A stretch of DNA of 45,124 bases, from NCBI GenBank assembly GCA_025929365.1, contig JAICMG010000006.1, positions 1 through 45,124 of the forward strand, given 5' to 3'. The notes under the pieces were generated by a model, which made no database searches, was not told the origin of the DNA, and saw only the letters and a list, made by a program, of their open reading frames with translations. The position numbers were made by a program, and so were the translations under genes. The first letter of the stretch is position 1. Every line of letters starts with the position of its first letter. Positions 1 to 45,124 of this stretch are shown one piece after another. This stretch comes from Frankiaceae bacterium. GTDB taxonomy: Bacteria; Actinomycetota; Actinomycetes; JAFAQI01.

Positions 1-7
1 CCGCCCC

Positions 8-90
8 TATGTCACATGCGTGTCGCGATTCACGACCCGTATGTCACATGCGTGCCGCGATTCACGACCCGTACGTCACATGCGTGCCGC
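8..90. repeat. Tandem repeat, 32-bp period, about 2.6 copies (unit TATGTCACATGCGTGYCGCGATTCACGACCCG)
   Basis: TATGTCACATGCG at 8 and 40, TACGTCACATGCG at 72; the first two copies differ at one base; the third diverges after about 19 nt. Left boundary lies at the window edge. Confidence 0.9.
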
Positions 91-196
91 TACCGGCCGC
101 CGCGCGAAGGCATGATGTCGGGCCCATACTGGCCCCGCCACCAGGTCCGCAACCTACGTTGGGCTCGGCGCTCCCACCGAGGCGTCAGCCGCGGCC

Positions 197-1150
197 CTAC
201 GCCGGGATCGTGCCGAGCTTGCCCTTCTGGAAGTCCTCGAACGCCTGCAGCACCTCTGCCTTGGTGTTCATCACGAACGGCCCGCCCCACGCGACCGGCT
301 CGCGGATCGGCAGCCCGCCGAGCAGCAGGACGTCGAGCCCGGCGCCGTGACGCGCGTCCTGCTCGGCATCGGCCGCGACCGTGATCGCGCCTCCCGGACC
401 GAACACCGCGAGCTGACCGGTGCGGACCGCGATCGCTTCGGCGCCGACCGTGCCGCGACCGGACAGCACGTAGCCGAGGGCGTTGAAGTCCTCACGCCAC
501 GGGAGGGTCAGGGACGCGCCGGGGGAGACGGTCGCGTGGACCATCGTCATCGGGGTGTACGTCGAGCCCGGCCCGGCGAGCCCGGCGACCTCACCGGCGA
601 TGACCCGGATCAGCGCACCGGCGTCGGGCGTCGTCAGGAGCCCGACCTGCCCGGCGCGGAGGTCCTGGTAGCGGGGGGCGACCAGCTTGTCGATGCGGGG
701 GAGGTTCACCCAGAGCTGGATGCCGTGGAACAGGCCGCCGCTGGCGACGAGGGCCTCCGGTGGCTTCTCGATGTGCAGGATGCCGCCGCCCGCGGTCATC
801 CACTGGGTGTCGCCGTTGGTGATGACACCGCCACCGCCGTTCGAGTCGGCGTGCTCGAAGGTGCCGTCGATGATGTAGGTGACGGTCTCGAAGCCGCGGT
901 GCGGGTGCCACGCCGTGCCCTTCGGCTCGCCCGGCGCGTACTCCACCTCGCCCATCTGGTCCATGTGCACGAACGGGTCGAGGTCGGCGAGGTCGACGCC
1001 GGCGAACGCGCGCCGGACCGGGAAGCCCTCGCCCTCGAATCCGCTCGGTGCGGTGGTCACGCTCTTGACGGGCCGGACCCGTGCGGCCGCGGCGTCGAGT
1101 GCGGGGACGCGCGCCAAGGTGGTGGGGTCGGGCACGGTGATCGCGGGCAT
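197..1150 (-). CDS. Pirin family protein
   Basis: HPHRGFETVTYIIDGTFEHADSNGGGGVITNGDTQWMTAGGGILHIE is a pirin/cupin signature; full-length ORF. Confidence 0.93.
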   Translation of the reverse strand: MPAITVPDPTTLARVPALDAAAARVRPVKSVTTAPSGFEGEGFPVRRAFAGVDLADLDPFVHMDQMGEVEYAPGEPKGTAWHPHRGFETVTYIIDGTFEHADSNGGGGVITNGDTQWMTAGGGILHIEKPPEALVASGGLFHGIQLWVNLPRIDKLVAPRYQDLRAGQVGLLTTPDAGALIRVIAGEVAGLAGPGSTYTPMTMVHATVSPGASLTLPWREDFNALGYVLSGRGTVGAEAIAVRTGQLAVFGPGGAITVAADAEQDARHGAGLDVLLLGGLPIREPVAWGGPFVMNTKAEVLQAFEDFQKGKLGTIPA

Positions 1151-1204
1151 CGCGGCCTCCCTGGTTGAGGTGGGCAGAGCGGGTCAGGCTGTCATCCAGG
1201 GAAC

Positions 1205-1224
1205 ATAGTTGCATACACAACTAT
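1205..1224. promoter_or_regulatory. Candidate MarR-type operator upstream of the pirin gene (ATAGTTG-N6-CAACTAT)
   Basis: Perfect 7-bp inverted repeat with 6-bp spacer in an AT-rich patch, about 55 nt upstream of the pirin start. Confidence 0.55.
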
Positions 1225-1973
1225 TCCTCGACCCGCGGCCCGGGAATGCCGCGGAAGCGAAACGGCTCGGCCTCCCGCCCGGGCTGGATGTACCAGCACT
1301 CCGCCGAGCGCCCGGAGGCCAGCGCCGCCATGAAGGCGTCCACAACAGCCTCGACCTTGATCAGCGGGATGCCGCTCTCGGCGAGCATGCCCCGGATCTC
1401 GTTGACGATCTCGGTGTCGGCGAAGCCGGGGCAGATCGCGTTGACCCGGATGCCGTGGTTGGGCCAGTCGTCGCCGATCGCGCGCACCAGCCCGACGACC
1501 GCGTGCTTGTTCGCGCCGTAGATCGGGTCGAAGGCGGTCCCGGTCAGCCCGGCCAGGCTCGCCGTCGCGATCAGGTCGCCGCCTCCGTCGGCGCGCAGGG
1601 CTGCGAACGCCGCGTGCGCGCCGTACACCACACCGTCGATGTTGACGCCCATCGCCCGGCGATACAGCGCCGGGTCGAAGTCCTCCGCGACGCTGCACCC
1701 GGTCGTGATGCCGGCGTTGAGAAACGCGATGTCGAGCCGGCCGTGGCGTTCGACGACGGCGGCCACCGCTGCCTGGCACGCCTGGTAGCTGCTTACGTCG
1801 CACTCGACGAAGGCGCCACCGATGTCCGCCGCCACCGCCTCGCCGGCCTCGCGCTTCACGTCGGAGAGGACGACGTCGACGCCGCGGGAGGCGAGGCGCC
1901 GCGCCACTGCCGCGCCGAAGCCCTGCGCCCCGCCGGTGATCCAGGCGACCTTGCCGGTCAGATCGCCCGTCAC
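1221..1973 (-). CDS. SDR family oxidoreductase
   Basis: VAWITGGAQGFGAAVARRLA Rossmann motif; NAG; YGANK-type active site; GTG start at 1973 overlaps the upstream stop (GTGA). Confidence 0.9.
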   Translation of the reverse strand: MTGDLTGKVAWITGGAQGFGAAVARRLASRGVDVVLSDVKREAGEAVAADIGGAFVECDVSSYQACQAAVAAVVERHGRLDIAFLNAGITTGCSVAEDFDPALYRRAMGVNIDGVVYGAHAAFAALRADGGGDLIATASLAGLTGTAFDPIYGANKHAVVGLVRAIGDDWPNHGIRVNAICPGFADTEIVNEIRGMLAESGIPLIKVEAVVDAFMAALASGRSAECWYIQPGREAEPFRFRGIPGPRVEE

Positions 1974-2818
1974 CGCGCCGCTCCGAACAGATCCTCGGTG
2001 ACGGCCTTCGACCACGGCCGGGTGAGCTCGCGCAGGCGCTCGACACGAGCAACGCCCAGATGCTCGTACGGCGCGACCGCGGCGTCATCGGTCTGTTGCT
2101 CGATGCGGTCGCGCAGCTCCTTCCCTGCCGCGGTGAGTGCGCCGTCCTTCACCAGACCGCGCTCGACGGTGCGGGCGACGCCGGCGTTCCATTCCTCGTC
2201 GGTCCAGCCGCGCGTCGCGCGAATCATCTCCTCGCTGACGCCCACATCACTCGCGACGTGGGTGACGAGGGCGCCGATCGCGTCGAGGCCCGCGAGGGTC
2301 AGGGCGGCGATGTGGCCGTCGCCGCGGTACTCCCGCAAGAGCGTTTGGGCGTGGAAGAGCTGGAGGTGCGGCGGCTCCGGCCACGGCAGCGATGCGTGAC
2401 CGGCGAACAGCGGACGCCCGAGCACCGACAACACGGTGGTTGCCTCGCGGGCCAGTTCGGCAGCCTCCGCCATGTCGGCGGAGGCGACGACGTCGTCGCC
2501 GAGGATCCGCCGGTAGGCGGCGTCGACGCCCTCGTAGCGCGCCGCGAGAAGCGCCTCGGGCGTCGTCGACTCCCACACCGACGGGATCGCCTGGGCGACC
2601 AGGTGCGGGGCGAAGTTGTAGAACGTCGAGACCACGACCTCGAGCGGGACGATGCCCATCGGGGCCGACCGGACCCCGAAGTAGGCCCGCATCGTGCCCT
2701 TGGCACCCGCGGCGGCGTACACGTCGCCCATCTCGCGGGCGAAGTAGCACGCGGTGTGGAGCGGCTCAACGGTCCGATGCGCCTTGCGGGCGAGCGGGGC
2801 TAGCGGGGCTGCAGTCAT
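1970..2818 (-). CDS. SCO6745 family protein (helix-turn-helix-like, unknown function)
   Basis: Sequence type (PLEVVVSTFYNFAPHLVAQAIP...W) resembles SCO6745/SalK-like actinobacterial proteins; recalled from memory. Confidence 0.65.
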   Translation of the reverse strand: MTAAPLAPLARKAHRTVEPLHTACYFAREMGDVYAAAGAKGTMRAYFGVRSAPMGIVPLEVVVSTFYNFAPHLVAQAIPSVWESTTPEALLAARYEGVDAAYRRILGDDVVASADMAEAAELAREATTVLSVLGRPLFAGHASLPWPEPPHLQLFHAQTLLREYRGDGHIAALTLAGLDAIGALVTHVASDVGVSEEMIRATRGWTDEEWNAGVARTVERGLVKDGALTAAGKELRDRIEQQTDDAAVAPYEHLGVARVERLRELTRPWSKAVTEDLFGAAR

Positions 2819-2932
2819 GCGGGGGACTCTAGGTCTCGCTTCGAGCGTCTCCTCCTAGGGCCCGTCACAACGTCGTGATCAACAGTCCGTGCGCAGGTAG
2901 GTAGCGCAGGACTTGTGGCACCGGTAAAGTCA

Positions 2933-2950
2933 TTTGTGGATCGTCACAAA
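2933..2950. promoter_or_regulatory. Perfect palindrome TTTGTG-GATCGT-CACAAA upstream of the riboswitch
   Basis: 6-bp arms, 6-bp spacer, in the intergenic region between the divergent SCO6745 and rpf-like genes. Confidence 0.45.
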
Positions 2951-2995
2951 ACGGACGATTCGTACGTTTCGGCCGCCGAGTCCCGCCACCCGAGA

Positions 2996-3142
2996 CGTGC
3001 AAGCCTCACCGGTTCGGTACGGCGGGAGCGGAGGACCCAGTTTTAACCCGGGCGCTTTTTCAGGCCCTCGGGGTGAAGCCGCGCAAGCGGCCGGGCGACA
3101 ACTCGCGTCCGAACCCGACAGCTAACTTCGCAGGCGTCCGAG
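2996..3142 (+). ncRNA. ydaO/yuaA-type cyclic di-AMP riboswitch
   Basis: Conserved blocks GCGGAGGACCC, GGGGTGAAGCCGC, GAACCCGACAGCTAACTTCGCAGGCG, directly upstream of an rpf-like gene as in other actinobacteria. Confidence 0.88.
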
Positions 3143-3154
3143 AAAAAGGGTCTC

Positions 3155-3577
3155 GTGCAGGCCGCTAGCCGGATTGCTGCATCAACCATCGTTGTCGCGG
3201 GCGTGCTCGTTGCGAGCGCCGCACCGGCGGCCGCCATCAACCCGGGCGGGGGGCGTCACCGCGTCCACACCGAGCAGGGGCGCAACCACAGCGCTCACCA
3301 CTCGGCGAAGTCCGGCGAGGACAACATGTCCCCGCAGCTGAAGCAGGAGTTCTACCGGCTTCGGATGTGCGAGTCGAGCGACAACTACCGCGACAACACC
3401 GGCAACGGCTACTACGGCGCGTACCAGTTCGCGCTCACCACGTGGCACAACCTCGGCATGAGCGGGCGGCCCGACCAGGCCGCGCCGGCGGTGCAGGACC
3501 ACGCGGCGTACACGCTCTACAAGCGGTCCGGCTGGGGCCCCTGGCCGGCCTGCTCGCAGCGCGAGCACCTTCGCTAG
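3155..3577 (+). CDS. Secreted Rpf-like transglycosylase (resuscitation-promoting factor domain)
   Basis: Signal peptide, then YRLRMCESSDNYRDNTGNGYYGAYQFALTTWHNLG, typical of the Rpf/transglycosylase-like domain; GTG start with upstream AAAAGGG. Confidence 0.9.
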   Translation: MQAASRIAASTIVVAGVLVASAAPAAAINPGGGRHRVHTEQGRNHSAHHSAKSGEDNMSPQLKQEFYRLRMCESSDNYRDNTGNGYYGAYQFALTTWHNLGMSGRPDQAAPAVQDHAAYTLYKRSGWGPWPACSQREHLR

Positions 3578-3587
3578 GGCGCGCTCC

Positions 3588-3603
3588 GCGTGCCGCGGCA
3601 CGC
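3588..3603. terminator. Possible bidirectional terminator hairpin between convergent genes
   Basis: Perfect 16-bp palindrome GCGTGCCGCGGCACGC in the 33-bp convergent gap; no U-tract. Confidence 0.35.
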
Positions 3604-3610
3604 CACGCAG

Positions 3611-4392
3611 CTAGACGTCTCGCGTTCGGAGCAGGTACCAGCCGAGCCCCAGAGCGATGCCGGCCCAGCCCAGGAAGACCGCGTAGCCGGCCCATGGCGA
3701 GAGCAGCTCGGGAACTCTCACGGTTGCGGTGATGGCGCTGCCCGCGTTCGCGGGCAGGTAGCGCGAGAAGTCGTGCTGCAACGAGTCCGGCAGCAGGTTG
3801 CTGACGACCGGGACGATGAAGACGAGCGCGACGAGCGCGGTGATCGCACCCGCGGTGTGCCGGATGATCGTGGCCAGGCCGAGCGCGAGCAGGACGAGCC
3901 CCGCGATGTACAGCCCGCTGCCGAGCACCGCGCGAGTCACGCCCGGGTCGCTCAACGAGACGTCGAGGTTGTGGCGGGCGAAGATCAGCTGCCCGATCTC
4001 GAACGCGGCGAACGACACCCCGACCGCAACCACGAGCGAGACGACCGCCACCAGCACGGCCTTCGCCGCGAGCACGTATCCGCGCCGCGGCACCGCGGTC
4101 ATCGTCGCGCGGATCGAGCCGGTGCTGTACTCCGCGGTCATCGTGACGATCGCGAACACCCCTAGAGCGAGCTGGGCGAAGAACAAGCCCGACGTGCTGA
4201 TCGCGGTCGCATCGAACGTGAGGCGGTCGTGCAGCGACAGTGCGGAGTACGACGCGGCGGTGCCCGCCGAGATGCCGGCGCTGAGACCGATGCCGATCAG
4301 GATCGCGATCAGGATCGACCAGTACGTCGAGCGGACCGACCGCAGCTTTGTCCACTCGGCGGCGAGCACGCTGCGGAAGAGCGTGGAGTCGA

Positions 4393-4396
<4 letters not shown>
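3611..4396 (-). CDS. ABC-2 type transporter permease
   Basis: Multiple hydrophobic segments; AAEWTKLRSVRSTYWSI N-terminus typical of ABC-2 permeases; ATGA overlap with the ATPase gene. Confidence 0.85.
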
Positions 4397-5334
<938 letters not shown>

Positions 5335-5428
5335 GGGACGTGAACCCCCTGGTTTGAACCGACCGCTGCCGCCGTCCGTCAGGTTAGTGGCGGCATACGT
5401 TGCAGCTAGAACGATCCCGGAGGTGGTT

Positions 5429-5920
5429 GTGGTCAGGCACGCACGAATGGTGATGGCGAGCGCGCTGGTGGTGGGCCTGGTCGGCTTGGCGTCGACCGAT
5501 GTCGCATCCGCCGTCTCCCACCGATCGGCGGCGGGCTCCGGCACGCTGGTGAAGCTACGCAAGACCTCGTACGGCAAGGTGCTGGTCGGACCGACCGGTC
5601 GCACGCTCTATGTCTTGACAGCCGACACCAAGAACAAGTCTCACTGCGTGAGTAATCCGGCGTGCCCAACGTTCTGGCCGCTGCTGAAGACCCACGGCAA
5701 GCCTCGCGCGGGGACGGGTGTCAACGCGGCAAAGCTCGGCCAGACGGCTTCACACCAGGTCACCTACTACGGCAAGCCGCTGTACTACTACAAGAACGAC
5801 AGCGCGGCCGGCCAGACCAGCGGCGAGAGCGTCCACTCGTTCGGCGGCTACTGGTATGTGATCAACGCCAAGGGCCATGACGTGATGCCGCCCTCAAGCA
5901 GTGGCGGCTACCCCTACTGA
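5429..5920 (+). CDS. Secreted COG4315-type repeat protein
   Basis: Signal peptide; GRTLYVLTADTKNKSHC..CPTFWPLL and YYGKPLYYYKND repeats; GGAGG upstream of GTG 5429. Confidence 0.8.
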   Translation: MVRHARMVMASALVVGLVGLASTDVASAVSHRSAAGSGTLVKLRKTSYGKVLVGPTGRTLYVLTADTKNKSHCVSNPACPTFWPLLKTHGKPRAGTGVNAAKLGQTASHQVTYYGKPLYYYKNDSAAGQTSGESVHSFGGYWYVINAKGHDVMPPSSSGGYPY

Positions 5921-6832
5921 GGCCTCGCTGCGGTTACGCGCCTCGATCTGGATGAGCGGCTCCTCGATCCCCCATCGGAGTACGCCGAGGACCAGCTTCG
6001 CGGCGTTGCGGGTCGCGATGGTGTCGATGCGCTTCGGAATCGCCGAGATGCGACTGGCGCCGCGGATGCCGTAGAGGCGTTGCGCCCAGCCGGGCATCGT
6101 GTCGAACGCGGCGCGCGTGATGATGATGCTCGACGCCTTCGCGATCGGATCCGGACCGAAGGGGCGGCGGAAGTAGTCCGCGAGCTCGGCAGTCTCCTCG
6201 GCGAATGTCAGCAGCGAACGCATCTCGCGGAAGTAGTCATCGACCTCGGTACGGCTCGACGGCACCGGGATGTCCGCGCCGAGCTTGATCGCGAACTGCG
6301 CGTACTGGGAGTAGTACTCGTCGATTCGAGCGCCCGCGAGTGGTTTCGGGTGGTAGCGCTGATGCGCCCGCATGATGCTGTGTGACTGCGTCATCGCGGT
6401 CCACACGAGCTGCTCGGAGGCGTTTGCCGAATAGGGCCGGCCGTCGGGCATCGTGCCGACCACCAGCTTGTGCATCTTCCGCACCATGTCGCAGGTCTTG
6501 TCGACCACCGGCATCGCGCCCCACGTCATCGCGTTCACGAACGACGCGGTCCGGCCCAGCCGGGCGAGCGGGTCGTCGGTGTACGAGGAGTGCTGGTTCG
6601 TGCCGTGCATGGTCGGCTGGTGGAGGGCGCCGAGCAGCAGACCAGAGAGCCCGCCTACGAGCGTGGCGACGTCCGAGTGGACGTACCAGATCGCACTGCC
6701 CGGCCCATACAAGCCCGGGTCGCCGGCCGGCTCGCTGAACTGGACTCCCGGCAACGAGTCGGCGCCGACCGTCTTGATCCAGGTGTCCTTGATCGCGTCC
6801 TTGGGGCTGGTCGCGAGTGCGAGCAGATCCAT
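5894..6832 (-). CDS. MpaB/DUF2236 family oxygenase
   Basis: GLYGPGSAIWYVHSD, SFVNAMTWG, NASEQLVWTAMTQSHSIM pattern of the DUF2236 (latex-clearing/MpaB-like) family. Confidence 0.82.
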   Translation of the reverse strand: MDLLALATSPKDAIKDTWIKTVGADSLPGVQFSEPAGDPGLYGPGSAIWYVHSDVATLVGGLSGLLLGALHQPTMHGTNQHSSYTDDPLARLGRTASFVNAMTWGAMPVVDKTCDMVRKMHKLVVGTMPDGRPYSANASEQLVWTAMTQSHSIMRAHQRYHPKPLAGARIDEYYSQYAQFAIKLGADIPVPSSRTEVDDYFREMRSLLTFAEETAELADYFRRPFGPDPIAKASSIIITRAAFDTMPGWAQRLYGIRGASRISAIPKRIDTIATRNAAKLVLGVLRWGIEEPLIQIEARNRSEASVGVAATA

Positions 6833-6852
6833 CGACGGCCTCCCTGATCGGC

Positions 6853-6885
6853 TGAGACATGAAACATATCAAGTACCATGTCTCA
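6853..6885. promoter_or_regulatory. Candidate TetR operator TGAGACATG-N15-CATGTCTCA
   Basis: Perfect 9-bp inverted repeat in the 67-bp divergent gap between the MpaB-like gene and a TetR gene. Confidence 0.75.
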
Positions 6886-6899
6886 GGTAGTCTTCGAGG

Positions 6900-7469
6900 G
6901 TGACTGCCAGCGCGCCGGAGCGCGTCGTCGAAGCTGCCGAGCGCTGCTTCGCGCAGTACGGCGTCGCCAAGACGACCGTCGAAGACGTGGCGCGGCTCGC
7001 CGGCACGTCGCGGGCGAGCGTGTATCGCTACTTCCCCGGCGGGCGTGACGAGATCGTGCTCGCCGCCCTGCTCGCGTCGGCGCGCGAGTTCCTGCCCCAG
7101 CTACCCGCCCGGCTGCGCACCACTCGCTCGCTGGGCGACTCGATCGTCGAGCTCGTCGTGAGCGCGGTCGGCTGGGTGCGGAGTGAGCCCTGGCGGGAGG
7201 CCCTCGTCTCCGCCCCGCTGTCACGACGGCTCGGCGCCGAGGACTTCGCGGCCCTCTACGCGGTGTGCCGCGACTTCATCGCGCCGTATTTCGCGAGCGC
7301 TCGCGACGCCGGACTCGTGCGCCCGCAGGTCACGCTCGATGACGCGGTCGAGTTCGTGGTGCGCGTCATCCACTCGCTTCTGGTCGTGCCGGGGCATCGC
7401 GACCGCGACGAGGCGGAGACCCGTCGCTATGTCCGCACGTACGTGTTGCCGGCGCTGCTCGTGGGCTAG
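6900..7469 (+). CDS. TetR/AcrR family transcriptional regulator
   Basis: N-terminal HTH AERCFAQYGVAKTTVEDVARLAGTSRASVYRYFPGGRDEIV. Confidence 0.92.
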   Translation: MTASAPERVVEAAERCFAQYGVAKTTVEDVARLAGTSRASVYRYFPGGRDEIVLAALLASAREFLPQLPARLRTTRSLGDSIVELVVSAVGWVRSEPWREALVSAPLSRRLGAEDFAALYAVCRDFIAPYFASARDAGLVRPQVTLDDAVEFVVRVIHSLLVVPGHRDRDEAETRRYVRTYVLPALLVG

Positions 7470-7497
7470 CGGTCAGGCAGCGTCGCGCTTCGCGCGC

Positions 7498-9063
7498 TCA
7501 GGCCACTTTGAACTGGGCGATGCTGGCGCGCAGCTCTGCGGCGAGGTTGTTGAGCTCCGACGCGGCCGCGGCGGCCTGCTTGGAGCCGACGGCGTACTGG
7601 CGGGACACGTCGGAGACCTGGGTCATCGCCGCCACGACCTGATCCGACGCGGAACGCTGCTGCTGGGTCGCGACCGAGATCTCCTTGGCGGCGGTCGTGG
7701 TCTCCTCGACCATCGCGCTGATCCGCTCGAGGGCGTCGACGACGCCGCGGGCCAGCTCGGATCCGTTGCGGACGTCCTTGGTGCCTTCCTCGCTGGCGAG
7801 GATCGTCGCTGACGTTTCGGCCTGGATCTCGCTCACGATCGCCTGGATCTGGCCGGTGGACTGCTGGGCGCGTTCGGCGAGCTTGCGCACCTCGGCGGCG
7901 ACCACCGCGAAGCCGCGGCCGTTCTCCCCGGCGCGGGCGGCTTCGATCGCGGCGTTGAGGGCGAGCAGGTTGGTCTGGTCGGCCAGGTCGTTGATCACGT
8001 CGAGGATGCGGCCGATCTCCTGACCCTTCTCGCCGAGGGACAGCGCGCGCCCGCCGATCTGCTCGACCCGGGCCGCGATGGTGTCCATCGCCTCGACCGA
8101 CGCCGTGACGGCGGCCTGCCCTTCCTCTGCGTGACGTAACGTCTCCGCGGCGTACCGCGCGACCGACTCCGAGGTCTCCGCGATCTGCGCCGCGGTTGCC
8201 GCGAGCTCCTCGATCGTCGAGGTCGTCTCGGTCACTGCCGAGGACTGCTCGGTCGCGCTTGCGGCATGTTGTTCCGCGGAGGCGAGCAGCTCGACCGCGG
8301 CGGCCACGATCTGCTCGCCGCCGGTGCGGATCGAGCCGACAAGCCCGCGAAGGTTGCCGAGCGTGTCGTCGAAGGACGTTGCGAGCTGTGCGAGGAGCTC
8401 TTGCCTGAGGTTGTCGGAGTGGACCTGAACCGACAGGTCGCCGTGCGCTGCCTGCGCGAGCGCGAGCGAGAGGTCTTCGACGGTGCGACGCAGCTGGTCG
8501 CGCTCGGCATCGGACGCGACGCGCTGTCGATCCAGGCGTGAGGACACCGCGTTTCCGAGCAGCGAGATCATGGCCGAGGTGATCCCGATGAGGATCAGCG
8601 GCCCGATGGCGCCCTTGTTGAGGTCATGCGCGATCCAGGTCGCGAGCACGATCGTGCCCGTCGCGAAGACGGACTGACCCATGGCGAGCGCGAGGTTGGG
8701 CGCGATGACGGCCGCGCCGGCGGTCGTGACGAGTGTCATGACCCAGAACGGGCCCGACACCCCGCCGGTGAGCGCCACGACCGCGACGCCGACGGCCTGG
8801 TCGATGATGCCCATCATCACGAGGAAGGGGACCTCGACGCCGGGCGCCCGGACCATGACGACGGGAGTCAGCCGCTGCATGATGACCGGCGCGAGGCCGA
8901 TCGCCAGCCACACGTAGATGATGTAGCGGTGCTCGAACTCGGGGTTGATCCCGTAATGCGCCATCAGGACGACGGCGATGGCGGCGCCGAGCAGCTTGCC
9001 GAGGCTCGCGATGCCTGACTCAGCCGAGATCCGGTGCGCGGCCAGCATGTCGCCCACGATCAA
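7498..9063 (-). CDS. Methyl-accepting chemotaxis protein with multi-TM N-terminus
   Basis: Canonical hairpin tip [40 protein letters not shown]; several hydrophobic helices at the N-terminus. Confidence 0.93.
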
Positions 9064-9186
9064 CCTTCCGCAGTTCGAAAACCCTCGGGGAGTCCATCGG
9101 GCGATTCGCGATGCAGGTGAAGCGGGGATGACGGAAATGACCGAAAAGTCCCATTACGGGGGCGTTTGGCGACATGGCGAACCCGC

Positions 9187-9972
9187 GTGAGCGGACGGTA
9201 CGCCGTCACCGGGTCGGCATCCGGCATCGGCGCCGCGATCCGGGAGCGGCTGCTCGCCGACGGTCACCAGGTGATCGGGATCGACCGAGTCGACGCCGAC
9301 GTCGTTGCCGACCTCGCCACGCCCGGGGGCCGCGCCAAGGCGGTCGCCGGGGTGGCCGCGGCCTGCGGCGGCGAGCTTTCCGGGCTCGTCACCTGCGCCG
9401 GGCTCGCCGGGCTGCCGGACCGGCCGGCGTCGTTGCTGGTGTCGGTCAACTACTTCGGCACCGTCGAGCTCATCACCGGCCTTCGGCAGCAGCTGGCGGC
9501 CGGGGGCGGCAGCGTCGTCGCGATCAGCTCGAACTCGACCACGTGTCAGCCGGGCTTCTCCCTCGAGCTGGTCGACGCCTGTCTGGCCGGAGACGAAGCC
9601 GCGGCAGGGGAGGTCGCCGACCGAGCCGACTCCGTGTCGGCCTACCCCGCGACGAAGACCGCGATCGCGCGATGGATCCGCCGCCACGCGACCGCCCCGG
9701 ACTGGATCGGCGCCGGGATCCGGCTGAACGCGGTCGCGCCCGGCCTGGTCGAGACGCCGCTTGCCGCCGAGCAGCGCAACCACCCCACGATCGGCCCGCT
9801 GGTGGCAATGTTCCCCTTGCCGATGGGTCGCGGAGGTGCGCCGCCGGAGATTGCCGACGCAGCGACGTTCTTGCTCAACAACCAGTTCTGCGTGGGCACG
9901 CTGCTGTTGATCGACGGCGGCACCGAGGCATTGCTGCGTCCCGACGCGTGGCCGATCCGTTGGGAGATGTAA
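9187..9972 (+). CDS. SDR family oxidoreductase (3-alpha-hydroxysteroid dehydrogenase/carbonyl reductase-like)
   Basis: YAVTGSASGIGAAI; YPATKTAIARWIR; APGLVETPL; GTG start. Confidence 0.85.
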   Translation: MSGRYAVTGSASGIGAAIRERLLADGHQVIGIDRVDADVVADLATPGGRAKAVAGVAAACGGELSGLVTCAGLAGLPDRPASLLVSVNYFGTVELITGLRQQLAAGGGSVVAISSNSTTCQPGFSLELVDACLAGDEAAAGEVADRADSVSAYPATKTAIARWIRRHATAPDWIGAGIRLNAVAPGLVETPLAAEQRNHPTIGPLVAMFPLPMGRGGAPPEIADAATFLLNNQFCVGTLLLIDGGTEALLRPDAWPIRWEM

Positions 9973-9976
9973 GCCG

Positions 9977-11176
9977 ATGCCCCTTGATCCGTTCGCGGCG
10001 GCACAGCTCGGCCCGCTGACGTTGCGCAACCGCTTCCTCAAAGCGGCGACGTTCGAGGGCATGAGCTACCAGGGCAAGGTCACCGACCAGCTCGTGGACT
10101 TTCACCGTGCGACCGCAGCGGGCGGGGTCGGGATGACGACGGTTGCGTACTGCGCGGTCTCACCTGGCGGGCGCGGCGCGCCGCACGAGCTGGTTCCCCG
10201 TCCCGAGCTGGTGCCCGACCTGCGCCGGCTGGTCGAAGCCGTTCATGCCGAGGGCGCCGCGATCAACGCCCAGATCGGTCATGCCGGGCCGATCGGCAAC
10301 GCCCGGGTCACCGGCTCGAAGGCGCTCGCGGCATCGAGCGGGTTCAGCCCGCTCGGCACGCGCTATCACGCGATGACGGTGACCGACATCGAGCGGACGA
10401 TCTCCGACTTCGCGAACGCGGCCTCGCTGCTGGCTGAGGCGGGCTTCGATGCGGTCGAGATCCACATGGGTCACCACTACCTCATCAACGCGTTCATGAG
10501 TCCGCGGTTCAACAGGCGCACCGATGACTGGGGCGGGGACATCGAGCGGCGAGCGCGGTTCCCACGCGAGATTGCGAAGGCGGTTCGTGCCGCCGTCGGC
10601 AGAGAGGTTGCGGTGCTTGCGAAGTTCGAGATGGAAGACGGGGTTCCGCGCGGTCTCATCGTCGCGGATAGTCTCCCGATCGCGAAGCTGCTCGACGCCG
10701 ACGGGGCATTGGATGCCCTCGAGCTGACTGGCGGCGGATCGCTGGCGAACCCCATGTATCTGTTCCGGGGCGACGTACCGCGCAAGGAGTTCGCGGCGAC
10801 GTTGCCGGCAGCGCTGCGGCCGGCGTTTCGGCTGGTCGGGAAGCGCTTCATGCCTGAGTACCCGTTCGAGGAGGCGTACTTCCTCTCCGAGGCGCGCCAG
10901 TTCCGCGCGGCGTTGTCGATGCCGCTGGTGCTCCTCGGGGGAATCACCCGCATCGAGACCGTGCAGCAGGCGCTCGACGAAGGTTTCGAGTTCGTCGCGA
11001 TGGGCCGCGCGCTCCTTCGAGAGCCCGATCTGGTCAACCGGATGCGTGAGGGCTCTGCGAAGGAGTCGATCTGCATTCACTGCAACAAGTGCATGCCGAC
11101 AATCTATCGAGGCACGCACTGCGTGCTGGTCGAGCCCGGCGAGCGCCCCGGCATGCGCCTGGGTCCTGTCACATAG
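9977..11176 (+). CDS. NADH:flavin oxidoreductase / Old Yellow Enzyme family, with C-terminal Cys cluster
   Basis: LTLRNRFLKAATFEGMSYQGKVTDQLVDFHR, HMGHHYLINAFMSPRFNRRTDDWGG; C-terminal CIHCNKCMPTIYRGTHC. Confidence 0.92.
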   Translation: MPLDPFAAAQLGPLTLRNRFLKAATFEGMSYQGKVTDQLVDFHRATAAGGVGMTTVAYCAVSPGGRGAPHELVPRPELVPDLRRLVEAVHAEGAAINAQIGHAGPIGNARVTGSKALAASSGFSPLGTRYHAMTVTDIERTISDFANAASLLAEAGFDAVEIHMGHHYLINAFMSPRFNRRTDDWGGDIERRARFPREIAKAVRAAVGREVAVLAKFEMEDGVPRGLIVADSLPIAKLLDADGALDALELTGGGSLANPMYLFRGDVPRKEFAATLPAALRPAFRLVGKRFMPEYPFEEAYFLSEARQFRAALSMPLVLLGGITRIETVQQALDEGFEFVAMGRALLREPDLVNRMREGSAKESICIHCNKCMPTIYRGTHCVLVEPGERPGMRLGPVT

Positions 11177-11193
11177 CAGCGAGCTGTCTCGTC
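11167..11193 (+). promoter_or_regulatory. Putative ECF41-type promoter TGTCACA-N16-CGTC
   Basis: TGTCACA (11167-11173), 16-nt spacer, CGTC (11190-11193), 27 nt upstream of the carboxymuconolactone decarboxylase start. Confidence 0.8.
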
Positions 11194-11219
11194 TTCCCGG
11201 TGAGAGGGAAGGTGATGGG

Positions 11220-11780
11220 ATGCAGACCGTTGTTCCCCTGATCGAGAAGCCCCGGGGGCTGCTCCGCCGCTACGCCTGGCGGTACTCGCGGAAGAACCTG
11301 GGGGATGTCGCCGACCCGGTCCGGGCGCTTGCGCACCACAGCGGGGTGCTCATGGCCAACGGCGCGTTGGAGATGGTGGCTGCGAAACAGTGGAAGGCGC
11401 TCGACCACCGCTTGCGCTGGCTGGCGATCCAGGCGACGTCGAGCGGCATTGGCTGCTCATGGTGCACGGACTTCGGGTACTACGAGGGAATGCAGACCGG
11501 CGTCGACCCGCGAAAGGTGCGCGACGTCCCGCGGTGGCGCGACTCCGACGTGTACGACGAGCAGGAACGTCTCGTCCTGGAGTACGCGGAGGCCACGACG
11601 GCGACGCCGGTGGTGATCGACGATGAGCTCGTGAAGCGGTTGCACGCATCCTTCACCGACGAGCAGATCGTCGAGCTCGCGTGCTGGGTCGCGCTCGAGA
11701 ACTACCGATCGCGGATCAACGCGGGCCTGGGGCTGGAGAGCCAGGGCTACTCCAGCAAGTGCGAGCTCGCCCCCGCATGA
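11220..11780 (+). CDS. Carboxymuconolactone decarboxylase (AhpD-like) family protein
   Basis: GCSWCTDFGYYEGMQTG CxxC motif; LEYAEATTATPVVIDDELVKRL; typical ECF41 partner. Confidence 0.9.
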   Translation: MQTVVPLIEKPRGLLRRYAWRYSRKNLGDVADPVRALAHHSGVLMANGALEMVAAKQWKALDHRLRWLAIQATSSGIGCSWCTDFGYYEGMQTGVDPRKVRDVPRWRDSDVYDEQERLVLEYAEATTATPVVIDDELVKRLHASFTDEQIVELACWVALENYRSRINAGLGLESQGYSSKCELAPA

Positions 11781-12676
11781 GCGATCTCGAGGCGTTCGAG
11801 GCGGAGCGGCCGCGGCTCACCGCGATCGCATACCGCATGCTCGGTAGCTCCGCCGACGCCGAGGACGTCGTGCAGGAGGCATACCTGCGCTGGCGTGACC
11901 GTGCAGACCGCGACGTCTCGTCGACCGCGTCGTACCTCACGACCGTCGTCGTGCGGCTGTGCATCGACGAGTTGAGATCCGCGCGCTCGCGGCGCGAGAC
12001 CTACGTCGGTCCGTGGCTTCCGGAGCCGCTTCTTGTCGACGACAACGAGCCGGGAGTTGCGGCGGAGCTGGCCGACTCGCTCTCGCTCGCCTTTCTCGTG
12101 CTGCTCGAGGAGCTCGCTCCGGTCGAGCGCGCTGCGTTTCTGCTGCACGACGTCTTCGACTATGAGTACGGCGAGATCGCCGGGATGCTAGGTCGCGGTG
12201 AGCCTGCCTGCCGTCAGCTGGTGAGCCGGGCCAGGCGGCGGGTTGGCGAGCGCCGGCATCGGTTCGACGCGGATGAACGCGCCGGTCGCGAGCTCGCGAA
12301 GCGGTTCCTTGCGGCATGCGCCGAGGGTGACCTCGACGGCCTGATGTCGCTCGTGTCCGAAGACGTCGTCCTCTGGACGGACGGCGGCGGCAAGGTGAAG
12401 GCGGCGCGGCGGCCGATCCACGGGGCCTCCAAGGTCGCGCGCTTCCTCATCGCCATCGCGAAGGACATTCCACCGGGCGTGGAGTTCCAGGAAGCAGTCA
12501 TCAACGGCGAGCCCGGCTATCTGTTCGTCGAGGACGGTGTTGTCACCACGACGGTCTCCTTCGACATCGCGGACGGGCAGATCGTCGGTGTCACGTCGGT
12601 GCTCAATCCGGACAAGCTCCGCGGCATCTATCTCGACGACCGCGCCGCCGACGGCGGGCGCGCCCCCCGCCGCTGA
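11777..12676 (+). CDS. ECF41-type RNA polymerase sigma factor with fused SnoaL-like domain
   Basis: Sigma2/sigma4 regions plus the ECF41 motifs WLPEP, DGGGK and NPDKL; ATGA overlap with the CMD gene. Confidence 0.95.
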   Translation: MSDLEAFEAERPRLTAIAYRMLGSSADAEDVVQEAYLRWRDRADRDVSSTASYLTTVVVRLCIDELRSARSRRETYVGPWLPEPLLVDDNEPGVAAELADSLSLAFLVLLEELAPVERAAFLLHDVFDYEYGEIAGMLGRGEPACRQLVSRARRRVGERRHRFDADERAGRELAKRFLAACAEGDLDGLMSLVSEDVVLWTDGGGKVKAARRPIHGASKVARFLIAIAKDIPPGVEFQEAVINGEPGYLFVEDGVVTTTVSFDIADGQIVGVTSVLNPDKLRGIYLDDRAADGGRAPRR

Positions 12677-12931
12677 CCACGCCACCGCTGCCAGTCACTG
12701 CGGGCTGTGGCACCAGCGGAAGATCGCCTCGCGGTCCTGGTGTAGGTGCCGAGCCCGTGGGCGGCGGTCGGAACCGGTCATGGCTGGCGAAAAGGGGCGT
12801 TGTTCGGGTGCGGTTTCGACGTGGCGGTTCGGGAGTTCGTCCGCGCCTGGCGCCGTTCGGTTTGAGTTTGAACCGGATTCTGTCGATGCTCGTCCTTAAC
12901 TAGAGGAAGCGCGAAGTTCGGAGGCCTGCTC

Positions 12932-13897
12932 GTGACGGCGTCGCCGATGGCTGCGCCCGGGTCTGCTCACGAGCAGGCTCAGGCGCTGGTTGCCGCTGTC
13001 GAGCGGGTGGTGCTCGGGCGCCGGGCCGCCGTCGAGCTCACGGTCGCTGCGGTGATTGCGGGCGGGCACGTGCTGATCGAGGACGTCCCCGGGTCCGGCA
13101 AGACGACGATGGCGCGGGCGCTTGCGCAAGCACTCGGCGGCACCTTCCGCCGGGTGCAGGCGACCGCAGATTTGATGCCTGCCGACATCACGGGGTCGTC
13201 GGTGTGGGAGCCGTCGCGCAGCGCATTCAGTTTCGTTCCGGGCCCGCTGTTCGCAAACGTCGTGCTGGTCGACGAGCTCAACCGCGCCTCGCCCCGGACC
13301 CAGTCCGCACTGCTCGAGGCGATGGACGAGTCCGCGGTCACCGTCGACGGCGTGCGTCATCTGCTGCCGGATCCGTTCGTCCTGCTTGCGACACAGAACC
13401 CGTATGAGCAGTGGGGCACCTATCCGCTGCCGGAGGGCCAGCTCGACCGCTTCACCGCGCTCGTGCACCCAGGACTCAACGCCGAGGACGTGGAGCGCCA
13501 GATCGTGCGCGAGCAGCTCGTCGCCCCGACCGTCGACCTGCTCCGGCCCGTCATGCAAGCCGGTGAGCTGCCGGCGCTGCGCCGCGTCGTTCGCACGGTG
13601 CACGTCGCGGAGTCAGTCCTCGCCTACGCCGTTGCCGTCGTCGGGGCGACCCGGTCCTATCCCGGGGTCGCGATCGGAGCAAGTACCCGAGCCGCCATCG
13701 CGCTGGTGCGATCCGCGCAGGCGCGGACGGTGTTGCAAGGTCGGCCGCACGTCCTGCCCGACGACATCAAGGCACTCGCGGTGCCGGTCCTCGGTCACCG
13801 GCTCGTTCTCGCCGGAGACGACGGCGGCCACGCTCGCGGGCAACAGGTGATCGCCGACATCGTGTCGAAGGTGCCGGCGCCCCTGTCGGGCGCGTGA
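12932..13897 (+). CDS. MoxR family AAA ATPase
   Basis: LIEDVPGSGKTTMARALA; NVVLVDELNRASPRTQSALLEAMDE; LLATQNPYEQWGTYPLPEGQLDRF. Confidence 0.95.
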   Translation: MTASPMAAPGSAHEQAQALVAAVERVVLGRRAAVELTVAAVIAGGHVLIEDVPGSGKTTMARALAQALGGTFRRVQATADLMPADITGSSVWEPSRSAFSFVPGPLFANVVLVDELNRASPRTQSALLEAMDESAVTVDGVRHLLPDPFVLLATQNPYEQWGTYPLPEGQLDRFTALVHPGLNAEDVERQIVREQLVAPTVDLLRPVMQAGELPALRRVVRTVHVAESVLAYAVAVVGATRSYPGVAIGASTRAAIALVRSAQARTVLQGRPHVLPDDIKALAVPVLGHRLVLAGDDGGHARGQQVIADIVSKVPAPLSGA

Positions 13898-15018
13898 GCC
13901 GGCAGGAGGACGCAGGCGCGGTGCCTGACGCGAAGGGCGCCGGCGGGGTACTGGCATGGATTCGGCTTCGGCCGCGCCCGACGCGGGCGACGTCACTGCT
14001 GCTCACCCTGGCCGCGATCCTCGAGCTGCTCGGTCAGCTCATCCACTCGACGGGCGTCATCGTCGCGGCCGCCTTTGCGGTCGGTGCAGTGATCGGCGAC
14101 GCGTTGCTGACCCCCGGTGCCAAGTACGCGGCGATCGAGCGTCACACGCCGTCTCGTATGGCCGTCGGCGTCGAAGCCAACGTCCAGGTGGCCCTGATCG
14201 GCGCCGGCAAGCGGGTGTTCGGCCGTCGGCCGCTGGTGCTGACGGATCGTGCCCCGGGTCTGGACATCGGTCGCTACGTCGTTCCTTCGATCCGTGACGG
14301 GGAGCAGGCGGTTGCCGAGCGCACGGCCATGCCGCAGTTCCGCGGCTGCTGGCTGGATGGCGGCCGGATCGACATCGAGGCGTATTCGCCGCTCGGCGGA
14401 TGGGTGAGACGCAACCGCGTGCGTCTGGCCGAGTCCGGCTGGGTGCATCCGGCGCCTGCGATCCCCCTCCGGCTGCCCGAGGCCTATGTGGGCGAGATCT
14501 CGGGACGAGCGTCGACGGCGCGCAGCGGCGCGGGGCACGACTTCTATGGAATCCGGGAATGGCGCGTCGGCGACACGACGACGTCGGTGCACTGGCGCGC
14601 GTCGGCGCGGCGCAATCAGCTTGTGGTGATGGAGCGCGAGCGGCCGAGCCATCCCACGATGCTCATCCTCGCCGGCCGCCTCGGGGACGACCAGGCGGCA
14701 GAGGACCTGCTGGCGCGGGTCGCGGCGACTGCGTTGCTGGCGCTCCGCGACGGTCGGAAGGTTGTGCTCGCCGCCGCTGGCGCGGTGTTGTCGGTCACGC
14801 GTCCGATTGACGCGCTCGACTGGTTCGCAGGCCTCGATCCGGCCGGCGATCCGGACGCCGCGACGATGCGAACAGCGCTGCAGACCGTGGGTACCGGCGC
14901 GGCGGTCCTGTGGCTCGGCGCCGACGCCGTTCCGGCCGGAGTCGCCGGCCAGGTTCGTGGTGCGGGAGCCGCTTCGGTGACCACGGCATCCGCGCTGCAG
15001 ACTCGGCCAACCAGATGA
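13894..15018 (+). CDS. DUF58 domain-containing protein
   Basis: YGIREWRVGDTTTSVHWRASARRNQLVVMERERP is the DUF58 signature; GTGA overlap with moxR. Confidence 0.92.
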   Translation: MSRQEDAGAVPDAKGAGGVLAWIRLRPRPTRATSLLLTLAAILELLGQLIHSTGVIVAAAFAVGAVIGDALLTPGAKYAAIERHTPSRMAVGVEANVQVALIGAGKRVFGRRPLVLTDRAPGLDIGRYVVPSIRDGEQAVAERTAMPQFRGCWLDGGRIDIEAYSPLGGWVRRNRVRLAESGWVHPAPAIPLRLPEAYVGEISGRASTARSGAGHDFYGIREWRVGDTTTSVHWRASARRNQLVVMERERPSHPTMLILAGRLGDDQAAEDLLARVAATALLALRDGRKVVLAAAGAVLSVTRPIDALDWFAGLDPAGDPDAATMRTALQTVGTGAAVLWLGADAVPAGVAGQVRGAGAASVTTASALQTRPTR

Positions 15019-17048
15019 CCACCGCCGAGCTGCGGGCACGGGTCTGGTGTGCCGGCGCGTGTGCGCTCGCCCAGATCGCAGCAACTGCCGCCGGGATGGT
15101 GCCGTGGTGGATGCTGCCGTTCACGCTGGCTCTGACGGTCGCCGTCACTCAGCCGACCGGGCCGGTCGACCAGACCAGGGCTCGACTTACCCGCGGCGCC
15201 GGAGTCGCCTCGGTCGCGGCGTTCTCCACGATCATCGCGGTGCGCACGATCTCGCAGGGCGCGAGTGGCGTGGTCAACCCGACGGCCACGCTGCGGTCGC
15301 TGTCCGAGGCGTTGGTCGTGCTGTCGCTGATCATGGCGCCGAGCGCTCGAACACCTCGCGAGCACCGGGTCTGGCTGACCGTCACGACCGGCGTGCTGGT
15401 CGCGGCGGCGGCCGGCGGTCGCTCGGTGAGCAACGGCGTCTTCGCGATCGTCGCCTGGATCGTGATTCTCGTCGCGACCAACCTCGTGCAAGTCACCGAT
15501 GCGTACACCCGCGGCGCCGTACCTGCCGTCGTCATCGGCGTGCCGCCCCGCGGGCGCTTTTCCCTCGTCGGCCGAGCGGACGCGGCGGTTCCCATCATCG
15601 CGGCGCTGGCTGCCGGTGCAATCGTCTTTGTCGCGCTGCCCGCCGGTCTGGGCGGCGGAGATCTTGCCCGTCGGCTCGCGCGCAACGTGCAGCGGGCGAA
15701 CCTCGTGCTTGCCGATCGCACGGACGTGGGGGTCGACACGCGCGGTATCGGTGAACTGAGCCTGCTGGTTCGGGGCCTGCTGCCCAACACGCCCCTGCTC
15801 CGGGTACCGCTCGACTCGCCGCCGCTGTGGCGTGGGACGTTCTACCGTTTCTACACGGGAACCTCCTGGGACAACCCGATCGGGGAGTTTGCTTCGCTCC
15901 GCACGAAGTCCAGCAGCACCGTCAAGCTCCCCTCGATTCCCGACGACCCGCCCGCGCGTGACGGGGTCACCCGCGTGGACCATGTGCAGGTCGAACCGTC
16001 GGCCGACGCTCATCTCATCTGGGCGCCCGGTGTCCCGGTCCGGATCAGCGGTGTGCCCGGTGAAGTCCGAGCGGTGACGCGTGGCGAGGAGAACGTGCGG
16101 GTGTTCGGCGCGTTCGGCCAACCGCTGACGTCGTACGTCGTGAAGTCGATCGCGCCACCCACCGCAGCATCAACCCTCGACGCCGCCCACGGCTCCGATC
16201 CGCCCGCGACGGTCTGGACCGCGCTCCCGAGGTCGCTGCCTTCGGAGGTCTCGCAGCTGGCTCATTCGATTACCGCGGGCGCCACGACTCGCCACGAGAT
16301 GGTCACCGACGTCGAGGCCTACCTTCTCCGCCACGAGGAGTACTCGCTCCAGGCGCCGCTTCCGCCTCGCGGGCACGACGCCGTGGACTTCTTCTTGTTC
16401 CACTCTCACGTCGGCTTCTGCGAGCTGTTCGCATCAGCCGAAGCGGTGATGTTGCGGACGCTCGGGATCCCGACGCGGCTCGTGAGTGGTCTCGCGTACG
16501 GCACCCGATCAGGTGCGACCCGCTTGTACACGGCGGAGAACGCGCACGCGTGGGACGAGGTCTACTACCCGGGGATCGGTTGGTCGCCGAGCGACCCGAC
16601 GGCCGGCGTGACCCTGGTCGAGGGCGCGACCGGACACGCGTCGTTGTTCTCGCGGGTCTTCGACGCGATTGCCCGGGGGATGCCCGGCGGTCGGCTCGCG
16701 GTGGCGGTTCTCGGCGCGTTGTTGCTCGTCGGGATCGGCTGGTTCATCCGCGCTCTCCTGGTCGGGCGTGGCGGGCGGTTCGGCTGGTCGCGTCGCACTA
16801 CCGGACGCCCGCCCGGGCCCGTGTTGACGGCGTTCCTCCGCATGGCGAAGTCCCGTGACGGCCCACCACCTCGCGCCCCGTCCGAGACGCCGCGGCAGTA
16901 CTTGGCAAGGGTCGGCGGCGCACGTCCTGATGTGGGTGCGGCCGTCTTCGCGCTCGAGCAGGAGCTCTATGGCGCGGGACCGCCCAGCGACGATCAGGTC
17001 CGAGTTGCGGTCGAGACCTTCGATGCGCTCGTCACGCCGAGTCGCTAG
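15015..17048 (+). CDS. Transglutaminase-like domain membrane protein
   Basis: Multi-TM N-terminus; GFCELFASAEAVMLRTLGIPTRLVSGLAYG ... NAHAWDEVYYPGIGWSPSDPT (Cys-His-Asp); ATGA overlap. Confidence 0.93.
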   Translation: MTTAELRARVWCAGACALAQIAATAAGMVPWWMLPFTLALTVAVTQPTGPVDQTRARLTRGAGVASVAAFSTIIAVRTISQGASGVVNPTATLRSLSEALVVLSLIMAPSARTPREHRVWLTVTTGVLVAAAAGGRSVSNGVFAIVAWIVILVATNLVQVTDAYTRGAVPAVVIGVPPRGRFSLVGRADAAVPIIAALAAGAIVFVALPAGLGGGDLARRLARNVQRANLVLADRTDVGVDTRGIGELSLLVRGLLPNTPLLRVPLDSPPLWRGTFYRFYTGTSWDNPIGEFASLRTKSSSTVKLPSIPDDPPARDGVTRVDHVQVEPSADAHLIWAPGVPVRISGVPGEVRAVTRGEENVRVFGAFGQPLTSYVVKSIAPPTAASTLDAAHGSDPPATVWTALPRSLPSEVSQLAHSITAGATTRHEMVTDVEAYLLRHEEYSLQAPLPPRGHDAVDFFLFHSHVGFCELFASAEAVMLRTLGIPTRLVSGLAYGTRSGATRLYTAENAHAWDEVYYPGIGWSPSDPTAGVTLVEGATGHASLFSRVFDAIARGMPGGRLAVAVLGALLLVGIGWFIRALLVGRGGRFGWSRRTTGRPPGPVLTAFLRMAKSRDGPPPRAPSETPRQYLARVGGARPDVGAAVFALEQELYGAGPPSDDQVRVAVETFDALVTPSR

Positions 17049-17580
17049 CGAGCGCCGTCCGACCGTGCGCGGCTACCGCCACGTAAGCGAGAACGAACGC
17101 CCCGACGCCTATCTCGGCGAGCGTCACGTTCATCGAGCGAATCTCACGATGGGCTGGTACGCGAATGAGCGGCTCGAGGCAGATGGTGAGCGCCGTGGCA
17201 ACCGCGCCGAGCCGGGCGCGGCGGACTCGCCAAAGCTGTCCGAACCAGCCGAACAGCGGTCCGGTCACGATTCCCCCGACAAGAACGGGCCGCTCGCTGT
17301 AGAGGAAGCCGGACAACGTTCTTGTGGTGAGGTGCGCGTTCTCGATCGGGCTCAGCGTCATCAAGGCGTAGCCGGCCAGAGCAGCCCCCGTGCAGGCGAG
17401 GCCGAGTGTCGCGGCACGGCGCGGGCTGGTTTGAGTCCAGCCGGCGAGGAACGCGATCGCGAGCCAGGGGGCGGACAGCAGGCTGACGTCCGCCATCCAA
17501 GGATGGGCCGAGAAGCTGCCGAGGTACTGGTCCGCGCCGCCGAAGCCCGCAGCGAGGGCAAGCACAATGGCAGGGATCAT
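17032..17580 (-). CDS. Hypothetical membrane protein (DUF6518-like?)
   Basis: Hydrophobic segments; start uncertain (ATG at 17580 proposed). Confidence 0.6.
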   Translation of the reverse strand: MIPAIVLALAAGFGGADQYLGSFSAHPWMADVSLLSAPWLAIAFLAGWTQTSPRRAATLGLACTGAALAGYALMTLSPIENAHLTTRTLSGFLYSERPVLVGGIVTGPLFGWFGQLWRVRRARLGAVATALTICLEPLIRVPAHREIRSMNVTLAEIGVGAFVLAYVAVAAHGRTALASDSA

Positions 17581-17638
17581 GTCCAGAGCGTGACACAGGG
17601 CGAGGTTCCGCAGAACCGCGCGGGCCGAGCCATCGTGG

Positions 17639-18382
17639 CTACAGCAGATGCTTGTGGAAGCGCTCTGGGGCGTCGAGGAACGCCCGCCACGATTGGACCA
17701 GGCTGCTGTCGTCGTACTCAACATCGCCCAGACCCGCGTCCGACAGCTCGAGAAGGCGGGCGCCCGGAAGCGAAGCGAGCAACGGCGAGTGGGTGGCGAG
17801 GACGATCTGACTGCCGGCCGCGCGCATGTCGGCCATGATCGCGAGCAGCGCCAGGCAGCTGTCGAAGGACAGCGCAGATTCGGGCTCGTCCAGCACGTAA
17901 AGACCCGGTTCCGCGGTCATGCCGCGCAAGATCTCCAAGAAGCCTTCGCCGTGGCTCTGGCTGAGAATCGCCCGACCGATTCGCTGCTCCCATCGCCCTC
18001 GGCCGCTGAAGTTGTTCGCCTGTGAGTGCAACCTCTCCGCGCGGAGGAACAGGCCGCCGTTCGGGCCGCCCTTGGTGTATTCGAGGCGAATCGTGCGGTG
18101 CAAGTCGGAGTCCTCCTCGGACGGTTCGCCCAGTGCTCGCTGCATCCAGTCCTGCTTGAACACGGTGATGCGGCGAGCCCACGCTGATGCGACGGCTTCG
18201 ACGAGGGTCGACTTGCCAGAGCCATTGGCACCGATCAGCACGGTGACGCCCGGGTCGAGCGACAGGCCCTCGGCCGCAACCTGCTTGATGACCGGCAACG
18301 TGTACGGCCAGCGATCCAGTTCCGCCGCACCGGAGTCGACGGTGATCCGACGAACTGGCGCGCCGGGCTGCCTGGTTGCCAT
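17639..18382 (-). CDS. AAA family ATPase (SMC/RecF-like predicted ATPase, COG3910 type)
   Basis: VLIGANGSGKSTLVEAVA Walker A; YVLDEPESALSFDSCLALL Walker B; IVLATHSPLLASLPGARLLEL. Confidence 0.88.
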   Translation of the reverse strand: MATRQPGAPVRRITVDSGAAELDRWPYTLPVIKQVAAEGLSLDPGVTVLIGANGSGKSTLVEAVASAWARRITVFKQDWMQRALGEPSEEDSDLHRTIRLEYTKGGPNGGLFLRAERLHSQANNFSGRGRWEQRIGRAILSQSHGEGFLEILRGMTAEPGLYVLDEPESALSFDSCLALLAIMADMRAAGSQIVLATHSPLLASLPGARLLELSDAGLGDVEYDDSSLVQSWRAFLDAPERFHKHLL

Positions 18383-18391
18383 GTCGGTTCG

Positions 18392-19201
18392 CTACTCGAG
18401 CGGAAGGCAGGTGCGGCAGAAGTCTTCGCCGAACGGGGTCAGCTCGATGCTGCGGCGGATGGTGCGCCCGCGGCCGGCATCCTTCATCGCGGCTGCGACG
18501 TCCGGTTGCGCCTCGAGCACCTGGTAGCGCAGCCGGTCGGCGACCGGCTCACGTGAGAACCAGATCAGGCCGAGCCGGTACAGGTTGTTGAGGTACGCCG
18601 GCACGCGATCGGCATGCCGTACGCCGGCCTGCGCGCCGATCATTGTCAAGCCGGGGGCGACCAACGTCGTGGCGACGTTGAGCGGACGGGACGTGCGGAC
18701 GTCGACGGATGGCTGCGCGCCGTCGACCGCGAGCATGCGGAGGATTCGGCCTTCGTCCGGTGCGAGGTCGCCGAGGATGCGGACGTACGCGGGATGCAGC
18801 TCGTCGTCGTATGTCATGTCGCTGGACCGCAGCAGCAGCTCGGCGCCGAGCTCCTTCAGCGGCCGGTCCGCGACGGGAGCGGGTGTCTCGACCGGGAGCA
18901 CCCGATTGATCACGCTGACGCCGGGATACGACGGCTGGTCGCCGATTCCGAGCACCTGCCGCACGCTCGTGCGCAGCTCGGTGCCGAACGTGGACAGCAC
19001 GACGGCGGGGGACTGGCCGGAGACCACCGCGCTGAAGACTCGGTTGCCGGTGTTGAGCGCCACCCCGAGCGACCACTCCGTCGTCCGCCACCACGCGGCA
19101 ACTGCAAAGCGAGCGAGCGATGGCGCCGCCCGCAGGATCGCGTTGACATCCTGCCCGTCGGCGGCGCTGATGATGTCCGGGACGAGCGGCCGATCGGTCA
19201 C
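18392..19201 (-). CDS. Abi-alpha (DUF4393-like) family protein
   Basis: LHPAYVRILGDLAPDEGRILRMLAVDG ... LNNLYRLGLIWFSREP resembles Abi-alpha family proteins; GTG start at 19201. Confidence 0.62.
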   Translation of the reverse strand: MTDRPLVPDIISAADGQDVNAILRAAPSLARFAVAAWWRTTEWSLGVALNTGNRVFSAVVSGQSPAVVLSTFGTELRTSVRQVLGIGDQPSYPGVSVINRVLPVETPAPVADRPLKELGAELLLRSSDMTYDDELHPAYVRILGDLAPDEGRILRMLAVDGAQPSVDVRTSRPLNVATTLVAPGLTMIGAQAGVRHADRVPAYLNNLYRLGLIWFSREPVADRLRYQVLEAQPDVAAAMKDAGRGRTIRRSIELTPFGEDFCRTCLPLE

Positions 19202-19205
19202 GTCC

Positions 19206-20477
19206 TCACCCGAAGATCGCCAGGTGGATGAGCCCGGCACCGAAGCCGAGGACGGCGCCGTGGAGATACAGCAGCCACTCGTCCTCCTTGATCGCCGTCC
19301 GCAGCATCTCCGCGAAGTCCTGCGGTGCCATTGTGCGCATGCGCGCGGCGAGCAGGTTGAAGATCGCCTTGTTCTGCTTCGCCCCGAACTCCGGATCGTT
19401 GAAGGGCGTCATCGTGTAGGCGACCGCTTCGGTGGCGAGCGACTCACGGATCGCGTCGTACTTGTTCGTGCCGACGGCGACCCGGACCAGGCCGGACGCC
19501 CGTCCCAGAGAGTCGTCGACCGCGGGACGAAGCGCGTTCTCGATCAGCTGACGAGTGCGGTCGGCGCGTGGCCCGTGCATCAGATCGTCCCCGATGTTCG
19601 CGATGGTGACGATGTCGTTGGCGATGATGCCGGCGTAGACGTCCGCGACCTCCGGTTGTCGCCGCATGAACAGGCCGTGGAAGCTCATCTTGAGGAACCG
19701 GCGCGGCGCGACCGGCTCGAAGATCATCCAGATCCCGATGAGGTTCGTCGCGTACCCGATCAGTACGCCGCCGATCGGGAGCAGGTACCACGCCTGCGGA
19801 AACGTGTTGGTGGTGAAGGCGAGCGGGACTCCGAGAAGCAGACCGAAGACGAATCCGAAGTTCTGGATGAACGTCAGCTCCTTGCGCCCGACATCGAGGA
19901 AGATCCGGTTGGCCAGCTCCGGCTGCGCCTCGATGCGCCGAATCACCATGAGCTTGATGTCGAGGAGCTGGTCGATGTGCTCGCCGATCTCCTGGGTCAC
20001 CTGGCGCACGACCTGTGGCAGCTGCTGGTCCACCCGGTCGTGGATCGCCTGTCGGGCGCGCGGCGGCAGGTCGCGCCACAGCTGGCCGTGCTCGCGCTCC
20101 AAGATCCGGTCGATCAGGTCGTGCACATCCTGGCGGGAGCTGATGAGGATCTGCTCGGCGATCTTGTCGGGCTCGAGCTGCTCGTAGAACTCACGCGGGC
20201 TGCCGAGCTTCGAGATGCCCTTGTCGACCGCGATGCTGCCCATCTTCGCGGCGCGTGACGGGATGATGCCCTGCCAGCCGAGGCCCGCCTGCATGACGCC
20301 GGGGATCTGCTGGATCTTGCGCGGCAACAGCCCGACGAACGGTGCCAGCGGCCGGAGCCGGATCCCTCGGAAGTGGACCGGGTAGAACAACATCACCACG
20401 CCACTCCAGTTGGTGACGTAGCCGATGATCCCGGTGAACACCGGAATCGTCAGGAGCTTCAGAGTGTGGCCGGACAA
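19206..20477 (-). CDS. DUF445 family membrane protein
   Basis: TGIIGYVTNWSGVVMLFYPVHFRGIRL ... GYATNLIGIWMIFEPVAPRRF duplicated DUF445 motifs. Confidence 0.88.
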   Translation of the reverse strand: MSGHTLKLLTIPVFTGIIGYVTNWSGVVMLFYPVHFRGIRLRPLAPFVGLLPRKIQQIPGVMQAGLGWQGIIPSRAAKMGSIAVDKGISKLGSPREFYEQLEPDKIAEQILISSRQDVHDLIDRILEREHGQLWRDLPPRARQAIHDRVDQQLPQVVRQVTQEIGEHIDQLLDIKLMVIRRIEAQPELANRIFLDVGRKELTFIQNFGFVFGLLLGVPLAFTTNTFPQAWYLLPIGGVLIGYATNLIGIWMIFEPVAPRRFLKMSFHGLFMRRQPEVADVYAGIIANDIVTIANIGDDLMHGPRADRTRQLIENALRPAVDDSLGRASGLVRVAVGTNKYDAIRESLATEAVAYTMTPFNDPEFGAKQNKAIFNLLAARMRTMAPQDFAEMLRTAIKEDEWLLYLHGAVLGFGAGLIHLAIFG

Positions 20478-20536
20478 TGTGGGCCCCGCCTCCCGTTCGC
20501 GCCCCGACGTCCGCCGGTTTCGCTTGTTTTAGCAGA

Positions 20537-21850
20537 ATGTTTGGTGTGACGGACGCTGCCGCAACGCTTCGGGTCGCCGTGATCGGTGCCGGTCCGGCCG
20601 GCATCTACACCGCCGACGCGCTGTGTTCCCAGGCGGATGTCCCGGTCCAAGTCGACATCTATGACCGGCTGCCCGCACCGTTCGGGCTGCTCCGGTACGG
20701 CGTCGCACCGGACCACATCAAGATGAAGAACCTCGCCTCGACGCTGCAGCGCATCCTCGAGCACGAGAACGTCCGGTTCTTCGGAAACGTCAACGTCGGC
20801 AGCGACGTGACGGTTCCTGAGCTGCTGGCCGACTACAACGCGATCGTGTACACGTACGGCTCGTCGGTGGACCGCAAGCTCGGCATCCCCGGCGAGGACC
20901 TGCCTGGAAGCATCGCCGCAACGGCATTCGTGAACTGGTACAGCGGCCACCCCGACTTCGTCGAGCCGTACTCACTCGATGCGACGAGTGCGGTCGTGAT
21001 CGGGCTCGGCAACGTGGCGATCGACGTGGCGCGGGTGATCGTTCGTGACGCCGAGGAGATGGCAACCACCGATGTCCCGGACGACGTGCTGGCGGTGCTG
21101 CGGGCGTCCACGCTGACCGATGTCCACATCGTCGGCCGGCGAGGGCCGGAGCATGCGAAGTTCACGATCAAGGAGCTTCGCGAGATGGGCGAGCTCGCCG
21201 GCGTCGATGTCGTCGTCGACCCGGCCGAGGTCGACCACGTCGAATCGGATGACAAGGACGTCAAGCGCAATCTCGACGTGTTCAAGGAGTGGGCGCACCG
21301 CCCACTCGGGGGCGCAAAGCGCAGGCTCCACCTGCACTTCCACTCGCGACCGGCGGAGATCCTCGGCACGGACCGGGTGGAGGCGTTGCGCTGCGAGCGG
21401 CCGGACGGCTCGACGTACGACATCGAGGCGCAGCTCGTGTTCCGTTCGGTGGGTTACATCGGCACGCCGATGCCGGGTGTTCCCTTCGACGAGACGTCCA
21501 ACGTCATCCCGAATGACGATCACCGCGTCGTCGGCGGTTGCGTAGAGGTCGGCGAGTACACCTGCGGCTGGATCGGCCGTGGGGCAACCGGCGTGATCGG
21601 CACGAACCGAAGCGATGCCAAGGCGGCCGTCACCTCGCTGCTCGCGGACACCGACCGGCTGCTTGCCCGCGCCGTGACGCCGGGCTCGGCACAGGCGCTC
21701 CTCGAGGAGCGCAAGGTGTCGGTGGTCGACCTCACCGGCTGGAACGCGATCGATGCGGCCGAGATCGCGCGCGGTACGGCCCGAGCCAACGCCCGCGTGA
21801 AGCTCGCTCTATGGAAAGAGCTCCTCGAGGCGGCCGCTGCGCAGTCCTAG
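20537..21850 (+). CDS. fprA: FprA-like NADPH-ferredoxin reductase (adrenodoxin reductase family)
   Basis: VAVIGAGPAGIYTADAL; DRLPAPFGLLRYGVAPDH; GLGNVAIDVARVI; CGWIGRGATGVIGTNRSDA. Confidence 0.92.
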   Translation: MFGVTDAAATLRVAVIGAGPAGIYTADALCSQADVPVQVDIYDRLPAPFGLLRYGVAPDHIKMKNLASTLQRILEHENVRFFGNVNVGSDVTVPELLADYNAIVYTYGSSVDRKLGIPGEDLPGSIAATAFVNWYSGHPDFVEPYSLDATSAVVIGLGNVAIDVARVIVRDAEEMATTDVPDDVLAVLRASTLTDVHIVGRRGPEHAKFTIKELREMGELAGVDVVVDPAEVDHVESDDKDVKRNLDVFKEWAHRPLGGAKRRLHLHFHSRPAEILGTDRVEALRCERPDGSTYDIEAQLVFRSVGYIGTPMPGVPFDETSNVIPNDDHRVVGGCVEVGEYTCGWIGRGATGVIGTNRSDAKAAVTSLLADTDRLLARAVTPGSAQALLEERKVSVVDLTGWNAIDAAEIARGTARANARVKLALWKELLEAAAAQS

Positions 21851-21903
21851 CTGAGGCAACCCGCGCGGCGCAGGACTAACTGCCGGGTCGGCAGAGCAAG
21901 ACT

Positions 21904-23400
21904 GTGGCCGTGGAGACGCTGCCGCTGCCGGCGCCCCCGTCGCGGCGCGGCCTGACGCGGCGCGCAGCAATGGCCGTCGCGCGCAAGGTCGAGACCTTCT
22001 TCGGCGGGCCGGCGCGAGCCCGGGTCGTCGTCGTGTTCGGTGGCGTCCTGGCGCTGTCCAGTGCGGACACCGCGACTGTCGGTGCATCGGCTACGCCGTT
22101 GCGACACGCCTTGCACATCTCCAACTCCGACTTGGGACTGCTGGTGGGCGTGAACTGTGTCGTTGCCGCGATCGCGAGTCTGCCGTTCGGCGTGATCGCC
22201 GACCGGCTGCGTCGTACGACGGTCCTCGGCGTCTCGATCCTGCTGTGGGGCGTCTGCATGGTCTGGAGTGCCCTGGTCAACTCCTTCGAGCACCTGCTCC
22301 TCACCCGGCTTGCGCTCGGCGTGGTCACCGCGTCGGCCGGTCCGGTGATCGCGTCGATGCTCGGGGACTGGTTCCCCAGTGGCGAGCGCGGAAAGATCTA
22401 CAGCTATGTGTTGACCGGCGAGCTGCTCGGCGGCGGGATCGGCTTCGCGGTCACCGGCGACGTGTCGGCGCTGTCCTGGCGGCTGTCCTTCCTCCTGCTG
22501 GCGATTCCGGCCTTCGTGCTGGCTCGCATGGTGTTCCGGCTGCCGGAGCCGGTTCGCGGCGGCGGGGGACAGATCGCGCTGGGGGCCACCGAGATTCCGC
22601 GGCAGGCGGTTGCGGTCGAGGAGGTCGTCGACGAAGAAGTGGACGACGCAGCGGACAACGTGGCGCACGACGTGTCGCGCCGGAAGGGGGTCGAGCCCGA
22701 CCGCGAGCAGGTGCTCGACGTCGAGCCCCGCCTGATGGGCTTCTTCCAAGCAACGCGCTACATCATGTCGATCCGGACCAACGTGATCATGATCGTGGCC
22801 AGCGCGCTCGGCTACTTCTACCTGACCGGTGTCCAGACGTTCGGCGCCGAGCTGGTGCACCAGCAGTACGGCATCAACACCGCGCTGGCGAACGCATTGA
22901 TCCTTGTCGTCGGCATCGGCGCCGTGCTCGGCGTGCTCATCGGCGGGCGCCTCGGGGACTCGCTGCTCCATCGGCGGTTCCTCAACGGGCGGGTGTTCGT
23001 CGCCGCGGTCTCCGCCGCGATCGCTGCCGGTGCGTTCATCCCGGCGCTGACCACGCACCACCCGATGCACGCCCTGCCGTATCTCATGCTGGCGGCCTTC
23101 GGGCTGTCCGCGCAGAACCCGCCACTCAACGCGGCTCGACTCGACATCATGCCCGCGCCGCTGTGGGGGCGAGCGGAGGGCATTCGCACCTTCCTGCGAA
23201 CGGCCGCGCAGGCACTCGCCCCGCTGCTGTTCGGCTTCACCTCCGACTATGTCTTCGGGGGTGGCAAGGCAGCGCTGCGTTGGACCTTCCTCGTCATGCT
23301 CGTGCCGTTGGCGTTGTCCGCGCTGTATCTCTTCCGGGCCTTGCGCAGCTACCCGCGCGATGTCGCGACCGCCGCGGTCTTCCACGCCGAGCGGCGATGA
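21904..23400 (+). CDS. MFS transporter
   Basis: Twelve-helix-type hydrophobicity; PFGVIADRLRRTTVLGVS MFS signature; acidic central loop. Confidence 0.9.
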   Translation: MAVETLPLPAPPSRRGLTRRAAMAVARKVETFFGGPARARVVVVFGGVLALSSADTATVGASATPLRHALHISNSDLGLLVGVNCVVAAIASLPFGVIADRLRRTTVLGVSILLWGVCMVWSALVNSFEHLLLTRLALGVVTASAGPVIASMLGDWFPSGERGKIYSYVLTGELLGGGIGFAVTGDVSALSWRLSFLLLAIPAFVLARMVFRLPEPVRGGGGQIALGATEIPRQAVAVEEVVDEEVDDAADNVAHDVSRRKGVEPDREQVLDVEPRLMGFFQATRYIMSIRTNVIMIVASALGYFYLTGVQTFGAELVHQQYGINTALANALILVVGIGAVLGVLIGGRLGDSLLHRRFLNGRVFVAAVSAAIAAGAFIPALTTHHPMHALPYLMLAAFGLSAQNPPLNAARLDIMPAPLWGRAEGIRTFLRTAAQALAPLLFGFTSDYVFGGGKAALRWTFLVMLVPLALSALYLFRALRSYPRDVATAAVFHAERR

Positions 23401-23406
23401 GTCCGG

Positions 23407-25671
23407 CTAAGACGCCCTGACCGTCCGCCCGCAGCCTGCGAGAACGATCGCGACCGGCCCATCGGTGCGCACGTGGAGCAATGCCGCGCAGTCGACGCGG
23501 GCGCGGTGCACATCGATGACGACCCGCGACACGTTGTGCGCGACGACGTTCAGGGCATCGAGCTTCCGCGTCTTCGGTGCCGGTCCCCACGTCTGGCTGA
23601 ACTGCACGAACGGCATTGCCACCTTGGTGCCGCCGGTGAGGACGCCGGCGCCTTCCTTCATGCCCGACGGCTTCGGGTCGCCGACACCGAACGCGAGCGA
23701 GCGGACGTCGATCGTGCCGATCGCACCCGCCTTGCCGACGGCGAGCCCGGACAGCCAGTACGCGTGGTCGGCAACCACGCGCCCGATCCGGTTGTCCTCA
23801 GCCGGGTCGACGACGTAGGTCACGTGTGCCGGGCTGCGATCCACCTGATGGGTGCCCAGCCAGATCGCTCCCGGGCCGTACTGGTCGTTGGTCGCCAGCG
23901 TCAGGTGATCCGAGCCCGTGAAGACGTCCTCGATGTAGCGCAGCCCGTCCGCGGTCATCTGCTGCGTGTTCTGCACTGTCTCGTCGATCGGGACGAGCTC
24001 GTCCGCGGTGGCATTCCACGCCAGCATCGGGACGTTGCGCAGCGAGGGGAGGCCGGACGGTGGGCTCGCCTCGCCCACGACCGAGAAGGCGCGGGCGAAC
24101 AGGTCTGGCCAGCGTTCGGCGAGCCGGTAGGTGCCGAAGCCGCCCATCGAGTAGCCGCTCACGTCCACCCACGACGGGTTGAGCGGGTACATGTGGGCCA
24201 CCGCGTTCCACACCTCGAAGGTGTCCGACTCGGCGATGCCGGCGTACCCGCCGTCGGGGCCTCGACCGCTCGGCGTGATGACGATCGAGCCGACGCCCCT
24301 GCGGGCGAGCTGCTTCTGGTTCGCGCTGGTGGAGTACTGGTTGTAGTTGGCGGACAGCGAGTGCAACAGCAACGTCAGTCCGTAGCCCGTCCTCGGCGCT
24401 GGCCCCTTCGGGACGTACAGCGCATACGGCTGCAGCTGACCCACCAGCCGGCCCTTGCACTTCGCGCCGACACCGACGGGTGGCGCGATTCGCGAGCAGA
24501 CGTCGTTCGGATCCAGGCCCTGACCGAAGGAGTAGTGACTCGCCAGGATTCGGTCGGTCGGGCCCCAGCTCGGGATGTCACTGGTGTCGGTCACGTGATG
24601 AGCGAGCTTGGCGAAGCTGACGTTCGCGAAGAACGGCGACACGTCGCCGAGCGTGAGCTGCACGGCCTGCTGGTGTTCCCGCCACATCGCGGACTGCTCC
24701 ATGCCGCCGGCTGCGGTATCGGCGATCGTCACGGTCGGTTGGTGCACATCCGGCCACGGTTCGGACAGCCGTGGCCCCACGTTGACGATGCCGCTCGGCG
24801 CCGCTCCACCGCCGCCGGGCGTGGTGGCCGTCGCGGAGCCGACCGCGGGCAGCAGATAGGCGTCGTGGTCCTGGTCCCACAGCCCGACGCCGATCTCCGT
24901 TCGCACCGTGGCCTCGCCTGGGTTCCAGGTCCGATGCGGGATCTCGACGGTGAACTGCCTCCGGTGGACGCTCACCGCGACCGTCGGGCGCGGCACCATC
25001 GCCTTGCCGTTCCCCGCCTGGGTCATCGTCGCGACGTGGCCGTGGACCGTGACGAAGTACGCCGCGGGTGAGACCACATCGGCGCCCGCGGGCCACTGCT
25101 GCGGCTGGGCGGAGCTGCCGAGCGCGATGGTGAAGCCGACCAGCGACGGATCGGTGAGGCTGTTGAGCGTCACCCGGAATGCGGTCGCGGCGGGCAGTGG
25201 CTCGGCGCGGAGCTCGACCAGGTCGGCGGCGTTGTCGGCGTACTTGCGCGCCGTCGGATAGGTGAAGGTGCCGGCAGTCGGTGAGAACAGGAAGTCACCT
25301 GTCGAGTAGGGGGTGTTCGGATCCGGCGTACCGAGGGCGCCGTGATCGTCGTACAGGAAGTCCTGGTACATCCATTCGCCGTCGCGGTAGGCCTGCGTGC
25401 CCGACACCAGGGTCGGACGCGCTTTCCAGATCCCCTTGTTCTGCAGCTGCGGCGCGACGGCCGGCTTCGCATACAGGATCGACGGCCCCGGCCGATGCCC
25501 GCTCGTCACGTGCGGGAGCGAGTCGCGGACGGGCCGCTCGGTTGCGCGGGCCGGAGCTTGCCGCACTGTTGCACTGGTTGCGAGGGTGGCCGTGCCCGCC
25601 CCTGTGGCAACGAGGGCCAGCGAAACGACCGCAGTGATGAGGCGCCGATGCATGCGTGCGATCTTCGACAC
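23407..25671 (-). CDS. Secreted alpha/beta hydrolase (PHB-depolymerase/esterase-like) with N-terminal beta-rich DOMON/glucodextranase-C-like region
   Basis: Signal peptide; DFLYDDHGALGTPDPN..FLFSPTAGTFTYPTARKYADNAADLVELR; VDVSGYSMGGFGTYRLA nucleophile elbow; WNATADELV and GSDHLTLA as putative Asp/His. Confidence 0.78.
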   Translation of the reverse strand: MSKIARMHRRLITAVVSLALVATGAGTATLATSATVRQAPARATERPVRDSLPHVTSGHRPGPSILYAKPAVAPQLQNKGIWKARPTLVSGTQAYRDGEWMYQDFLYDDHGALGTPDPNTPYSTGDFLFSPTAGTFTYPTARKYADNAADLVELRAEPLPAATAFRVTLNSLTDPSLVGFTIALGSSAQPQQWPAGADVVSPAAYFVTVHGHVATMTQAGNGKAMVPRPTVAVSVHRRQFTVEIPHRTWNPGEATVRTEIGVGLWDQDHDAYLLPAVGSATATTPGGGGAAPSGIVNVGPRLSEPWPDVHQPTVTIADTAAGGMEQSAMWREHQQAVQLTLGDVSPFFANVSFAKLAHHVTDTSDIPSWGPTDRILASHYSFGQGLDPNDVCSRIAPPVGVGAKCKGRLVGQLQPYALYVPKGPAPRTGYGLTLLLHSLSANYNQYSTSANQKQLARRGVGSIVITPSGRGPDGGYAGIAESDTFEVWNAVAHMYPLNPSWVDVSGYSMGGFGTYRLAERWPDLFARAFSVVGEASPPSGLPSLRNVPMLAWNATADELVPIDETVQNTQQMTADGLRYIEDVFTGSDHLTLATNDQYGPGAIWLGTHQVDRSPAHVTYVVDPAEDNRIGRVVADHAYWLSGLAVGKAGAIGTIDVRSLAFGVGDPKPSGMKEGAGVLTGGTKVAMPFVQFSQTWGPAPKTRKLDALNVVAHNVSRVVIDVHRARVDCAALLHVRTDGPVAIVLAGCGRTVRAS

Positions 25672-25714
25672 CAGGGCCCTCGGCCCTCCTCGGCGCAGTA
25701 CGGCTCGAGCCCTG

Positions 25715-26626
25715 CTAGATCGTGACGGCCTGGACCTCCGCGGTCACCTGTTGCTGCAGGGCGTGCACGTTCGGTGAGGAGTCCAGAAGGGCGACGCCGA
25801 ATGTCGCCGCGGCCGCGGACAGCGCAACCCCGATCGCGGTGTGGGATCCGAGGTCGAGGTGCTCGTGCAGCGCCAGCACCGCGAGTAGTGAGGCGATAGT
25901 GGGCTCACCGATGTCGATCACGGGCAGAGACACCGACAGCGGCGCGATCCGAAACGCGGTCTGCGACAGCAGGAGACCCGCGACCGCGAAGACGGCGAGG
26001 ATGTAGGGCTGGGAGTGGGCGAGGGCGCGCAGATGATCGTGCTGGAACTGCCGGCTGACGACCTTGGTCATCACCGACAACATGCCGAAGCACCCACTCG
26101 ACGCGAGCGCCAGCCCGCTTGCCCGGATCATCGGACGTGAGGCGAACGTCTCCGAGACGAGCACCACCAGAATCACGCCTGCGCCCACCACGATGCTGAT
26201 GGCTGCCGTCGCGAAGGTCGTGATGTGCGCGTTGTCGCCCGACGGGTTGCCGACGACGAGGAAGGCGGTGATGCCGCCGGCGACGAAGACGGCGCCGGTC
26301 CACTCGCGGGCGTGAAGCCGGGCCCCGGCATACCAGGCGGCCAACGGCAGGGCAAAGAGAAGCTCGGTGACGATGAGAGGTTGAACGAGGACGACCGGCG
26401 CCAGGAACAAGCCGACCGCTTGCAGGCCGAACCCGCCGACGGAGGTGGCGAGTCCGATCAGCCAGCGGCGGTCGCGGACGAGCCGGACGAGGAGTTTGTG
26501 GCTGACTTCCGAGGGCGCCTCGGCGCGGCGAGCTGCCCGCATCTGCTCGACATTCGCGATCGCGAAGGTGACCGCCGCGCCGAGGGCGCACGGCACCGCG
26601 ACTGCGACGCTCGCCGTACTTGCCAT
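25715..26626 (-). CDS. DMT (EamA-like) family transporter
   Basis: About ten hydrophobic segments with EamA-like duplicated pattern (VSLPVIDIGEPTIASLLAVLALHEHL). Confidence 0.8.
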   Translation of the reverse strand: MASTASVAVAVPCALGAAVTFAIANVEQMRAARRAEAPSEVSHKLLVRLVRDRRWLIGLATSVGGFGLQAVGLFLAPVVLVQPLIVTELLFALPLAAWYAGARLHAREWTGAVFVAGGITAFLVVGNPSGDNAHITTFATAAISIVVGAGVILVVLVSETFASRPMIRASGLALASSGCFGMLSVMTKVVSRQFQHDHLRALAHSQPYILAVFAVAGLLLSQTAFRIAPLSVSLPVIDIGEPTIASLLAVLALHEHLDLGSHTAIGVALSAAAATFGVALLDSSPNVHALQQQVTAEVQAVTI

Positions 26627-26658
26627 GTCCTCCCGATCTTAGGGAGAACCTCCCGCGA

Positions 26659-27462
26659 TCAGTCTGAGGTAAACCGCTCCCGGGCCTTGTCGAACTCGCC
26701 GGACTGCACCAGGCCGTGCACGGCGATCCGGTCGATGTGCCGTTGCGCCGTGCGATCGACGTCGGCGTACATGTCGATCGCGAGCTTCGTGACGCCCAGC
26801 ACGTCGGGCGAGATCGCGGTCAGCCGGCGGCAGAAGGCGTATACCTCGTCGAGGAAGGTCTCGGCGGGGAACACGTCGTGCACCAGGCCGATCGCCAGGG
26901 CGCGGTCGGCGTTGACCCGCATTCCCGCCATCGCGATGTACTTCGCCCAGGACGGTCCGACGATCCGGGTCAGCCGGCTGGTGCCGCCGCTGCCGGCCAT
27001 CACGCCGATGTTGACCTCGGGGAGGCCGAACTCGGCGTGCGGCGTGCAGAAGCGGAAGTCGCACGAGACCGCCATCTCGACACCCGCGCCGAGCGAGATG
27101 CCCTGCGCGGCGATGATCACCGGCTTCTCGATCGCCTCGATCTCGTCGTAGAGGAGGTGGTGGCTTCGGTAGTTGCGGCGGAAGTTCCAGCCGGGGTGCG
27201 CCGCCTCGGTCTGCGGGTTGCCAGGACTCGAGCCCACCTGTGTGCCGAGATCCATGCCGGCGGTGAAGTACTTCCCGGTGCCGGTGATGACAAGACAGCG
27301 AAGGTCATCACGTAACGAAAGGCGGTTGAGTGCTTCCCAAAGCGCGGCCGTCATCTCGGGAGTGATCGCGTTGAGCTTCTCCTCACGCCTGAACGTGACG
27401 GTGAGGATCCCGTCGTGCTCGGTGATGGGCGCGTGCTCGCTGGGCCCGGCTTCCTTTCCCAC
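26659..27462 (-). CDS. Enoyl-CoA hydratase/isomerase family protein
   Basis: YFTAGMDLG; IAAQGISLGAGVEMAVSCDFRFC; PEVNIGVMAGSGGTSRLTRIVG. Confidence 0.93.
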   Translation of the reverse strand: MGKEAGPSEHAPITEHDGILTVTFRREEKLNAITPEMTAALWEALNRLSLRDDLRCLVITGTGKYFTAGMDLGTQVGSSPGNPQTEAAHPGWNFRRNYRSHHLLYDEIEAIEKPVIIAAQGISLGAGVEMAVSCDFRFCTPHAEFGLPEVNIGVMAGSGGTSRLTRIVGPSWAKYIAMAGMRVNADRALAIGLVHDVFPAETFLDEVYAFCRRLTAISPDVLGVTKLAIDMYADVDRTAQRHIDRIAVHGLVQSGEFDKARERFTSD

Positions 27463-27468
27463 AGCGGT

Positions 27469-28071
27469 TCAGCCTCCCACGGGGTGGAGCATCTTCATCG
27501 CGAGGGTGGCGAGCGAGTCGACCATCGCGCTGCGGTCGATGTCGATGTCCCAGGTCCGCATCTGGTGCGCGGTCCGTTCCGTCATCGCGATGATCGCGAG
27601 TGCGGCCATTCTCGTGTCGACTCCGGTCACGCCGCCCTCGGCGAAGCGGTCCGACAACACGTGAGCGAACCGGGACGTCAAGACGACGGCACGCTCGCGC
27701 GCCGCTGGGTCGCTCATTCGCGGTGTGTTCACCTCGTCGACGAGTGAGCCCCATCGCTCGGTGATCGACACGAGATCGGCGATCCAGTGGCTCAATGTCG
27801 CCTTGCCCTCGGCGTCGGGGGTCACGGCGCCGAGGTGCGCGGCGGTGTCCAGCACTTCGGTCGCCATCAGGTCGATGAGGGCGTCGAACACCTCTTCCTT
27901 GCTTTCGAAGTAGCGGTAGAAGGTGGCGCGGGAAATCCCTGCCTCCACGCAGATGTCGTCCACCCGACTCGCCGTGTAACCGCGCCGGGTGAAGGCAGCG
28001 AGCGCGCACTCGAGCAGCTGGCGACGGCGGTCAGCGCCCGCGTCACCATTGATGGGCTCAGTGACTGCCAC
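27469..28071 (-). CDS. TetR/AcrR family transcriptional regulator
   Basis: LLECALAAFTRRGYTASRVDDICVEAGISRATFYRYFESKEEVFDAL. Confidence 0.93.
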   Translation of the reverse strand: MAVTEPINGDAGADRRRQLLECALAAFTRRGYTASRVDDICVEAGISRATFYRYFESKEEVFDALIDLMATEVLDTAAHLGAVTPDAEGKATLSHWIADLVSITERWGSLVDEVNTPRMSDPAARERAVVLTSRFAHVLSDRFAEGGVTGVDTRMAALAIIAMTERTAHQMRTWDIDIDRSAMVDSLATLAMKMLHPVGG

Positions 28072-28096
28072 GGCGATTCCTCGCTACGCTGCCGCC

Positions 28097-28738
28097 GTGC
28101 CGGAGCCACCGAAGTGGATGTCGGCGGGACCCGCCGCCGCGCCGCGCGCTGCTCGCGGCAAGGGCGAGGACACGGTTCGGCGCATCCTCGAGGCCGGCCG
28201 GGAGTGCTTCCGAAGCTACGGGTACGCCGCCGCGCGGATCGACGACATCGTGACCATTGCCGGCACGTCGCACGGCGCGTTCTACCTGTACTTCCGCAAC
28301 AAGGAGGACCTGCTGCATCGGCTCGCGGTCGAGTGCGGTGCCCAGCTTCGCGAGCTGGCGGCCGAGCTCGAAGCGCTTCCTCGTCCCCTGCGCGAACCCG
28401 ACCTCGAGGCGTGGGTCGAACGCTTCGTCGCGCTGTACCAGCAGGACGGCCCGGTGATCCGGGTCTGGCTGGACAACCGCGATGCCGACCCATTGATGCA
28501 GGCGCTCGCGAACGACTCGCTGGGGCCGCTGGCCCAGGCGTTGAGCGCCGTCATCGACCCTGCGCTCAATGAACATCTCGACGAGCGCATGGGCGGGCTC
28601 GGCCTGATGGCACTGCTGGAGCGGCTGAGCTCGTATCTCCGCGACGACGTGCCGGTCGAGTTGGCGACCGCAACGGCGGCACGACTGATCTACGCGACCA
28701 CGATGGCGTCCGATCCACGCGCACCTCTGCCGACCTGA
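28097..28738 (+). CDS. TetR/AcrR family transcriptional regulator
   Basis: ILEAGRECFRSYGYAAARIDDIVTIAGTSHGAFYLYFRNKEDLL; start GTG 28097 or ATG 28118. Confidence 0.9.
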   Translation: MPEPPKWMSAGPAAAPRAARGKGEDTVRRILEAGRECFRSYGYAAARIDDIVTIAGTSHGAFYLYFRNKEDLLHRLAVECGAQLRELAAELEALPRPLREPDLEAWVERFVALYQQDGPVIRVWLDNRDADPLMQALANDSLGPLAQALSAVIDPALNEHLDERMGGLGLMALLERLSSYLRDDVPVELATATAARLIYATTMASDPRAPLPT

Positions 28739-28751
28739 GCTCCGCGCCGGC

Positions 28752-30410
28752 TTACGTCGGCGTATCGAGATTGAAGCCGTATCCCTTCACCATGAAGCAT
28801 GTCGAGGACGGCGATGCGCGCGTCACCCAGCGGTTGGCCTGGAGTGACCACTGTGCCGCCGACACGCAGTGCCGCGTCGCCTTGTTGTAGAAGCTCGGCG
28901 GGAGTGGCCGGAAGCTCACGTACGGCACCGTGACGCCGTCGCCACCGAAGTCGGGCTTGTTGTTCATGTAGTTGATGACGCACTGGTGGGTGAGCGCAGC
29001 ACCGCAGGATTTGGCGGCTTCGGTGAACCAGGACGCAGCGATCCAGCCCTCGAGTGACCACTCGTGGACGTGGCTCCAGCTCGGGAAGTACTGGTGCATC
29101 GCCGTCTGGAACTTGGCGATCTCCGGGTTGGAGGTGTCCTGGAAGTTCAGGTTGTAGCCGTCGCTCCAGCTCTTCCCTAGGCACTTCGGGGTCTGGGAGA
29201 GCTCCTGGCCGAGGGTCGCGTCCCAGTCGGCGACGGTCGACAGGTGCACCTTCATCTGGTTTTCGAACGCGCTGTTCTGCTCGATTGCCTGGCACAGTTT
29301 CTGGGTCCCGTTCAGGTCGACGGCATCGGCGACCAGATCGACGCCGTCGGCCTTCATCTGGGCTACGGCTGAGGCGAAGTTGGGCAGGCCGAGATTGACC
29401 TGATACGTGCTGACCTTCACACCCGCGTGCTGGTAGTCCGCGATGATCTCGTTCGCGCCGTACTGCGACGATGACTGGTCGTAGTAGACGACTCCGACGT
29501 GCGTCACGTGTTCGCGCTGCTTGAAGAACGTCGCCTGCTCGTTCCAGCGGTACGCCTTGCTCTGCTTCCCGACCGGCTTGCCCTGATGAAGCTGGTTGAG
29601 GCCGTCGATCGAGAACATGTTCGGGTACTGGTAGTAGATCGTCGAGATCGGCTGACCGCCGATGTCGGGGATGTGCTTCTGTGCGAGGTACGACGCTCCG
29701 GCGTACGCGTAGATGTTGTTGGCGACGAACGCGAACGCCTTGTTCTGGTCGACACAGGTGTGGATCTGGGTCTGGTTGTCCGAGTCCGACCCGTCATCGG
29801 GATGGGTGATGAAGTCGACCTTGCGGCCGTTGATGCCGCCGTTCCGGTTGAGCTCCGCGAAGTAGGCCGCGGCGCCGTAGTAGCTCGGCGTGAACTGGTA
29901 GGGACCGAACGGTCCGCCCTGCGTCACCACGTTGCAGACCGTGATCGTCGTCGCGGTCACTCCGACATCGGAGGCGTAGTTGGCCTTGCCGCCATTCGAG
30001 TTCGACGAGCTGCTCGTGACCGGGTTGGGCCCGCCACCGTTGCCGCCGCTCACCGCGCCAGGTCCGCCACCCGTATTGCTGCTCGGCCCGGCTGCGGTCG
30101 GAAGGATGCCGCCCGGCGCGGACTGCTGGGGGTTGGGGCCGATCGCCTGCTGTCCTCCGCTGCCGGCTGATGCCGACGGGTTGACCTGGAACGGCTGGAA
30201 CGCGGAGTTCGATAGCCGGGTCCCGCAGCCGGCGAGCATCGCGACGCAGGAGAGCGCCAGCAAAGCCCGAAATCGTTGTCGTGACGCCTGGCGAATTTGC
30301 TTACGTGAAACAGTCGCGTCAGTACGCCACGTTTTGTTCGTCTTGCGGCTTGAGCCGGACGGGGAGCCCGTCTGGTGTGTCGGGCTAGACAGCAGTGTCA
30401 GACGCGCCAT
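28752..30410 (-). CDS. ABC transporter substrate-binding lipoprotein (periplasmic-binding-protein type, Leu/Ile/Val-like)
   Basis: LLALSCVAMLAGCG lipobox; SDVGVTATTITVCNVVTQGGPFGPYQFTPSYYGAAAYFAELNRNGGINGRKVDFITHPDDG. Confidence 0.88.
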   Translation of the reverse strand: MARLTLLSSPTHQTGSPSGSSRKTNKTWRTDATVSRKQIRQASRQRFRALLALSCVAMLAGCGTRLSNSAFQPFQVNPSASAGSGGQQAIGPNPQQSAPGGILPTAAGPSSNTGGGPGAVSGGNGGGPNPVTSSSSNSNGGKANYASDVGVTATTITVCNVVTQGGPFGPYQFTPSYYGAAAYFAELNRNGGINGRKVDFITHPDDGSDSDNQTQIHTCVDQNKAFAFVANNIYAYAGASYLAQKHIPDIGGQPISTIYYQYPNMFSIDGLNQLHQGKPVGKQSKAYRWNEQATFFKQREHVTHVGVVYYDQSSSQYGANEIIADYQHAGVKVSTYQVNLGLPNFASAVAQMKADGVDLVADAVDLNGTQKLCQAIEQNSAFENQMKVHLSTVADWDATLGQELSQTPKCLGKSWSDGYNLNFQDTSNPEIAKFQTAMHQYFPSWSHVHEWSLEGWIAASWFTEAAKSCGAALTHQCVINYMNNKPDFGGDGVTVPYVSFRPLPPSFYNKATRHCVSAAQWSLQANRWVTRASPSSTCFMVKGYGFNLDTPT

Positions 30411-30420
30411 GATCCGTTAT

Positions 30421-30436
30421 TGTGAGCCTGGCCACA
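30421..30436. promoter_or_regulatory. CRP/FNR-like site TGTGA-GCCTGG-CCACA
   Basis: One mismatch to TGTGA-N6-TCACA; in the divergent region between the SBP and surface-protein genes. Confidence 0.4.
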
Positions 30437-30488
30437 CCGCAAGTCCAGCCACCCTGAGGTCTGCCCTCCTCAGTTTCAAGGGAGCAAG

Positions 30489-31985
30489 GTGACGTCGACA
30501 CCCGTCCAGCTGCTGCGGCGGGGACGGTTGTGGGCCTTACTGGCGGCTACCGGGTTGGCGATCGCGGGCATCGCGGGCGCTGGATCGGCTAGCGCGGGAA
30601 ATGCGCCGCAGCCGCCGACTTACTCCTTCTCCAGCGCGGTGTCGGCCGTCGGCGTTCAGGTCGCGCTGCAGCGCAACCCGGACTTCTCCTCCTTGCCGGA
30701 TCCTTTTGACGAGGAGACGCCTGACTCCGAAGCGCAGCTCAACAGCTTCGGCACGTCGGTCGCCGATGGCCACATCGTCAATCTCAACGGGTTCGGCAGC
30801 ATCCCCGGGCTGATCTGCCTTGCCTCGGGGCAGTGCGCAAGCATCCCGATCGGGCAGCTGACGGCGGGTCTTATCCCGGCATTCCCGCCGCCCGATCCGA
30901 TCGATGCGCACGCGACCTACCCCCACGTCCCCACGGCAGGCGCCCCCGTCATCGGAAGCAAGACCGCAGAGCTCGCGGTCGACGCGGGTGGCTTCGCCCT
31001 CGACGCCGGGGCGGCCAATGCGACGGCCGACCAGTACGCGAACACCACATCGGTTCGGGCGCAGAACCTGTCCATCCCTGGTGGGCTGACGATCGGCTCG
31101 TCGACGACGAGGACGATGCAGTCGGCGACCGCTGACGCCCTGACCACGACGGCCGAGACTCACCTGTCCAACGTCGCAATCGGCGGAACCGCGCTGACCA
31201 TCGGCAGCATCACCACGACCACTACGGTCGTGTCCAAGCCCGGCAAGCCGGCGACAGACACCACATCGACGCAGCTGTCGGGCGTGAAGTCTGCCGGCCT
31301 CAACGCGACGATCGACGGCTCCGGCATTCACATCAACGGCAACGCCTTGCCGGGTAACGTCGTCGCGCAGGTACAGGACGCAGTCAACAAGACGTTCGCG
31401 GCAGCCGGCATCAAGGTGGCGCTTCAGAAAGTGACCCGCGCCGACGATCCGACCGGCCACCGCGTCGCCGCCTACGGGCTGCTGATCACCTACGACCACA
31501 CGCTCAACAACCCGCCGCCGCTCGACAGCGTGACGGTTTCTCCGAAGTCCCTGAACCTGCCGTGCCCGATTCATCTGCCCGTCGGCGTCCCCGATCCATG
31601 TTCCGGGGTCAGCTTCACGTTCAACGGCGTCTACCACGGGCAGGTCGCGCTCGGGCAGGTCGGCGTCGTCAGCCTCGCGCAGCCCGGCTTCAACGGCGGC
31701 GCGATCACGCCCCCTGGCAGCACGACACCGCCTGCGGTCACGACGCCTCCTGGCGGTACCGGGACAGGTCCGAGCGCCGCGCCGCTGCCCCCGACCACAC
31801 AGGGCCAGCAGGGCAGCGGCGCGGGTGCCCCCCCGCCGGAGGTCGCGACCGGCCAGCGCGCGGTCGCCGACCAGCTGGGTGGCGTGAGCCGTCGGTTGGA
31901 GTGGTTCTTCCCACTGTTCGCGCTCGGAGTGTTCGCATTGATCGGCAGGTTGCGGGTCCCAGCCCGGTTGCCTGGGCCTAAGTAG
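30489..31985 (+). CDS. Secreted, C-terminally membrane-anchored surface protein (choice-of-anchor-P-like), unknown function
   Basis: N-terminal signal peptide; Thr/Ala-rich beta-type repeats; Pro/Thr/Gly linker; C-terminal TM WFFPLFALGVFALIG followed by basic residues; AGGGAGCAAG upstream of GTG. Confidence 0.72.
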   Translation: MTSTPVQLLRRGRLWALLAATGLAIAGIAGAGSASAGNAPQPPTYSFSSAVSAVGVQVALQRNPDFSSLPDPFDEETPDSEAQLNSFGTSVADGHIVNLNGFGSIPGLICLASGQCASIPIGQLTAGLIPAFPPPDPIDAHATYPHVPTAGAPVIGSKTAELAVDAGGFALDAGAANATADQYANTTSVRAQNLSIPGGLTIGSSTTRTMQSATADALTTTAETHLSNVAIGGTALTIGSITTTTTVVSKPGKPATDTTSTQLSGVKSAGLNATIDGSGIHINGNALPGNVVAQVQDAVNKTFAAAGIKVALQKVTRADDPTGHRVAAYGLLITYDHTLNNPPPLDSVTVSPKSLNLPCPIHLPVGVPDPCSGVSFTFNGVYHGQVALGQVGVVSLAQPGFNGGAITPPGSTTPPAVTTPPGGTGTGPSAAPLPPTTQGQQGSGAGAPPPEVATGQRAVADQLGGVSRRLEWFFPLFALGVFALIGRLRVPARLPGPK

Positions 31986-32008
31986 ATCGAGAAGGGGACT
32001 GAAGACTC

Positions 32009-32551
32009 ATGGCTTCGGCACGCGCATTTCCGGCGAGCGCATCTGACACCGACCGGGTTGAGGTCACTCCGTCGGTCGGCTTCGCCTGGCTGATCGAGGG
32101 GGTCCGCCCGTACCTCGGTTACATCTTCGTCGCCGCCGGCGTGATTGCGCTGTTCATCGGGTGGTGGGGGGTTTCGGGAACGGCGCTCGTTGCCAAGCAG
32201 CTGCCCTACATCGCGAGCGCCGGCCTGGCCGGCGTCGTGCTGGTGGCGATCGGCAACCGGATCTTCATGACCAACGACTTGCGCCGCGACTCCGGCCGAC
32301 TCGACCGGCTCGAGCAGATGGTTGCCGAGCTGCACGCGGTACTGCTCGCCCGCACCGATGCCGTCGCGGATGCCCCGGCGGCGCGGGCGGCGAGCGGCGC
32401 CAAGCCGTTCCGGGCAGTGCCGCGCGGCACGAGCTACCACCTGCCCGAGTGTTCGATGGTCCAGGGCAAGGAGACGGTCGGCATCAGCCGCGGCGAGATC
32501 AGCAGCCGCAACCTGCGGCCGTGCCGGATGTGCCACCCCGACGCCGCCTAG
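32009..32551 (+). CDS. Small membrane protein with C-terminal Cys/His (Ada-like zinc-binding) motif
   Basis: Two hydrophobic helices; coiled segment; YHLPECSMVQGKETVGISRGEISSRNLRPCRMCHP. Confidence 0.7.
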   Translation: MASARAFPASASDTDRVEVTPSVGFAWLIEGVRPYLGYIFVAAGVIALFIGWWGVSGTALVAKQLPYIASAGLAGVVLVAIGNRIFMTNDLRRDSGRLDRLEQMVAELHAVLLARTDAVADAPAARAASGAKPFRAVPRGTSYHLPECSMVQGKETVGISRGEISSRNLRPCRMCHPDAA

Positions 32552-32558
32552 CTCGTCG

Positions 32559-34769
32559 ATGACCTTGGACCCGAGGCTCGCCACGACACGAGCCGTCGAC
32601 AGCGGTTGGCAGCGCGCCCTGGACCGGATCCCGCCGCGGCTGCGCCACCCGGGCTTGCTGGCGGGAGTCCTGTTCGTGCTGTGGGTGTACCTCGCTGCAC
32701 CGAACCAGTGGACCTATCTCGGCCAGCAGTTCGTTGCGGGCATCTCGATCGGCGCGATTGCCGCGCTGGGTGGCACCGGCCTCGTGGTCGCTTACCGAGC
32801 CACCGGCGTCTTCAACTTCGCGTTCGCAGGAATCGCGACGATCTGCGCCTTCATCATGTATGAGTTCACGGCTCACCAGGGTCTGCCGGTCTGGCTGTCA
32901 TTGCTCATCGTCGTCCTGCTCATCGGACCGGCCATCGGCGCGTTGATGGACCTGATCGTCTTTCGCTCGCTGGAGCGCAGATCGGCGGGCACGGCTGAGA
33001 AGCTGGTGGCGAACCTCGGCGTCCTGATCTTGCTGCTGGGCATCGGCGCCGTCATCTACGGCGAGAGCACGTACGTGCCGAAGAACGTCTTCTCCGCCGG
33101 CCAGGCGTTTCAGATCGGCAGCGGCAACAACGCCGTGAACGTGTCCTGGTCCGTCGTCGGCAACGTCGGGCTAGTGGTTGCTGCCGCGGGCGGCTTGCTT
33201 CTGGTCTTCCGGTACACGCCGCTCGGCCGGCAGGTTCGAGCGGTCGTGGATCGTCGCGGTCTCGCCGAGATGTTCGTCGTCAACGCGAATCGGATCTCGA
33301 TGCTGTCGTGGGCGATCGGCGCGGCATTCGCCGCGCTCGCCGGCGTCCTCGACGCGCCCGTCGTCGGGCTGCAGAACGGCGGCTTGGCACTTCAAGTGCT
33401 GCAGATCATCGGTGTGGCCGTCGTCGCCCGGTTGCGCAACATCGGGGTGGCCGTCTTCGCGGGACTGGGTGTCGGAGTCGTGAGCGCCCTCGGCAACGCG
33501 CTCGTGACTCCGCACTACTGGTCCTGGCTGTCGTGGATTCCGAGTGTCAACACCGACTTCGACGTGCAGGTGCCGGTGTTGACCACCGTCGTGTTCCTGC
33601 TCGTCTACCGCAACCTCGACGAGTCGGGCAGCGGCGGCATCGGTGGCGTGGTCACCGCAACGTTCGGCCGGATCGGTCAGCGCAGCACCGCAGCAAAGCT
33701 CCAGTCCGTTCTCGTGGTCGGTCTGGTCGCCGTCATTGCCCCGGCCTTGCTCAACGGGGGCAATCTGGTCACCGCGCAGAAGGTCGTCGCATACTCCGTG
33801 GCGTTTCTGGCGATCGTCGCGATCACCGGCTACAGCGGGCATCTCTCACTTGCTACTGCTTCGTTCGCCGGCCTCGGCGCCTACACCACGGTGCGACTAC
33901 GCAACGGCCTGCTGCCACTGCCGTTCTCGACATCGATCCCGCACGTACCGGTCCTGTTGGCGATGCTGATCGGGGGGCTCGTGGTGATTCCCATCGGGGT
34001 CCTGGTGGGCTATCCGGCGCTTCGGCGGCGCGGCCTGATCCTCGGACTCATCACGCTCGCGTTTGCCCAGATCGTCGACGCGTTCGTCTTCCAGAGCCCG
34101 ACCTGGAACAGCGGCCGCACCACCGACCGTCCCAATCTGTTCGGCTGGTCATTCGCCGGCGATCGCACCTTCTTGTACTTCGAACTCGTCGTTCTTGGCC
34201 TGATCCTGCTGCTGGTCCGCAACCTCAGCAGTGGAGCGCTCGGCCGCGTGCTCGGCGCGATGCGCGACAGTGAGCGAGGGGCGGTCAGCGTCGGGATCTC
34301 GTTGCGCCGCTACAAGCTGCTGATCTTCGGTGCCAGCGCGTTCATCGCGGCGATCGGTGGCAGCCTCATCGTGCAGCAAGCTGGCAGCCTCAACATCAAC
34401 CCGGACGGGCCGTTCGCGCCGTTGTTCGGCCTGTACTGGTTCGGCGCGGTCGTTGTCTTCGGTCTGTCGTACCGGTCGAGCGCCGTTCTCGCGGCGATTC
34501 TCTACATCGTCGTCGACACTGCGACCGGCCACGCCGGCTCGAGCCTGATCGTGATCGGTGCCATTGCACTCTTCGTCGGGTACATGCCGGGTGGCGTCAT
34601 CGGGACCGTCCTTCGATTCGTGGGGGGCGACGGAGTCGGACCATCGCCGGCGCAGAAGAGCCTTGCCAACTATGCGCTTGCCAGGGCGCGCGCGGAGCAA
34701 GCGCCGCCACCAGGCGCCGACCTGCAGCCGTCGCGGTTCGCCGAAGGTCTGCTGGCAGGCAAGCCGTGA
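32559..34769 (+). CDS. Fused branched-chain amino acid-type ABC permease (LivH-LivM)
   Basis: LivH-like half (GISIGAIAALGGTGLVVAYRATGVFNFAFAG) joined to LivM-like half (AYSVAFLAIVAITGYSGHLSLATASFAGLGAY). Confidence 0.9.
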   Translation: MTLDPRLATTRAVDSGWQRALDRIPPRLRHPGLLAGVLFVLWVYLAAPNQWTYLGQQFVAGISIGAIAALGGTGLVVAYRATGVFNFAFAGIATICAFIMYEFTAHQGLPVWLSLLIVVLLIGPAIGALMDLIVFRSLERRSAGTAEKLVANLGVLILLLGIGAVIYGESTYVPKNVFSAGQAFQIGSGNNAVNVSWSVVGNVGLVVAAAGGLLLVFRYTPLGRQVRAVVDRRGLAEMFVVNANRISMLSWAIGAAFAALAGVLDAPVVGLQNGGLALQVLQIIGVAVVARLRNIGVAVFAGLGVGVVSALGNALVTPHYWSWLSWIPSVNTDFDVQVPVLTTVVFLLVYRNLDESGSGGIGGVVTATFGRIGQRSTAAKLQSVLVVGLVAVIAPALLNGGNLVTAQKVVAYSVAFLAIVAITGYSGHLSLATASFAGLGAYTTVRLRNGLLPLPFSTSIPHVPVLLAMLIGGLVVIPIGVLVGYPALRRRGLILGLITLAFAQIVDAFVFQSPTWNSGRTTDRPNLFGWSFAGDRTFLYFELVVLGLILLLVRNLSSGALGRVLGAMRDSERGAVSVGISLRRYKLLIFGASAFIAAIGGSLIVQQAGSLNINPDGPFAPLFGLYWFGAVVVFGLSYRSSAVLAAILYIVVDTATGHAGSSLIVIGAIALFVGYMPGGVIGTVLRFVGGDGVGPSPAQKSLANYALARARAEQAPPPGADLQPSRFAEGLLAGKP

Positions 34770-35566
34770 GCGCCGACCGGTTGCGCGGCGCGGTCCTCGA
34801 GGCCCGCGACATCACCGTCACCTTCGGCGGTTTCACCGCACTGCGGGACGCGAGCCTGGTCGCGCAGCCCGGCCAGGTGACGTCGCTGATCGGGCCGAAC
34901 GGAGCCGGGAAGACCACGCTGTTCCACGCGATCAGCGGCATTCTCCTCCCGGACCACGGCGAGACGAGGCTCGACGGCCGCAGCCTGCGCGGAATGTCGC
35001 CCGACAAGCGAGCGCGCGCCGGGATGGCACGGACGTTCCAGATCCTCGAGCTGTTCACCGGGCTCTCGGTCGCGGAGAACCTGCAGGTCGCGGTCGAGGG
35101 GAGATCGTCGAACCGAATCTGGCGCGACCTGTTCTCGCTGCGGCATCCGGACGATCCGGACGTGCTCCGCAAGGTTCACGAGGCCATGGACCTGGTCGGG
35201 ATCTCTGACCTGGCGAACCGCTCCGCCGGATCGTTGCCGACCGGGCTGTCCCGTCTCGTCGAGCTCGCTCGAGCGGTGTGTACCGATCCGCAGGTGCTGC
35301 TGCTCGACGAACCGGCAAGCGGGCTGTCCGGCCCCGAGACCGACCGCCTCCACGCGGTGCTCACTTCGCTCGCCGATCTCGGGCTGACGATCCTGCTCGT
35401 CGAGCACGACATCGAGCTGGTGATGTCGGTGTCCAAGCACATCTACGTGCTCGACTTCGGAGCGATGATCGCGGAAGGTACGCCGGCTCAGGTGCGCGCG
35501 AACCCCATCGTTCGCGCGGCCTACCTGGGCGCCGAGCCCGACGAGCTCCAAGCGGTGGAGTCATGA
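34766..35566 (+). CDS. livG: ABC transporter ATP-binding protein, LivG type
   Basis: LIGPNGAGKTTLFHAISGI; GMARTFQILELFTGLSVAENL; LLLDEPASGL; ATGA-type overlap. Confidence 0.92.
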   Translation: MSADRLRGAVLEARDITVTFGGFTALRDASLVAQPGQVTSLIGPNGAGKTTLFHAISGILLPDHGETRLDGRSLRGMSPDKRARAGMARTFQILELFTGLSVAENLQVAVEGRSSNRIWRDLFSLRHPDDPDVLRKVHEAMDLVGISDLANRSAGSLPTGLSRLVELARAVCTDPQVLLLDEPASGLSGPETDRLHAVLTSLADLGLTILLVEHDIELVMSVSKHIYVLDFGAMIAEGTPAQVRANPIVRAAYLGAEPDELQAVES

Positions 35567-36270
35567 GCGGCGCCGCTCTCGAGGTCGAGGGGCTCAACGC
35601 CGGCTACGGCAAGGTGACAGTCGTTCACGACCTGTCCCTGACGGTGCCGGAGGGCGCGGTCGTTGCCCTGCTCGGGCCGAACGGGGCCGGCAAGACGAGC
35701 ACGCTCGGCGCGATCACCGGAACCGTTCGTGCGTCGAGCGGTGCGATCCGGCTCTTCGGTGAGCGCATCGACGGGCTGTCGTCGTACTACCGCGCACGCC
35801 GCGGCCTGACCCTCGTGCCTGAAGGGCGCGGGATCTTCCCGGGCTTGTCGGTCGGGGAGAACCTGGAGCTCGCGGTCGAGTCGGCGCGCGGCGTCGACCC
35901 GGCGTGGCGCCGCACGCAAATGGCCCGAGTGCAGGACATGTTTCCGGCGCTCGGCGGCCGGCTGAAGCAGCGGGCCGGCACGTTGTCGGGCGGCGAGCAG
36001 CAAATGCTCGCGATGAGCCATGCGTTCCTCGCGAACCCGCGGGTGCTGATGATGGACGAGATCTCCGCCGGGCTCGCGCCGCTGATCGTCCAGAAGCTGT
36101 ATGACGCGGTCGCCGAGCTGAAGTCCGACGGTACGACGATCGTCCTGGTCGAGCAGTACCTCAGCTACGCCCTGCGGCTTGCGGACATCTGTTACGTGAT
36201 GGCGCGCGGGTCGGTCGGCTTCGTGGGCGAGCCGGCCGAGCTGCAAGGCGCCGGCGTCAGCTACCTCTGA
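35563..36270 (+). CDS. livF: ABC transporter ATP-binding protein, LivF type
   Basis: LLGPNGAGKTSTLGAITG; GLTLVPEGRGIFPGLSVGENLEL; LSGGEQQMLAMSHAFLANPRVLMMDE; ATG overlaps livG stop. Confidence 0.92.
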   Translation: MSGAALEVEGLNAGYGKVTVVHDLSLTVPEGAVVALLGPNGAGKTSTLGAITGTVRASSGAIRLFGERIDGLSSYYRARRGLTLVPEGRGIFPGLSVGENLELAVESARGVDPAWRRTQMARVQDMFPALGGRLKQRAGTLSGGEQQMLAMSHAFLANPRVLMMDEISAGLAPLIVQKLYDAVAELKSDGTTIVLVEQYLSYALRLADICYVMARGSVGFVGEPAELQGAGVSYL

Positions 36271-37211
36271 CGTTTGACGAACGCCGAGTCCATCCCCCCA
36301 CCCCGGCGCTTTCGGATTCCCTCGATCAGGGCCCACCGCAGTCCTTGTACCGGGGCCGCGACCGGCGGGATGTGCTCGGGCCAGCGCTCGTCCGGCAGGC
36401 CGAGGTAGTCGACCTTGTCCCCGGCAGCCGCCACGAACGTCACGTGGTCGCGGAACGCGGCGAGCGCAGGGATGACCGGGTTCGCGCAGTCCAGAACCGA
36501 GGTGTAGCCGGCGTCGGCCAGCAGGTTCAGCAAGCTCGGCCGGGTCAGCCAGAAGGCGTTGGCCACGTCGACTGCCGCACCCGGGCGCGTCGTCACCTCA
36601 GGGCTCGGCCGGCCCCAATAGGTCTGTCCATCATGGCTGAAGCTCGCCCGATCGCTCAGGCTGATCTGTGTCTCGACGACCGCGAACAGCTTCGTCAGAC
36701 GGCGCAGGTCGTGCATGAGTGCGCAGGCGCCCTGGCCATCCAGGTGGTAGAGCAGCCCGAGGCACAGGACGATGTCGAACTCCGATGAGACCAGGCTCGT
36801 CACGTCACGCACGTTGCCCTGCACGATCGACAGCCGGTCGAGTCCCAGTGCTTCCTTGACGAACTCCGCCTTTGCTACGTGACCATCACGCGCTTCGATC
36901 GCGACGACCTCCGCGCCGCGACGCGCGAGCTCGATCGCGAAACCGGCCTCGTGCGCCCCGAGGTCCAGGATTCGCAGCTGCGAGAGCGGCCGGTTCGACA
37001 GGTCGACGACAAGCTGGACGATCCGCTTGACGCGGGCCTCGGCCATCCCGACCAGCCCCTGCGCCATCGTCGACAGACCGGGGGCCAGGTCGATGTTGTA
37101 GCCGATCCAAGGACCGTGAGCGGCGACGATCTCGTCGCGCTTCGCGCGCAGTTCGACCAGGCGCTTCGCGCGCAGATCCTCCTCGGCCCTCACCCGCTGC
37201 ACAGTAGTCAC
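36261..37211 (-). CDS. Class I SAM-dependent methyltransferase
   Basis: LRILDLGAHEAGFAIELARRGAEVVAIEARDGHVAKAEF SAM-binding motif; FDIVLCLGLLYHL; GTG start overlaps upstream stop. Confidence 0.88.
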   Translation of the reverse strand: MTTVQRVRAEEDLRAKRLVELRAKRDEIVAAHGPWIGYNIDLAPGLSTMAQGLVGMAEARVKRIVQLVVDLSNRPLSQLRILDLGAHEAGFAIELARRGAEVVAIEARDGHVAKAEFVKEALGLDRLSIVQGNVRDVTSLVSSEFDIVLCLGLLYHLDGQGACALMHDLRRLTKLFAVVETQISLSDRASFSHDGQTYWGRPSPEVTTRPGAAVDVANAFWLTRPSLLNLLADAGYTSVLDCANPVIPALAAFRDHVTFVAAAGDKVDYLGLPDERWPEHIPPVAAPVQGLRWALIEGIRKRRGGGMDSAFVKRQR

Positions 37212-38521
37212 CGGCCCCGGATCCAGGTACGGCGCACGACCTCCGCGCGTGGGTCGTCGAGCGCCTCCGCGAGCGGGAGGTGGAGCAGGACCAGATCGGG
37301 AAGCTCGCCGGCCCGGACCCGCCGGTGCGGGGCGTGCAGAGCCTCCGGCCGGCGCAGGTATCCGGTGAGCACGACCGACGCGCTCACCCACTCCTTGCCG
37401 TTGACCGGGGCTCGCGACGCGCTGCGCCGATCGCGCGCCGCTCGCATCACCGTCCAGGGGTCCAGCGGTCCGTAGGGAGCGTCACTGCTCGGAGCGACGG
37501 CAACCCCGGCCGTGAGGAACGACTCGTAGCGGTACAGATCAGCGAGCTCGTCGGCCGGAACGTCGCGGAGGTAGCGGTCGCCGCGGTCGAGGATGAACCC
37601 CGGCTGGGTGACGACCGCGACCCCGAGGTGTGCCATGCGTGCCACCGTCTCGTCGTCGGCGACGGCCGCGTGCTCGATCCGGTCGCCGGCCACCGCCCCC
37701 ACCTCGTCCAGCACGGCGAGGATGAGGAGGAGTGCCTCCCGCGACACGCAGTGGACGGCGACCGCGCGGCCGAGCACCCGTGCGTCGGCCACCTGTTCCC
37801 GCAATGTCTCGTAGCTCGGCAGGTCGTGGTCCTCGATCACGATCTTTCGGGGCCCGATGCTGCCGCCCGGCGGTGGCTGCTCGGCGAGGAAGTGAATCCG
37901 CTGCGGGAGATCAGCCGCAGCGAACAGCGCCGCGGCGCCGGGCCCGAGAACGGGCGAGGCGTCCGTCACGCCCGTGATGCCCAGCCCGGAGAGCATCCGG
38001 CCGAGTGCCCGCAGATCTGGTGGGTCGTCCGCCACTCGCGCACCGAGCCAGTCGTCGAGTCGGAAGAGCCGCCCGGTGGGGTGGCCGTCGACGCCTCGCT
38101 CGATGCCGGGCTCGTCGGAATCGGCTGCCCCGACCGCAGCCAGCCCCGCGGAGTTGAGCACCCACATCGCCCCGCTGCGGTGCTGCACTCGCACCGGACG
38201 GTTCGCGACCACGCGGTCGATTGCCGCGGCGTCGAGATCGTCACCGCCGCCGACCGCCCGGATCCAGCCGGAGTTGCTAGGGGCGGTTGCGAGGGAGTCG
38301 AGGCCGTTCGCGACGTCGATCGACCGTCGCGCCGCTGCTGTCGCGAGGAGATGGATGTGGTGGTCGTGCAACCCGGGGAGGAGCGCTGCGCCGCCGGCAT
38401 CGATGACCTCCTCGTTGCGGATCGGTGCCATCGCGTGCGGCGAGACCTGTTGCACCATGTGGCCGTCGAACCGGACGTCGACGATCCGGCGATCCACTTG
38501 AGCGCCGCGGATCAGCGTCAC
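37208..38521 (-). CDS. Amidohydrolase family protein (YtcJ-like metal-dependent hydrolase)
   Basis: LLPGLHDHHIHLLATA HxH motif; AVHCVSREALLLIL; RIEHAAV; APSSDAPYGPLDPW. Confidence 0.88.
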   Translation of the reverse strand: MTLIRGAQVDRRIVDVRFDGHMVQQVSPHAMAPIRNEEVIDAGGAALLPGLHDHHIHLLATAAARRSIDVANGLDSLATAPSNSGWIRAVGGGDDLDAAAIDRVVANRPVRVQHRSGAMWVLNSAGLAAVGAADSDEPGIERGVDGHPTGRLFRLDDWLGARVADDPPDLRALGRMLSGLGITGVTDASPVLGPGAAALFAAADLPQRIHFLAEQPPPGGSIGPRKIVIEDHDLPSYETLREQVADARVLGRAVAVHCVSREALLLILAVLDEVGAVAGDRIEHAAVADDETVARMAHLGVAVVTQPGFILDRGDRYLRDVPADELADLYRYESFLTAGVAVAPSSDAPYGPLDPWTVMRAARDRRSASRAPVNGKEWVSASVVLTGYLRRPEALHAPHRRVRAGELPDLVLLHLPLAEALDDPRAEVVRRTWIRGR

Positions 38522-39783
38522 GTCGTCGGCCGCACGGTGGGCCGTCGTACCGCGACCAGCTCGGCGCCGTCGTCGACGTACCACTCCTCACCGCGTGCTA
38601 CGACCGCGGCGTCGGGGAGGGCGGTGCGCGCGGCGCGGGCGACGTCGTGCATCGCGATGTCGAGCAACGCCGATCGCCCGGTGAGGACGCCCGCCAGCGC
38701 GGCAACTGCCGCGTGCGCTCCGGTCAGCGGATCGGCGATCGCATCCCCCGCGAAGACGGCGCCGCTGCCCAACAGGCCGGCGGCTGCGGCGACGTCGTCG
38801 CCGTAGCCGATGCGGTTGTGCGCGCGACCGTACGCCGTGATCGACACCCAGCTGCACGCCTTCGCCGCCGCGACGATCTCCGCCGGATGGACGCCGAGCT
38901 GGTGGAGCGCCCGTGGCCGCGTCGACTCGATGACGATGTCGGCGGTGCTCACCAGCTCGGTCAGCGCCGCGACGCCGTGGGGGTCGGCCAAGTCGAGCGT
39001 GACCCGCGCGGCATCGCCGCGCAGCAGCCGGTGGAACTCAGGGGCAACGGCTCGGGTCGGGTCCGGACGGCGAGTGCTCTCAACCGTGATGACACGGGCG
39101 CCGAGCAATCCGAGGAGGTGGCCGCAGAGCGGCCCGGCCCACAGCGTCGAGAGATCGACAACGGTCACCGGTCCGGCGAGTGGAGCGGGCTGGACCGGCG
39201 ACGAACGGGAGCCCGGGACGGGCGTTCGCAGGGTCGGGTCGACGGCTCCGGCCGCGAGCCCGAGCAACACGGCGCGCTCGACGACTTCTGAGGCAGGCGA
39301 TTCGCGGACCCATTCGGCGAGGCTCGGCCAAGGATCTGCCGCTGTCATCTCGCGTCCCGTGAGGGCCGGCAAAGAGGCGATGTCCTCGGGCCGCGAGAGC
39401 GTCAGCGCCACCATGCGGTCGGCCGCATCGAGCAGTCGGGTTGCGCCGCCCGCGGACGTGCGGCCGCGCCGATGCAGCGCCATGTAGGCGGCCCGCTCGG
39501 ACAGCACGCGCGAGTCGGGCAGTCGCATCGGATCGAGCCCCGCGATGCGCGCGAGCGTGGAGAGCGCGAGCAGCGCGCCGCGCATCGTCGTCGCGGGTGC
39601 GCCTTCGACGAGCCGAGGCGGTCCATCTGTCGCACCGGTCAGATGCATCGCTCCGCAGGCAGCCCAATCGGCGACGATGCTGCTCGGCTGCTCGGCGTCG
39701 GCGACGTCGGCGGCGATGCCGTGGCTCGTGAGCAGTGCACGGGCGTAAGCGGCCGCCGGATCGGCGGCGTCAGCCCAGCTCAT
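38518..39783 (-). CDS. CaiB/BaiF-like CoA transferase with rearranged domain order
   Basis: PLAGPVTVVDLSTLWAGPLCGHLLGLLGARVITVES and VTLDLADPHGVAALTELVSTADIVIESTRPRALHQLG (normally N-terminal) lie in the C-terminal half, after an ADRMVALTLSRPED linker-domain-like segment. Confidence 0.85.
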   Translation of the reverse strand: MSWADAADPAAAYARALLTSHGIAADVADAEQPSSIVADWAACGAMHLTGATDGPPRLVEGAPATTMRGALLALSTLARIAGLDPMRLPDSRVLSERAAYMALHRRGRTSAGGATRLLDAADRMVALTLSRPEDIASLPALTGREMTAADPWPSLAEWVRESPASEVVERAVLLGLAAGAVDPTLRTPVPGSRSSPVQPAPLAGPVTVVDLSTLWAGPLCGHLLGLLGARVITVESTRRPDPTRAVAPEFHRLLRGDAARVTLDLADPHGVAALTELVSTADIVIESTRPRALHQLGVHPAEIVAAAKACSWVSITAYGRAHNRIGYGDDVAAAAGLLGSGAVFAGDAIADPLTGAHAAVAALAGVLTGRSALLDIAMHDVARAARTALPDAAVVARGEEWYVDDGAELVAVRRPTVRPTT

Positions 39784-40495
39784 CGACCAGCCCCCAGTGC
39801 AGTGCGGTAGCCGCATCGATCGCTGCGCCGGATCGAGCGAGCTGCTCGGTTCGCTCCACGCCGATCCGTCGCGGCAGGCTGACCGTGCCACCGGCGCCGG
39901 GGATCAATCCCATCGCGAGCTCGGGCAGCAGGAAGGTGGTGTCGGGGTCGGCGATGACGTGCCCGGCGAACGCGGGCAGCTCCACGCCCGCACCCGCGCA
40001 ACGGCCGTGAACCCGAACGGTGATCCGGTCGCGTAGGCGGTGTACGGCGGCACCGAGGCTTCGGGTCGTACGGATGAAGTGCGCGCTGGCCGGGTCGGTG
40101 AGGGTGCCGAACTCGTCGAGGTCACCGCCGCTGCAGAAGGACGGTCCGATCCCGGTCCACTCGACTCGAAGGCTCGGGTCGGCCTCAGCGATCGCGAAGG
40201 CGTCGAGCAGGCCGTCGCGGGTGGCGGCGTTGATCGCGTTGCGCCGCTCCGGGCGGTTGAGCTGGATGCGCAGCATGTCGCCGGCCCGACTGAGCCTGAC
40301 CGGCTCCCGCGCGACGAACAGCTGCCGTGCCGACCGCGAGGCCAGCCAGGCCTGGTGCTCGGGCCCCGACTGCAGCGTCGAGTAGGCGAGCGACTCAACG
40401 ACCAGCGCATCCTCGACCGGCAGCCCAGCCGACGCGCGCAGGACCGACGACAGCATCGCCGATGCCTGGGACTCGGTGGCTGCCATGGAGCGCAC
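39770..40495 (-). CDS. Enoyl-CoA hydratase/isomerase-like protein with apparently permuted C-terminal segment
   Basis: LNRPERRNAINA; FCSGGDLDEF; RCAGAGVELPAFAGHVIADPDTTFLLPELAMGLIPGAGGT; ORF stops just after WGLVDELG; N-terminus has ESLAYSTLQSGPEHQAWLASR. Confidence 0.85.
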   Translation of the reverse strand: MRSMAATESQASAMLSSVLRASAGLPVEDALVVESLAYSTLQSGPEHQAWLASRSARQLFVAREPVRLSRAGDMLRIQLNRPERRNAINAATRDGLLDAFAIAEADPSLRVEWTGIGPSFCSGGDLDEFGTLTDPASAHFIRTTRSLGAAVHRLRDRITVRVHGRCAGAGVELPAFAGHVIADPDTTFLLPELAMGLIPGAGGTVSLPRRIGVERTEQLARSGAAIDAATALHWGLVDELG

Positions 40496-40504
40496 GAAGC
40501 GACG

Positions 40505-42016
40505 TTAGCCGCCGCGGGGATCGTCGGCGGTCAGCTCGTCGACGAGGACTCGCCTGAGCAGCTTGCCGGTCGGCGTGACGGGCAGCTCGTCGCGGAACAC
40601 GATCCGGTCCGGCGTGCGACTACCGCGCAGCGACTTGCGGGCGAAGGCGCGCAGCTCTTCCGGATCCACCTCTCGATGGGGCGCTCCGTCGTCCGGCGAG
40701 TGCAGCACGACCACCGCGACGATGCACTCGCCCCACTCGTCGTCCGGTACGCCGACGACGGCGACTTCGTGGACATCAGGGTGTTCGACGAGGACGTCCT
40801 CGACCTCGGCGGGTGCGATGTTCTCGCCGCCGCGGATGATCGTGTCGTCGGCGCGGCCCTCGATGAAGAGGTAGCCGTCGGGATCGATCCAGGCGCGGTC
40901 CCGGGTCGGGAACCAGCCGTCCGCGTCGACGGCGCTGCCCGAGAGGTACTCACCCGACACCTGCGGACCGCGGACGAAGAGCTCGCCGGTCTCACCCGCG
41001 CCGAGAACACGGCCGTCCTCGTCGCGGACCTGGGCCTCGATGCCCGGGATCAGCCTGCCGGCGCTGGACAGCCGCGCCTGCACTGCGGGCTCGTCGCTGG
41101 TGAGCGCAGCCCGATGGTCGTCGGCGTCGAGCAGCGCGATCGTGCTCGACGTCTCGGTCAGGCCGTAGGCGTTGACGAATCCGGTCTCCGGAAACGCCTT
41201 GAGTGCTGCTGCGAGGACCGGGTGACTCACGCGCGCGCCGCCGTACGCGATCGAGCGAAGCGTCGGTGCGGCGGCCTGGGCGCCGCCGAGGTGGTCGACG
41301 ATCCGCGCGAGCATCGTCGGGACGACCATGGCATTGGTGATGCCTTCGTCGACGACCGTGGCAAGCCAGCGATCCGCCGCGAAGTCCGGCAGGTGCACGA
41401 CGCGTCGGCCGGCGGCGGTGTTCGTCAGCACGGTGCCGACGCCCGCCACGTGGTACGGCGGGACCGAGACGAGCGCTGCATCGGCTTCGTCTGCCGAGCC
41501 AGGGTCAACGGTTTGCAGCACGTAAGAGACAAGGTGTGAGTGGCGCAGGATCACGCCCTTGGGTGCGCTCGTCGTACCGCTCGTGAAAAGGAGCACCGCC
41601 GTCGACTCGTCGTCGACGTCGACGAAGTCCGGTTCCGCTTCGGGCAGTGCGAGCAGATCGCTCGTCGTCACCACCGGCACGCCGGAAGGCAGGTGCGGCA
41701 GGTATGTCTCGTCGGCAACGACGAGCGGGGTGTCCAGCTGACGGATCAGGTCAGCGAGCTGCTCGTCGGAGAGCCGGTAGTTGAGCGGCGCTGCCGGCAC
41801 GCCGGCGTGCGCTGCCGCGAACAGCGCGACGTGGAACGCGGGACCCGACAGGCCGACGTAGGCGAGGGTGCGCGCGTGCGAGGCCTGCAGGTGCGCCGCG
41901 GCGCTTCGGGCGCGCCGGTCGAGGTCGGCGAACGTCATGCCGCCGTCGCGGGCGCCGACCGCGATCCGTTCCGGCACCATCCCGTTCGCAAGGTCGAGCA
42001 ACAGCGTCAGGCTCAC
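40505..42016 (-). CDS. AMP-binding acyl-CoA synthetase/ligase
   Basis: LLFTSGTTSAPKGVILRHSHL; AYGLTETSSTIALL; GWFPTRDRAWIDPDGYLFIEGRADDTIIRGGENIAPAEVEDVL; PTGKLLRR; GTGA overlap. Confidence 0.95.
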   Translation of the reverse strand: MSLTLLLDLANGMVPERIAVGARDGGMTFADLDRRARSAAAHLQASHARTLAYVGLSGPAFHVALFAAAHAGVPAAPLNYRLSDEQLADLIRQLDTPLVVADETYLPHLPSGVPVVTTSDLLALPEAEPDFVDVDDESTAVLLFTSGTTSAPKGVILRHSHLVSYVLQTVDPGSADEADAALVSVPPYHVAGVGTVLTNTAAGRRVVHLPDFAADRWLATVVDEGITNAMVVPTMLARIVDHLGGAQAAAPTLRSIAYGGARVSHPVLAAALKAFPETGFVNAYGLTETSSTIALLDADDHRAALTSDEPAVQARLSSAGRLIPGIEAQVRDEDGRVLGAGETGELFVRGPQVSGEYLSGSAVDADGWFPTRDRAWIDPDGYLFIEGRADDTIIRGGENIAPAEVEDVLVEHPDVHEVAVVGVPDDEWGECIVAVVVLHSPDDGAPHREVDPEELRAFARKSLRGSRTPDRIVFRDELPVTPTGKLLRRVLVDELTADDPRGG

Positions 42017-43176
42017 GGCTGGGTTTCTCCCTGGGGGTGAAGTCGACGGAGCGCATGGGTGAGGACGGCGTGGCGGTGTTGCAGCCCAGGCTCGTTGCGC
42101 CCGAACACCAAGTGGGGCGACAGGCCGGTCTCGAGGTTCGCCTGCAACCGCGTCGCGAGTGCGTAGTCCTCGTCGCGCACCGTGTGATGGGCGTAGTCGA
42201 AGACCGCCTCGGCACCCGCGCGGGCCTCGGCGGTGTCGAGTGGGAAGCGCCAGGCGTTCTGGTGGAAGGTCGTCGACTCGCCCGGACGGCTGCCCGGGTA
42301 GACGCGGAAGATCTCGCCGTTGACCGCGGTCACGGACAGCACGACGTTCGGGTAGATCGCGTAGATCACCGTGAGGCGGTCGAGCGGCACCCACTCGTCC
42401 TCCGGGGCGTCGCCGACGTCGTCGATCGCCCGAAGCGGGAACACCAGGCGGTGGTGCGGGCCGAAGCTGTCGAACACGGTGCAGTTGCTGAGCGCGATCG
42501 TCGCGAATGTCGACGCGTGCACGGTCGCGAAGTGGTAGTTCTCGGCGAACGTGTCGACGGCGAGCTTCCAGTTGACGGGTACGTCGAGCCGCTTCTCGCC
42601 GATCGGGTTCCACGTGCCGAAGGCCCACGACTCGAGCTGCGGGCCCAGCTCGCCGAGGTGAGCCGCGACGTCGAGCTCGGCGCCCGGCTCGAGTCCGAGC
42701 CAGAGGAATCCGGCGTACTCTGCCGCCGGCAGCTCTGGCAGCCGGGCGGCTACCGACTGCTCAGGGGTGAAGCCTTCATCGCCGGGTACCCCCACCACTT
42801 TGCCCGTGAGGTCGTAGGTCCACGAGTGATACGGGCAGGCGAGCCGTTGCGCAGCGCCGCAGCCGCTCGCGATCGGTGCCTGTCGATGCCGGCAGATGTT
42901 GTGGAACGCGCGGACCTTGCCGTCCTTCGCGCGCGTGAGCAGGACGGGCGTGCCCATCACGTCCTTGACGGCGTACGTTCCCGGCTTGGGGAGCTCGCGC
43001 GAGTAGCCGACGAGCTGCGGAGCGGCGCGCACCAGCTCGCGCTCCTGGGCGAAGCGCTCAGGATCCGTGTAGTGCGCCGCGGGCTCCAGCCGCTCGGTGT
43101 CCGTCATGTCGGTCGTCTGCTCCGCGCGCAGCTTCATCGCCCGCCGCATGACGTCGATCAGCTCGTCACGGTTCAC
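42013..43176 (-). CDS. Rieske 2Fe-2S aromatic ring-hydroxylating oxygenase, alpha subunit
   Basis: NICRHRQAPIASGCGAAQRLACPYHSWTYDLTGKVVGVP Rieske motif; NWKLAVDTFAENYHFATVH mononuclear iron motif; GTG start 43176. Confidence 0.94.
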   Translation of the reverse strand: MNRDELIDVMRRAMKLRAEQTTDMTDTERLEPAAHYTDPERFAQERELVRAAPQLVGYSRELPKPGTYAVKDVMGTPVLLTRAKDGKVRAFHNICRHRQAPIASGCGAAQRLACPYHSWTYDLTGKVVGVPGDEGFTPEQSVAARLPELPAAEYAGFLWLGLEPGAELDVAAHLGELGPQLESWAFGTWNPIGEKRLDVPVNWKLAVDTFAENYHFATVHASTFATIALSNCTVFDSFGPHHRLVFPLRAIDDVGDAPEDEWVPLDRLTVIYAIYPNVVLSVTAVNGEIFRVYPGSRPGESTTFHQNAWRFPLDTAEARAGAEAVFDYAHHTVRDEDYALATRLQANLETGLSPHLVFGRNEPGLQHRHAVLTHALRRLHPQGETQP

Positions 43177-43183
43177 GTCGGCT

Positions 43184-44644
43184 TCACCAGCTCGCCGTGT
43201 TCTTGCCGGCGTCGGTCGTGACCTTGACCTCGACGCCGACCAGCTCGCGGGACTCGGCATCTTCGAGGAGGTCTGGCTCGTACACGCGCGCGAGCGTGCG
43301 GCCGGCGGGTACGTCGAGGACGAGCAGCGCAGACTGCGGTCCTTGGCGGTCGTGGGCGACGGTGTACGCCGCGACGGTCGCGGTCCCGTCGTAGGTGTCG
43401 ACGAGCGCTCGCCGCGGCTGTGCGGCGTCGACCTCGGCCTGGACGTCGGGCGCCGCGGTCCAGCCTGGCGTGGTCCGGTAGATCGCGGCGACGTGCTTCT
43501 GCATGTGCATGCCGACGCCCGTCACGAGGGCGTGACCGCCGTCAGCGCGAAGCCGCTCCACCGAAGTCGCGATGCCGTGCAGCAGGTAGCCGCTGCCCGG
43601 GCCTCCCGCGAACGGCAGGCCGCCGGTGACGGTGAGCCCGCGCGAGTCGAGCGGGTCCAGCCCGAGTGCGTCGCTCGCCAGAGTCAATGACGACGGGAAG
43701 CAGGAGTAGAGGTCGAAGCAGGTGACCTCACCGAGGTCGATGCCGGCGGCCTGGAGCGCGGTGCGACCGGTGATCCGCATCGCGGCGGACGCGGCCATGT
43801 TGTCCCGCTCGGCGACGCCCGCCGGGTCTTCGGCGTAGGAGCTGCTGGCGAGGTAGACCCGCTTGTCCGTCGGGATGCCGAGCGCGTCGGCCTTCTCCGC
43901 GGTGGTCACGAGGAGAGCGGCCGCCATGTCGACGTCCATCACCGACACCTCGTGCTTGGTGTACGGCCAGCCGACGTAGCGGTTGTCCGGACTTGCGGTC
44001 TGCACCTGCTCCACCGTCAGCACCTCGGGCGTCCAGGCGTGCGGGTTGGCCGCCGCGGTCGGCGTCATCGCCGCCATGACCGCTGCCATCTCGCGGGAGT
44101 ACGTCGTGAGGTCGCTGCCGCGCGCGGCGCGACGCGCGGTGTCCCACAGGGGGAAAGTCTCCCAGGCCTGGAACACCTCGTGCGCGAGCTCGACCGCGGG
44201 CGGCGGCGTCCACGGAAACGGTGACGGTGGGGTTTCGCGGAACGACCATGCCGGCTTCTCACCGGCCCGCTTCAGCGCCTTCTTGGTGGCGAGTGCCTCG
44301 GCGCCGACGATCAGTGCCGAGTCCAGCTCGCCGCGCTGCATCGCCTCCGCGGTCTGCGCGACGAGCACCTGCGGGATGGTGCCGCCGATGCCGGAGTAGA
44401 GCGTGTGGCCGGGCGTTGCGCCGAGTCGCTCGGCCAGCCGGCCGGCCGGGTCGTCGTACGGCCAGGTCTGGCAGTACACGACCTGGATCGCGTCGAGTGT
44501 GGCGAGGAGGTCGGGCGCTCCGGCGTCCTCGGCCGCGGCTCGGGCAACCTGCTCCCACGAGACCAAGGGCTCGGGTGCCTGGCCGGGGGGTCGCACCGTC
44601 TGCTGTGCGACCCCGACGATGCAGAGGTCCCGCGGGTTGCTCAC
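43184..44644 (-). CDS. Thiolase-like protein type 1 (TLP1-like), SCP2-thiolase family
   Basis: Thiolase fold segments (AVSNPRDLCIVGVAQ; ALIVGAEAL; CFDLYSCFPSSLTLASDALG; GGLPFAGGPGSGYLLHGIA); extra C-terminal OB-like domain (TYDGTATVAAYTVAHDRQGPQSALLVLDVPAGRTLARV). Confidence 0.82.
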   Translation of the reverse strand: MSNPRDLCIVGVAQQTVRPPGQAPEPLVSWEQVARAAAEDAGAPDLLATLDAIQVVYCQTWPYDDPAGRLAERLGATPGHTLYSGIGGTIPQVLVAQTAEAMQRGELDSALIVGAEALATKKALKRAGEKPAWSFRETPPSPFPWTPPPAVELAHEVFQAWETFPLWDTARRAARGSDLTTYSREMAAVMAAMTPTAAANPHAWTPEVLTVEQVQTASPDNRYVGWPYTKHEVSVMDVDMAAALLVTTAEKADALGIPTDKRVYLASSSYAEDPAGVAERDNMAASAAMRITGRTALQAAGIDLGEVTCFDLYSCFPSSLTLASDALGLDPLDSRGLTVTGGLPFAGGPGSGYLLHGIATSVERLRADGGHALVTGVGMHMQKHVAAIYRTTPGWTAAPDVQAEVDAAQPRRALVDTYDGTATVAAYTVAHDRQGPQSALLVLDVPAGRTLARVYEPDLLEDAESRELVGVEVKVTTDAGKNTASW

Positions 44645-45124
44645 GATGGTGCTCCTGTCGTGCACGGCAGCGACTTGATGCCGTGGAAGAACGCCGACCG
44701 CAGCCGAGTGGGCTCCGCGGTGGCCGCCAGATTGGGCGCCCGCACGTAGAGCTCGTCGAGCATGACTGCGATCTCGAGCTTCGCCAGCTGCGCGCCGAGG
44801 CAGAAGTGGGTCCCGAGACCGCCGAAGGCGACGTGCGGGCCGGGCTCGCGCGTGAGGTCGAAGCGGTGGGGATCGGTGAAGACGCGCTCGTCGCGGTTGG
44901 CCGACAGGTAGTGCATGACGACCCAGTCTCCTGCTTCGATGTGCTGGCCGGCTATCTCGACGTCGGTCGTTGCGGTGCGGCGGAAGTGCAGGACCGGCGT
45001 CGACCAGCGGAGCAGCTCGTCGATGACGGCCGGGGTGGCGCCGCCGCGCCTCGCCATCAACGCCCGCTGCTGCGGGTGGTGGGACAACGCGTGGATCGCG
45101 TGGCTGAGGGTGTTGCGGGTCGTC
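44641..45124 (-). CDS. Cytochrome P450, C-terminal part (truncated by window edge)
   Basis: TTRNTLSHAIHALSHHPQQ reads from the edge (I-helix); VIDELLRWSTPVLHFRRTAT ExxR; FGGLGTHFCLGAQLAKLE heme-binding loop. Confidence 0.95.
   Translation of the reverse strand, partial: TTRNTLSHAIHALSHHPQQRALMARRGGATPAVIDELLRWSTPVLHFRRTATTDVEIAGQHIEAGDWVVMHYLSANRDERVFTDPHRFDLTREPGPHVAFGGLGTHFCLGAQLAKLEIAVMLDELYVRAPNLAATAEPTRLRSAFFHGIKSLPCTTGAPS

Follow-up and report, generated by a model that had tools for sequence, protein, structure and literature searches.

A likely circularly permuted crotonase and its rearranged CaiB-like partner in a three-gene module

Crotonase P0001 of a Frankiaceae bacterium very probably represents a group of permuted crotonases in which the helical segment that classical members carry at their C-terminus stands at the N-terminus of an intact catalytic core, an order that would have arisen by tandem duplication and reciprocal loss. 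Its gene belongs to an apparently catabolic module that also encodes a rearranged CaiB-like protein and an Amidohydro_3 family enzyme. The underlying DNA comprises positions 1-45,124 of contig JAICMG010000006.1 (assembly GCA_025929365.1), and this whole stretch of 45,124 nucleotides is called the window below. In classical crotonases, the C-terminal helices form the active-site lid and serve oligomerisation, and enoyl-CoA hydratase proper (EC 4.2.1.17) is a hexamer built as a dimer of trimers.

A crotonase that ends with its catalytic core

As described in the original prediction, the crotonase ORF terminates right at ...ALHWGLVDELG* (Table 1). Pfam ECH_1 aligns to residues 74-239 with its profile positions 6-172 of 251 (E 6e-29), and nothing downstream in P0001 corresponds to the last ca. 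80 positions of the profile, while about 70 residues stand ahead of the core. We note that the window encodes a second crotonase of ordinary, classical length elsewhere (26659-27462, minus strand; 267 aa).

Table 1. Positions of the crotonase, its partner genes and their parts in the window
Feature	Position	Strand	Details
Amidohydro_3 family gene	37208..38545	-	Third co-occurring member
CaiB-like partner P0002, rearranged	38518..39783	-	421 aa; start codon overlaps crotonase 3' end by 14 bases
P0002 residues 206-382	38638..39168	-	CoA_transf_3 positions 4-199 of 366 (first half)
P0002 residues ~40-180	39244..39666	-	Class III CoA-transferase positions 143-316 (second half); hhalign 63.2 vs shuffle maximum 18.4
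Circularly permuted crotonase P0001 (well supported from sequence)	39770..40495	-	241 aa; GTG start at 40495, alternative ATG = residue 4
P0001 catalytic core, residues 66-241	39773..40300	-	Aligns to crotonase 4-183 of 259
P0001 E192 (LPELAMG)	39920..39922	-	Invariant in 81 sequences
P0001 E172	39980..39982	-	Invariant in 81 sequences
P0001 linker, residues 55-65	40301..40333	-	Joins permuted helices to core
P0001 residues 1-54, putative equivalent of classical crotonase C-terminal helices	40334..40495	-	Profile match with controls; AF2 secondary structure
Acyl-CoA ligase (AMP-binding), upstream	40505..42016	-	Stop 9 bases before crotonase start

Orthologs of P0001 (E <= 2e-54, nearly all aligned over residues ~1-240) were found in 14 out of 60 related genomes, while the ordinary crotonases of the same 60 genomes scored at E >= 5e-24, with alignments that began only around residue 60. 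Scanning genome contigs yielded 80 further loci from Actinomycetota, Myxococcota and Pseudomonadota, and 20 out of 397 genomes in a spread sample of Actinomycetota carry the permuted crotonase, with database annotation describing these proteins merely as enoyl-CoA hydratase/isomerase family. One locus (L070) is titled as a Bifidobacterium breve MAG, though its sequence is near-identical to Acidimicrobiia members and it is probably mislabelled or contaminated.

Apart from the absence of the 70-80 C-terminal residues itself, nothing speaks for the removal of a normal C-terminus by a local frameshift, truncation or assembly error, and we assign this explanation a negligible probability. All 94 homologous loci, spread over several phyla, end 0-24 residues past the end of P0001, which means that this end is not a local frameshift, and the start of the CaiB-like gene overlaps the crotonase stop so that no lost tail is left. 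A C-terminal helical domain after the core was sought in the same 94 loci and detected in none, with the equivalent helices being N-terminal instead. The caveat attached to the original prediction that homologs might retain a normal C-terminus, lost here by frameshift, was thus not borne out, and local frameshift or truncation is refuted by the shared end point.

Catalytic residues and predicted structure

The two active-site glutamates of rat ECHS1, Glu144 and Glu164, presumably correspond to E172 and E192 of P0001 judging by sequence motif, and the spacing of 20 residues is the same in both proteins. The predicted oxyanion-hole region (GGDL, GxGxE) is similarly conserved, with G123, G124, L126, G168, G170 and E172 invariant in 81 sequences. 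Because both motif-equivalent glutamates are invariant, P0001 likely performs crotonase chemistry, which could be either enoyl-CoA hydration or the hydrolytic C-C cleavage of a cyclic oxoacyl-CoA. NCBIfam holds no equivalog for P0001, and all scores are far under the cut-off (best 94 vs 400).

An AF2 model of P0001 (pLDDT 94.4, pTM 0.91) has helices at residues 10-22, 27-42 and 45-53 ahead of the core, and we infer from sequence that these are spatially equivalent to the C-terminal helices of classical members. Foldseek aligned ~180 core residues to PDB crotonases with a TM of ~0.67 and about 25-38% identity, and none of the PDB chains that it listed matches the whole P0001 chain in sequence order; given that Foldseek follows sequence order, these ~180-residue matches speak neither for nor against a permutation.

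The N-terminal helices match the C-terminal part of classical crotonases

The original prediction had recognised a crotonase-type C-terminal helix pattern at the N-terminus of P0001 (EDALVVESLAYSTLQSGPEHQAWLASR, residues 28-54), and both its conservation and its profile match indicate more than chance. Across this region, an E, L, G and W are invariant among the 58 homologs that align over it. Using 33 classical crotonases drawn from the fetched loci as reference, an HMM of their C-terminal part scored 32 out of 89 family N-termini above the 99th percentile of shuffled sequences, compared with just 1 out of 89 for a core HMM as control. P0001's own N-terminus gives no match to the C-terminal HMM, and the case therefore rests on the family profile.

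In profile-profile alignments, the profile of all 89 N-termini aligns to crotonase positions 185-238 with a score of 24.7, while the controls reached at most 14.2 over 100 column shuffles, 10.4 for the reversed profile and 10.3 when only the crotonase core was the target. When the 66 longest homologs are used, the helix match falls at crotonase positions 181-234 of 259 and scores 29.4 (vs 10.5 for CaiB profiles). The hhalign probabilities for the helices are moderate (21-55%). A comparison of the N-terminal residues to the C-terminal helices of the crotonase profile, as had been suggested along with the prediction, hence gives a match while shuffled, reversed and core-only controls stay at noise. 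When the family columns are arranged in permuted order (core, then helices), they cover 239 columns of the 259-column crotonase profile with a score of 339.7, compared to 180 columns and 316.7 in their natural order, in which no columns are gained, 312.8 for the core alone and at most 324.8 for the core followed by shuffled helices.

Searches with single proteins or against single structures return much less. Pfam, NCBIfam and PDB searches with P0001 saw the core only, and phmmer against 4jyl gave, as a very weak and non-significant second domain hit, an alignment of residues 18-46 to chain residues 227-255. Among 177,635 unselected PDB sequences, the N-terminal profile found 11 weak matches, 3 of them to enoyl-CoA hydratases and in the register that would be expected (4nek 170-233, 3myb 201-231 and 4lk5 118-158; E 0.34-9.3, none individually significant), and the helix-only profile run against the PDB with HMMER gave a single chance match to a designed protein. 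Pfam detected no other domain in 58 N-terminal parts, so that no known unrelated domain accounts for the N-terminus.

The weakness of these individual matches and the E-values above 0.1 in the PDB scan would be compatible with helices that were added independently, replacing the lost C-terminal ones by analogy, and whose likeness merely reflects convergence of Ala/Leu-rich sequence. We consider such an origin improbable, because column-shuffled and reversed profiles of the same composition stay at noise and because the match lies at the exact C-terminal position, keeps 53 columns in register and is specific to crotonases as opposed to CaiB. A circular permutation or segment swap, as proposed originally, is well supported at the level of sequence by the helix profile match and the absence of a normal C-terminus, and it is literal for the genus of the Frankiaceae sequence.

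Tandem duplication as a possible origin of the permuted order

Most homologs carry about 50-115 extra N-terminal residues, which include what appears to be a remnant of another crotonase core. This part (family columns 36-90) aligns to crotonase positions 66-127 with a score of 23.8 (maximum 13.3 over 200 shuffles), upstream of the helix match and in the right order, with hhalign probabilities of 3-17%. CaiB profiles also reach 18.0, which makes the crotonase origin of the remnant less secure. In an AF2 model of the long homolog from Prauserella flavalba (95.7/0.94), the N-terminal remnant forms an ordered beta-alpha unit, and it is also included in three Rhodococcus plasmid homologs in RefSeq (1,014-1,107 bases). 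The short forms without remnant are P0001 and a homolog of the same genus (L002), upstream of whose genes a remnant HMM found nothing significant; in the window, the ligase stop 9 bases before the crotonase start leaves no room for it. P0001 and L002 group together in the family tree (100/99) and then weakly with remnant-bearing members, making a single loss of the remnant the simplest history.

These observations lend moderate support to a route by duplication. A tandem pair of crotonases would have fused, upon which the first copy would have lost its catalytic loops (residues ~128-180, where the catalytic PE..G..PGxGG motif lies) along with some of its start while keeping the C-terminal helices, and the second copy would have kept its full catalytic core while losing everything past residue 183. 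The core remnant of the first copy would then have shrunk to the size still seen in most homologs before the genus of the Frankiaceae sequence deleted it to become a clean circular permutant. The helices may fold back in cis against their own core, or else against an adjacent subunit, as in classical members. A full-length, unreduced tandem crotonase as ancestor was not found in this analysis. We also note that one homolog (L014:1468-2223, minus strand) carries a long Ala/Pro/Gly/Thr-rich insert with GTPGTPG repeats exactly at the joint of helices and core, and a fusion joint might look like this.

Alternatively, a true permutation could have come about by transposition of the C-terminal coding segment, which would make the N-terminal part of the long homologs an unrelated alpha/beta add-on. 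The weak remnant match, the scores of CaiB profiles for the same part and the placement of the short-form genus, which falls close to the base of the family tree within a group of weak support, fit this scenario, which we nevertheless regard as unlikely given that the remnant exceeds all 200 shuffles and is co-linear upstream of the helices, that 4lk5 matches in register and that remnant-bearing members are found on both sides of the deepest split in the family.

The CaiB-like partner and the three-gene module

The neighbouring CaiB-like protein P0002 had also been called rearranged, and the order of its profile matches, second half and then first half, confirms this. In the alignment of its family, columns 20-157 correspond to positions 143-316 of class III CoA-transferases, columns 176-365 to positions 1-206 and a tail of columns 378-406 to positions 350-379, so from its sequence P0002 looks like a shrunken tandem of such an enzyme. 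At the site of the class III catalytic Asp motif G-[YH]-D, the P0002 family has [FY]GDD, for which a one-residue alignment shift is possible, and its catalytic competence appears uncertain from the sequence. Tandem CaiB proteins of ~790 aa are encoded at three Myxococcota loci (L057, L060 and L075) on the strand opposite the crotonase and are possible unreduced relatives of P0002.

The crotonase, CaiB-like and Amidohydro_3 genes share an identical distribution over 60 genomes, with all three present in the same 14 and all three absent from the remaining 46. The chance of this pattern would be 1/C(60,14) = 6e-14 for independent genomes, an assumption that does not hold here. Genome G024 carries each of the three genes twice. 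With regard to the expectation that homologs always adjoin the CaiB-like gene, co-presence held in 14 out of 14 genomes but constant adjacency did not: across 85 loci, the CaiB-like gene directly follows the crotonase gene in 13, is arranged head-to-head with it in about 14 and lies elsewhere on the fetched stretch in about 33, and it was not found on the fetched stretch in 25, many of which are short contigs. On Rhodococcus plasmids, CoA transferase and amidohydrolase genes stand head-to-head with the crotonase. Matches to the CaiB-like protein, the amidohydrolase and the acyl-CoA ligase were detected in 43, 39 and 39 of 55 long loci, respectively, counts that possibly include distant paralogs.

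Upstream of the crotonase in the window, the minus strand of 40505-45087 encodes the acyl-CoA ligase, a Rieske oxygenase alpha subunit, a thiolase-like acetyltransferase and a P450 that is truncated where the window ends, which apparently form one catabolic operon. Neighbourhoods across the loci, with ligases, SDRs, luciferase-like monooxygenases, thiolases, P450 and Rieske oxygenase, likewise look catabolic. Co-occurrence and gene order only suggest a complex of the crotonase with the CaiB-like protein, and the trimer or active-site lid of the crotonase may be built differently, as originally inferred. More tentatively, both proteins may owe their present form to tandem duplication followed by reciprocal deletion and may now be an obligate pair, perhaps in one complex with the amidohydrolase, that serves an unrecognised CoA-dependent catabolic module of Actinomycetota, Myxococcota and Pseudomonadota and uses the rearranged termini as a docking or channelling interface.

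Relation to known systems and significance

P0001 shares the core, the GGDL motif and both Glu motifs with classical crotonases (ECH_1 PF00378; EchA19 NF051848, the 3-hydroxypropionyl-CoA dehydratase 5zai, 4jyl and ECHS1) and also has their C-terminal-type helical segment, but before the core instead of after it, and unlike these enzymes most of its homologs additionally bear the reduced N-terminal core remnant. DpgC-type crotonases resemble P0001 in having an N-terminal helical part ahead of a crotonase core, but they keep their own C-terminal part and their N-terminal domain is a larger addition. P0002 belongs by sequence to the same superfamily as class III CoA-transferases (CaiB/Frc, PF02515) and their ~790-aa tandem forms, yet differs from them as a reduced tandem in which 143-316 comes first, followed by 1-206, with the short 350-379 tail and the [FY]GDD motif. 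A search of open-access literature turned up no account of a permuted crotonase, and a literature search on a module of crotonase, CaiB-like and amidohydrolase genes returned nothing pertinent. The permuted crotonases are apparently a group that is widespread in bacteria and so far undescribed. Neither their altered topology, nor the matching rearrangement of the partner, nor the strict association of the three genes seems to have been remarked upon before.

In functional terms, the module suggests a catabolic step that has not been characterised so far. Circular permutations that occur in nature and have left surviving intermediates offer a way to study the rearrangement of folds, and the long homologs together with the short form of P0001 look like successive steps of a duplication-based permutation, here in a superfamily that has been the subject of much study.
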